This document shows positions 1-31,940 of a DNA stretch of 31,940 bases, in pieces (position 1 is the stretch's first letter; every line of letters starts with the position of its first letter). Origin of the DNA: a virus; IMG/VR virus record IMGVR_UViG_3300030450_001613, positions 1 to 31,940 of that record. One strand, given 5' to 3'. Below the pieces are notes generated by a model. That model was not told the DNA's origin, did not search any database, and saw only the letters and a list, made by a program, of their open reading frames with translations. The translations under genes were made by a program, and so were the position numbers.

Positions 1-40
1 TATATGTTTTTATTTTTTTATTAGTTTCTTTTGCATACAT
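1..40 (-). CDS. Partial: N-terminus of the fibre-associated protein (second copy)
   Basis: An ATG at 38-40 starts MYAKETNKKIKTY and runs off the left edge. It is the same start as the gene at 31197-31661, whose first 13 residues differ only by F for Y at residue 13. In the circularised genome this is the gene directly downstream of the tail fibre, so this entry is a duplicate of that gene and not a separate one. Confidence 0.85.
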   Translation of the reverse strand, partial: MYAKETNKKIKTY

Positions 41-319
41 AATTATTATATTAAATTTTACGCCCCAATATCAGTTGCATCTGCAGTATAATTAGTTAAA
101 CTGTAAGCAAATTCAGGTTGTGCTGAATCATCGTGTAAACAAGTAACCTGCAAAAGATTAGATTTACTGCCATCATAATCAGCACTTACTTGATAATGGT
201 ATGATGTACCTGTGCCTTGGTCTGTAACATTAATAGTTTGACTACCAGTTAAACCACAAATTTCAATTGTTTGTCCAACTTTATAACCTGTATAATCTAA
301 AGTAGTAGCACCATTTAAA
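1..319. repeat. Left copy of diverged terminal direct repeat
   Basis: Bases 1-319 align without gaps to 31622-31940, with 14 substitutions. The repeat ends exactly at both window edges, as expected when a circular or terminally redundant phage contig is assembled past its own start. It covers the last third of the tail-fibre gene and the first 13 codons of the next gene. Twelve of the 14 changes are synonymous, so the two copies probably come from closely related phages in one population rather than from sequencing error. Confidence 0.9.
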
Positions 320-873
320 GCCTGTGTGAATTTAAATACACTATGTGACCCCCAGTCTATAGAAATAGTACCTGATTGTGTTGCTATTGTTTGCCTAGAT
401 GTAAACCTGCCCTCTAATTTGTCGTGTGTAACATTATCATTTACAATTGACGCTGTTACAACTGCATCTGATGCTAACTGGTCAGCACCAACAGCATCAT
501 CAGCTATCATTGCTTGTTCTACTGCATCATTTGCTATTGTAACTGCCCCTGTATTTGCCATAGTTACATCACCACTAAGTGCTGCTGCAGTAAATCCAGT
601 ACCATCACCTATTAATATTTGTTGGTCTGTTACTGCTTTTGCTGATAATGTACCACTTGAATTTGCATCCCTTACAATTACTGTATTCGCTGCTTGGTCT
701 GCTATTAAACTTAATGCAGGTCTAAATGCTGTACCTGTTGTTAAATCACTTTCGGCTGTACCAAGACCATATATCTCAGCAAACATCGCCGCTACGTTTG
801 TCGCAAAAGCTCGCAGGTTATCCCCTGTTCCGTCATCTGCGCTACTTCCTATATTAATGTCTATCGATGCCAT
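58..873 (-). CDS. Tail fibre / receptor-interacting tail protein
   Basis: 271 aa. The N-terminus (about residues 5-38) carries the DDGTGDNLRAFATN...FAEIYG pattern, which many phage fibre proteins use to attach to the tail. The middle (about 105-145) has short repeats rich in NDAV/DDAV, typical of a trimeric fibre shaft. The C-terminal 100 residues look like a beta-rich tip. The stop lies 17 bases before the next gene, whose start is at base 40. The last 87 codons are repeated at 31679-31940. The start follows the upstream 71-aa gene with a 5-base spacer before its stop codon. Tail-fibre role is inferred from the N-terminal motif and the neighbours; the receptor cannot be predicted. Confidence 0.75.
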   Translation of the reverse strand: MASIDINIGSSADDGTGDNLRAFATNVAAMFAEIYGLGTAESDLTTGTAFRPALSLIADQAANTVIVRDANSSGTLSAKAVTDQQILIGDGTGFTAAALSGDVTMANTGAVTIANDAVEQAMIADDAVGADQLASDAVVTASIVNDNVTHDKLEGRFTSRQTIATQSGTISIDWGSHSVFKFTQALNGATTLDYTGYKVGQTIEICGLTGSQTINVTDQGTGTSYHYQVSADYDGSKSNLLQVTCLHDDSAQPEFAYSLTNYTADATDIGA

Positions 874-878
874 ATTTT

Positions 879-1094
879 TTAAATTGTTGTTTGACTTATT
901 TTTGTTGTTGTTGAATCTACGGTAAAGCTAGTCAAATCAACAGTAAGTGCTAATGTGTCTATCTGATTACCAGTTTTTGGGCTAGTAAAGCAACTAGGTG
1001 CAGAGAATGCAGGAATACTTTCAACAATTGTATTTTTTTCTTCCCCCCATTCTGTAAAACAATAAATTTTCCCCCAGTCAATATTATTTGCCAT
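879..1094 (-). CDS. Small structural-region protein, unknown function
   Basis: 71 aa, with the N-terminus MANNIDWGKIYCFTEWGEE. The WGKIYC...WG pattern seems familiar to me from tiny genes beside tail-fibre genes of flavobacterial phages, but no function is known to me. There is no membrane segment; the C-terminal half is rich in Thr and Ser. Its start overlaps the end of the upstream 29-aa gene by 11 bases and its stop lies 5 bases before the tail-fibre ATG. A virion-associated or fibre-attachment role is only a guess from position. Confidence 0.6.
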   Translation of the reverse strand: MANNIDWGKIYCFTEWGEEKNTIVESIPAFSAPSCFTSPKTGNQIDTLALTVDLTSFTVDSTTTKISQTTI

Positions 1095-1173
1095 TTTTTT
1101 CTAATTTTAAAAACCTTTCTAATTTAATAACGTATTCTAGCTTAGGTTTATAGTTTTTTCGTTTCTTTTTCAT
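1084..1173 (-). CDS. Tiny basic protein, unknown
   Basis: 29 aa, strongly basic (12 Lys/Arg), starting MKKKRKNYKPK. Its ATG overlaps the stop of the connector gene (ATGA, 4 bases), and its end overlaps the start of the 71-aa gene by 11 bases. This placement fills an otherwise unexplained 75-base gap and argues for translational coupling. No family recognised. Confidence 0.55.
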   Translation of the reverse strand: MKKKRKNYKPKLEYVIKLERFLKLEKNGK

Positions 1174-1670
1174 AACACCCACCCTTGAAACGTTGTATCT
1201 TTATCGGGGTGAATATCTTCATTACTGTTTGTATTATACTCTGGATAATCTTGTTGGTTATGCACCATAAACTCAATAAATCTTTGTGTATAATATTCAG
1301 CAAATTCTCGTTCTTTATTGATTAAAAAATCAACTTCTTCTTTGCTTACACTTTCTGCATTTTCTGATATGTGTTTAAATACACCACCATTTTTTACACT
1401 ATATGCAGCAAAAGGTAAATATTCAACATTCGCCCAGTGTATTAACATAGGCGTAACGTAAGTGTTTTTAAGCGTAAGGTATGTGCCTGATAATGTTCCT
1501 GCAATTATATCACTTTGTAATTTATTATATAAATCAGTTCCAAGATAGTTTCTAACGTGTATTTCTTGTGCGATTTTTACATATTGTATATACTTATCTG
1601 TATCAATATTGCCGTCAAGTATTGTGTTTTTGACTAAATCAGTTCGTGTTAAAAATAGTGCTGTTGCCAT
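1170..1670 (-). CDS. Head-tail connector-like protein (DUF6712-type)
   Basis: 166 aa, mostly helical. Features such as LFLTRTDLVKNTILDGNID near the start and the YLGTDLYNKLQ segment resemble the DUF6712 family found next to portal genes in Bacteroidota phages, where a neck or connector-ring role is assumed. It begins one base inside the portal stop codon and ends in an ATGA overlap with the tiny basic gene. Function is inferred from family resemblance and from lying directly downstream of portal. Confidence 0.6.
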   Translation of the reverse strand: MATALFLTRTDLVKNTILDGNIDTDKYIQYVKIAQEIHVRNYLGTDLYNKLQSDIIAGTLSGTYLTLKNTYVTPMLIHWANVEYLPFAAYSVKNGGVFKHISENAESVSKEEVDFLINKEREFAEYYTQRFIEFMVHNQQDYPEYNTNSNEDIHPDKDTTFQGWVL

Positions 1671-3412
1671 TATCTTTTATATTTATATCCTTTATCTGCT
1701 CTATCTATCGGTCTTTGTGCTACTTGTTTTGGCTCGCCTTTTTTTCCAAAACCTTTGTTCGGTGGTTTAATACCTTTTGTTTCTCTTTCTTGTTTGTACA
1801 CAGGTTTAAATTCTTGGCCTTTGAACATAAAAGTTTTTCTTAAAAAATAGTGATGACAATTTGCACCACCTTTGTGCAACCATATATTATAAGACTTTTC
1901 ACCTTTAGCAGCAAGCTCACCATTTGCGGTACTGTTTTTATTTAAATCTTCTTTGCGATAAATTTTTCTTGATTTAACCATTTTTCTACAAAACTCTCGG
2001 CTATTATTTTTTACGCTTAAAGGTGCATATTGATAACGTACTAAAAATTTCTCACCCTCTTTTGTTTCACCATCTAAATCACTATCACCCCTCGGCCTAC
2101 TTTTTGGAACAGTTGCTAGACTTAGCATTTTGTCTAATACTTCTTCTTGTTCATAATCAACAGGCCTTTCATCTACAAGTTCATAACCCATATCTAAAAG
2201 TTCTTGTTCATCTTGGCCTAGACTTTCTAAACTTTCTACCATTTTGAGGTCATCAAATTCTAAGTCAGAACTCATTTTAACGCCTGTTTCTTCCTCTCTA
2301 GTTTCTTTGTCGGTAACATTTGTTAAGTCAGTAAATTCTAATGGCTGTAGCGTCTTAAAATAAAGATTTAAACTTATATTGTTAAATGATAATATCTGGT
2401 CAAAAGCATCTATAAGTATATCTTGGAATGGTCTAATAGTAGTATTGTCCGTTAATATACTAGCTGTTTTTAATTCGTCTGCATTATTACCTAACCCTGT
2501 TTGGTCTTTAATACCAAATAACATAGGCGATACTATTCTGTGACTAACCAATATTTTTTTACTGCTTTCTTCACTCAAAAACTGGTATTGATTATGTGCA
2601 TCGTTCAATTGTATTGGCTCTATATTTGCTTGTGTATCTGCATTATCGTTAAAAGCTAAAATAAATTTACCACTGTTACTTGACCCTGAAAACTTTTGAT
2701 AAATTCTTTGTTCTATTAATGTACGTTGTTCCTCAGTTGGTGTGCCATTGTTAAAGTTGATTAACATACTAGGTGCTAAACCTTGCTTAATATTGGCTAA
2801 ATGATAGTTTGCTATTTCTTCTTCAAGTTCCGCATACTGTAAACCACCTTGATAATCAACTGGTGAGTAATAAAAATATCCTGCTTTGTATGGTTTAATA
2901 TACATTAACTCAATAGCTTCTTTAGATTTACCAAAACAAGGTATTCTTAATGGCTCATCTTTTCGTGTTATATTTTTCCAATCCTCAAAATAGTAATATG
3001 CTTCAATCTCACCATCATCATTTGCTTTTTCTGCCCTTAACGTTTCTACTGGTAAGTGTTCTAATTGTGCAATAGTTTTCCTATCTTTTGAATATATTAT
3101 TTGTACAGCACATTGTCCTAATAGTTTATAATCATATACCAATTTTCGTACTACATCTTTTTTAAATAAAGATACCATTTTAGCATACTCATCAGTTTTG
3201 GTATCACTATCAGTTGCATCTAATCCGTGACCGTAAATCATAGCTGATATACCATTTATTATAGCATTATTCGTAGGGCTGCCGTTGTACCTATCTATAA
3301 TGTATTCAAAATAATTATTATCCTCACCGTAGGACACCCAGTCTTGGTGCTTAACTTCTTTAATTTTTGGGCTAGCATAATTGCTTAAATTAACAATACT
3401 TATATCACTCAT
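1670..3412 (-). CDS. Portal protein with C-terminal Cys/His extension
   Basis: 580 aa. Residues 1 to about 370 match the phage portal fold: an N-terminal WVSYGEDN segment, a NAIINGISAMIYG segment near 49-61, and a long central region ending with the helix that carries GLGNNADELKTA near 306-317. The portal forms the dodecameric DNA gate at the capsid vertex. Residues about 455-530 are a separate domain with NSREFCRKM (C475) and GGANCHHY (C519, H520, H521), which could bind zinc. The last 40 residues are Lys/Arg-rich. The gene overlaps the upstream 115-aa gene by 4 bases. The portal call is firm; the function of the extension is unknown. Confidence 0.85.
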   Translation of the reverse strand: MSDISIVNLSNYASPKIKEVKHQDWVSYGEDNNYFEYIIDRYNGSPTNNAIINGISAMIYGHGLDATDSDTKTDEYAKMVSLFKKDVVRKLVYDYKLLGQCAVQIIYSKDRKTIAQLEHLPVETLRAEKANDDGEIEAYYYFEDWKNITRKDEPLRIPCFGKSKEAIELMYIKPYKAGYFYYSPVDYQGGLQYAELEEEIANYHLANIKQGLAPSMLINFNNGTPTEEQRTLIEQRIYQKFSGSSNSGKFILAFNDNADTQANIEPIQLNDAHNQYQFLSEESSKKILVSHRIVSPMLFGIKDQTGLGNNADELKTASILTDNTTIRPFQDILIDAFDQILSFNNISLNLYFKTLQPLEFTDLTNVTDKETREEETGVKMSSDLEFDDLKMVESLESLGQDEQELLDMGYELVDERPVDYEQEEVLDKMLSLATVPKSRPRGDSDLDGETKEGEKFLVRYQYAPLSVKNNSREFCRKMVKSRKIYRKEDLNKNSTANGELAAKGEKSYNIWLHKGGANCHHYFLRKTFMFKGQEFKPVYKQERETKGIKPPNKGFGKKGEPKQVAQRPIDRADKGYKYKR

Positions 3413-3756
3413 ACTAATATTAATTCATTATCATACGTTGAATCAGTTGTATATTCGCCACTATTTATTGTATAATAATTGTTTGTTGATTGTTGTACTG
3501 TTTGGTCAGTACAAAATATTTTATCTTTATATATAACATCACTACCCTCTTTTACTTCTAAGTCATAGTAACGACCTTCTTTCAATGCAAACGCTTGATT
3601 TAAAACCAAATAATCTCCGCTTGTAGTTGGCGTTACTGTATAATTAACGCTTGTATTTGCACTATCATCTCTAACAGTCAATGTTACTGAACTTGCATAA
3701 CTTCTAGGAATAATTTTCAACGTTTGTGATGATGTGCTTGTGGTAAGTTTCTTCAT
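3409..3756 (-). CDS. Small beta-rich structural protein upstream of portal
   Basis: 115 aa, beginning MKKLTTSTSSQTLKIIPR, with a repeating strand-turn pattern (VTLTVRDD, YLVLNQ, YYDLEVKEG, VIYKDKIFC). This suggests one Ig- or beta-sandwich domain. I have the impression that similar proteins precede portal or tail genes in flavobacterial phages, without an assigned role. Its ATG carries the ACGTTATAT-N4-ATG signal and lies just past a strong terminator, so it probably begins its own portal-connector-fibre transcript. Confidence 0.6.
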   Translation of the reverse strand: MKKLTTSTSSQTLKIIPRSYASSVTLTVRDDSANTSVNYTVTPTTSGDYLVLNQAFALKEGRYYDLEVKEGSDVIYKDKIFCTDQTVQQSTNNYYTINSGEYTTDSTYDNELILV

Positions 3757-3760
3757 AATA

Positions 3761-3770
3761 ATATAACGTT
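3761..3770 (-). promoter_or_regulatory. AACGTTATAT start-proximal motif
   Basis: On the minus strand AACGTTATAT ends exactly 4 bases before the ATG of the 115-aa gene. The same core with identical spacing precedes four other virion-block genes. It lies directly downstream of the terminator at 3793-3822, where a new promoter would be needed. If TATAT acts as a -10 element, transcription would begin at or near the ATG and give a leaderless message. Confidence 0.55.
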
Positions 3771-3792
3771 ACAATTTACGATATTTGTATGT

Positions 3793-3822
3793 AAAAAAAA
3801 AGGGTAACTTTTGCTACCCTTT
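3793..3822 (-). terminator. Rho-independent terminator
   Basis: On the minus strand AAAGGGTA pairs with TACCCTTT (8 bp; the inner G-T and C-G pairs can extend it to 10), and a run of nine T follows. It ends the transcript that covers the tail-tube gene and the 39-aa gene. The plus strand has no comparable T run, so it acts in the minus direction. Confidence 0.85.
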
Positions 3823-3847
3823 AATTTCGATATACTTTAAAAAAACT

Positions 3848-3967
3848 CTAACTTACATAGTTTACACCTCTATAAGTTTTTTCACTAGATTTTTCACTAG
3901 CTTTTAAATTTACAGGTGTGTATTTTACACCTCTGTAGGTCAATTGTTCTTTTTGTTTAGCTTCCAT
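3848..3967 (-). CDS. 39-aa protein with two TYRGV repeats
   Basis: 39 aa, start MEAKQKEQ. It contains TYRGVKY (10-16) and TYRGVNY (31-37), joined by a Ser/Lys-rich linker. The YRGVxY signature recalls the small DUF4278-like proteins common in cyanobacteria and marine phages, whose function is unknown. It stands alone between the tail-tube gene and the terminator. I accept it as a gene because of the conserved repeat and the ATG preceded by an A/T-rich leader. Confidence 0.6.
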   Translation of the reverse strand: MEAKQKEQLTYRGVKYTPVNLKASEKSSEKTYRGVNYVS

Positions 3968-3991
3968 TTTTAAATAATTTAAAAATTAGAA

Positions 3992-4070
3992 TTATGTAAC
4001 GTTTGTTCTAGGTGCGTTCACCCCACCTGCAACTCTATTATTAATCCCAGTTTACACGGAAGTATATCTA
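3992..4070 (-). pseudogene. Possible decayed or frameshifted micro-gene
   Basis: Two adjacent frames look protein-like but neither has a start. One frame gives DNA for YFRVNWD followed by a stop (4041-4064); the next frame (+1) gives TGINNRVAGGVNAPRTNVT and a stop at 3992-3994. Together they could be a single tiny gene broken by a one-base change. There is no ATG, GTG or usable TTG immediately upstream. A chance resemblance is quite possible. Confidence 0.25.
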
Positions 4071-4083
4071 ATATACAAAAAAA

Positions 4084-4608
4084 TTAATTTACCTCTAATT
4101 GTGCGCCATTAATTTCAGGTGTTAATACACCAGGCTGAACAAAATTAGGTGGTGCTGTTTCTTGTGCTGTAAATGTCAATGTAAAACCTGAAAGGTCGCC
4201 CATTGCTGCACCAGTTACAATCGTGCCACCAGTTAAGTCTGCGCCATTTTCTAAGCCAACCATATAATATCTATCATCATAACCCTCAACGACTATATGT
4301 GGTCTGCCTACTGCAATTAATTTTATTTCTTCTTGCGTTGCTCTATCTAAAAAAGGTAAAGTAATATTAAGAACTGATTCATAGAAAGTTGTACCATTTT
4401 CTCTACTTGTGGTAATGGTAGTTTCTAACGAATTAGCACCTTTTAATTCATACTTAAACCAATTTGTTGAGCCTGACATATCGGTTATTTCACCGACAGT
4501 CAACGTAATATCTCCTAAAGTTCCAAAGTCAGCGAAATAAACATTTCTTATTCCACCTACACCAGACTTACAGGGTACTTTACGCCCAGTTGTTAAATTA
4601 CAAGCCAT
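4084..4608 (-). CDS. Major tail (tube) protein
   Basis: 174 aa. It starts MACNLTTGRKVPCKSGVGGI, and has WFKYELKGANS (about 50-60), ENGTTFYESVL near 70, and GLENGADLTGG...GAAMGDLSGFTLTFTA toward the C-terminus. These features match a tail-tube-like family common in Bacteroidota phages, in which many copies stack to form the siphovirus tail. It lies just after the capsid terminator and has its own terminator 260 bases downstream. Position next to the capsid gene is consistent. The tail-tube role is inferred from resemblance; a head-decoration role is the main alternative. Confidence 0.65.
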   Translation of the reverse strand: MACNLTTGRKVPCKSGVGGIRNVYFADFGTLGDITLTVGEITDMSGSTNWFKYELKGANSLETTITTSRENGTTFYESVLNITLPFLDRATQEEIKLIAVGRPHIVVEGYDDRYYMVGLENGADLTGGTIVTGAAMGDLSGFTLTFTAQETAPPNFVQPGVLTPEINGAQLEVN

Positions 4609-4621
4609 AGTTTAAATTTTT

Positions 4622-4660
4622 AAAAAAAAGGTAAGTAGGCATAACCCCACCTACCCTTTT
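4622..4660 (-). terminator. Rho-independent terminator after the capsid gene
   Basis: On the minus strand AAGG(G)TAGGTGG pairs with CCTACTTACCTT (about 12 pairs, one bulge, two G-T wobbles), with a 7-9-base loop and then eight T. It lies 14 bases past the capsid stop and 14 bases before the tail-tube ATG. It would end or attenuate the scaffold-capsid transcript and let capsid be expressed more than the genes that follow. Confidence 0.75.
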
Positions 4661-4673
4661 ATGTTAATATTAA

Positions 4674-5612
4674 TTATACAGTTGGGTGATATAAAACTAC
4701 ATCACTACCAAAACCAACTTGAATACCTGCTGTAAATCTTAAAACTACTCTGACATTCTGTGAGCCATCTAAGTCAGCCATATCAATTACCTTTGCTTCG
4801 TTAGTATCGTTTAGTAAACCAGTTCCAAAATAAAGATTTGATTTTCTAGCCGCAACCATTGTGTTGTCGCCCATACCTTTTGCAGTTACAACTGGTATGC
4901 CTTCAAAAGTTAAAGCACCATTTTGATACCACATAGAACCTTGAGCATTTACACCTGCTGCACCTAGTCCACTCGCACCAAATCCTCCAAGAGCTCTGAT
5001 GTATGCTTTAGCTACATTTGAAGATACATATAATAACAAATCTTCGCTTCCATAAACTGCACTTGGTATTGCTGTAACTACTTTGCCCATATCTTCAATA
5101 ACGTTAGAACTTGTCACCGCTTGCCCGCTAATGTCAGAAACATCACTATCTGCTGACAATAAGTTAAAGAAACCATCAAATTGACCTGCTGTTGCATTAG
5201 TACCATTCCAAATGTTTGTTTCAATTCTTTGTGCTACTTTATCTGCAACGTGAGCCAATAAAAAATCTACAAAAGAATTAGGTAAGTTGTCGTGTACGCT
5301 AATGCCCATTTGAGCTGCATCCCAGTCACTTCTAAAGTCTTTTTTACATAATTGTAAATTTACTTGGAACTCCTCTGGCTGTAAAATTTTCTCAGCTAAA
5401 GTCAAAGTTGATGTAGCTGAAAAATCACAAGTTGCATTTTTAACTAAATCATTTGATGTAGCACCTGTTTTTAAAACCTCTTTATATTTAATATTTGGTT
5501 TAATTGTTATCAAATCGTTAGCAAGTGTGCTACCTGACAAAAGACTCGCAGAAATATATCCTGCTGCTTTTTCCCCTGCGTACGTTGTTGTTATACTAGT
5601 TGTTGTTGCCAT
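4674..5612 (-). CDS. Major capsid protein (HK97-like fold)
   Basis: 312 aa. The order protease, scaffold, this gene is the usual head-assembly order. The sequence has a capsid-like E-loop/spine region (LQPEEFQVNLQLCKKDFRSD, about 92-111), a long helix (FVDFLLAHVADKVAQRIE), and a C-terminal P-domain with ENxW-type and GIPVV segments near 238-243. About 312 residues is normal for an HK97-fold capsid without a large N-terminal pro-domain. It is followed by a terminator, as expected for the most abundant virion protein. No crosslinking Lys/Asn pair can be assigned from sequence alone. Confidence 0.85.
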   Translation of the reverse strand: MATTTSITTTYAGEKAAGYISASLLSGSTLANDLITIKPNIKYKEVLKTGATSNDLVKNATCDFSATSTLTLAEKILQPEEFQVNLQLCKKDFRSDWDAAQMGISVHDNLPNSFVDFLLAHVADKVAQRIETNIWNGTNATAGQFDGFFNLLSADSDVSDISGQAVTSSNVIEDMGKVVTAIPSAVYGSEDLLLYVSSNVAKAYIRALGGFGASGLGAAGVNAQGSMWYQNGALTFEGIPVVTAKGMGDNTMVAARKSNLYFGTGLLNDTNEAKVIDMADLDGSQNVRVVLRFTAGIQVGFGSDVVLYHPTV

Positions 5613-5617
5613 TTTAA

Positions 5618-6223
5618 TTAATTTTTAAATTTTTCAAAATTTTCAAGCACTCTGCTGTACGTTGAATTTTTTTGTTTGTTAATATTCAACAGATTTTTTA
5701 ATTCTGTCTTTGCTTCTGGTTTATGAACAATTGGTTTTGCCGCTGCTTCAGATAGCTGTTGTTTTAATTCAGCGTTTTCTTCTTCCTGCTTAGACATTTT
5801 TTCCTTTTTATCTTCAACCATTTTTTTAATTTCCTCAACTAATTTTTTAACTTCTGCAAGTTCTTCTTTAGTTGCATAATGCTTTTTCATATCGTCCTTG
5901 TCGTCTTCTTCTAATTCAGCTTCAACATCTTCAGATGCTTCTTCTTTTTCTTCTCCAATTGATACGATTTTGCCATCCTTAGCAACTAACACTTCAGAAC
6001 TTTCCAAAGTATATGTGCCATCAGGTAAAGGTACTTTTTCGTCATCAGTTACAATAAATACATCCTTACCTGCACTCATTGCTTCTGCTTCGATAGTTGC
6101 ACCATTCTCAAGTTTTGCTGTCGCTAACTCTACTGCTTCTACAGTTTCGTTAGGTTTATCCTCAGACAATTCGATGCCCAAAAGATTTTTTATGTCGTTA
6201 ATCATTTGCTGTGCGTTTTTCAT
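5618..6223 (-). CDS. Scaffold-like capsid assembly protein
   Basis: About 201 aa from the ATG at 6223. An in-frame ATG two codons earlier (6229) is less likely, because the ACGTTATAT-type motif is exactly 4 bases from 6223. The centre (about 90-160) is a highly charged Glu/Lys coiled coil; the N-terminal part has a small beta segment (VFIVTDDEKVPLPDGTYTL). Acidic, helical, coiled-coil proteins placed between prohead protease and capsid are typically internal scaffolds that are degraded after assembly. The stop lies 5 bases before the capsid ATG. Confidence 0.7.
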   Translation of the reverse strand: MKNAQQMINDIKNLLGIELSEDKPNETVEAVELATAKLENGATIEAEAMSAGKDVFIVTDDEKVPLPDGTYTLESSEVLVAKDGKIVSIGEEKEEASEDVEAELEEDDKDDMKKHYATKEELAEVKKLVEEIKKMVEDKKEKMSKQEEENAELKQQLSEAAAKPIVHKPEAKTELKNLLNINKQKNSTYSRVLENFEKFKN

Positions 6224-6227
6224 ATAC

Positions 6228-6237
6228 ATATAACGAC
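6228..6237 (-). promoter_or_regulatory. CGTTATAT start-proximal motif (scaffold)
   Basis: Minus-strand CGTTATAT ends 4 bases before the ATG at 6223. This fixes the scaffold start at the second of two close ATGs. It is the weakest of the five copies, with TCGTTATAT where the others have ACGTTATAT. It lies in the 31-base gap after the Ig-repeat gene. Confidence 0.5.
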
Positions 6238-6260
6238 AACTTAAAAAAATTTTGCATTTA

Positions 6261-8618
6261 TTAACTCATAGAAGTTACAACGCCACTAGATACGGCACCT
6301 GACGCACTTGTTGTAGAATAATTGCCATCAGGGAATGCAGTTACACTTTCTGATTGTCTAGTAAATTCATTTGCACCTTGACAAGTTGTAATTAATAATT
6401 TGTTATAAATAGTTGCACCTACAATACCGCCATCTACACCTGCTGATGTAAAGTTGCAATAATCAACTATCGACTTAACTCTAAATTGCCTAAACGTTCC
6501 AGACGGCCTATCTTGGTGTGACTGCACATCATTTGATGCAAATGTATCAGCTTCACTAGAACTATTAGGGCTAAAATATAATGTAGCACTTGAACTATTA
6601 GCACATCCCCAACTTGTAGATGTACTACCACTATCTGTAAATGTTGGATTATCCGTTCTACCAGATACAACTACAGGTGTTGTTTGTGAATGTAAAGTAG
6701 TACAGCCTTTCAATACCAAATCTTGGCTTATTGAAGTGCTACCGTTTATTGTAGTTGTTATTCTGTAAGTGCTAAATTGTGTGTAATCTGCTGTAAACGT
6801 CCAAACTTTATGTATATTTCCTGGTAATGCAGGCCTTGTTACATCACCGATAACGCCACTTAAACTAGAGCCACTATTGGCATAAATACTTGTTACAGCA
6901 ACACTTGCTAATACTTGTATTGTAGCTGTAGATGTACTAAGCAATAAATTACTTGCACTTGTATTAGGGTTTAAAAAGCTAGTATATCCATAATTGTTAT
7001 ACGTTGGTGATTGGTCTACATTATTAAATCCAAAAGTAGTATTTACAAAAGCATCAAAATCAGGCTCGTTGCTATCTTGTACACTATCACTATCTCTATC
7101 TTCAAATGCCCCTGTATTTCTATTGTATTGTGCAAAGTTTGCATTGTGTACCCTACCGCCTGATGTGTCAAATACAAGTGGATTGTTATCACTTAATGTG
7201 CCTAACATACCTATCGTAAGTGTAGTTAATGGTTGATTTGCAGTCGTTGTACAAACTATATTAGACCCTGCATTAAAATAACCACTCGGGGCAGTTATTG
7301 TTGCACTTAAAGTTCTTGACGTTATTGCATAAACTATACTATCAAAACTTGCAGGGCTTGTGCTGACTAGTGTTCCTACATCAACTGTAGGTGCTGTTAT
7401 AACTCCACCAGAACTAACAGCAAAACCACTTAGCGTAACATCAGAACAGCTAAATGTAGGAGTAGCAACCTGTGTTGCAGTAGTAGTACAAGTAACTGTT
7501 GAGCCAGTATTAAAATAACCTGCTGGCACATTAATAACTACAGACAATGTTCTTGTCGTGTTTGTATCAACAATAGCAAAACTACTAGGTGAACTGCTAG
7601 CAATAGTTCCTGCACTCAAACTAGGCAAAGTTATTACCCCTGCCTGTGATACAGCAAAACCACTTAATGTGACATCACTACAAGTAAATGTAGGAGTCAA
7701 TGGTTGTGTGGCTGTAGTTGTACAAGCAATAGTACTACCTGAATTTAAAAATGTACTGGGTGCTGTTAGATTTACAGTTAATGTCCTTGTTGTATTTGTG
7801 CTTACTATTGCAAAACTCGACGGGCTTGTAGAAGCAATTGTACCGACAGAACTGCTTGGTGCTGTAACTACTCCTGCCTGACTTACTGCAAACCCTGATA
7901 ACGTTGTACTGGTACATTCATAAGTATCTCTTAATTGTGTTGCTGTTGTAGTACAGGTTATTGTGCTACCAGTATTATGATAATTAGCAGGTACAGTGAT
8001 TGTAAGTGTCAAAGTTTGTACTGTATCTGATGTAACTACCGCATAACTGCTAGGGCTTTTTGTAAAGCTACAACTAACACCTGAACTTGTTACTGTTACT
8101 GTAGGGTCTGTAATAACACCTGCATCACTTATAGCAAAACCACTAATTGTTAAATCACTACAAGTCAAACTGGGTGCATTTTGATTAGCTGTTAAAGTAC
8201 ATTCTAAAAAACTACCCTCATTAGCAAAACCTTGTGGTGCAATTAAAGTTGCAACTACACTCCTTTCTGTTGTAGTCGTAACTGTACTAAAACTTGTAGG
8301 GGTATAGCTAACTAACTCAGCTGATGCTAAAGATAAACTCGTGGCACCTGTGTCACTAACTGTGAAAGTCGCACTAACATCACTACAAGTAAAATTAGTA
8401 GCATTAGAATTATTTAATAATACTTGTTGCGTGTTTGTTTGCGTTACAGAATTACTTTTATTTTGCCCTGCTACTACAGAATATTCATTTGTATTTTGAC
8501 CAACTAAAGAACCGATGCCTTGATTTAAAATTAAACCTTTACAGCATTTTTTTCTATATGTGTTATCCTCACATAAACAAGCCCTATTACCCCCAATAGG
8601 TGATGTAGTTCTTTGCAT
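6261..8618 (-). CDS. Large Ig-repeat virion protein with Cys-rich N-terminus
   Basis: 785 aa. The N-terminus has CLCEDNTYRKKCC (14-26) followed by NQGIG, a Cys motif I have the impression of from flavobacterial phage structural proteins. Residues about 76-465 are five Ig-like repeats of roughly 78 aa, each beginning with a TCSD...LSGFAVS...GVI unit and ending in GSxxxCTTTATQ. The C-terminal 320 residues are different, with a D-rich stretch (RDSDSVQDSNEPDFD, about 509-523) that could bind calcium. Ig repeats on phage heads or tails often bind surface glycans weakly. The gene lies directly between protease and scaffold with no spacer, so a head fibre is as likely as a tail protein. Confidence 0.65.
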   Translation of the reverse strand: MQRTTSPIGGNRACLCEDNTYRKKCCKGLILNQGIGSLVGQNTNEYSVVAGQNKSNSVTQTNTQQVLLNNSNATNFTCSDVSATFTVSDTGATSLSLASAELVSYTPTSFSTVTTTTERSVVATLIAPQGFANEGSFLECTLTANQNAPSLTCSDLTISGFAISDAGVITDPTVTVTSSGVSCSFTKSPSSYAVVTSDTVQTLTLTITVPANYHNTGSTITCTTTATQLRDTYECTSTTLSGFAVSQAGVVTAPSSSVGTIASTSPSSFAIVSTNTTRTLTVNLTAPSTFLNSGSTIACTTTATQPLTPTFTCSDVTLSGFAVSQAGVITLPSLSAGTIASSSPSSFAIVDTNTTRTLSVVINVPAGYFNTGSTVTCTTTATQVATPTFSCSDVTLSGFAVSSGGVITAPTVDVGTLVSTSPASFDSIVYAITSRTLSATITAPSGYFNAGSNIVCTTTANQPLTTLTIGMLGTLSDNNPLVFDTSGGRVHNANFAQYNRNTGAFEDRDSDSVQDSNEPDFDAFVNTTFGFNNVDQSPTYNNYGYTSFLNPNTSASNLLLSTSTATIQVLASVAVTSIYANSGSSLSGVIGDVTRPALPGNIHKVWTFTADYTQFSTYRITTTINGSTSISQDLVLKGCTTLHSQTTPVVVSGRTDNPTFTDSGSTSTSWGCANSSSATLYFSPNSSSEADTFASNDVQSHQDRPSGTFRQFRVKSIVDYCNFTSAGVDGGIVGATIYNKLLITTCQGANEFTRQSESVTAFPDGNYSTTSASGAVSSGVVTSMS
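7224..8393 (-). repeat. Five tandem Ig-like repeats (about 234 bp each)
   Basis: The conserved cysteines at residues 78, 153, 235, 313 and 391 mark repeats spaced 75-82 codons apart. Repeats 3, 4 and 5 are the most alike, with nearly the same GFAVSxAGVIT, SPSSFAIV and NTTRTL segments. The same unit occurs once in the 201-aa protein at 15314-15919. Confidence 0.75.
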
Positions 8619-10211
8619 TTATTTTGGTTTTTTTGGATGTTTACTAGGTAATAAATCAAAATCGCCAGTATATTTTTTATTTTGAGGCCTGCCGTTTTTA
8701 ACTAAATATAAAAAAGCATTAACCCTAGCTTGCGCCCATTGACTAGCACTACTAACTTTTCGTGAATGGCCTACATTAAAAGCACCTAAACCTCTTTGAT
8801 AAACAGCCCTTAACATACCAACAGTTACGCCATATCCTAATTTTTTCTTGTATCTTTCGTTAAAATCATCACTTTTTTTTTGCAATATTTCGTTGTCTCT
8901 TTTAGATACTTTTGCACTTCTTGTATTACCTGCATCACCTTTTGCTGTTCCTTGCCCTTTTGGGTTTCTATTTGGGCCACCTCTGGGTGCTTTAGGCGAT
9001 TTTACAATACCACCTCGTGGACCAATTTTAGCTGCTTTAACGCACTTATGTTTTTTGTAATCTTTTTTATATCCTTTAGGGCATTTATATTTTTTAAATT
9101 CTTCTACACTCATATTGTGTTTTTCACAGGGCATATACCATTTTTTACCCTCTAATTCGTGTATATGAAAACCATTACAACCCATATCATTACTTGCTTT
9201 CATAGCCGCATCAACTGTACTATATGCTAAACGATTATCAATTATGGCAATTTTATCGTTTATAATTTTTGTGATAGAATCTTCTTGTAACTGATTTAAA
9301 TCTCTAAGTTTTTTTCTAGCCCATCTTTTTCCTGCTAAACCACCCCATAATAAATATGAAATAGTTCCACAAGCATCAGATTTATCAGGGTCATAATAAG
9401 TTTCAGCCCTACTTAAATAACTGTACATTCTTTTAATTGTGTCCACAGTAACTTTACCGCCCTTTGCTAAAGTTGCTGCCCTAACTTTACCTACCTGTGT
9501 AGCACATTTATTTTTAACTTTTGCATTTAAATCAATACCCTTTTGTGCATTATTAGAAACTGCATCAGGGTAATCGTTATAACTTTGCAAAGTAATTTTA
9601 TCGCCTGTTATAATTGCTTTTAACTGCTCAACAATATGTTTTTTTTCTTCTTCTTCAATTACACTTAGCTCATCTTTAACGCCTTTTTCTTGTGGTTTTT
9701 CAAATTTATCTGCAAAATACCCCTCTATACTAAAACCTTTTACAGCACCCGTTTTTACAAACTCATTCCAAACTTTATCAGAATTAACTTTAACAGCACC
9801 TACCCAAGTGCCTAGCGGTAAATCCATATCATACATTCTACTTTTATCGTGTACTTTATCTTCAACAATCCAACTTTCTACAAGGGTTAGACCTTTAAGT
9901 GTATGTTGGTGTTCAAGTGTTGCATTATTTTGATTACCTGCGCTTAGAAACTTTTGACTTGCAGTTTTGACTGTATCACGACTGAAATAAATATAATATT
10001 CTTGGTCTTTTGTTTTACGATAAATCGGTTTGTTCGGCACAAGTAAAGCACCAACTAACAAGCGTTGCTCTTTATCGATTTCAGCTAATTTAAATTCTTT
10101 ATCTTTTAAAGCGACAAAATCTTCTTGTATTGCGGGTGATTCTACGAGTGATATCGCTTCAATCCCGTTAAGCTCATCATTTTCATCAATGATTAATTCT
10201 ACTATTTTCAT
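8619..10211 (-). CDS. Prohead protease (XkdF/S78-2-like) fused to accessory domains
   Basis: 530 aa, much longer than a stand-alone prohead protease (about 200 aa). Residues 1 to about 172 are protease-like: GIEAISLVESPAI near 17-29, ATLEHQHT with H101/H103, GTWVGAVKV, and KGFSIEGYF with candidate nucleophile S161. Residues about 208-303 form a second domain with C235 and C281 and an LWGGLAGKRWARKKL end. About 328-392 hold Cys/His clusters (CNGFHIHE, PCEKH, KYKCPKGYKK, KHKCV). Residues about 440-522 match a DUF5824-like domain (RGLGAFNVGHS...QWAQARVNAFL). Prohead proteases cut scaffold and capsid during maturation. Five-prime placement before scaffold and capsid fits; the roles of the added domains are unknown. 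Confidence 0.75.
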   Translation of the reverse strand: MKIVELIIDENDELNGIEAISLVESPAIQEDFVALKDKEFKLAEIDKEQRLLVGALLVPNKPIYRKTKDQEYYIYFSRDTVKTASQKFLSAGNQNNATLEHQHTLKGLTLVESWIVEDKVHDKSRMYDMDLPLGTWVGAVKVNSDKVWNEFVKTGAVKGFSIEGYFADKFEKPQEKGVKDELSVIEEEEKKHIVEQLKAIITGDKITLQSYNDYPDAVSNNAQKGIDLNAKVKNKCATQVGKVRAATLAKGGKVTVDTIKRMYSYLSRAETYYDPDKSDACGTISYLLWGGLAGKRWARKKLRDLNQLQEDSITKIINDKIAIIDNRLAYSTVDAAMKASNDMGCNGFHIHELEGKKWYMPCEKHNMSVEEFKKYKCPKGYKKDYKKHKCVKAAKIGPRGGIVKSPKAPRGGPNRNPKGQGTAKGDAGNTRSAKVSKRDNEILQKKSDDFNERYKKKLGYGVTVGMLRAVYQRGLGAFNVGHSRKVSSASQWAQARVNAFLYLVKNGRPQNKKYTGDFDLLPSKHPKKPK

Positions 10212-10215
10212 ATCT

Positions 10216-10225
10216 ATATAACGTT
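10216..10225 (-). promoter_or_regulatory. AACGTTATAT start-proximal motif (protease)
   Basis: Minus-strand AACGTTATAT, 4 bases before the protease ATG at 10211, in the 17-base gap after the tape-measure stop. It could begin the protease-scaffold-capsid transcript that ends at the terminator at 4622-4660. Confidence 0.55.
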
Positions 10226-10228
10226 AAA

Positions 10229-11860
10229 TTATCCAATACTTGCTGATTCTATAATATTTCTGTCTAATGCTTGTGCTGTACTGACATCATCTGAAACTAC
10301 AAACGCCTTAACTGGTTGCTGTTGTTGCCCTGCTAGTGTTTCTGCTAATTGGTTTTCTGGTGCTTGGCCAACTACATTAAATGCAGGTGGTGTACTAGCA
10401 ACTGTTGGTGCTGAAACGCTTGGCGTACTTCCTCCTCCGCCAGCACCCATACTTTGTGATGCTTGTTTTGCTTTGCTAATAGCTTTGACCATACTAAGTG
10501 CTGTTGCCGCTGCTTGTCCAACTGCTATTGCGGCAGGTATACTATTTAAAGGTGGCGGTGCTGATGCAAATGCTTTACCAATACCTTTAACACCATCAGA
10601 TGCCGATTCTGTTGCATTCATACTGACTCGTGCTATCGCAGCTTGTGCATTTATTATTTGTTCTTTTAAAATTAGTGACTGTTTTGCTAAAAATAATGCT
10701 TTACCTATTGCTGTTTCTTCCCCTACAATAGACATATACAAATCAAAGGTTTGGTTTCTAGCATCTCTAATTGCTTGTTCATTTGCTGCAGCTTCTTCTG
10801 CTTTAGTTCTTTCTAAATCAATACCCTCTTGTATTAAAGCATTTTCGTTAATTAATTGTTCTGACCTAAAACCTGTTACAGTAGCTTCAACATCAGCGAG
10901 TTCCATTTTGGCATTAATTAAAGCAATTCTATTTTCATCACTTTTATTCAAATCAAAATTTGCTTGTGCCGCATCAAGTGTTGCTTGTGCATTAGCTTTC
11001 ATTTTTTCTTCTTGTTTATCTAATATCTCACCTAGTTTTTGGTTTGCTTTTATTCTGTCTGCTATACTTGCAGTTGTGTCGTCTCTAAGTTGTCTTTGTT
11101 TTTCTGCTTGTTTATCAAAAGTCTGTAATAATAATGCGTTTTCTGCTGCTGCAACTTCTGCTGCTTTATTTGACTCTGTTTGTGCTTCTGCTTGTTTTAT
11201 TACACTTTTTGTATATTCTTTTACACTTTTAATTGTTTTTTGTATAGTCTTGTCAACCTCAGCTGTTTCCTCTTTGCTACCTACAATACTTTGTCCTAAA
11301 TCTACAAATGCTGCTTTTGCTGTATCAGCAGCACCTGCAAAATCTAATTTAAATAATTTAACTACAGAACTAGCTAATCCACCTAAACCAGATATAACAT
11401 TTTTAATTCTTGTTACTAACTCAACACCTATCGTATAAGAAAAATCTTTGACTGCTTTTAAAGTACCTGACCCAAAAATATTGTCAAAAAAACCAGATAT
11501 TTTATTACCACTTCCTAAAACTAAATTTATAAAATCATTGAAAGCAATATTTAGTGCATTATTTGCAGTTGTAAAAAAATCAATAGCTGTTTGATTTCTT
11601 GTAAGAACGTCTGCTAATTTAGCAAATGCAGCAATAGCTAATCCAATACCAGCATTTTTAAGTGCATTACCAAAGGCCTTAGTTGCTTTACCTAAACCAG
11701 TCATACCTTTACTTAATGACCTAGTAAATAAAGTGCCTTTTTGTTTATTTTTATCGGTTTCTTTACCTGTTTCTTTTAACTTTTTATTTAGTGCATCTAC
11801 AGCTTTCTGTGCATCTTTTGTTAAAAGTTCTAATTCTGCTTGTATTGTTTTCTTTGCCAT
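10229..11860 (-). CDS. Tail tape measure protein
   Basis: 543 aa. The N-terminus is helical (ELELLTKDAQKAVDALNKKLKE), followed by a hydrophobic Gly/Ala segment near 60-85 (GNALKNAGIGLAIAAFAKLA), long coiled coils rich in Ala, Glu and Lys (about 195-365), and a C-terminus ending SDDVSTAQALDRNIIESASIG. That C-terminal signature is common in Bacteroidota phage tape measures. The protein sets tail length; at about 0.15 nm per residue the tail would be near 80 nm, short for a siphovirus. Its start overlaps a 53-aa gene by 31 bases. Confidence 0.8.
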   Translation of the reverse strand: MAKKTIQAELELLTKDAQKAVDALNKKLKETGKETDKNKQKGTLFTRSLSKGMTGLGKATKAFGNALKNAGIGLAIAAFAKLADVLTRNQTAIDFFTTANNALNIAFNDFINLVLGSGNKISGFFDNIFGSGTLKAVKDFSYTIGVELVTRIKNVISGLGGLASSVVKLFKLDFAGAADTAKAAFVDLGQSIVGSKEETAEVDKTIQKTIKSVKEYTKSVIKQAEAQTESNKAAEVAAAENALLLQTFDKQAEKQRQLRDDTTASIADRIKANQKLGEILDKQEEKMKANAQATLDAAQANFDLNKSDENRIALINAKMELADVEATVTGFRSEQLINENALIQEGIDLERTKAEEAAANEQAIRDARNQTFDLYMSIVGEETAIGKALFLAKQSLILKEQIINAQAAIARVSMNATESASDGVKGIGKAFASAPPPLNSIPAAIAVGQAAATALSMVKAISKAKQASQSMGAGGGGSTPSVSAPTVASTPPAFNVVGQAPENQLAETLAGQQQQPVKAFVVSDDVSTAQALDRNIIESASIG

Positions 11861-11991
11861 TTTAAATCACGTTTAAATTTTTTATATGCTTCTTTCAAAT
11901 TTTTTGGGTAAGCATATTTACCCTTTGCTATTTTTATATTTTCTGTTTCATCATCAAACACTTGCAATAAATCTATAATTGTTCTAATCAT
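11830..11991 (-). CDS. 53-aa protein upstream of tape measure
   Basis: 53 aa, starting MIRTIIDLLQVFDDETENIK, basic at the C-terminus. The ATG overlaps the stop of the 751-aa tail gene (TAATG), and the end overlaps the tape-measure start by 31 bases. This coupling and its place just before the tape measure suggest a tail-assembly role, but no family is recognised. Confidence 0.6.
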   Translation of the reverse strand: MIRTIIDLLQVFDDETENIKIAKGKYAYPKNLKEAYKKFKRDLKWQRKQYKQN

Positions 11992-14246
11992 TAGTTTGCA
12001 TCTATTGTTTGTTCTACTGTATCTGTTGTTAATTTAGTGCTATCTATTGTTATAAATGGTTTACTTATTAAATCGCCTAAATGTTTAACGCTATCTACAA
12101 CAGTAAAGTCCTCAACTTCATTTATAAGTTCTAAATCACTTACGCCAGTTGTAAAATTAGTTTTTAAACTATTTATTTTAAATATTGTGTCAAACGCTAT
12201 TAACTTATCTGCTAAACTTAAATTTAAAATTATCCTTAAAGGTAAGTATGCTTTGACTTTATACAATCTTGACCTCACATTAAATATGCCTGTTATATAT
12301 GTTTTGTAATATGTTTCAAACAAACTACTACTAAAAGGGTTTAAAAAATATTCATTAACCTCAGCACCAAAATTTATAGTTTGTGAACTTGTAAGACCTA
12401 CGCTATTAGATGGTATATAATAATTTGTTATTGAACTTTGTACACTAGAACTTGTAAGCACACTTATTGCTGTACCACCAGTAACCCTTACAGGGTAAAA
12501 TAATAATGGCTCGCCAAGATAGGCCTGTTGATTGTCATCAACGTGCCATCCAAATTGTGCTGTTGTAATATCTGTATTACTAGTATTTGCATCTAATAGT
12601 CTTTCAAACTTCATATGCTCAAAAGGTAACTCAACTTTAAATTCTTTACCCTCAACTTTTTCATCTCCACTAAATTTTAAAGACCCCCACTCTAAACCAA
12701 ATCTTTCATTATGGTCGTCTGCTAAAAATGTTTTAGTGCCTTTATATTTAAAATTAATTTTAGCAAAAGGCAATACATTTTCTACAGTTGTAGTTTGTGT
12801 ATCTAAATATTCTGTTATATCATAATTAGTTGTGCTGTTTGCATAAAACTCATCTAAAGTTTGTACAACTATTGTATTGGTATTATTTTGATATGCAATT
12901 AAATTAAACATTTTAAATAAAGCTGTGAGAAAATCAATAACAGTTATTTTTGGTAACTGTGCATTTGTTGAAAATTCTGCTTCTGTAGTTATTGTTACAT
13001 TACCATCAACTGTTGCACTTCTAGTATTTGACCCTAAGAATTTTTTTACTGTTTCTTTTAATTTAAGTAAAATATTATATGTGCTTGAAACATCACAACT
13101 GATACTTAATGTGTATTCACCTGCATCAGCATTTAAAAATCCTGTATCAAAAGCAACAAAAGAACCCCCTACAGATGTGTGATTTAAGTCTGTTTGTTTA
13201 ACTGTTTGTCTATAATGTTCTTCACCATCTTTTTCTATAATCAAATCAAAACTAGAACTAATTGCACCCGATGGCGTTACAATTATAGCGTGTGAAATTT
13301 TAACATTTTTAGTATTTTTTGGTTGCCTAATAACCCAGTAACTACTTTTTACATTGGGTTTCCAAAAAAGTCTATCTGCATTATTTGCGCCAGATAAATT
13401 ATGCCAGTTTTTACATTGTTGCCTTATACTATCATCTTCAAGCACTCCACCTTTTTTTCGGTGTAACCATAAATATAAATTATAGAAAGGTAAATTATCT
13501 TTGTTAAAAAAATCTCTGCTAAATTTAATGTTTTGTGAATAACCTTTATCTGTGTTGTATTTATCTTCGATAGCTTTTATAATTGCATATACTCTTAATG
13601 CAGGTTTTAATTGTTCAAATGGTACACCTTGCACAACAGAACTACTTACAAAAAGATTTTTACTACCTGCTGAGTTTACGCTACTATCATAAGTTAATCT
13701 TTCTGTATGTGTTATAAGTGGTACAACTAATACATCTTCATATTGTTCATTTTGCCCATTGACATTAACAGTTTTGTCAATGCCATTTTGTAAAGCATCT
13801 ATTACATTTGCAGCATTATATTCAAAACTGAAATTACTTAAATAAGAAAGTGAGCCAATTAAATCTTCACCAAAAAAATCCTTCATATTTATAGCTTCAC
13901 CAAAAAATGTTAAATTGTAGGTATGTGGTTTATTACCTATTAGTTTAACTGTTTCCAGTTTTACTTTGCCTTTTTTAAATAACTGATGATTTAAATATAA
14001 TTGTGCTTCTTTTTTTTGTCTAGATGTAAAGCCATCAATCTCATATCTATAAAAATGTTTAAATAATTTATTATTATTTTTACTGGCGGGTACAGCAAAT
14101 GTTTTACTAAAATCTGTAAATATTTTAGATATATCTTTAATGTTTTGTAAAGTTTGTGTAAGTGTAACGGATTCATCTTTAAACATCTCAACTTCTGTTA
14201 GTGTACCCCCCTCATCCGCAATAAATAAATTTAATCTTAATGGCAT
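11991..14246 (-). CDS. Large tail / baseplate protein
   Basis: 751 aa. The N-terminus has the LFIADEGG...LTQTLQNIKDISKIFTDF...FAVPASKNNNKLFKHFY region (about 6-67), followed by KKGKVKLETVKL and MKDFFGEDLIGSL segments. I associate this pattern with a large tail-tip family of flavobacterial phages found near the tape measure. The rest is beta-rich, with a domain near 500-540 (NFKYKGTKTFLADDHNERFG). Likely a distal-tail or hub component; no enzymatic motif is visible. It begins one base inside the stop of the preceding gene. Confidence 0.65.
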   Translation of the reverse strand: MPLRLNLFIADEGGTLTEVEMFKDESVTLTQTLQNIKDISKIFTDFSKTFAVPASKNNNKLFKHFYRYEIDGFTSRQKKEAQLYLNHQLFKKGKVKLETVKLIGNKPHTYNLTFFGEAINMKDFFGEDLIGSLSYLSNFSFEYNAANVIDALQNGIDKTVNVNGQNEQYEDVLVVPLITHTERLTYDSSVNSAGSKNLFVSSSVVQGVPFEQLKPALRVYAIIKAIEDKYNTDKGYSQNIKFSRDFFNKDNLPFYNLYLWLHRKKGGVLEDDSIRQQCKNWHNLSGANNADRLFWKPNVKSSYWVIRQPKNTKNVKISHAIIVTPSGAISSSFDLIIEKDGEEHYRQTVKQTDLNHTSVGGSFVAFDTGFLNADAGEYTLSISCDVSSTYNILLKLKETVKKFLGSNTRSATVDGNVTITTEAEFSTNAQLPKITVIDFLTALFKMFNLIAYQNNTNTIVVQTLDEFYANSTTNYDITEYLDTQTTTVENVLPFAKINFKYKGTKTFLADDHNERFGLEWGSLKFSGDEKVEGKEFKVELPFEHMKFERLLDANTSNTDITTAQFGWHVDDNQQAYLGEPLLFYPVRVTGGTAISVLTSSSVQSSITNYYIPSNSVGLTSSQTINFGAEVNEYFLNPFSSSLFETYYKTYITGIFNVRSRLYKVKAYLPLRIILNLSLADKLIAFDTIFKINSLKTNFTTGVSDLELINEVEDFTVVDSVKHLGDLISKPFITIDSTKLTTDTVEQTIDAN

Positions 14247-15244
14247 TATCTTACATTATTAATTTTATCAAAAGCAAATTCAAATCTAATCTCGTGATTA
14301 ATTAGCTTGTCATTTAAACTTGTTTTAAAAGTCATATCCATACTTTTACATAATACTGGTAGAGTTTTATTTTCAAATCTAATCCAAATATGTTCACTAA
14401 TTAAAAGTTCTTCAACAGCTAAATTAAAATCTTCATTTACATATCCTGTGTTTAGAACTAAACTTGTTTTAGCTTCTGTATTATATCTTTGTTTTTGACC
14501 TTTATAAGTTGCATAAGTAACTGTTGAATTATCTATTGTATTAGTTTTGAAAACCTCATCAGTTACAGCCATCCTCTCTGTAGTCTTTTTATAAAAATAT
14601 ATGTCTTGATATGCACCATATTTGTTTACAAATGTTACTTTATATACTGTATGTTTTGGCTCACATACATTGACAATAGTTACAGTTTTGTCAAGCGTTG
14701 AATCATTAGTGTCATAAATTTGTATAGTGCTACTATTAGCAGGTATTGTAATATATTGTATTTTTTGGTTACTATTACCATTGTCAGTTATTTGTGTTGT
14801 AACGCCATCTATAATAACTTTGCCTACACCTTCTGCCAAAATTGGAAACCTACCTGCTGTATCTTCTGGTAAATAAAAAGTGCTGTTGCTAAATAAAGCA
14901 TTATCTGATAATTGAGGATTTATACCATCTTCAAAATAACCATATCCATCAAGTGCCAAAAAACTTTGTGTTACTGGTGAACCTGTTGTAAACTCACTAT
15001 CATTGCTTGCAGTTTCATAAAGTTTAGTTATACAAGTTACCCAAGCAGTTACACTAGCATAGTCATCATTAAATGAATGTGTTAGATAATCTCTCACTAA
15101 CTCGCCTATCTCAAATAAGACGTTAGCTTGTGTAGATATTTTAGTTTTTTCTAAACTGTATCTAAGATTCGATGCACTAGGTGTACTGGTAACTGTACCT
15201 GTATAAATGTATATTTGTAGTGCTGCTTTATGTAGTGTTGGCAT
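14246..15244 (-). CDS. Tail protein, body of an N-terminally split gene
   Basis: 332 aa, starting MPTLHKAALQIYIYTGTVTS. The first half has YSLEKTKI...VLFEIGELVRDYL (about 28-54) and the second half is beta-rich. Proteins of this kind in flavobacterial phages normally begin with an INARSP-type N-terminus that runs directly into such a KIYIYTG segment. Here that N-terminus is coded separately, 11 bases upstream and in another frame (15256-15312). The gene is therefore either truncated and restarted at this ATG or split. Tail-tip assembly is the likely role, judged from the 751-aa tail protein next to it. Confidence 0.6.
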   Translation of the reverse strand: MPTLHKAALQIYIYTGTVTSTPSASNLRYSLEKTKISTQANVLFEIGELVRDYLTHSFNDDYASVTAWVTCITKLYETASNDSEFTTGSPVTQSFLALDGYGYFEDGINPQLSDNALFSNSTFYLPEDTAGRFPILAEGVGKVIIDGVTTQITDNGNSNQKIQYITIPANSSTIQIYDTNDSTLDKTVTIVNVCEPKHTVYKVTFVNKYGAYQDIYFYKKTTERMAVTDEVFKTNTIDNSTVTYATYKGQKQRYNTEAKTSLVLNTGYVNEDFNLAVEELLISEHIWIRFENKTLPVLCKSMDMTFKTSLNDKLINHEIRFEFAFDKINNVR

Positions 15245-15255
15245 ATCTTTTTATT

Positions 15256-15312
15256 TTATGTTCCTGTAAATTGCAAAAAAAATGGACTTCTTGCGTTTAT
15301 TCTATTACTCAT
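15256..15312 (-). CDS. 18-aa micro-ORF: detached N-terminus of the tail protein
   Basis: It codes for 18 aa, MSNRINARSPFFLQFTGT, then TAA. The INARSPFF motif matches the typical N-terminus of the protein coded just downstream, and the upstream protein also starts with a related motif (MSDLIFARSPY). It begins 1 base after the previous stop codon. Joining it to the downstream gene would need both readthrough and a frameshift, so it is a truncated remnant, a separate peptide or an assembly error. Confidence 0.5.
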   Translation of the reverse strand: MSNRINARSPFFLQFTGT

Positions 15313-15313
15313 A

Positions 15314-15919
15314 TTATCCTGTTATTTTAACATTTGCTGCAATGTAATTATCTGTTATTGTATATATAAATGGCAAAACACCTGCAAGACTATAATTGTA
15401 AAACAAATATTGTGTATAAGGAAATTTAACATTTATTGTTACTGTACTATTAGCACCCGACAAAGTGCCTGATTGACTAGCATTACTACAATCGGTATAG
15501 CTATATACTAAATTTGATACTGAACTAATACCGCTAAAGTTAAATAGTTTTACGGCTTGACAAGTAGGCGTGGCTGCTGCTTGTGTTACTTCAATTTCAC
15601 AAGTATGCGAACTAGCATTATATCCGCTTGGTAAATTAAATGTAACTCTTATATTTACTTGGGTAGCTTCAAATACAACTGGGAATGATGTAGCACCGCT
15701 TGTTGTTGTAGTGGCTGTTCTAGTCAAAGTTGCCCCGCTTATTTTATCTGTAATTGTTCCATTGACTATTGTTCCTGCTGCATTAACACTAAATCCAGTA
15801 AAGTCTGCATAACGACCATATATATTAGTTTCAAAACATTCGTATGCAGGGTCAGGTGGGTTTGCAGTTGATGTATGCTTAATTGTGTACGGGCTTCTAG
15901 CAAATATTAAATCACTCAT
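15314..15919 (-). CDS. Tail protein with ARSPY N-terminus and one Ig-like repeat
   Basis: 201 aa. The N-terminus MSDLIFARSPY is followed by one Ig-like unit (about 28-113: YECF...FTGFSVNAAGTIV...LPSGYNASSHTCEIEVTQ). The unit matches the repeats of the 785-aa protein. The remainder (120-201) is beta-rich. The gene ends 1 base before the micro-ORF start and overlaps the upstream gp10-like stop by 1 base. Likely an exposed tail-tip or adhesin component. Confidence 0.6.
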   Translation of the reverse strand: MSDLIFARSPYTIKHTSTANPPDPAYECFETNIYGRYADFTGFSVNAAGTIVNGTITDKISGATLTRTATTTTSGATSFPVVFEATQVNIRVTFNLPSGYNASSHTCEIEVTQAAATPTCQAVKLFNFSGISSVSNLVYSYTDCSNASQSGTLSGANSTVTINVKFPYTQYLFYNYSLAGVLPFIYTITDNYIAANVKITG

Positions 15920-16437
15920 TAGTCAACTTTATTAGGTAAAAATTCTTGTAAATCTAGTTCAAATTGTTTTTTAATTTCTTCACTTAAATTATTAAATGCT
16001 TTTTCAAAAGGCCTTGTAAAAAATAAACTGGGTTTAATGCCTTTGTTATAAATTGCACGAGATATAATAAATGACATACTTTGATATGACATAAATCTAC
16101 CCGCATCATCTTGGAATTGAAAGCGTTTACGTTTCAGCCATTTTAAAATACCATCTCGTAAACCACCTTTTTTTCCTGTTCCTGTTCCAAATCTAAATGG
16201 ACTTGTTCTATTTCTTGTTGAACTTTTTGCACCTCTAACTCCTTGGTCAACAAACATACCGTAATCTGTCATATAAAATTGCACAAATATTCTATCTGGC
16301 TCACCCTTAACAAAATAATCTAAACTTTTATATAATGCGCCACCTGCTTTTTTTTGTCGTGTTAAATTATTCTTGCTAAACTTAATGACGTTTTTAGCAA
16401 ATAAATTTAAAGCAAATTGTACGTTTTTTAGTTGCAT
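15919..16437 (-). CDS. HK97 gp10-like neck/tail protein
   Basis: 172 aa, basic. A helical N-terminus (LNLFAKNVIKFSKNNLTRQKK) is followed by YFVKGEPDRIFVQFYMTDYGMFVDQGVRG (about 47-74), with the DYGxFVDQG core typical of gp10-like proteins that link head completion to the tail. The C-terminus is helical. It overlaps the upstream tail-completion gene by 10 bases. Confidence 0.6.
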   Translation of the reverse strand: MQLKNVQFALNLFAKNVIKFSKNNLTRQKKAGGALYKSLDYFVKGEPDRIFVQFYMTDYGMFVDQGVRGAKSSTRNRTSPFRFGTGTGKKGGLRDGILKWLKRKRFQFQDDAGRFMSYQSMSFIISRAIYNKGIKPSLFFTRPFEKAFNNLSEEIKKQFELDLQEFLPNKVD

Positions 16438-16901
16438 ATATCTATATCATTAGGTATTAAAATATCCATTGTCAATGCCCAACCACTTACAGCATTTTCA
16501 AATCTATCTACAAAAGGCTCACAAGTAGGATTGCCATCTAATTGGTATAAGTTTCTATTTAGCGTGCCTTTCCTTAATATCTGCACTAATTTATTTTGTA
16601 CTGCTAATTGTGTATTTAGCACATCGTGTTCATTATTATTACCCCTAAATTGGTCTGTAGTTTCTGACTTAGAAGTATCAACAATATCCATACTTATAAC
16701 ACTAATAGAAAAACGCACTAAATTTTCTTCAAGATTTGCACTGTTTACTATTATATGTGACAACGGGTATATAGTAGCCTTGTTTAAATCAATATCAGTG
16801 ATATCACCTGTCGTTACAGTATTTACATTTGGGTCTAATAATAATTGTGATTCTATTTGTTCTGTTATTAAATAAAACCCCCTTGCACCTTTGTTAGCCA
16901 T
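16428..16901 (-). CDS. Tail completion / terminator-like protein
   Basis: 157 aa. Segments such as LLLDPNVNTVTTGDITDIDL (about 20-39), LSHIIVNSA, MDIVDTSKSETTDQFRGNNN, VLNTQLAVQNKL and PFVDRFENAVSGW form a pattern I recognise from flavobacterial phage neck and tail genes. Size and alpha/beta layout fit a tail-terminator (gpU-like) ring protein. Its ATG lies within the last codons of the frameshifted product of the upstream gene (8-base overlap), which supports coupled translation. Confidence 0.6.
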   Translation of the reverse strand: MANKGARGFYLITEQIESQLLLDPNVNTVTTGDITDIDLNKATIYPLSHIIVNSANLEENLVRFSISVISMDIVDTSKSETTDQFRGNNNEHDVLNTQLAVQNKLVQILRKGTLNRNLYQLDGNPTCEPFVDRFENAVSGWALTMDILIPNDIDICN

Positions 16902-17633
16902 TTTGTTTTCTTTTTATATTTTGTTTTTCTAATAAGTTTTTTTCTTTTTCAAACATTAAAAAATTTAAACATTTATGTACATTTAATTTAGTGATATTTT
17001 CAAGTTGTCTAATATCCCCTTTAGATAACCCATATAAACTGGAGTACCATCCCCATCTAACTCCGAATTGATATACTGAACTAACTGATTCTCCTGCTTC
17101 TCCGTTAAATAAGCTATCATAGTTTTGGACAAGTCGTTCCCTAAATGATAAAAAAAAAGTATAGAGCCCATTACAGCATCCATCGGCATATGCAATAAAT
17201 TATCATCTAGTTTAGCTTCATATTCTTTTATATTATACAGGTCTTTGTTCTGTGTTTGTATAGGCCTATATAAAACCGACATCGCTTTGTGCATATTATC
17301 CCAGCTAGTAAGATATGTATCTAAATCTACATACTCGCCAAATGTCATCTCATCTAAATTAGGTATAAAGCCATACCTTATACCTCTAACTCTGATAACT
17401 CTTTGTAAATCACTTTTTTGTGTCATAATATTTTTTAACATTTCTACAATAGCATAGGCATCGTTTACTTTTAATCCTTTAACAATATCAGCTGAAACAT
17501 TACAAAATATTTCAATCATCTTCATACCGATAACGTTGTCATCATTTGTTGATTCCTGCACTTTAAGAAATCTTTGATATTGATGTAATGTAATGTCAGA
17601 TAATTCTTGCGGTACATTTATGTCAATCTTCAT
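16894..17633 (-). CDS. Predicted -1 frameshift product of the chaperone gene (246 aa)
   Basis: Residues 1-161 come from the zero frame. At the nine-T run (17150-17158) a -1 shift gives a further 85 residues, ending at 16894. The extension contains RWGWYSSLYGLSKGDI and LNVHKCLNFLMFEKEK, which read as a real conserved domain: helix, WGW core, helix. It has no usable start codon of its own, so it can only be reached by frameshifting, or by an indel in the run. It fills the 81-base gap before the next gene and stops inside that gene's start. In the overlap the zero frame has unusual G-ending codons, which are first bases of the other frame. Confidence 0.7.
16983..17633 (-). CDS. Probable tail-assembly chaperone, short (zero-frame) form
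   Basis: 216 aa. It has IDINVPQELSDITLHQYQRF near the start, GIRYGFIPNLDEMTFGEYVD (about 105-124) and NMHKAMSVLYRPI (133-145). The C-terminal part (162-216) overlaps a second open frame. Helical, acidic, adjoining the tail block and carrying an overlapping -1 extension, it resembles lambda gpG, which pairs with gpGT to chaperone the tape measure. It does not lie directly beside the tape-measure gene as gpG does, so the role is inferred. ACGTTATAT precedes the ATG by 4 bases. Confidence 0.6.
   Translation of the reverse strand: MKIDINVPQELSDITLHQYQRFLKVQESTNDDNVIGMKMIEIFCNVSADIVKGLKVNDAYAIVEMLKNIMTQKSDLQRVIRVRGIRYGFIPNLDEMTFGEYVDLDTYLTSWDNMHKAMSVLYRPIQTQNKDLYNIKEYEAKLDDNLLHMPMDAVMGSILFFYHLGNDLSKTMIAYLTEKQENQLVQYINSELDGDGTPVYMGYLKGILDNLKISLN
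17150..17158 (-). promoter_or_regulatory. Slippery T-run for -1 frameshifting
   Basis: Minus-strand CTTTTTTTTTATC holds nine T and so contains the canonical T TTT TTT heptamer in the zero frame (CTT TTT TTT TAT). Both frames are open on either side for 50 or more codons. A homopolymer indel would have the same effect, so this is the key place to check reads. Confidence 0.65.
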
Positions 17634-17637
17634 AATT

Positions 17638-17646
17638 ATATAACGT
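17638..17646 (-). promoter_or_regulatory. ACGTTATAT start-proximal motif (chaperone)
   Basis: Minus-strand ACGTTATAT, 4 bases before the ATG at 17633, in the 27-base gap after the large terminase stop. Confidence 0.55.
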
Positions 17647-17660
17647 AATTTTGTTAGTAT

Positions 17661-18821
17661 TTATTGAATAGCATATTTACCAAAATTTGGCTTGCTTAAT
17701 ATATTAAAGGTAGCGTATCTTAATGAATCTAACAAATGGTTATTTCTATCAATAGGTATATTAGTTAGTTTACCTGTTTTATCTTCACTCCATTTATAGT
17801 TTCTAAATTCTTGTATAAGGTTTTGACTGTTAGGGGTTACAAATAATTTATACCTTTTTAATAAATCAATGCCTGCAATAATACTATCTCGCCCTTTTTT
17901 TGTAGGCCTAATATTCCAACCAGTTCTTCTTAAATAATCATTTAATCTTGGCTCACTACTATCACTATATATAATTTTATCGCCTACATTAAGTATTTTA
18001 AAATGTGAATGTATATCCTCGGCCGTCATCATAGTTTTATAAAGATGTTCTTCGATATATAAATTGTGCCCTTTTTTATATACTGAAATATGTGCTGTTG
18101 GGTCATTGGTATATCCATAGTCAACGCCCATAGATAAAAACTCAGCATCTTCTGGTATGTTACTTTCTTGGTAATTAAATATAGTGGCTTTACTGATACC
18201 TTTTTGGCCTAAGCCATATATTTGCCAATACTGAGGGTCAGTTTCTTTTAATCTTTCTATTTCTTTTATTAGGGCTTGTTCTAAAAATGTATTGTCTTTA
18301 TAAGTTGTTATATAAAAGTCTGCATCATCTCTAGTTATAACTTTGTCATATATCCAACTATATTCATCAGATGGGTTGTAATCTAATATTATTTTTTGAT
18401 TAGTTCTGAATAATAACTGTTGCCAATCTTCAAAGTAAAGTTCGTTAGCTTCGTTTATAAAAAGCACATCTCTTTTTCTACCCCTTACTTTTTGTGGCTC
18501 ATCTAAACTTATAAATTCTACAAGATTGTTGTATAAATTATATTCGCTTGATGATTTATTGTGATTTATTTCATTATACATTTTATGTGTTTTAAGTATA
18601 TCAAAAAAATCACGCATTACAGTTGCTCTTAAACTGGGAAAACTTTTGCGACAAATTGTAATTATTTTACCTGTGTTTTGTGTGCAAAAACTAAATATTA
18701 TCCATAATAATATATTATACGTTTTTCCAGAACGTGTACCGCCTTGCTCAACTATAATTTTTTTTTGGCTTTTTAAAAGGTGTTTAAAAACTACATTAGT
18801 CTTTATCTTCATTTTTTTCAA
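17661..18821 (-). CDS. terL: Terminase large subunit
   Basis: 386 aa. N-terminal packaging ATPase: Walker A GGTRSGKT (27-34) and Walker B RDVLFINE (117-124, E124 catalytic). C-terminal RNase H-like nuclease: D234 (GVDYGYTNDP), D287 (IYSDSSEP) and D365 (NNHLLDSLRY). With the portal it drives DNA into the prohead and cuts at the end of packaging. Its start overlaps the small subunit by 26 bases. Length is slightly short but all motifs are present. The ATG at 18821 is followed by a second ATG three codons later, so the exact start is uncertain. Confidence 0.95.
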   Translation of the reverse strand: MKKMKIKTNVVFKHLLKSQKKIIVEQGGTRSGKTYNILLWIIFSFCTQNTGKIITICRKSFPSLRATVMRDFFDILKTHKMYNEINHNKSSSEYNLYNNLVEFISLDEPQKVRGRKRDVLFINEANELYFEDWQQLLFRTNQKIILDYNPSDEYSWIYDKVITRDDADFYITTYKDNTFLEQALIKEIERLKETDPQYWQIYGLGQKGISKATIFNYQESNIPEDAEFLSMGVDYGYTNDPTAHISVYKKGHNLYIEEHLYKTMMTAEDIHSHFKILNVGDKIIYSDSSEPRLNDYLRRTGWNIRPTKKGRDSIIAGIDLLKRYKLFVTPNSQNLIQEFRNYKWSEDKTGKLTNIPIDRNNHLLDSLRYATFNILSKPNFGKYAIQ

Positions 18822-19152
18822 TAATCTCTACAATGACATTATTCGGTAAACCATCTGCCCCAGTTATTTCTTGTCTTTCAACATACCCTCTTTTTTTACC
18901 TTTTGTTTTTAACAAAAATATTGTAGCGGCCGTATTACCTTTTTGTATTTGTTGATGCAACTGGCTTTCTGCAAAATCTAAAGTTATATTTTCAAGTTCA
19001 TCAACCTTTTGCCTAAATTCTGCATCTTCATTATAATATTTGTAAAACGTAGTTCGTCCAATACCTGCTTGTTTACAAGCTGTTGTAACTACCCCTAAAG
19101 ATTTTTCTAATGCTTCTAACAATGCTTTTTTATTGTGTTCACTTTTGTTCAT
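18796..19152 (-). CDS. terS: Terminase small subunit
   Basis: 118 aa. An N-terminal helix-turn-helix (about 13-42: GVVTTACKQAGIGRTTFYKYY) binds DNA. A central helical region (about 50-80) would form the oligomer ring, and a charged acidic tail would contact the large subunit. It precedes and overlaps terL, the usual order. It follows the oxygenase gene with a 15-base gap, and its ATG has ACGTTATAT at 4 bases, so it may begin the late transcript. Confidence 0.85.
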   Translation of the reverse strand: MNKSEHNKKALLEALEKSLGVVTTACKQAGIGRTTFYKYYNEDAEFRQKVDELENITLDFAESQLHQQIQKGNTAATIFLLKTKGKKRGYVERQEITGADGLPNNVIVEIIEKNEDKD

Positions 19153-19156
19153 ATTT

Positions 19157-19165
19157 ATATAACGT
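19157..19165 (-). promoter_or_regulatory. ACGTTATAT start-proximal motif (terS)
   Basis: Minus-strand ACGTTATAT ends 4 bases before the terS ATG. It marks the boundary between the modification cassette and the virion block. Confidence 0.55.
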
Positions 19166-19167
19166 AA

Positions 19168-19971
19168 TTATTTTTTATTAAAACCTGCTAAGGGATAAAA
19201 TATTAAACTATTCCTGTAAGCGTCTGCATTATGTTTAATAATTTTTGTAACTCCGTGAATATTATACCAAGCGGGATAAACTAACATACTATTATTAGAT
19301 TGCTCAAAAGTATGTTTAAAATCTGGTACTGATAATGCACCCCCCTCTGTATCTTTTCTTTTAGTTAATATTACATTTACAGTATCTTTTAAATTGCCTT
19401 TGTCTTGATGATACGGTGCTGCAATATTAAAGTTGGATATACTACTGGTAAATAAATTACCAAATCTAAATTCTGGTAAAGTGTTTTCTTCTATAAGTTT
19501 TTTTTGTATTTTGTATTGTTCAGGCATATATTGTTTAATTAATTTTTCGCTTTCCAAACAAGATAGTAACATCGCTTTTATAAATGTTTTAGCTTTTGGA
19601 TTTGTATGCACACTTGATACAGAATTATAAGGTCGCCTTAAATGTGCTTTTGCTAACACTGCACCAAGTATTGTACTCATCTGAGGAGTGCCTAGTGCTT
19701 TAGCTTGTTTTCTTGTTATGCCTAATTTTTGTTGTAGCTTATAAATATCAGCTCGTTCTAATAAACTTTTAGGTACATTATTGCTTAAAAATTCTTTATT
19801 AGCTATTGTAATGTATTGCTTTAATTTGTCTGGTAAATCTGTCAAATAAAATCCAATTATTTTGTTTTCGTGTTTTAATAAACAGCTTTCAGTTATTGTA
19901 GGAGGTATAAATTCACAACGCTTTCCTATTCTTATATTATGTTCGTGTTTTTTAAGTTCTAAAATTTTCAT
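19168..19971 (-). CDS. TET/JBP-type 2-oxoglutarate/Fe(II) DNA-base oxygenase
   Basis: 267 aa. The C-terminal half holds the jelly-roll catalytic set: H188 and D190 (PYHQDKGN), a TVNVIL strand, GGALSVPD (210-217), H239 (NIHGV) and R253 (YRNSLIFYP), which would bind 2-oxoglutarate. In TET/JBP enzymes this centre oxidises the methyl group of 5-methylcytosine or thymine in DNA to a hydroxymethyl. The N-terminal 160 residues are mostly helical, possibly DNA-binding. It overlaps the TET-associated-type glycosyltransferase gene by 4 bases, so the pair is coupled. Another 2OG oxygenase (protein or small molecule) is the alternative, made less likely by the neighbour. Confidence 0.75.
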   Translation of the reverse strand: MKILELKKHEHNIRIGKRCEFIPPTITESCLLKHENKIIGFYLTDLPDKLKQYITIANKEFLSNNVPKSLLERADIYKLQQKLGITRKQAKALGTPQMSTILGAVLAKAHLRRPYNSVSSVHTNPKAKTFIKAMLLSCLESEKLIKQYMPEQYKIQKKLIEENTLPEFRFGNLFTSSISNFNIAAPYHQDKGNLKDTVNVILTKRKDTEGGALSVPDFKHTFEQSNNSMLVYPAWYNIHGVTKIIKHNADAYRNSLIFYPLAGFNKK

Positions 19972-20720
19972 ATTTTACTTTTATCAACTAACCTTAACTC
20001 TGGATGTCCTGTGCTTTTTCTAAAATACATTTCACAATAATTAGGAAACATATTTTTAATACGCTTTATGTGGTTAATCATATATTCAGATGTTCTAATT
20101 TCTTGCAAACCACCTTTCTCTCTAAAATAATTAGATTTCGCAGTTATATAATCAAACCTAAGCAATTTTTTATTTTTTATGTATTGCCTTATACTATATT
20201 CATAATCTTCGCCGTGATTCGTTTGTCTTTCTAGAAACGAATCGTGTTCTATTATAACGCCAAACATACTAGCAATTATGTAACTTAATTTAGTATAATA
20301 TCTTTTTTTCATAAAATAAGCATTTGAAGCAGCATAAATTCCAAAAGTTTTAGCACCTATTTTTTCGCATAATTCAAATCCTTTTAGTATAAATTCTTTT
20401 TCTAAATCTTTGCATTTTACTAATTGTGTATCACTTACTTTAACCATCACTTGCTCTAAGTCATCATCAAACATCATTAATCTAGTTCCTTCTTTATAAT
20501 ATTTTTCTATAAAATTCCTTTGAGCACCAATAGTCAAAACTCCTACTACAATTTTGTATTCATTCTTTAAAGATTCTTTATATAATTTTTCTTCCTCTTT
20601 ATTTGCTACAAATATTTTAATCCTCTTTTTATCAATATTATACTGTTTTAGCATTTTAAGAGTTTTGTCTTTAATTGTTTCATACCGTTTGTATGAGGGG
20701 ATTGCTATTTTATAATCCAT
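19968..20720 (-). CDS. TET-associated-type glycosyltransferase (GT-A fold)
   Basis: 250 aa. The sequence begins YKIAIPSYKRYETIKDKTL (3-21), has IKIFVANKEEE (34-44) and VVGVLTIGAQRNFIEKYY (58-75), and the acidic metal-binding MFDDD (83-87). That arrangement fits the TET-associated glycosyltransferase family from phage base-modification clusters, related to the enzyme that glucosylates hydroxymethyluracil to make base J. It would transfer a sugar from a nucleotide-sugar to the hydroxymethyl made by the neighbouring oxygenase. Donor sugar unknown. The gene follows the second transferase after 3 bases. Confidence 0.75.
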   Translation of the reverse strand: MDYKIAIPSYKRYETIKDKTLKMLKQYNIDKKRIKIFVANKEEEKLYKESLKNEYKIVVGVLTIGAQRNFIEKYYKEGTRLMMFDDDLEQVMVKVSDTQLVKCKDLEKEFILKGFELCEKIGAKTFGIYAASNAYFMKKRYYTKLSYIIASMFGVIIEHDSFLERQTNHGEDYEYSIRQYIKNKKLLRFDYITAKSNYFREKGGLQEIRTSEYMINHIKRIKNMFPNYCEMYFRKSTGHPELRLVDKSKI

Positions 20721-20723
20721 AAT

Positions 20724-21398
20724 TTATATTACTTTTTTCAAATTATAGTGTTTATTTTTATTTACCCAAGTATTCAGTTTATAATCCTCAATATAGTAAT
20801 TTTCTTTATTATCATTTGACCATTTTGTATATACAAGTTTTAAGGGTTTATATTTAGGAAAGACTTTTTTAATAAATCTTGCTAAAAATTTTGGTCCAGT
20901 AGTTTGTAAAACAAACCTACCTTTCCACGTATTATAAATATCTATTTCTTTTTTTTCATTATAATTTTTTACACAATATTTCATTACGTGTTTCCACAAT
21001 TCGTGCCCTTTAATAACTCCCATAAAATCATTTTCTATAAAACTGTAGTTCGGTTTGACATATCTTATATTATGGAATACTTTTGTATTATTAATTAATG
21101 AATCTAAGGGTTGTAAAATAATCATATCAAGGTCTATATAAAAACCTCCGTATTTATGTAATATACAAAACCTTACAAAGTCAATCCTTTGAATATCATA
21201 TCTTAAATCTTTATAAAATTTTAAATAAGTATTATATTCATTTTTTATTAATTCTAAAGAGGTTTGCTCATTCCAAAGAATATATTTAAAACCCTTTTGA
21301 CTAGAACAATTTAGATGGCTTCGATAAAAAAATTCTTGTTCTTCTAATTTTTTGTCGTATAAATTAAAATAGATTTGATGTATAATTTTAGGAATCAT
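20724..21398 (-). CDS. DxD sugar transferase (Gly_transf_sug / OCH1-like)
   Basis: 224 aa. It starts IPKIIHQIYF, has RIDFVRFCILHKYGGFYIDLDM (71-92) with the D89-x-D91 metal site and conserved Arg/Asp residues, and ILQPLDS. This is the Gly_transf_sug (GT32-like) family, which transfers hexoses from nucleotide sugars. In this cassette it may extend the first sugar on DNA or act on another surface. The start overlaps the ParB-fold gene by 11 bases. A cell-surface glycan target cannot be excluded. Confidence 0.7.
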   Translation of the reverse strand: MIPKIIHQIYFNLYDKKLEEQEFFYRSHLNCSSQKGFKYILWNEQTSLELIKNEYNTYLKFYKDLRYDIQRIDFVRFCILHKYGGFYIDLDMIILQPLDSLINNTKVFHNIRYVKPNYSFIENDFMGVIKGHELWKHVMKYCVKNYNEKKEIDIYNTWKGRFVLQTTGPKFLARFIKKVFPKYKPLKLVYTKWSNDNKENYYIEDYKLNTWVNKNKHYNLKKVI

Positions 21399-21951
21399 AC
21401 TTTTGCATAGCTTTATAAAATAATTCAGACAAATTAACTTCTTTAGCTTTTAATTCATCATAAAGAGTTTTAATCATTTCAAATCCTTCAGCTGGATATT
21501 CTAATATAATAGATTTTTTAGTTTGTTGATACATCGTGTCTATTTCTTTGTTTAAATCAATATCATCTAATATACTGTAATCTACATTTTCATCAGGTTG
21601 CCATACATTCAATCCCCAATCATTTAATTCTTTATTATCCCAATCATTAGCCAATATATCCCAATCCCAATCACCAAAACTTATATTATCTTTAATTATA
21701 AATTTTTCTTTTTGTTCTTTAGTCCAGTTGTCTGCCTTAATTATTGTAACTTGTTTTAATCCTGCTTTTTTGCAGGCTTCTAATCGCATATTGCCACCTA
21801 ACACTACAAAATCTTCATCTACAACGATAGGCCTTTTATCTAACATTTCTGGGAAATCTTTTATACTTTGCACCAATTTTTCAAACTGATTGTCTTTTAT
21901 TATCCTAGGATTATTTGTGTTTAATTTAATTTTGTTTATATCTATTTTCAT
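21388..21951 (-). CDS. ParB/sulfiredoxin-fold protein
   Basis: 187 aa. The N-terminal ParB-like domain has the NPRIIKDNQFEKLVQSIKDF start (14-33), PIVVDEDFVVLGGNMRLEACKKAG (41-64) with the GGNMR nucleotide-binding core, and VTIIKAD. Asp/Trp-rich segments follow (WDWDILANDWDNKELNDWG). ParB folds can hydrolyse CTP or act as nucleases; in phages they often sit beside DNA-modification genes. It overlaps the 56-aa gene (ATGA) and the sugar transferase, so it is part of this operon. Its exact role here is not visible. Confidence 0.75.
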   Translation of the reverse strand: MKIDINKIKLNTNNPRIIKDNQFEKLVQSIKDFPEMLDKRPIVVDEDFVVLGGNMRLEACKKAGLKQVTIIKADNWTKEQKEKFIIKDNISFGDWDWDILANDWDNKELNDWGLNVWQPDENVDYSILDDIDLNKEIDTMYQQTKKSIILEYPAEGFEMIKTLYDELKAKEVNLSELFYKAMQKYDS

Positions 21952-22118
21952 ATTTCATCTTCTAAATTATCTATTAATCTGTTGTATGCATCCCTTGCAT
22001 CATCATCACTTTTAGGTGTTAGCATTGATGCAATAAGCACACTAATTATTTGTTTTTTTTGATAGTCAGGCAACATTATTGATACTTCTAATACTTGTTC
22101 TACAAATTTATTTATCAT
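21948..22118 (-). CDS. 56-aa acidic protein, unknown
   Basis: 56 aa, starting MINKFVEQVLEVSIMLPDYQ. It is helical, with an acidic C-terminus (SDDDARDAYNRLIDNLEDEI). It lies between the DnaA-like and ParB-fold genes and ends in an ATGA overlap with the latter. No family recognised; the coupling supports it being expressed. Confidence 0.6.
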   Translation of the reverse strand: MINKFVEQVLEVSIMLPDYQKKQIISVLIASMLTPKSDDDARDAYNRLIDNLEDEI

Positions 22119-22121
22119 ACT

Positions 22122-22571
22122 TTATTTTTTCAATGCTATTTTAATACAAGGTTTAATAAGCTCTAAAGCATCTGGTGATAATTTTTTTACAGTTTCAATC
22201 ACCCTATTAATTTCAGAAGCATAATCTAAATCTAATTGTTGATTTATATAATCAACCGTATATCCATTCAATATTTTTCTTTGACTACTTAAATCCCAGT
22301 TACTTTTTTTTGTTAATTTATGCCAAGTTTTGATACTGTGAATTATGGTGGCGTGGTGAGTTGATTTACCTTTTAATTTAAAAAATCTTGCTATCCTTGA
22401 TGGTCCTGTTTGCGGATATTTTTTTTTTATTGTGTATGCTAATAAGAAACGAGCATATGTGTATTCTATTTTTCTTGTATTCGAAAATAAATTAATGTCT
22501 AGCATATTGTTAATTGTATTAGCATAGTGTTCAAACATCGGTAAAGGTATAGGGATTCTTTTATTATACAT
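22122..22571 (-). CDS. DnaA domain IV-like DNA-binding protein
   Basis: 149 aa. The middle (about 34-81) has the helix-turn-helix of the DnaA C-terminal domain: YARFLLAYTIKK, GPSRIARFFKLKGKS, then HHATIIHSIKTW, similar to DnaA's HTTVLHAxxK signature. There is no AAA+ ATPase part. Such proteins may mark the phage origin or recruit host replication proteins. It overlaps the exonuclease gene by 8 bases. Confidence 0.65.
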   Translation of the reverse strand: MYNKRIPIPLPMFEHYANTINNMLDINLFSNTRKIEYTYARFLLAYTIKKKYPQTGPSRIARFFKLKGKSTHHATIIHSIKTWHKLTKKSNWDLSSQRKILNGYTVDYINQQLDLDYASEINRVIETVKKLSPDALELIKPCIKIALKK

Positions 22572-23280
22572 CTGTTCTTAGTTTTAATAAATTATAACAT
22601 TGTATATATTTTAATTTTGCTTTTTGTTTGTATCGCATTTTAAATAATTCATACAATTTTTTTGTGTATTTATATTTACTATCACACCCTTGTAAGTATT
22701 TTTTAGCAAAGGCTTTACCTAACCCTTTAAAATAATTAACATTATCAGCTGTATCACCTATAATCATTTGTTCATAAAAGTTATACATAGCATTTTGTTC
22801 ACTTAGGTCATATATTTTTTTGTGTTTAGGGTGGTAATTATATATCAGTGCAGGAAACTGCATATAGTCTTTATCAATACTTACTATCATAACATTATCC
22901 CTACCTACAACTTTTTGTATTTCATACCAGTATTTAGCAACAGCATCGTCTGTTTCGTGACCACAACTTTGTATTGCTTCATAATGTTCTCTAACGTATG
23001 TGTGCATTTTGTCTAACATTGGAGGTTTTTCACCACTTCTATTTGCTTTGTATTCCTTACTTAATAACTTCCTAAAATTATTTTTTGACCTACCAGAAAA
23101 AATCCTCACTTCTTTTATGTCATATTGTTCTTCTAATGTTGTAACAATATTAATCAATTGACCATCAAATTTATCTTTACATTTATCAATACGTTTATAA
23201 TAAATACTATTTGTAATTTTATCTTTTGGTTTATAGCAACTAGCAAATATTAAAGAATCTGCATCAATAAGTAATATCAT
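22564..23280 (-). CDS. 5'-3' exonuclease (FEN/PIN-like)
   Basis: 238 aa. Motifs of the T4 RNase H/T5 exonuclease superfamily: D6 and D8 (LLIDADSL), YKANR (about 78-82), HETDDAVAKY (108-117), SIDKDYMQF (about 133-141) and GDTADNVNYFKGLGKAFAKKYL. These acids bind two metal ions; the last segment is the helix-hairpin-helix. It would remove RNA primers or flaps during replication. It overlaps the 40-aa gene upstream by 17 bases. Confidence 0.85.
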   Translation of the reverse strand: MILLIDADSLIFASCYKPKDKITNSIYYKRIDKCKDKFDGQLINIVTTLEEQYDIKEVRIFSGRSKNNFRKLLSKEYKANRSGEKPPMLDKMHTYVREHYEAIQSCGHETDDAVAKYWYEIQKVVGRDNVMIVSIDKDYMQFPALIYNYHPKHKKIYDLSEQNAMYNFYEQMIIGDTADNVNYFKGLGKAFAKKYLQGCDSKYKYTKKLYELFKMRYKQKAKLKYIQCYNLLKLRTDV

Positions 23281-23386
23281 TTAAAATATATTTTTTAAAT
23301 ATTATAAATGCTATTACAATTAATATGTAAATATTTAAATGTGGCTCACCGCAAAGGCCTGTAATATGTTTAAATAAATCTAACAC
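23264..23386 (-). CDS. 40-aa membrane protein, GTG start
   Basis: 40 aa: a short N-terminus with ITGLCGEPHLNIY (8-20), then a transmembrane segment (ILIVIAFIIF, 21-30) and a basic end. There is no ATG; the GTG at 23384-23386 is preceded in frame by a TAG. It overlaps its neighbours on both sides (17 bases each). The CGEPH motif and hydrophobic tail suggest a real small membrane protein that nearly fills the 89-base gap. Confidence 0.5.
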   Translation of the reverse strand: MLDLFKHITGLCGEPHLNIYILIVIAFIIFKKYILNDITY

Positions 23387-23648
23387 TTTTTCTTTCTAAA
23401 ACTTTTTCAACATCTAAGCCAATTGATTCACAAATCCAATCTGATTCAAACCAGAATAAATCATTGACCATTGTTTCAGTCATTCCATCAGGATATACAT
23501 AACGTAAAAATTCTTGTATGTATTCTAATTCTTGACGAGTTAATTTACTTGCTAACTCTTTTGCACCTGCCCAAAATTTAAAATCTTTTAAATCTGTGAA
23601 CGATACAATTTTCCAATGTGGTTTAATATTCATTTCTTTACTTTCCAT
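23370..23648 (-). CDS. 92-aa conserved phage protein, unknown
   Basis: 92 aa, acidic and helical, with YVYPDGMTETMVNDLFWFESDWICESIGLD in the C-terminal half. I have seen the NDLFWFExDWI pattern in small phage proteins with no known role. The start overlaps the upstream coiled-coil gene by 19 bases. No membrane segment. Confidence 0.6.
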   Translation of the reverse strand: MESKEMNIKPHWKIVSFTDLKDFKFWAGAKELASKLTRQELEYIQEFLRYVYPDGMTETMVNDLFWFESDWICESIGLDVEKVLERKSVRFI

Positions 23649-23905
23649 AATTCTTTATTTTCTGTTTGTAAGTTACTAATTTTTTTTAATAAAACTTGCT
23701 TATCAATTTCACTATCTGCTAATGTACGTTCTAAATATGCAACATAAGTAATAATTTCTGCCATATCACCCATCATAGTTTGTACTTTTGGGTTTGTAGG
23801 GTCTTTTTCTGAAGCATCAAATAATATTTCAGATATTCTAGAACTGCTAGTCATAAAATTTATTGACTGCATTATTTGACCTTTTTTATATATACCTTTT
23901 ATCAT
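23630..23905 (-). CDS. 91-aa coiled-coil protein, unknown
   Basis: 91 aa. The C-terminal half (about 50-88) is a coiled coil (IDKQVLLKKISNLQTENKELW). The ATG overlaps the upstream stop (TAATG), so the two genes are coupled. An in-frame ATG at residue 12 is an alternative start. No function recognised. Confidence 0.55.
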   Translation of the reverse strand: MIKGIYKKGQIMQSINFMTSSSRISEILFDASEKDPTNPKVQTMMGDMAEIITYVAYLERTLADSEIDKQVLLKKISNLQTENKELWKVKK

Positions 23906-24228
23906 TAGTTAGTAATTGAAATATAATATTCATCTTGACATTTAGGACTACAATATTCTGATATTTCTGGTGTAGGTGTGCCACAATTTCTACAATAAAG
24001 GCCGTAGTAGTTACTATCAATATTTTCTTGTATTGTATACCAACAAACCCAGTTTAAACTGCCTGTAATTAATTGTTCTGATTCATCATTACCTAAATTA
24101 ACTACAAGTTTGTCATATACATAGTCAGACAAATCATCTGATGTATATTCAATAAATTCTTCTTCATTACCCTCAAAAAATTCTATCCAAATATAATTAG
24201 TAATATAATCTTTATAATTTTTATACAT
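23905..24228 (-). CDS. 107-aa protein with C-terminal zinc ribbon
   Basis: From the ATG at 24228, 107 aa; a longer form from a TTG at 24264 is less likely because it would overlap the 46-aa gene. The C-terminus has CRNCG...EYCSPKC, a four-cysteine zinc ribbon. The first 80 residues are acidic and Tyr-rich (DYITNYIWIEFFEGNEEEFIEY). Role unknown; zinc ribbons often bind nucleic acid or protein. Confidence 0.6.
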   Translation of the reverse strand: MYKNYKDYITNYIWIEFFEGNEEEFIEYTSDDLSDYVYDKLVVNLGNDESEQLITGSLNWVCWYTIQENIDSNYYGLYCRNCGTPTPEISEYCSPKCQDEYYISITN

Positions 24229-24230
24229 CT

Positions 24231-24371
24231 TTATAAGTTTATGATTAATAAAGCACCTAACCAAAAACTAGCATATACTGATAAAAATAATACTGCTAAT
24301 TCTATAAGTGCTTTTTTGATTTCTTTTTTATTCTCTTTATTTGTTAATTGCTTTATTTCTTTATAGTTCAT
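24231..24371 (-). CDS. 46-aa membrane protein
   Basis: 46 aa. A basic N-terminal helix (KQLTNKENKKEIKKALIE) is followed by one transmembrane segment (about 24-44, LAVLFLSVYASFWLGALLI). It stops 2 bases before the zinc-ribbon gene. The Lys-rich amphipathic part would face the cytoplasm. No family recognised. Confidence 0.6.
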   Translation of the reverse strand: MNYKEIKQLTNKENKKEIKKALIELAVLFLSVYASFWLGALLIINL

Positions 24372-24432
24372 TTTTTTTGTATTGGTTAATAATAGAGCTA
24401 ATATAAAAAATTATTGTTAATAAAAAAAATAT

Positions 24433-24846
24433 TTATGAACTTTTGTCGAAGATGGCTGCCTGTTGTTCTGTAAGTAAATAAACTTGTTTTTTAATTTTTT
24501 TAGTGTCCCACATAGTTGTATCAGGTAGATACATTGTTTTGGGTTCCCCTACATCCAATTTATTTAGCCAATATAAATAATTACCTTTAGGGTCGTGAAC
24601 TGAATACAGTTTTACTAAGTCGTAAGGCATATTCATAAGTTCATCGTATTTATATTTTTCCAGTATTTTAGTTTCGTAATATTTTTTTCTAAACTTAAAT
24701 TCAATAATACAATCTTTACCTTTCGGCGTTCTTCCTACTGCATCATAGTGTTCAAATTTTTCACCCGTCCAGGTTAAATCCCAGCCGTCTAAATTTAAAG
24801 CTACAATAATTGCCTTTTCAAGTTTGTGTACTGTTTCTAGTTTCAT
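24433..24846 (-). CDS. PD-(D/E)xK-type nuclease
   Basis: 137 aa. D35 (EHYDAVGRT), then E49-x-K51 (CIIEFKFRKK), form the PD-(D/E)xK active-site spacing, with a helix before and a Tyr/Lys-rich helix after. This fold is used by phage exonucleases, Holliday junction resolvases and repair nucleases. The protein is short, so it is a single catalytic domain. It overlaps the 76-aa gene by 29 bases. Confidence 0.6.
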   Translation of the reverse strand: MKLETVHKLEKAIIVALNLDGWDLTWTGEKFEHYDAVGRTPKGKDCIIEFKFRKKYYETKILEKYKYDELMNMPYDLVKLYSVHDPKGNYLYWLNKLDVGEPKTMYLPDTTMWDTKKIKKQVYLLTEQQAAIFDKSS

Positions 24847-25048
24847 TATAAACTGTATCTAATTGTGCTATCCATTGATTCCAAGTTTTCGGTGTGCAAG
24901 TGCAAGGATAATATTCGTTGTGATTAAAATACTTTGCGTGTAATTGTACTATCAAATCAATTTGGTCATCAGTAGGCTGTACTTTATAATTGTTTTTATA
25001 ATTCAACCATTTGTTTGCATCATCATTTGTCATTTTTATTTTTTTCAT
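24818..25048 (-). CDS. 76-aa conserved phage protein with CTC motif
   Basis: 76 aa. Segments QLHAKYFNHNEYYPCTCTPKTWNQWIAQLD (37-66) form a pattern I recognise from small flavobacterial phage proteins of unknown role; the H-x(n)-PCTCxP arrangement could hold a metal. It overlaps the nuclease gene downstream and the 59-aa gene upstream. Confidence 0.6.
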   Translation of the reverse strand: MKKIKMTNDDANKWLNYKNNYKVQPTDDQIDLIVQLHAKYFNHNEYYPCTCTPKTWNQWIAQLDTVYNETRNSTQT

Positions 25049-25202
25049 TTGTAAAATTTTTGCTAAAGTTGTTTAATTTTAATTTACGTTTATCACAATT
25101 ACAAGTTTTAAAGCCCAGTAACTTTATTATAACGAATTCAGTTAGCCATTTTATACCTGTGGCCTTAGTTATTTTTTCAATTAAATCCCCTAATAAAATC
25201 AT
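25023..25202 (-). CDS. 59-aa conserved phage protein (CNCDKRK motif)
   Basis: 59 aa, starting MILLGDLIEKITKATGIKWL. It has an amphipathic helix and then CNCDKRKLKLN (34-44). Small proteins with an ITKATGIKxL...CxCDxRKxxLN pattern are widespread in phages, without an assigned role. It overlaps the downstream gene by 26 bases and the upstream gene by 4. Confidence 0.6.
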   Translation of the reverse strand: MILLGDLIEKITKATGIKWLTEFVIIKLLGFKTCNCDKRKLKLNNFSKNFTNEKNKNDK

Positions 25203-25393
25203 AATTGGTCTATATATTCTATTGCCTTTTGTAAACTTTTACGGGAAGTAATCCTTTTTTGTTCATTATATATTGTATGTCTTATGGTGTGCATTCCTTT
25301 TTTTAATTTGTGTACATATACTTTTTCTTTTTCTTTAATTATCCAATACTTACCGTATTGCCACACATTTGTATCTAACTTCATTACTTTCAT
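25199..25393 (-). CDS. 64-aa basic protein, unknown
   Basis: 64 aa, strongly basic, with YGKYWIIKEKEKVYVHKLKK (13-32) and TIYNEQKRITSRKSLQKAIEYID (40-62). A beta hairpin plus a helix is plausible, and it may bind nucleic acid. It overlaps the sigma-like gene by 4 bases. Confidence 0.55.
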   Translation of the reverse strand: MKVMKLDTNVWQYGKYWIIKEKEKVYVHKLKKGMHTIRHTIYNEQKRITSRKSLQKAIEYIDQL

Positions 25394-25857
25394 AATAATT
25401 TTTTTAAATATTTTTTTACTTTGTTGTATGTATTATACAAGCTATAATACGATATTTTTGTTTTTTTACTTAGTTCTGCAATGCTTGTACCGCTTTCAAT
25501 AATTTCATAAACTTTTTTATCATACCAATATAATTTGTCTAGGCCTTTTTTTATTGTTTCATAGTTTGAATCATAATCAGGATTTATAGTTGCACTACCA
25601 AGTTGAACATCTTCTATATTGAGCATATCAATTTTTTTTTCTTTACGTTTTAAATCTATAAAAAGGTTGCTTAAAGTTCTGAAAACATAATAATAATTTA
25701 TAGAATTTTCGTCAAACATAATATCTTGACCACGCTTGATTGCTCTTTGTACTTTGACATACATTTCTGAAACTATATCTTTTGCGGTCGAAGTGTTACA
25801 ACCGAAACTTCTGACAATTGATATCCATTTATTGTGGTCTTGATATAATAACTGCAT
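25390..25857 (-). CDS. Sigma-70-family-like transcription factor
   Basis: 155 aa from the ATG at 25857, which overlaps the upstream stop as TAATG; longer forms from 25869 or a TTG at 25893 are possible. A region 2-like segment (TAKDIVSEMYVKVQRAIKRG, and FRTLSNLFIDLKRKEKK) and a region 4-like helix-turn-helix at the C-terminus (SIAELSKKTKISYYSLYNTYNKVKKYL) give the layout of a small ECF-type sigma factor. It could direct host RNA polymerase to phage late promoters such as the ACGTTATAT sites. That link is a guess. Confidence 0.65.
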   Translation of the reverse strand: MQLLYQDHNKWISIVRSFGCNTSTAKDIVSEMYVKVQRAIKRGQDIMFDENSINYYYVFRTLSNLFIDLKRKEKKIDMLNIEDVQLGSATINPDYDSNYETIKKGLDKLYWYDKKVYEIIESGTSIAELSKKTKISYYSLYNTYNKVKKYLKKLL

Positions 25858-26036
25858 TATTCTTTCCATACAGTTATATGTAAACCAAAACAAAGAAACA
25901 TTATTGATACTTGCTCGTAATATTCTTCGGGGTCTACTTTAATTAACTGGTCAGGTTCTAAGTTAGGATTGTAGTATGTTATACCAAAGGCGATACCATA
26001 AATTGGTATAAACGTGAAATTTATATTTTTATTCAA
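25857..26036 (-). CDS. 59-aa membrane protein, TTG start
   Basis: 59 aa, LNKNINFTFIPIYGIAFGIT at the N-terminus and SIMFLCFGLHITVWKE at the C-terminus. Two hydrophobic segments flank a short charged loop (NPNLEPDQLIKVDPEEYYE). No ATG is available; the TTG at 26034-26036 overlaps the helicase stop codon (TTGA). It fills the gap between the helicase and sigma-like genes and ends in TAATG with the latter. The conserved-looking composition supports it. Confidence 0.6.
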   Translation of the reverse strand: MNKNINFTFIPIYGIAFGITYYNPNLEPDQLIKVDPEEYYEQVSIMFLCFGLHITVWKE

Positions 26037-26929
26037 AACGGTAGTTCTTTGAGTAAAGGTACATAATTTATACCATTTATCTCAAAACCAACGTTATTTT
26101 TTATATTTCTAAATTTTAAAGGAGTGTCTAAATCAGTATGAGAGCCACCTGTATCAGTATCTTTAACTTTCCTAACGTGTAAATGTGATATCATCCATTC
26201 TGTTTTATGTTGTAAATACCTGTGTAATACCCAAAAATCATCAGCCCTATTAACGAACTTTCCTCCTCCCTCAACATCAGCAGCATTAGGCGGTATTGGA
26301 TGCCCTGCGTATTCGTGTGATAATGGGTGAATTTTTCTCAATGCTTCTGTATTAGCGTGTGTATTTAACCAGATAGCACAATTATTCTTTTTTGTAAATA
26401 ATCTAAACTCAGAACAAACATTGTAATCATATTCGTGTTTGTTGCCAACTAATAATGATTTATTGACTGTTAAAGCATTATACGGGTCAATTAAAAAACC
26501 ATCATAATTAAATTTTGTTTTTATTTCTTTAGCTAATTTTAACAATTGCTTGTAATCATACGTTTTGTTACAATCAATAAATTTAAAGTGATTATCTATA
26601 AAAAATGCCTTATCTAAAAATTCTGTTTCTTCAATATGCTGTATAATTTTACTGCATAAATATTCAATAAGTTTTTTTATTAGTGTATAAGAATCATTTT
26701 CAGCACTAAATATAAGCCACTTTAAATTATGCTTTTTTGTATAAAGCAACATTAAATATAAAATTATTGAAGTTTTGCCAACGTTGGCGTGACCAAGTAT
26801 AACATTAAATTGCCTTTTAAATCTTAAATGTTCATCAAGATTGTCTATTTCTAATTTAAGGCCTTCTTTTATTTTACCGCTTCTAACATCTTTAATTTTC
26901 TGCAAATGATAATTAAAGTTAATTAACAT
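26033..26929 (-). CDS. DnaB/RecA-type replicative helicase (core only)
   Basis: 298 aa. Walker A GHANVGKT (46-53), Walker B DGFLIDP (143-149), an IFSAEND segment (73-79) and WLNTHANTEA (about 188-197) with a sensor histidine match the RecA-fold core of DnaB-type helicases. The N-terminal primase-binding domain of DnaB is missing, as in short phage helicases. It would unwind DNA at the fork. The C-terminus ends KELPF, reminiscent of SSB tails. It starts one base past the previous stop. Confidence 0.75.
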   Translation of the reverse strand: MLINFNYHLQKIKDVRSGKIKEGLKLEIDNLDEHLRFKRQFNVILGHANVGKTSIILYLMLLYTKKHNLKWLIFSAENDSYTLIKKLIEYLCSKIIQHIEETEFLDKAFFIDNHFKFIDCNKTYDYKQLLKLAKEIKTKFNYDGFLIDPYNALTVNKSLLVGNKHEYDYNVCSEFRLFTKKNNCAIWLNTHANTEALRKIHPLSHEYAGHPIPPNAADVEGGGKFVNRADDFWVLHRYLQHKTEWMISHLHVRKVKDTDTGGSHTDLDTPLKFRNIKNNVGFEINGINYVPLLKELPF

Positions 26930-27181
26930 CTAAAAAGGTAAGTCTCTATCTGGTGCGTGTTCTTTGCTTGATACTTTTTTTTCTTGGTCTCTAAACGTGC
27001 CATACATTCTATCAGGTTTTTCCCTCATTGTATGATATGAGCCACTAATAAAACCATTTTCATCTTCTTGAGCTTCTTGTAATGCTTTTATGTAATCTGC
27101 TTTTTTTGCTGACCAATTTAATAAACCATCAATTTTTGATTTATATATAAATAATCCGTTTGTAAATTTTTTATCTGCCAT
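26930..27181 (-). CDS. 83-aa protein with SSB-like C-terminal tail
   Basis: 83 aa, starting MADKKFTNGLFIYKSKIDGL, ending SKEHAPDRDLPF. The DLPF ending resembles the terminal peptide by which bacterial SSB recruits replication and repair proteins. The body is not an obvious OB fold; a small alpha/beta domain is likely. It lies between an SSB-like OB protein that lacks such a tail and the helicase, with 1-base spacers. Confidence 0.6.
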   Translation of the reverse strand: MADKKFTNGLFIYKSKIDGLLNWSAKKADYIKALQEAQEDENGFISGSYHTMREKPDRMYGTFRDQEKKVSSKEHAPDRDLPF

Positions 27182-27182
27182 T

Positions 27183-27560
27183 TTAGTTAAATATTTTGTT
27201 ATAAAATTCGTTTGTAAATGTTTCTATTTCATCAATTTTTATTTTGCCTTTACTAGCTAGTTTAACTGCACCATTAAAAGATACACTTAATTGTATTTCC
27301 TGCTGTTGTGTTCTTTTTGAATCTTTAGCTTGTATAATATTCATTGACTTAGCGGAGCCTAATTTTTCATTCGTAACCATATATTCAATGCGGTCTCCTG
27401 CTTTAAAAGTTAGATTACCATCATTATAGCTTTTTTTGGTTGAAAAACTATAAGACTTACCATCGGCAAAATCTACTTTATATTTTTTGTAAGTTACCCC
27501 GTTATAGTCATATTCATTTTGTTTAGGGTCAGGGCTTATGTATTTTACTGTTCCTTGCAT
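27183..27560 (-). CDS. OB-fold, SSB-like protein
   Basis: 125 aa. The first 85 residues alternate strands as in an OB fold (QGTVKYISPDPK, TYKKYKVDFADG, YSFSTKKSY, FKAGDRIEYMVT, AKSMNIIQA). The C-terminal helix ends NKIFN without an acidic tail. Place and size fit a phage ssDNA-binding protein. It overlaps the 49-aa coiled-coil gene by 32 bases. Confidence 0.6.
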   Translation of the reverse strand: MQGTVKYISPDPKQNEYDYNGVTYKKYKVDFADGKSYSFSTKKSYNDGNLTFKAGDRIEYMVTNEKLGSAKSMNIIQAKDSKRTQQQEIQLSVSFNGAVKLASKGKIKIDEIETFTNEFYNKIFN

Positions 27561-27678
27561 AAGTTTGATTTTTAGTTAATTTTAATTTTTCTAGTTCTGA
27601 TAACAGTCTGACATTTTCTAATTTTAATGCTTCTATTTCGGCATCTTTTAACCTTAAAACATCTTCAGTGAAAGTCAT
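27529..27678 (-). CDS. 49-aa coiled-coil protein, first gene after promoter
   Basis: 49 aa. Nearly all of residues 5-38 is a coiled coil (VLRLKDAEIEALKLENVRLL). It is the first gene after the promoter at 27697-27704 and overlaps the SSB-like gene by 32 bases. No family recognised. Confidence 0.6.
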   Translation of the reverse strand: MTFTEDVLRLKDAEIEALKLENVRLLSELEKLKLTKNQTYARNSKIHKP

Positions 27679-27696
27679 AATTGTTAATTAATTGAA

Positions 27697-27704
27697 CAAA
27701 TATA
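27697..27704 (-). promoter_or_regulatory. Bacteroidota-type promoter (-7 TATATTTG)
   Basis: Minus-strand TATATTTG fits the Bacteroidota -7 consensus TAnnTTTG. It lies 19 bases downstream of the terminator T-run and 18 bases before the ATG at 27678. A clear TTTG -33 box is not seen. It would drive the replication operon. Confidence 0.6.
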
Positions 27705-27723
27705 AACTTTTTTTATTAAATCG

Positions 27724-27751
27724 AAAAAAAATGGGGGACTTAAATCCCCCA
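27724..27751 (-). terminator. Rho-independent terminator
   Basis: Minus-strand TGGGGGA pairs with TCCCCCA (7 bp, five of them G-C) around a 6-base loop, followed by eight T. It is the most G+C-rich hairpin in the window and lies 58 bases past the NinG-like stop. It separates the small zinc-protein genes from the replication operon. Confidence 0.9.
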
Positions 27752-27809
27752 AATTGAAAACCTAAAATATCGAACTATAACTAATTAAAATCAAATAAAA
27801 AAAAGAATA

Positions 27810-28193
27810 TTACTTAGTGTTTTCAAATATATGTATAATTTTTTTAAATTCACAAATTTTATCTAATAAATCTTGATTACTAAATTTTACAATCTGTTTT
27901 GATAAACGTAACATTTCTTCTGCTGTATTTTCTCCAATCTGTTTTGCAAACTCATATTGTTTACCCTGTTGCATTACATTACAGCCATAGCATTGAGGAG
28001 CTGCATTTTCTGGCACCCACCTTGTGCTATAATTTTTTCTTGACATAAAATGACCGCATTGTATTTGTTTGATAGGATATTTGCGGCCGCAAGTTATACA
28101 TTGACAATAACCATTTTTGCTGTTAGTTATTCTAATCATTAAACTAAAAACCCTGTCGAGTTCTTTGACAATAGCTTTGCGAGATTTAGCCAT
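27810..28193 (-). CDS. NinG/Rap-like recombination protein
   Basis: 127 aa. Zinc ligands C30/C32/C35, C46/H48 and C68/C71 occur in CQCITCGRKYP, IQCGHFMSRKN and PQCYGCNV. The pattern with CGHFxSRxxxxTRW is typical of lambda NinG (Rap), an HNH-related Holliday-junction endonuclease. It would aid phage recombination and repair. It overlaps the 75-aa gene by 8 bases and ends just before the terminator. Confidence 0.8.
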   Translation of the reverse strand: MAKSRKAIVKELDRVFSLMIRITNSKNGYCQCITCGRKYPIKQIQCGHFMSRKNYSTRWVPENAAPQCYGCNVMQQGKQYEFAKQIGENTAEEMLRLSKQIVKFSNQDLLDKICEFKKIIHIFENTK

Positions 28194-28413
28194 AATGAAA
28201 TAAAAGTCTTTTACCTAGTCTTTCATTCAATTGTTTTATTTTTTTATAAATATATAAACTCGTTTTTTTTACAGCATCTTTTTCTTTAATGGTGCTATCA
28301 GTTCCTAGATTTGTATATTGATAACAATCAATCTCAAACAGTTTATCTATTTTACAAACATTACAAATCGGCATATCCATTATAAGGTCTGCTTTTTTTC
28401 TAGTAGTTGTCAT
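28186..28413 (-). CDS. 75-aa protein with CxxC, unknown
   Basis: 75 aa with CNVCKIDKLFEIDCYQ (17-32) and a basic C-terminal helix (TSLYIYKKIKQLNERLGKR). Possibly a half zinc ribbon. Its start overlaps the zinc-finger gene upstream (ATGA), and its end overlaps the NinG-like gene. No family recognised. Confidence 0.55.
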   Translation of the reverse strand: MTTTRKKADLIMDMPICNVCKIDKLFEIDCYQYTNLGTDSTIKEKDAVKKTSLYIYKKIKQLNERLGKRLLFHYG

Positions 28414-28541
28414 AAATTTTTATAATTAATTAATTTAAGGTATTCTTTTAAATGTGCATTTTCCCAATGTTCTCTGTATTCTCTCCCCTCAACAAAATAT
28501 TTATCGCATAAACTACATTTTATTGTCGGTCTTTTATCCAT
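28410..28541 (-). CDS. 43-aa C2H2-like zinc-finger protein
   Basis: 43 aa: C9 and C12 (IKCSLCDKYF), then H25 and H30 (EHWENAHLKEY), give a C2H2 finger with C-x2-C and H-x4-H. It is the first gene after the 178-base non-coding stretch, so it may be a small regulator of that promoter region. This role is inferred from position only. Confidence 0.6.
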   Translation of the reverse strand: MDKRPTIKCSLCDKYFVEGREYREHWENAHLKEYLKLINYKNL

Positions 28542-28661
28542 TTTTTAACATTTAAATATATAAAGATAACGATAGTTCTTATAAACTCCCAAAATAACAT
28601 ACCGCATATGAAATAAAATACTCCCATAAATTACTTATAGTTTTATATATATAGTATTATA

Positions 28662-28687
28662 AATACTGTATTATAATACTGTATTAT
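28662..28687. repeat. Two tandem 13-bp palindromic units (operator-like)
   Basis: Plus-strand AATACTGTATTAT occurs twice in tandem (28662-28674 and 28675-28687). AATAC-N-GTATT within it is a dyad, and a degenerate third half-site (ATAGTATTAT) precedes it. It lies within the 178-base gene-free, very AT-rich stretch 28542-28719. Dyad repeats here could be operators or an origin. Confidence 0.55.
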
Positions 28688-28714
28688 ATAATATAAAATT
28701 ATTTTTTAAAAAAA

Positions 28715-28722
28715 CAAATTTA
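28715..28722 (-). promoter_or_regulatory. Possible Bacteroidota -7 element (TAAATTTG)
   Basis: Minus-strand TAAATTTG fits TAnnTTTG and overlaps the stop of the 44-aa basic gene. Transcription would cross the palindromic repeats before the zinc-finger gene ATG about 175 bases on. In DNA this AT-rich the match may be chance. Confidence 0.35.
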
Positions 28723-28854
28723 ATTTCTGCCCTGCCTGTTGTAAGGTTTTTTGTATAGTTTACTTGACTTTAATTTGCTAGCATTTTTGGAATGTCGGCC
28801 TTTTCTTCTTACTTTAGATTTAACTATAAATTTTGATACAATCTTCCTAGCCAT
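28720..28854 (-). CDS. 44-aa basic protein (RKGRHSKN...YNRQGR)
   Basis: 44 aa with 18 Lys/Arg. It contains VRRKGRHSKNASKLKSSK (15-32) and KKPYNRQGR near the end. Tiny proteins with a GRHSKNxxS...KKPYxxQGR pattern are frequent in marine phages. The basic sequence suggests nucleic-acid or ribosome binding. Its start overlaps the holin-like gene by 8 bases. Role unknown. Confidence 0.6.
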   Translation of the reverse strand: MARKIVSKFIVKSKVRRKGRHSKNASKLKSSKLYKKPYNRQGRN

Positions 28855-29254
28855 TGCTCTTACCTTTCACTTTCTCATAAGTTCTACCGCCAAAATAACC
28901 TGCAAAAACTACCCATAATAATTCTTTAACTACCTCTAGTTCATCTATTTGCATATACCAACCAACTACAAAGGCTACTGTTAAAAAGGCTAAAGTCAAA
29001 GGGCGTACATTTTGGGCTAACCAACTTGATTTTGAATCTGCAACCCACCTTTCTGTAATGCCGTCAAACTCGTGTATTTCTTGGTCAAGTTTTTTAAGTG
29101 CTATTTCTTTGTCTGCATCAGACATATTTGAACCACCTATAAGTGTTTTTATTACACTACCTGCAGGTGTACTATCCAACAAACCTCCAAGAATATTGGG
29201 TGCTGTTTTAAGTAAAAATTTTCCTACTTTTGTTTCTTTTAATGGTTTACTCAT
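28847..29254 (-). CDS. Holin-like membrane protein (3TM/GTA-type)
   Basis: 135 aa. It has a Gly/Ala N-terminus, an amphipathic helix with ITERWVADSKSSWLAQNVRPLTL (66-88), and membrane segments at about 85-101 and 109-122 (LWVVFAGYFGG). The SWLAxNVRP motif before the first membrane segment is typical of the 3TM/GTA holin family. It would form membrane lesions that release the peptidase. It lies 23 bases after that gene. Confidence 0.7.
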   Translation of the reverse strand: MSKPLKETKVGKFLLKTAPNILGGLLDSTPAGSVIKTLIGGSNMSDADKEIALKKLDQEIHEFDGITERWVADSKSSWLAQNVRPLTLAFLTVAFVVGWYMQIDELEVVKELLWVVFAGYFGGRTYEKVKGKSNG

Positions 29255-29277
29255 ACTGTAAAGTTAGGCCTGCGGTG

Positions 29278-29652
29278 CTAGTATGTCCATAGACAATAGG
29301 GTTTGCTAGGGTCGTCATCAACGTGTATGAATCCTTTAGCAACTCCAAATCTTTTAAACCCTGCTTGTTGTAATGCTTCCAACAGTTGTAGTCTGTGTGC
29401 TGAATCTTTAACTCTGATATCGACTGCTCTGCCGATAAGATGACTGGAATTTTTTGATGCTGAATATCCATCTTGTCTAAGTTTTTCATTAAAGTTTTGG
29501 CTACGATAACCGCTTGAAATAATAAAAGGAAAGTTAGCAATGCCCCTAGCTTTTTCAAGTTTTTGTAAAAATTCAGGGTGCATATTAATGCCACTATTTT
29601 TTTGGTCAGGGCTATCAAACTCAGTATACTTAAAATATTCTAAATCTATCAT
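29278..29652 (-). CDS. Endolysin-like M15 D,D-peptidase
   Basis: 124 aa. Zinc ligands H71, D78 and H110 lie in SSHLIGRAVDI and GFIHVD, with the preceding SSGYRS (46-51). This is the M15A/M15_3 (zinc D-Ala-D-Ala carboxypeptidase-like) family; it cuts peptidoglycan cross-links. No signal peptide or cell-wall-binding domain, so it relies on a holin. The ATG overlaps the 32-aa membrane gene (ATGA). Confidence 0.85.
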   Translation of the reverse strand: MIDLEYFKYTEFDSPDQKNSGINMHPEFLQKLEKARGIANFPFIISSGYRSQNFNEKLRQDGYSASKNSSHLIGRAVDIRVKDSAHRLQLLEALQQAGFKRFGVAKGFIHVDDDPSKPYCLWTY

Positions 29653-29747
29653 TTAATTATCATAATTAAAAACAATAAAATCGCCACAATATATAATAAT
29701 TTTTTTGTTAGTGATATATTTTTCCACCATATTTTTATTTTATCCAT
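29649..29747 (-). CDS. 32-aa membrane protein of lysis block
   Basis: 32 aa: a basic amphipathic start (MDKIKIWWKNISLTKK) and a single membrane segment (LLYIVAILLFLIMIIK). Coupled to the peptidase by a 4-base overlap and 1 base from the upstream gene. A pinholin, lysis regulator or structural membrane peptide is possible. Confidence 0.55.
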   Translation of the reverse strand: MDKIKIWWKNISLTKKLLYIVAILLFLIMIIK

Positions 29748-29748
29748 A

Positions 29749-30150
29749 CTATTTACATTTACAATCTTTGTTATTACACCTAATTTTTTTGTCAAAATCA
29801 ACTGCTGCAAGTAAAGTTAATCTTTCTATTGTTTCTGATTGACTTTTTATAAGCATACCTTCTAAAGAATCTTTTTGACTTACAAGCATTTCTACTCTAT
29901 TTTCTAAACCTTGTATTTTTTTCTTTGCATCTTCTAAGTCATCGGGGTTACGTCCAGTTATAGTAGCTATAATCATTGCAACTGAGGCAGCTATCATCCC
30001 AATTAAAGTATTTACAATTTGTGCATTTTTATCAGGTATAGAAAATTTAGAAAGGTATATTAATATTCCTACTATAAGAAAAAACACAAGCAATGCTCCT
30101 AAAAAGTGCCTGATATCTTTAGCCGCACCATTAGTAATTTTATTTGTCAT
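29749..30150 (-). CDS. 133-aa membrane/coiled-coil protein (holin or spanin-like)
   Basis: 133 aa. Two membrane segments (about 16-33 and 46-66), then a coiled coil (73-112) and a short Cys-rich end (CNNKDCKCK). Two membrane helices plus coiled coil recall class II holins or inner-membrane spanins. Its neighbours (peptidase and holin-like) support a lysis role. The start overlaps the 37-aa gene by 11 bases. Confidence 0.6.
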
Positions 30151-30253
30151 ATTTTTTTGTTATTGGTCTATAAGACTGTATAAACCTTTCTTTTATTTTG
30201 TTCATTCTAACACCCTGTATTTGATTTTGCCTAAAACTTATTCCCTGCCACAT
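30140..30253 (-). CDS. 37-aa basic protein, unknown
   Basis: 37 aa, starting [17 protein letters not shown], then basic helix NKIKERFIQ. The ISFRQNxIQGVR phrase seems familiar to me from tiny flavobacterial phage proteins. Its start follows the 50-aa gene stop directly (TAGATG); its end overlaps the next gene by 11 bases. Role unknown. Confidence 0.5.
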
Positions 30254-30406
30254 CTATTTCAACTTTTTATATTCATTAATAATTTTTAGTACTGTATAAA
30301 TAATAGTACCTACTAATAATATAACGCTTAAATACTGTTCTATTGCAGTAAAACTTATAAATAAAACTGTTGCATTTACTAAAAATAGTTGTCGCATTTG
30401 TTCCAT
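30254..30406 (-). CDS. 50-aa two-helix membrane protein
   Basis: 50 aa with two hydrophobic segments (about 7-20 and 24-42: FLVNATVLFISF, YLSVILLVGTIIYTVLK) and a basic end. Its ATG overlaps the lectin-gene stop (TAATG). Small two-helix proteins at the entry to a lysis block are often holins or antiholins. No family signature. Confidence 0.55.
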   Translation of the reverse strand: MEQMRQLFLVNATVLFISFTAIEQYLSVILLVGTIIYTVLKIINEYKKLK

Positions 30407-31197
30407 TAGGTTAGTCCAAATTTAGCTTTATCTGCATTGTAATTTGTTAAAACTTCTGATGCACTTAATGCTTTAGAATATAGTCTGCATATCCTAAAAA
30501 CACCGTTCCAAGCTTCATTTGAATATCCATATCTACCACCAATTATAAAATCTGCTGCTTGTGTTCTTGGTGTACCACCACCACTTGAGATTGAGCCTGC
30601 TGCTGCACCGTTTTGATAAAATATAATTGTTGTTGCGTTTATAGTTACGACATATTGAGCAAAAAACCCATAGTTTAAATTACTTGTACTTAGATTTGCG
30701 TAAGTATTACCATTAGCTGAATAATGTAAAGAGTGCATACCCCCCTGACTTGCTGTACTGCTTACACCATATAAACCAAGTATAAAATTTTCAGCTGTTC
30801 CATAAGTACTTGACCCAGCCCTTCCGTATGCGTGTGCAAAAACTCCACCATTAGAATGTTTTGAATCAATTTTACACCAAACCTCTAAAGTGTAATTTGT
30901 TGCAGTACTACCTAATATTGTACTAAATGATTGATTTGCTGATAATTGAGTATTACCAGTGCCATTTTGAAATTTCCAACCTTGATTACCTAAAGCATCT
31001 ACGCTAGAAGCATCACTTTTATTGACATCACTTGGGTCTAGAAAGTCACCTGTTGCACTACCTGCTAAAGCTGTAAGCACACCAGTTGAGCCACTTAAAC
31101 TTGTTTGTGTTGTATCCCAGTGTAACTTTAAATCAGTGGCTACAGCACCTGCTGAACTTGTACCTTTTAATAATATACTATCTTTTACTGAACTCAT
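30406..31197 (-). CDS. LamG/concanavalin-like lectin-domain tail protein
   Basis: 263 aa. Residues about 95-250 have the LamG_3 layout: FSTILGSTATNYTLEVWCKIDS, GGVFAHAYG, a YVVTINATTIIFYQNGAAAGS strand pair, FIIGGRYGYS, WNGVFRICRLYSKALSASEV. Such jelly-roll domains bind glycans. The gene follows the fibre-associated gene, so it is likely a tail-tip or fibre receptor-binding unit. The ATG lies 1 base inside the preceding stop. Confidence 0.75.
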   Translation of the reverse strand: MSSVKDSILLKGTSSAGAVATDLKLHWDTTQTSLSGSTGVLTALAGSATGDFLDPSDVNKSDASSVDALGNQGWKFQNGTGNTQLSANQSFSTILGSTATNYTLEVWCKIDSKHSNGGVFAHAYGRAGSSTYGTAENFILGLYGVSSTASQGGMHSLHYSANGNTYANLSTSNLNYGFFAQYVVTINATTIIFYQNGAAAGSISSGGGTPRTQAADFIIGGRYGYSNEAWNGVFRICRLYSKALSASEVLTNYNADKAKFGLT

Positions 31198-31661
31198 TAT
31201 ATAAATTTTACTATGTCAAGTTTTTTTGTTAGTTTATTTAAAGCAATAACATCATCATCATATTTTTTTCTAATTGCATCCCTTTCATCTTTAATTGCTT
31301 GTGATAATTCAACACCAGTTTCAAATGCTTCTAATGCCGCAGCCCTAGTTGGCTCTAACAAAATATCACGTCTTATTTCAAGCTGTAATAATTTTTGTTC
31401 TTTTAATTCACTAACACTTTCAGAAAAAGTTTTGTTTTTTAAACTATATACAAACTTGCCTTTAGTTTTGTTAAATTTTAAGTCCTTTAATTCTTGTACC
31501 CTACTATCATATTCAGGTACTTCTACTTTATAAAAACCCTCATCAGCTAATTCATCATCTGATAATAAATTAAAGCCAGTTAAATAATATTTTTTGCCAT
31601 TATAATTGCTTGGCAATACATTAAATGTTTTTATTTTTTTATTAGTCTCTTTTGCATACAT
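31197..31661 (-). CDS. Fibre-associated protein (assembly-chaperone-like)
   Basis: 154 aa. An N-terminal beta part (TFNVLPSNYNGKKYYLTGFNLLSDDELADEGFYKV) is followed by a long C-terminal coiled coil (90-150: SELKEQKLLQLEIRRDILLE). The domain order resembles small fibre-assembly proteins placed after fibre genes. In circular order it begins 17 bases after the tail-fibre stop, inside the terminal repeat. Function inferred from position and layout. Confidence 0.5.
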   Translation of the reverse strand: MYAKETNKKIKTFNVLPSNYNGKKYYLTGFNLLSDDELADEGFYKVEVPEYDSRVQELKDLKFNKTKGKFVYSLKNKTFSESVSELKEQKLLQLEIRRDILLEPTRAAALEAFETGVELSQAIKDERDAIRKKYDDDVIALNKLTKKLDIVKFI

Positions 31662-31940
31662 AATTATTATATTAAATTTTACGCCCCAATATCAGTTGCA
31701 TCTGCAGTATAATTAGTTAAACTATAAGCAAACTCAGGTTGTGCTGAATCATCGTGTAAACAAGTAACCTGCAAAAGATTAGATTTACTACCATCATAAT
31801 CAGCACTTACTTGATAATGATATGATGTACCTGTACCTTGATCTGTAACATTAATAGTTTGACTACCAGTTAAACCACATATTTCAATTGTTTGCCCTAC
31901 TTTATATCCTGTATAATCTAAAGTTGTAGTACCATTTAAA
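31622..31940. repeat. Right copy of diverged terminal direct repeat
   Basis: Second copy of bases 1-319, 14 substitutions. Within it the fibre gene (87 codons) differs at 12 positions, of which only one changes an amino acid (A to T). The five-prime part of the fibre-associated gene differs at two positions, one of which changes an amino acid. Confidence 0.9.
31679..31940 (-). CDS. Partial tail-fibre gene (second copy, C-terminal 86 aa)
   Basis: This is the C-terminus of the tail fibre, running off the right edge. It is identical to the 58-873 product over its last 86 residues except A to T near the start. It represents the same gene in the circular genome, or an allele of it, not an independent gene. 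Confidence 0.85.
   Translation of the reverse strand, partial: LNGTTTLDYTGYKVGQTIEICGLTGSQTINVTDQGTGTSYHYQVSADYDGSKSNLLQVTCLHDDSAQPEFAYSLTNYTADATDIGA

Follow-up and report, generated by a model that had tools for sequence, protein, structure and literature searches.

The window analysed here, 31,940 nucleotides of viral DNA, carries on its minus strand a gene with two overlapping reading frames, located directly downstream of the gene encoding the terminase large subunit, TerL (17661–18821, minus strand; Terminase_3, 1.3e-21). The zero frame runs from an ATG at 17633 to a stop at 16983 on the minus strand and encodes a 216-amino-acid protein, the ‘G’ form, with the ORF being kept at full length in relatives. 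Codons 159–162 of this frame read CTT TTT TTT TAT, yielding a run of nine T’s at positions 17158–17150 of the minus strand that includes the heptamer T_TTT_TTT. The conserved N domain (residues 1–161) is followed by a dual-coded tail of 55 residues (YHLGNDLSK...LKISLN). The -1 frame is open from 17199 to 16894, and past the T run it comprises 85 codons (LSFRERLVQNY...RWGWYSSLYGL...KRKQNG; the ‘T’ part, 16894–17151 on the minus strand including the stop). Its stop at 16894 overlaps by 8 nt the ATG (16901) of the next gene, which encodes a 157-amino-acid protein (16428–16901, minus strand). The first ATG of the -1 frame comes late, at ‘LMFEKEK’ near the end, and the T part, being without a start codon of its own, would be reached after slippage. 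In relatives, the T part is characterised by the motif GWYxSIYxLxxGD...CLxxLxFxKEK.

The original prediction, which left the strand unstated, had described a zero frame open for 55 codons past the T run to 16983 and a -1 frame of 85 residues that contains RWGWYSSLYGL and LNVHKCLNFL, lacks a start codon and ends within the start of the next gene; our reading of the locus agrees on each of these points. It had also remarked that zero-frame codons in the overlap often end in G, and we do find G at the third position of 31% of zero-frame codons in the overlap (16983–17151, minus strand), as compared to 17% upstream of the T run. Further A/T homopolymers of nine or ten are located in the window at 3793, 8873, 18758, 22419 and 25632. 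When read on the coding (minus) strand, the one at 3793 is a T9 between genes and the other four are A runs, leaving the T9 of the dual-coded gene as the only intragenic T run of nine on the coding strand of the window.

The gene order TerL, dual-coded gene, and then genes for proteins of 157, 172, 332 and 751 amino acids is kept in relatives. The 157-amino-acid gene is syntenic in 142 of 145 lineages, and TerL is found upstream on the same strand in 116 of 145 (119 lineages have more than 1.8 kb of upstream sequence). Within this otherwise syntenic block, a gene for a beta-rich 201-amino-acid protein (15314–15919) is present in only 3 of 145 related lineages and is an accessory insertion.

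A search with the zero-frame protein yielded 354 relatives in viral contigs, and all 80 of those that were retrieved have the full zero frame (clipped by the contig end in some), the T run and a long -1 frame. Further searches, for which the queries were the -1 tail, an alignment of distant members and one distant member, together with a single scan of genomes from bacteria and archaea, enlarged the set to 327 loci. Using N-domain and T-domain profiles to locate the halves, we found both in 321 of the 327 loci, which represent 146 lineages less than 90% identical, 85 less than 70% identical and 24 less than 50% identical. Of the six loci without a located T domain, five are cut short by the end of the contig and the sixth is the outgroup L331. 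In all 321 loci with both halves the T domain lies in the -1 frame and the join falls at a run of at least nine T’s: T9 in 289, T10 in 30 and T12 in two. Neither a T7 or T8 at the join nor an in-frame fusion of the halves was detected in any of the 321 loci.

Homopolymers of nine are error-prone on some sequencing platforms, and the original prediction had named as its alternative a sequencing or assembly indel that breaks up what is truly one long frame. This is refuted by the conserved -1 relation, and we consider it next to impossible: the same frame relation recurs in 321 loci and in two isolate genomes, the T10 and T12 relatives still hold the T domain in the -1 frame with no in-frame fusion, and the zero-frame tail is itself conserved. 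Long homopolymers are also hypermutable, and the presence of two alternative open C-termini would suit a phase-variable (contingency) locus at which slippage of DNA replication toggles between them in the population. A contingency locus should, however, often show the two halves in one frame, while none of the 321 contigs does so, and changes in run length are always balanced such that T stays in the -1 frame; we therefore reject phase variation as very improbable. The dual coding with a -1 shift at the nine-T run, as originally proposed, extends to every relative with both halves located, outgroup L331 excepted.

The arrangement is also found in isolated phages. Nonlabens phages P12024S and P12024L, which we take to be siphophages, share with the window an identical 25-nt core, ATACTTTTTTTTTATCATTTAGGGA, and have the T domain in the -1 frame, with the proteins being ~27% identical to that of the window and the zero-frame tail being shorter. 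In these two genomes the halves correspond to genes 38+39 and 40+41, annotated as separate, unrelated hypothetical proteins, and fall into PHROGs 32199 and 38404, both labelled as of unknown function. Furthermore, a 320-kb contig of a Flagellimonas onchidii isolate has the same T-run/-1 arrangement, with the copy presumably residing in a prophage, and the distant relative L333 has a T10 at the join with the T domain in the -1 frame. Across the 85 lineages the zero frame extends 24–82 codons past the T run. The +1 frame meets a stop two codons past the run in 73 of 85 lineages; we do not count this as evidence, since the residues encoded in the other two frames largely dictate it.

Comparison of the two frames in relatives, which the original prediction had called for, argues that both are coding. 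Synonymous codon shuffling of one frame rarely leaves the other open (p at most ~0.07 and mostly below 0.01 per phage, in a sample of 33 phages less than 90% identical). Between close relatives, codon positions 1, 2 and 3 are substituted at rates of.07,.03 and.244 before the run and.034,.07 and.103 in the overlap; coding in the -1 frame only would make the middle position the fastest, and coding in the zero frame only the third. We also classified 1726 differences in the overlap from 132 close pairs; since the pairs share lineages, these are not independent events. Over-representation is 10.7-fold for changes silent in both frames, as compared to 1.27-fold for those altering the zero-frame protein only, 1.67-fold for the -1 protein only and 0.66-fold for both, and no new zero-frame stop was found among these differences. 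Relative to doubly silent changes, zero-frame-only changes amount to ~0.12 and -1-only changes to ~0.16. The excess of doubly silent changes and the rarity of single-frame ones indicate that each frame of the overlap is under purifying selection, of similar strength in the two. As judged by comparative sequence analysis, the gene has two genuine frames with the T domain in -1 and a maintained minimum of nine T’s, and its programmed -1 recoding is real and widely conserved.

How the -1 frame is reached can be rationalised at the level of either RNA polymerase or the ribosome. In the former case, transcripts with the templated nine U’s would be translated in the zero frame to give the 216-amino-acid form. 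In a minority of transcripts RNA polymerase would add one U (or drop two) at the T9, bringing the T domain in frame and giving a 246-amino-acid form, such that the two proteins would share the 161-residue N domain and differ in the C-terminus. Slippage by bacterial RNA polymerase is efficient in vivo at nine A/T, the RNA-DNA hybrid being 9–10 bp (PMC5009743), and when every homologue keeps a run of nine T’s, its use for purposeful slippage is very likely (PMC1088944). Here, a homopolymer of at least nine is kept in all homologues except L331. In the latter case, the ribosome would shift to -1 at T_TTT_TTT in the manner of lambda G/GT and P2 E/E+E’, and the two products would be unchanged. Consistent with this, T_TTT_TTT lies in the zero frame at every site with at least nine T’s, and known tail chaperones use ribosomal shifts (PMC5009743). 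The T’s in excess of the heptamer would then be required by the flanking residues, hydrophobic before and aromatic after: the usual flanking codons encode V, I or L before the run and Y or W after it, and once the heptamer is fixed, an NTT codon before and a Tyr or Trp codon after suffice to produce a T9 from amino-acid constraint alone.

This confounding is broken by the register-shifted lineages, and only by these. The run reads TTT TTT TTT CTG in L085, L213, L220 and L230, TTT TTT TTT GCT in L327, GAT TTT TTT TTG in L184 and CAA TTT TTT TTT TCA in L333, and in all of these lineages it still totals nine or more. TTT is the preceding codon in all 5 cases with a next codon that starts with a base other than T, and in 6 of the 140 others (Fisher p 9e-7, and 4e-5 at the 70% level, with relatedness not corrected for); in L184, where the preceding codon is GAT, two T’s are present downstream. 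On the N-domain tree, the register of the run changes at least seven times, and a T9 in another register (the L085 group, L327 and L184) appears in three separate places. A ribosomal heptamer needs seven T’s, and a run length kept whatever the codons points to slippage by RNA polymerase. For the ribosomal reading, it is harder to accommodate that three independent lineages have moved register and still have nine T’s, with, for example, Asp before or Ala after the run, and that T7 and T8 are absent from 321 sites.

Two further observations bear on the mechanism. No unusual RNA structure flanks the T run in the 85 lineages (mean folding z of +0.19 for the 80 nt downstream and -0.05 upstream, against -0.14 for the control); a downstream structure is common, if not universal, at -1 ribosomal sites, and its absence speaks against a ribosomal shift. 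In 560 other genes from the same loci (414 kb), T runs of at least nine are absent where synonymous shuffles predict 6.6, and A runs of at least ten are absent where ~12.5 are expected. This depletion is modest, supporting evidence only, since runs of 5–8 in these genes are also about a quarter below expectation. Overall, polymerase slippage at the T9 fits the comparative data better than a ribosomal shift at T_TTT_TTT and is the likely mechanism, and we infer both the polymerase level and a product ratio set by it; ribosomal shifting, alone or alongside polymerase slippage, is possible, and we hold the purely ribosomal account, including its explanation of the extra T’s, to be the main rival, though the less probable one.

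The outgroup L331 (4859–5667) is the only located exception to the rule of at least nine T’s at the join. Its N domain is clear (E 5e-23), its T-domain match in the -1 frame weak (E 0.009), and instead of a long T run it has A_AAT_TTT at the homologous place, with the zero frame ending 7 codons later. The presence of such a site in a deep relative favours the ribosomal account. The overhang is like those that we measured on the records of lambda and P2, 6 and 7 codons respectively. This single case suggests that a conventional ribosomal site is the older form and the T run the younger, the long overhang being particular to the T-run clade. We lean slightly towards a scenario for this large clade of phages, mostly associated with Bacteroidota and of marine or freshwater origin, in which polymerase slippage would set the tail-chaperone ratio and would have taken the place of an L331-type ribosomal heptamer. 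The overhang would have been recruited as a second functional C-terminus, leaving roughly 25–90 codons with a double coding role. As a side observation, the Flavobacterium phage 6H protein AGN89393.1 (L172:10352–10927) is a distant fold homologue with T_TTT_TTC near its end. We rejected it as a clean recoding joint because its -1 frame meets a stop at once and no joint can be assigned; a long unannotated -1 ORF follows it before the next gene.

The original prediction had called the gene a tail-assembly chaperone following the logic of lambda G/GT. The two-product recoding pattern stands, with two products from one start by retained recoding predicted in 321 of 321 loci; the maintained minimum of nine T’s in any register, however, points to polymerase slippage. 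The lambda pair divides its work between the G part, which attaches to the tape measure protein, and the T part, which brings in tail tube subunits (PMC5009743). By analogy, the common N domain would bind the tape measure protein, as does gpG, and the -1 encoded T domain would recruit tail tube subunits, as does gpGT. As in the lambda pair, a common N part is combined with a minor -1 product bearing a C-terminal T domain, and the -1 stop overlaps the start of the next gene. In contrast, lambda recoding is carried out by the ribosome, its zero frame extends 6 codons past GGGAAAG (our own measurement on the record) rather than the 55 of the window gene, and G/GT lies between the tail tube and tape measure genes, whereas the window gene follows TerL. 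P2 E/E+E’ is likewise a tail gene recoded to -1 at a T-rich site (T_TTT_TTG), although with six T’s, a zero frame ending 7 codons past the site and an adjoining tape measure gene. A zero frame that stops soon after the site of the shift, as it does in lambda and P2, is not seen in the 85 lineages of the T-run form. Nor does the window gene lie directly upstream of the tape measure gene, a location that is typical of G/GT, if not strictly defining. As originally noted, the gene is far from the tape measure: our candidate for the latter (10229–11860, minus strand; 543 amino acids, helix-rich with hydrophobic stretches; phrog_21537, virion structural protein, 8.8e-17) starts ~5 kb downstream, after five genes. 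The candidate major tail tube protein (4084–4608, minus strand; 174 amino acids), proposed from its sequence character, falls into phrog_19091, labelled as of unknown function.

Structure prediction gives further hints. In the AF2 model of the zero-frame protein, residues 1–160 mostly have a pLDDT of 80–95 and the tail (183–216) is below 50, while the AlphaFold model of the -1 tail alone (pLDDT 56) is too poor for fold searching. Foldseek of the zero-frame model against BFVD returned many uncharacterised phage homologues and few named matches, all weak, mainly a tail assembly chaperone (E 0.05), a tape-measure chaperone (0.29) and a tail assembly protein (0.43). We found no match of the gene to a chaperone family in Pfam or PHROG, nothing meaningful in a fold search of the PDB with the zero-frame model, and no match in an hmmsearch of PDB sequences with the alignment of the fusion. 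The lack of a chaperone family match, and the location directly after TerL in most relatives rather than after the tail tube gene, would suit products that are recoded as described and serve elsewhere, for example as a head-tail or packaging factor. We consider this unlikely: a recoded pair with a common N domain and an alternative end, encoded among structural genes, follows the G/GT pattern, and the few named weak Foldseek matches are mainly to tail assembly and tape-measure chaperone proteins. From the architecture, the siphophage relative, the candidate tape measure and gene neighbourhood, and the weak fold hits, we infer a G/GT-like tail assembly chaperone, that is, a gene which probably works like G/GT and which we do not file as a proven member of the chaperone family. 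For the model as a whole, two products made by slippage with a G/GT-like role, we estimate a probability of about 0.6.

Recoding in tail chaperone genes is a textbook case of ribosomal frameshifting, and in the literature that we searched we found no description of a tail chaperone made by transcriptional slippage. The closest parallels for the run itself are genes expressed by transcriptional slippage: Thermus dnaX (9A), Shigella mxiE (a run of U) and IS elements (9A/9T) likewise use a run of nine A/T and gain a second product from the alternative frame, although none is a phage tail gene. In Thermus dnaX, slippage gives the shorter product (PMC1088944). A -1 recoded tail gene pair is therefore of a known kind, and what is new is the T9 form with its likely polymerase slippage. 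If this is true, one and the same regulatory output has passed from the ribosome to RNA polymerase in a single homologous gene, for which L331 displays the ribosome-type site. The sharp nine-T threshold over hundreds of phages offers a natural data set on polymerase slippage that is ready for testing. The doubly constrained overlap of 55 codons is unusually long for such a site. Furthermore, annotation misses the second product, as both the isolate phage records and PHROGs list the halves as unrelated unknown proteins.

Finally, several other genes of the window deserve mention. The protease (8619–10211; Peptidase_S78_2) exceeds its Pfam match by an extra C-terminal part, DUF5824, and the portal protein (1670–3412) similarly exceeds its Pfam match with an extra C-terminal part. 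On the minus strand, 19168–21951 encodes in a row a TET/JBP oxygenase (2.3e-9), a TET-associated glycosyltransferase (TAGT, 1.9e-15), a DXD glycosyltransferase (3.2e-16) and a ParB-like protein, likely constituting a DNA hypermodification cassette; the TET/JBP protein is labelled as queuine tRNA-ribosyltransferase by PHROGs.

Follow-up and report, generated by a model that had tools for sequence, protein, structure and literature searches.

A four-gene operon in a small marine phage, whose host is probably a flavobacterium, is best explained as a cassette for post-replicative DNA hypermodification. A TET/JBP oxygenase would oxidize thymine, and sugars would be added by a TET-associated glycosyltransferase (TAGT) and then by a second transferase; we put the probability of this reading at roughly two in three. 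The window, meaning the whole stretch of DNA analysed, is the 31,940-nucleotide record IMGVR_UViG_3300030450_001613. Its ends, 319 nt each, match end to end at 96% by blastn. On account of this overlap the contig looks like a closed, essentially complete genome of about 31.6 kb, as an earlier reading made from the sequence alone (the sequence-only reading) had supposed; the database labels the record linear because the terminal repeat is not exact. No phage record matched the window by megablast.

The cassette occupies positions 19168-21951 on the minus strand, in the order ParB-fold protein, DXD transferase, TAGT and TET/JBP (Table 1). All four reading frames are present where the sequence-only reading had placed them, and the junctions are those of one coupled operon: the ParB and DXD transferase genes overlap by 11 nt, a 3-nt gap separates the two transferase genes, and the TAGT and TET genes overlap by 4 nt. 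The gene for the small terminase subunit lies 15 nt from that of the TET.

Table 1. Features of the window discussed in the text.
Feature	Positions	Strand	Details
Left copy, imperfect terminal overlap	1..319	.	96% to 31622-31940, blastn of window ends
Large terminase subunit	17661..18821	-	Pfam Terminase_3/3C
Small terminase subunit	18796..19152	-	phrog_309/4044/4102; by synteny, kept directly downstream of TET
TET/JBP 2-oxoglutarate/Fe(II) dioxygenase	19168..19971	-	267 aa; H188-x-D190, H239, R253
TAGT, TET-associated glycosyltransferase, GT-A type	19968..20720	-	250 aa; DDD motif, residues 85-87
DXD glycosyltransferase (Gly_transf_sug)	20724..21398	-	224 aa; D89-x-D91
ParB-fold protein, first cassette gene	21388..21951	-	187 aa; phrog and structure matches
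Right copy, imperfect terminal overlap	31622..31940	.	Carries the record's only GATC (31840)

The assignments of the oxygenase and the TAGT held up in Pfam searches, at 37.1 bits for Tet_JBP (PF12851; cut-off 34.9) and 57.8 bits for TAGT (PF20691; cut-off 27.5). The catalytic residues proposed for the oxygenase are correct: the HxD...H metal triad of His188, Asp190 and His239, together with the 2OG-binding Arg253, is invariant in 17 homologues. Its AlphaFold2 model (pLDDT 93.4) has the TET-type double-stranded beta-helix fold, with a Z score of 19.2 to TET2 (7ne6; 3.5 Å, 241 residues aligned) and 18.5 to NgTET1 (4lt5; 2.8 Å, 206 aligned), the next unrelated 2OG enzymes scoring 14.7. The whole model aligns to TET2, and Tet_JBP is the only domain in the 267 residues, with neither a J-binding nor an SNF2 domain found.

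The TAGT matches phrog_842, a beta-glucosyl-HMC-alpha-glucosyltransferase family (E 4e-19), and we propose that it is a transferase acting on a hydroxymethyl base. The DXD enzyme matches Gly_transf_sug at 60.3 bits (cut-off 23). Within the window's family its gene occurs only alongside a TAGT or TAGT-like gene, and its role is therefore probably to add to or extend the first sugar. The ParB-fold protein comprises an N-terminal ParB/sulfiredoxin-like domain (residues 1-92), a low-confidence middle and a small C-terminal helical part. Its ParB_N score of 23.2 bits falls under the 26.3 cut-off, but it matches the phage ParB-like families phrog_940/498/17622/620 (E 1e-23 to 1e-25) and the profiles of ParB structures (E 8.7e-10), and residues 1-92 superpose on Myxococcus ParB 7bnr (Z 13.4, 1.6 Å, 88 aligned). 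The canonical nucleotide motif of ParB CTPases is GERRxRA; the window protein has LGGNMRLEA at that place, where the sequence varies across the family.

The absence of a methyltransferase, already remarked on in the sequence-only reading, was borne out. No C5-methyltransferase (PF00145) was found in the window, and no other methyltransferase appeared among its Pfam-scanned proteins; the product of 8619-10211, a candidate through its match to phrog_1530, is instead a phage protease (Peptidase_S78_2). A dCMP/dUMP hydroxymethylase of the thymidylate synthase type (PF00303 superfamily) was found in 0 of 15 records, the window included. As far as these searches see, then, the phage supplies neither 5-methylcytosine nor a hydroxymethyl-dNTP. 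Since no methylating enzyme is encoded, thymine is probably the substrate base.

How phage TETs are partnered was surveyed at loci picked by the TET gene alone, which is not an unbiased census. Four TET groups have a ParB neighbour at 150/150 loci and an adjacent C5-methyltransferase at 0/150, whereas the fifth, Melnitz-type group has a C5-methyltransferase neighbour at 58/58 and ParB at 0/58. Phage TETs had been expected usually to accompany a phage methyltransferase; in the survey the ParB-linked, methyltransferase-free arrangement is the commoner, at 150 of the 208 ParB- or C5-linked loci. Loci within a clade are near relatives, so that the independent evidence amounts to about five clades, not 208 loci, and the Fisher p for ParB versus C5 linkage (5.6e-53), being computed over related loci, is not usable as a measure of evidence strength. 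On the TET tree, which contains long branches, ParB linkage is present in two separated clades and the window TET falls outside the methyltransferase-linked clade (support 100/98). The ParB-TET core spans phages of Flavobacteria, cyanobacteria, Pelagibacter and actinobacteria with no C5-methyltransferase beside it; searches of whole records found PF00145 in 2 of 100, both MED4-184-like. Scanning with the TETs of S-CBWM1 and Cr30 brought up only phages already found.

Two substrate-pocket positions considered as tests of substrate fail to split ParB-linked from C5-linked TETs. Eight residues beyond the 2OG-binding Arg, TETs of the window type and those of cyanophages and actinophages have Leu; the HTVC112P, Cr30 and Nonlabens types have Arg there, and Melnitz has Asp. 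At the last position of HxDxx[N/D] the window clade carries Asn, and the ParB-linked HTVC112P and C5-linked Melnitz types both carry Asp.

In the pathway that we favour, the ParB-like protein would bind phage DNA and bring or license the oxygenase, acting as a target selector or recruiter. The oxygenase would then convert the 5-methyl group of thymine in DNA to give 5-hydroxymethyluracil (5-hmU); no methyltransferase would be needed because thymine, with its 5-methyl, is already in DNA. The TAGT would place a sugar on the 5-hmU hydroxyl and the Gly_transf_sug enzyme would add or extend a second, an order that the presence pattern of the two genes suggests. Modification would come late, the core being linked to the neighbouring terminase genes, would mask the DNA from nucleases, and would probably be partial or site-restricted. 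A more specific version is tentative: ParB may replace the methyltransferase as target selector of the TET, thymine being oxidized in place at chosen sites on phage DNA and the two transferases building a mono- or disaccharide on 5-hmU. The product would be a base J analogue of bacterial viruses, partial and possibly tied to packaging through the adjacent terminase.

This idea is partly anticipated by earlier work. Iyer and co-workers have reportedly already discussed how specific phage TET/JBP enzymes are. The sequence-only reading held that thymine modification would be new for so small and AT-rich a phage, a claim that does not stand: in the Prochlorococcus phages MED4-184 and MED4-117 (38 kb) and the Pelagibacter phage HTVC112P (32 kb), ParB-TET likewise occurs with no C5-methyltransferase next to it, and the ParB-TET-kinase set of the actinophage Tonitrus, a Rhodococcus phage, has been described in print as putative thymidine hypermodification (PMC11955845). 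MED4-184/117 carry the closest cultured TET to that of the window (41% identity) and share its ParB-X-TET-TerS-TerL order, but X is an FkbM-type methyltransferase and no TAGT was found; a MED4-184 gene labelled 'DNA methylase' in RefSeq is ParB by Pfam. Cassettes of actinophages (Tonitrus, Gordonia phage Wooper, Mycobacterium phages Acadian and Indlovu) share with the window a leading ParB, a TET, tailoring enzymes and a terminase after them, in genomes likewise free of a C5-methyltransferase, and Acadian and Indlovu also have a TAGT. Their TETs are only about 16-25% identical to that of the window, and their cores carry aGPT-PPlase2 and hmU-kinase-type genes. The window, whose host is probably of another kind, encodes a second glycosyltransferase besides the TAGT, and no aGPT-PPlase, deacetylase or kinase, hmU-kinase and aGPT-PPlase genes having been looked for and not found there.

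Melnitz-type systems also hold a TET/JBP in a phage operon, but there the C5-methyltransferase overlaps the TET, ParB is absent and the TET belongs to a separate clade. With the kinetoplastid base J pathway (JBP1/2 and the J glucosyltransferase) the common logic is that T in DNA is oxidized and then glycosylated; the window differs in that its TET bears no additional domain of the J-binding or other kind, in using a TAGT as glycosyltransferase, and in its two transferases and ParB partner. Tailoring of the hydroxymethyluracil hydroxyl in DNA is established for phages M6, ViI and phiW-14 (PMC6449724), for which incorporation of 5-hmdUTP during replication is proposed, whereas the window, lacking a hydroxymethylase, would oxidize T in place. 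As of a 2019 paper, glucosylated 5-hmU was unreported in any phage.

Across the window's family the ParB-TET core is kept while the gene between is exchanged, among glycosyltransferases and a kinase. The TET tree implies about 21 changes in what this slot contains, one of them between identical TETs. At nine loci it is a P-loop kinase related to the actinophage 5-hmU-kinase-type proteins (hhalign probability 97.4, E 1.5e-11). Counting against the thymine model, the actinophage kinase family, PF18751, differs from PF18748, that of the characterized M6 5-hmU DNA kinase; the two align over the P-loop half only (E 9e-5). Such swapping suggests that these phages are in a rapid arms race with DNA-cutting defences of bacteria, and would be expected if host enzymes learn to recognize or ignore each decoration.

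An unexpected feature of the window's family is that GATC and CATG are nearly eliminated, with one GATC in the whole record. Modification is therefore not complete protection at those sites. The near-absence of both would be odd if thymine were fully modified, and it counts against the thymine model. The interpretation of the sequence-only reading is thus partly supported: thymine is the more likely substrate, as the lack of a methyltransferase and the ParB linkage suggest, but the loss of these sites speaks against full modification.

The same loss would be compatible with the sparse marks expected if the oxygenase acted on host-made 5-methylcytosine, its product being glycosylated 5-hydroxymethylcytosine only at host-methylated sites. 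A C5-methyltransferase is encoded in 51 of 120 Flavobacteriaceae genomes, and the closest TAGT activity known from biochemistry is towards cytosine derivatives, the acceptor of T-even phage TAGTs being glucosylated hmC, not hmU (PMC13216743). We nevertheless consider this route rather improbable. The other 69 genomes have no such enzyme, nor does the sole bacterial bin with a close relative (Flavobacteriaceae, 76%); the ParB-TET core, across four host groups, would have to rely on very different host methylomes; and phages of the methyltransferase-bearing TET group bring their own enzyme at every locus.

Incomplete protection at GATC and CATG would also fit a local role, in which ParB would direct the TET to a handful of sites close to where packaging begins and the mark would be a signal for terminase, not genome-wide armour. 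In phages of several host phyla the terminase genes follow immediately after the TET, the large subunit being encoded less than 3 kb downstream at 127 of the 128 loci where it was seen, and phage P1 offers a precedent in that Dam methylation of pac triggers packaging (as cited in PMC6449724). This role is distinctly unlikely, in that rapid exchange of the decorating enzyme fits defence evasion better than a signal for a conserved terminase, and the window ParB is without the canonical GERR motif. That the cassette targets RNA, a free nucleotide or, through its transferases, another phage or host polymer, with the TET alongside incidentally, we regard as very unlikely. TET/JBP-fold enzymes are diverse, Gly_transf_sug enzymes have many acceptors, and the PHROG containing the window TET is labelled queuine tRNA-ribosyltransferase, but that label is wrong by Pfam and contradicted by the fold. 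A base in DNA better fits the DNA-binding-type ParB partner, the TAGT membership, the 4-nt TAGT/TET overlap and the exchange, within a single slot, of enzymes that tailor a hydroxyl.

Whether a phage TET is partnered by ParB or by a methyltransferase would give a simple way of predicting, from the genome, if it acts on T or on 5-methylcytosine. The swappable slot and the loss of GATC and CATG together offer a natural series on bacterial recognition of decorated DNA. Should the oxygenase indeed act on thymine, the chemistry of base J would extend beyond kinetoplastids and would also be carried by marine phages.

The window carries a ParB-linked TET/TAGT hypermodification cassette, as the sequence-only reading had proposed; the four open reading frames are real and correctly placed, and the TET/JBP and TAGT assignments are confirmed by Pfam, and that of TET/JBP also by invariant residues and predicted fold. 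TET/JBP, TAGT and the DXD transferase (Gly_transf_sug) all exceed curated Pfam cut-offs. ParB is under its cut-off, yet is clear in PHROGs, in a profile match to solved ParB structures and in its fold (Z 13.4 across residues 1–92, the remainder of the predicted model being poor). The oxygenase was modelled with confidence (pLDDT 93.4), and its nearest folds are those of TET-type enzymes (TET2, NgTET1, CcTET and CMD1), with the remaining 2-oxoglutarate enzymes clearly behind. The catalytic residues already picked out by eye, H188, D190, H239 and R253, are invariant across window, cyanophage and actinophage relatives.

The first and last 319 nt of the record, whose database class is linear, match over their full length at 96%. 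We take the match for an imperfect terminal overlap, suggestive of a circularly permuted genome in a mixed-population assembly, and regard the genome, at about 31.6 kb, as essentially complete. This favours the earlier view that the whole genome is present, and missing genes are thus informative. The portal is nearest to that of Nonlabens phage P12024S, the terminase matches Flavobacterium phages and a 76% TET relative is present in a Flavobacteriaceae genome bin, all of which points to a marine flavobacterium as the probable host.

Phage TET loci were gathered by TET sequence alone and their adjoining genes then scored. ParB was present and an adjacent C5-methyltransferase absent in all window-type (58/58), cyanophage (61/61), actinophage (8/8) and HTVC112P-type (23/23) loci, whereas all 58 Melnitz-type TETs adjoin a C5-methyltransferase and none a ParB. 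Neither gene adjoins the Cr30-type (n=4) or Nonlabens (n=1) TETs. The independent units here are clades, not loci. A 66-tip TET tree sets the window, cyanophage and actinophage types (100/98) apart from the HTVC112P type, which, although ParB-linked, falls with Melnitz, Cr30 and Nonlabens; partner type would have to change at least three times. Deep joins in this tree are uncertain because of long branches. The HTVC112P-type pairing of ParB and TET would have come about independently or anciently. Most simply, ParB-linked TETs would need no methyltransferase because their substrate, thymine, is already methylated.

Were the substrate instead 5-methylcytosine, a methyltransferase would have to come from phage or host. 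The window lacks PF00145, in keeping with the methyltransferase-free cassette first described, as do 49 relative records. Among 50 further records, complete cyano- and actinophages included, PF00145 occurs in two, both MED4-184-like and the only exceptions in 100; by coordinates their enzyme lies about 4 kb from TET, past ParB and outside the cassette. PF00303 (thymidylate synthase/hydroxymethylase) was likewise not found in the window and 14 relatives. A C5-methyltransferase is encoded in 51 of 120 Flavobacteriaceae genomes and was not found in the bin holding the TET relative, which may be incomplete; host-supplied C5 methylation is a possible but unreliable source. Thymine is the most likely putative substrate. 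To the full scheme, in which ParB recruits or licenses TET, TET oxidizes thymine in DNA to 5-hydroxymethyluracil, and TAGT and then Gly_transf_sug add sugar, we assign a probability of roughly two-thirds.

The gene order ParB-X-TET-TerS-TerL is constant in the window's family, with TerL no more than 3 kb downstream of TET in 127 of the 128 loci where one was seen. The intervening X is swappable: Gly_transf_sug plus TAGT (the window and others), TAGT alone, a divergent TAGT-like gene or a P-loop kinase, with FkbM in the cyanophages. Sampled divergent sub-types scored 53 bits (two), 20.8 bits (one, sub-cut-off) and no match (one) against Pfam TAGT. X switches about 21 times on a 58-tip TET tree, and differs within one group of identical TETs. 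Since every Gly_transf_sug seen in this family was accompanied by TAGT or a TAGT-like gene, the first sugar is probably attached by TAGT and the following one by Gly_transf_sug. The slot kinase is related to the kinases adjoining actinophage ParB-TET (hhalign 97.4%, E 1.5e-11), which are annotated as 5-hmU DNA kinases; its resemblance to the characterized M6 enzyme is weak, so that it supports hydroxymethyluracil, short of proof.

Features of the window and of compared loci (L-numbers)
Record	Positions	Feature	Observation
Window	19168–21951 (−)	Cassette	ParB, Gly_transf_sug, TAGT, TET/JBP
Window	22122–22571	Small protein immediately upstream of cassette	Weak DnaA C-terminal HTH similarity; kept in many relatives
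Window	1–319; 31622–31940	Terminal overlap	
L034	2743–4155	470-aa protein between ParB and TET	TAGT in C-terminal half; ~220 aa without convincing Pfam match; possibly a fusion of two tailoring enzymes
L075 (beta-proteobacterial contig)	9075–10004	309-aa protein in ParB-TET slot	No Pfam match; possibly a further tailoring enzyme
L069 (MED4-184)	7647–8288	"DNA methylase"	Misleading annotation; only ParB
L172 (Acadian gp5)	3022–3588	"Terminase small subunit"	Misleading annotation; P-loop kinase (PF18751)
L178 (M6 gp54)	41685–42248	"Terminase small subunit"	Misleading annotation; 5-hmdU DNA kinase (PF18748)
L185 (Pelagibacter phage HTVC112P)	4162–6384	ParB-TET-FkbM cassette	In second TET clade
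L184 (Nonlabens phage P12024L gp26–28)	4725–6990	Other flavophage cassette: TET, TAGT, N6/N4-type DNA methylase	Neither ParB nor C5-methyltransferase found next to it
L174 (MED4-184-like)	1219–2124	C5-methyltransferase	301 aa
L175 (MED4-184-like)	1489–2394	C5-methyltransferase	301 aa

Modification of thymine has already been proposed for relatives of the window phage, and 288 of 753 phage genomes with TAGT but without alpha- or beta-GT have been taken to suggest novel modifications (2026 paper, PMC13216743). Within the literature searched, the proposed glycosylated version in this flavophage family, the mutual exclusion of ParB and methyltransferase, and the swapping rate are new.

The window's only GATC falls within a copy of the terminal overlap and CATG is missing altogether, where second-order Markov simulations gave 52 and 59 sites; 29 coding sequences hold neither, against 35 and 44 with codon shuffling (200 shuffles; minima 20 and 26). 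The loss spans most of the family (relatives L001–L067) independently of X (divergent-TAGT loci, for example, 12/562 and 11/675), with exceptions that include loci L054, L029/L030 (GATC retained) and L052. Nonlabens P12024 phages (46/51, 40/50.5) and cyanophage relatives show no such loss. We infer that these phages must encounter GATC- and CATG-specific enzymes, against which DNA modification would be insufficient protection at these sites. ViI and phiW-14 DNA is T-hypermodified, with slightly less than half of T replaced, yet is partly cut by NlaIII and Sau3AI (PMC6449724). Since the loss of GATC and CATG would be needless with every T (or C) fully modified, we favour a modification in the window's family that is partial or site-restricted, or else tolerated by the enzymes specific for these sites.
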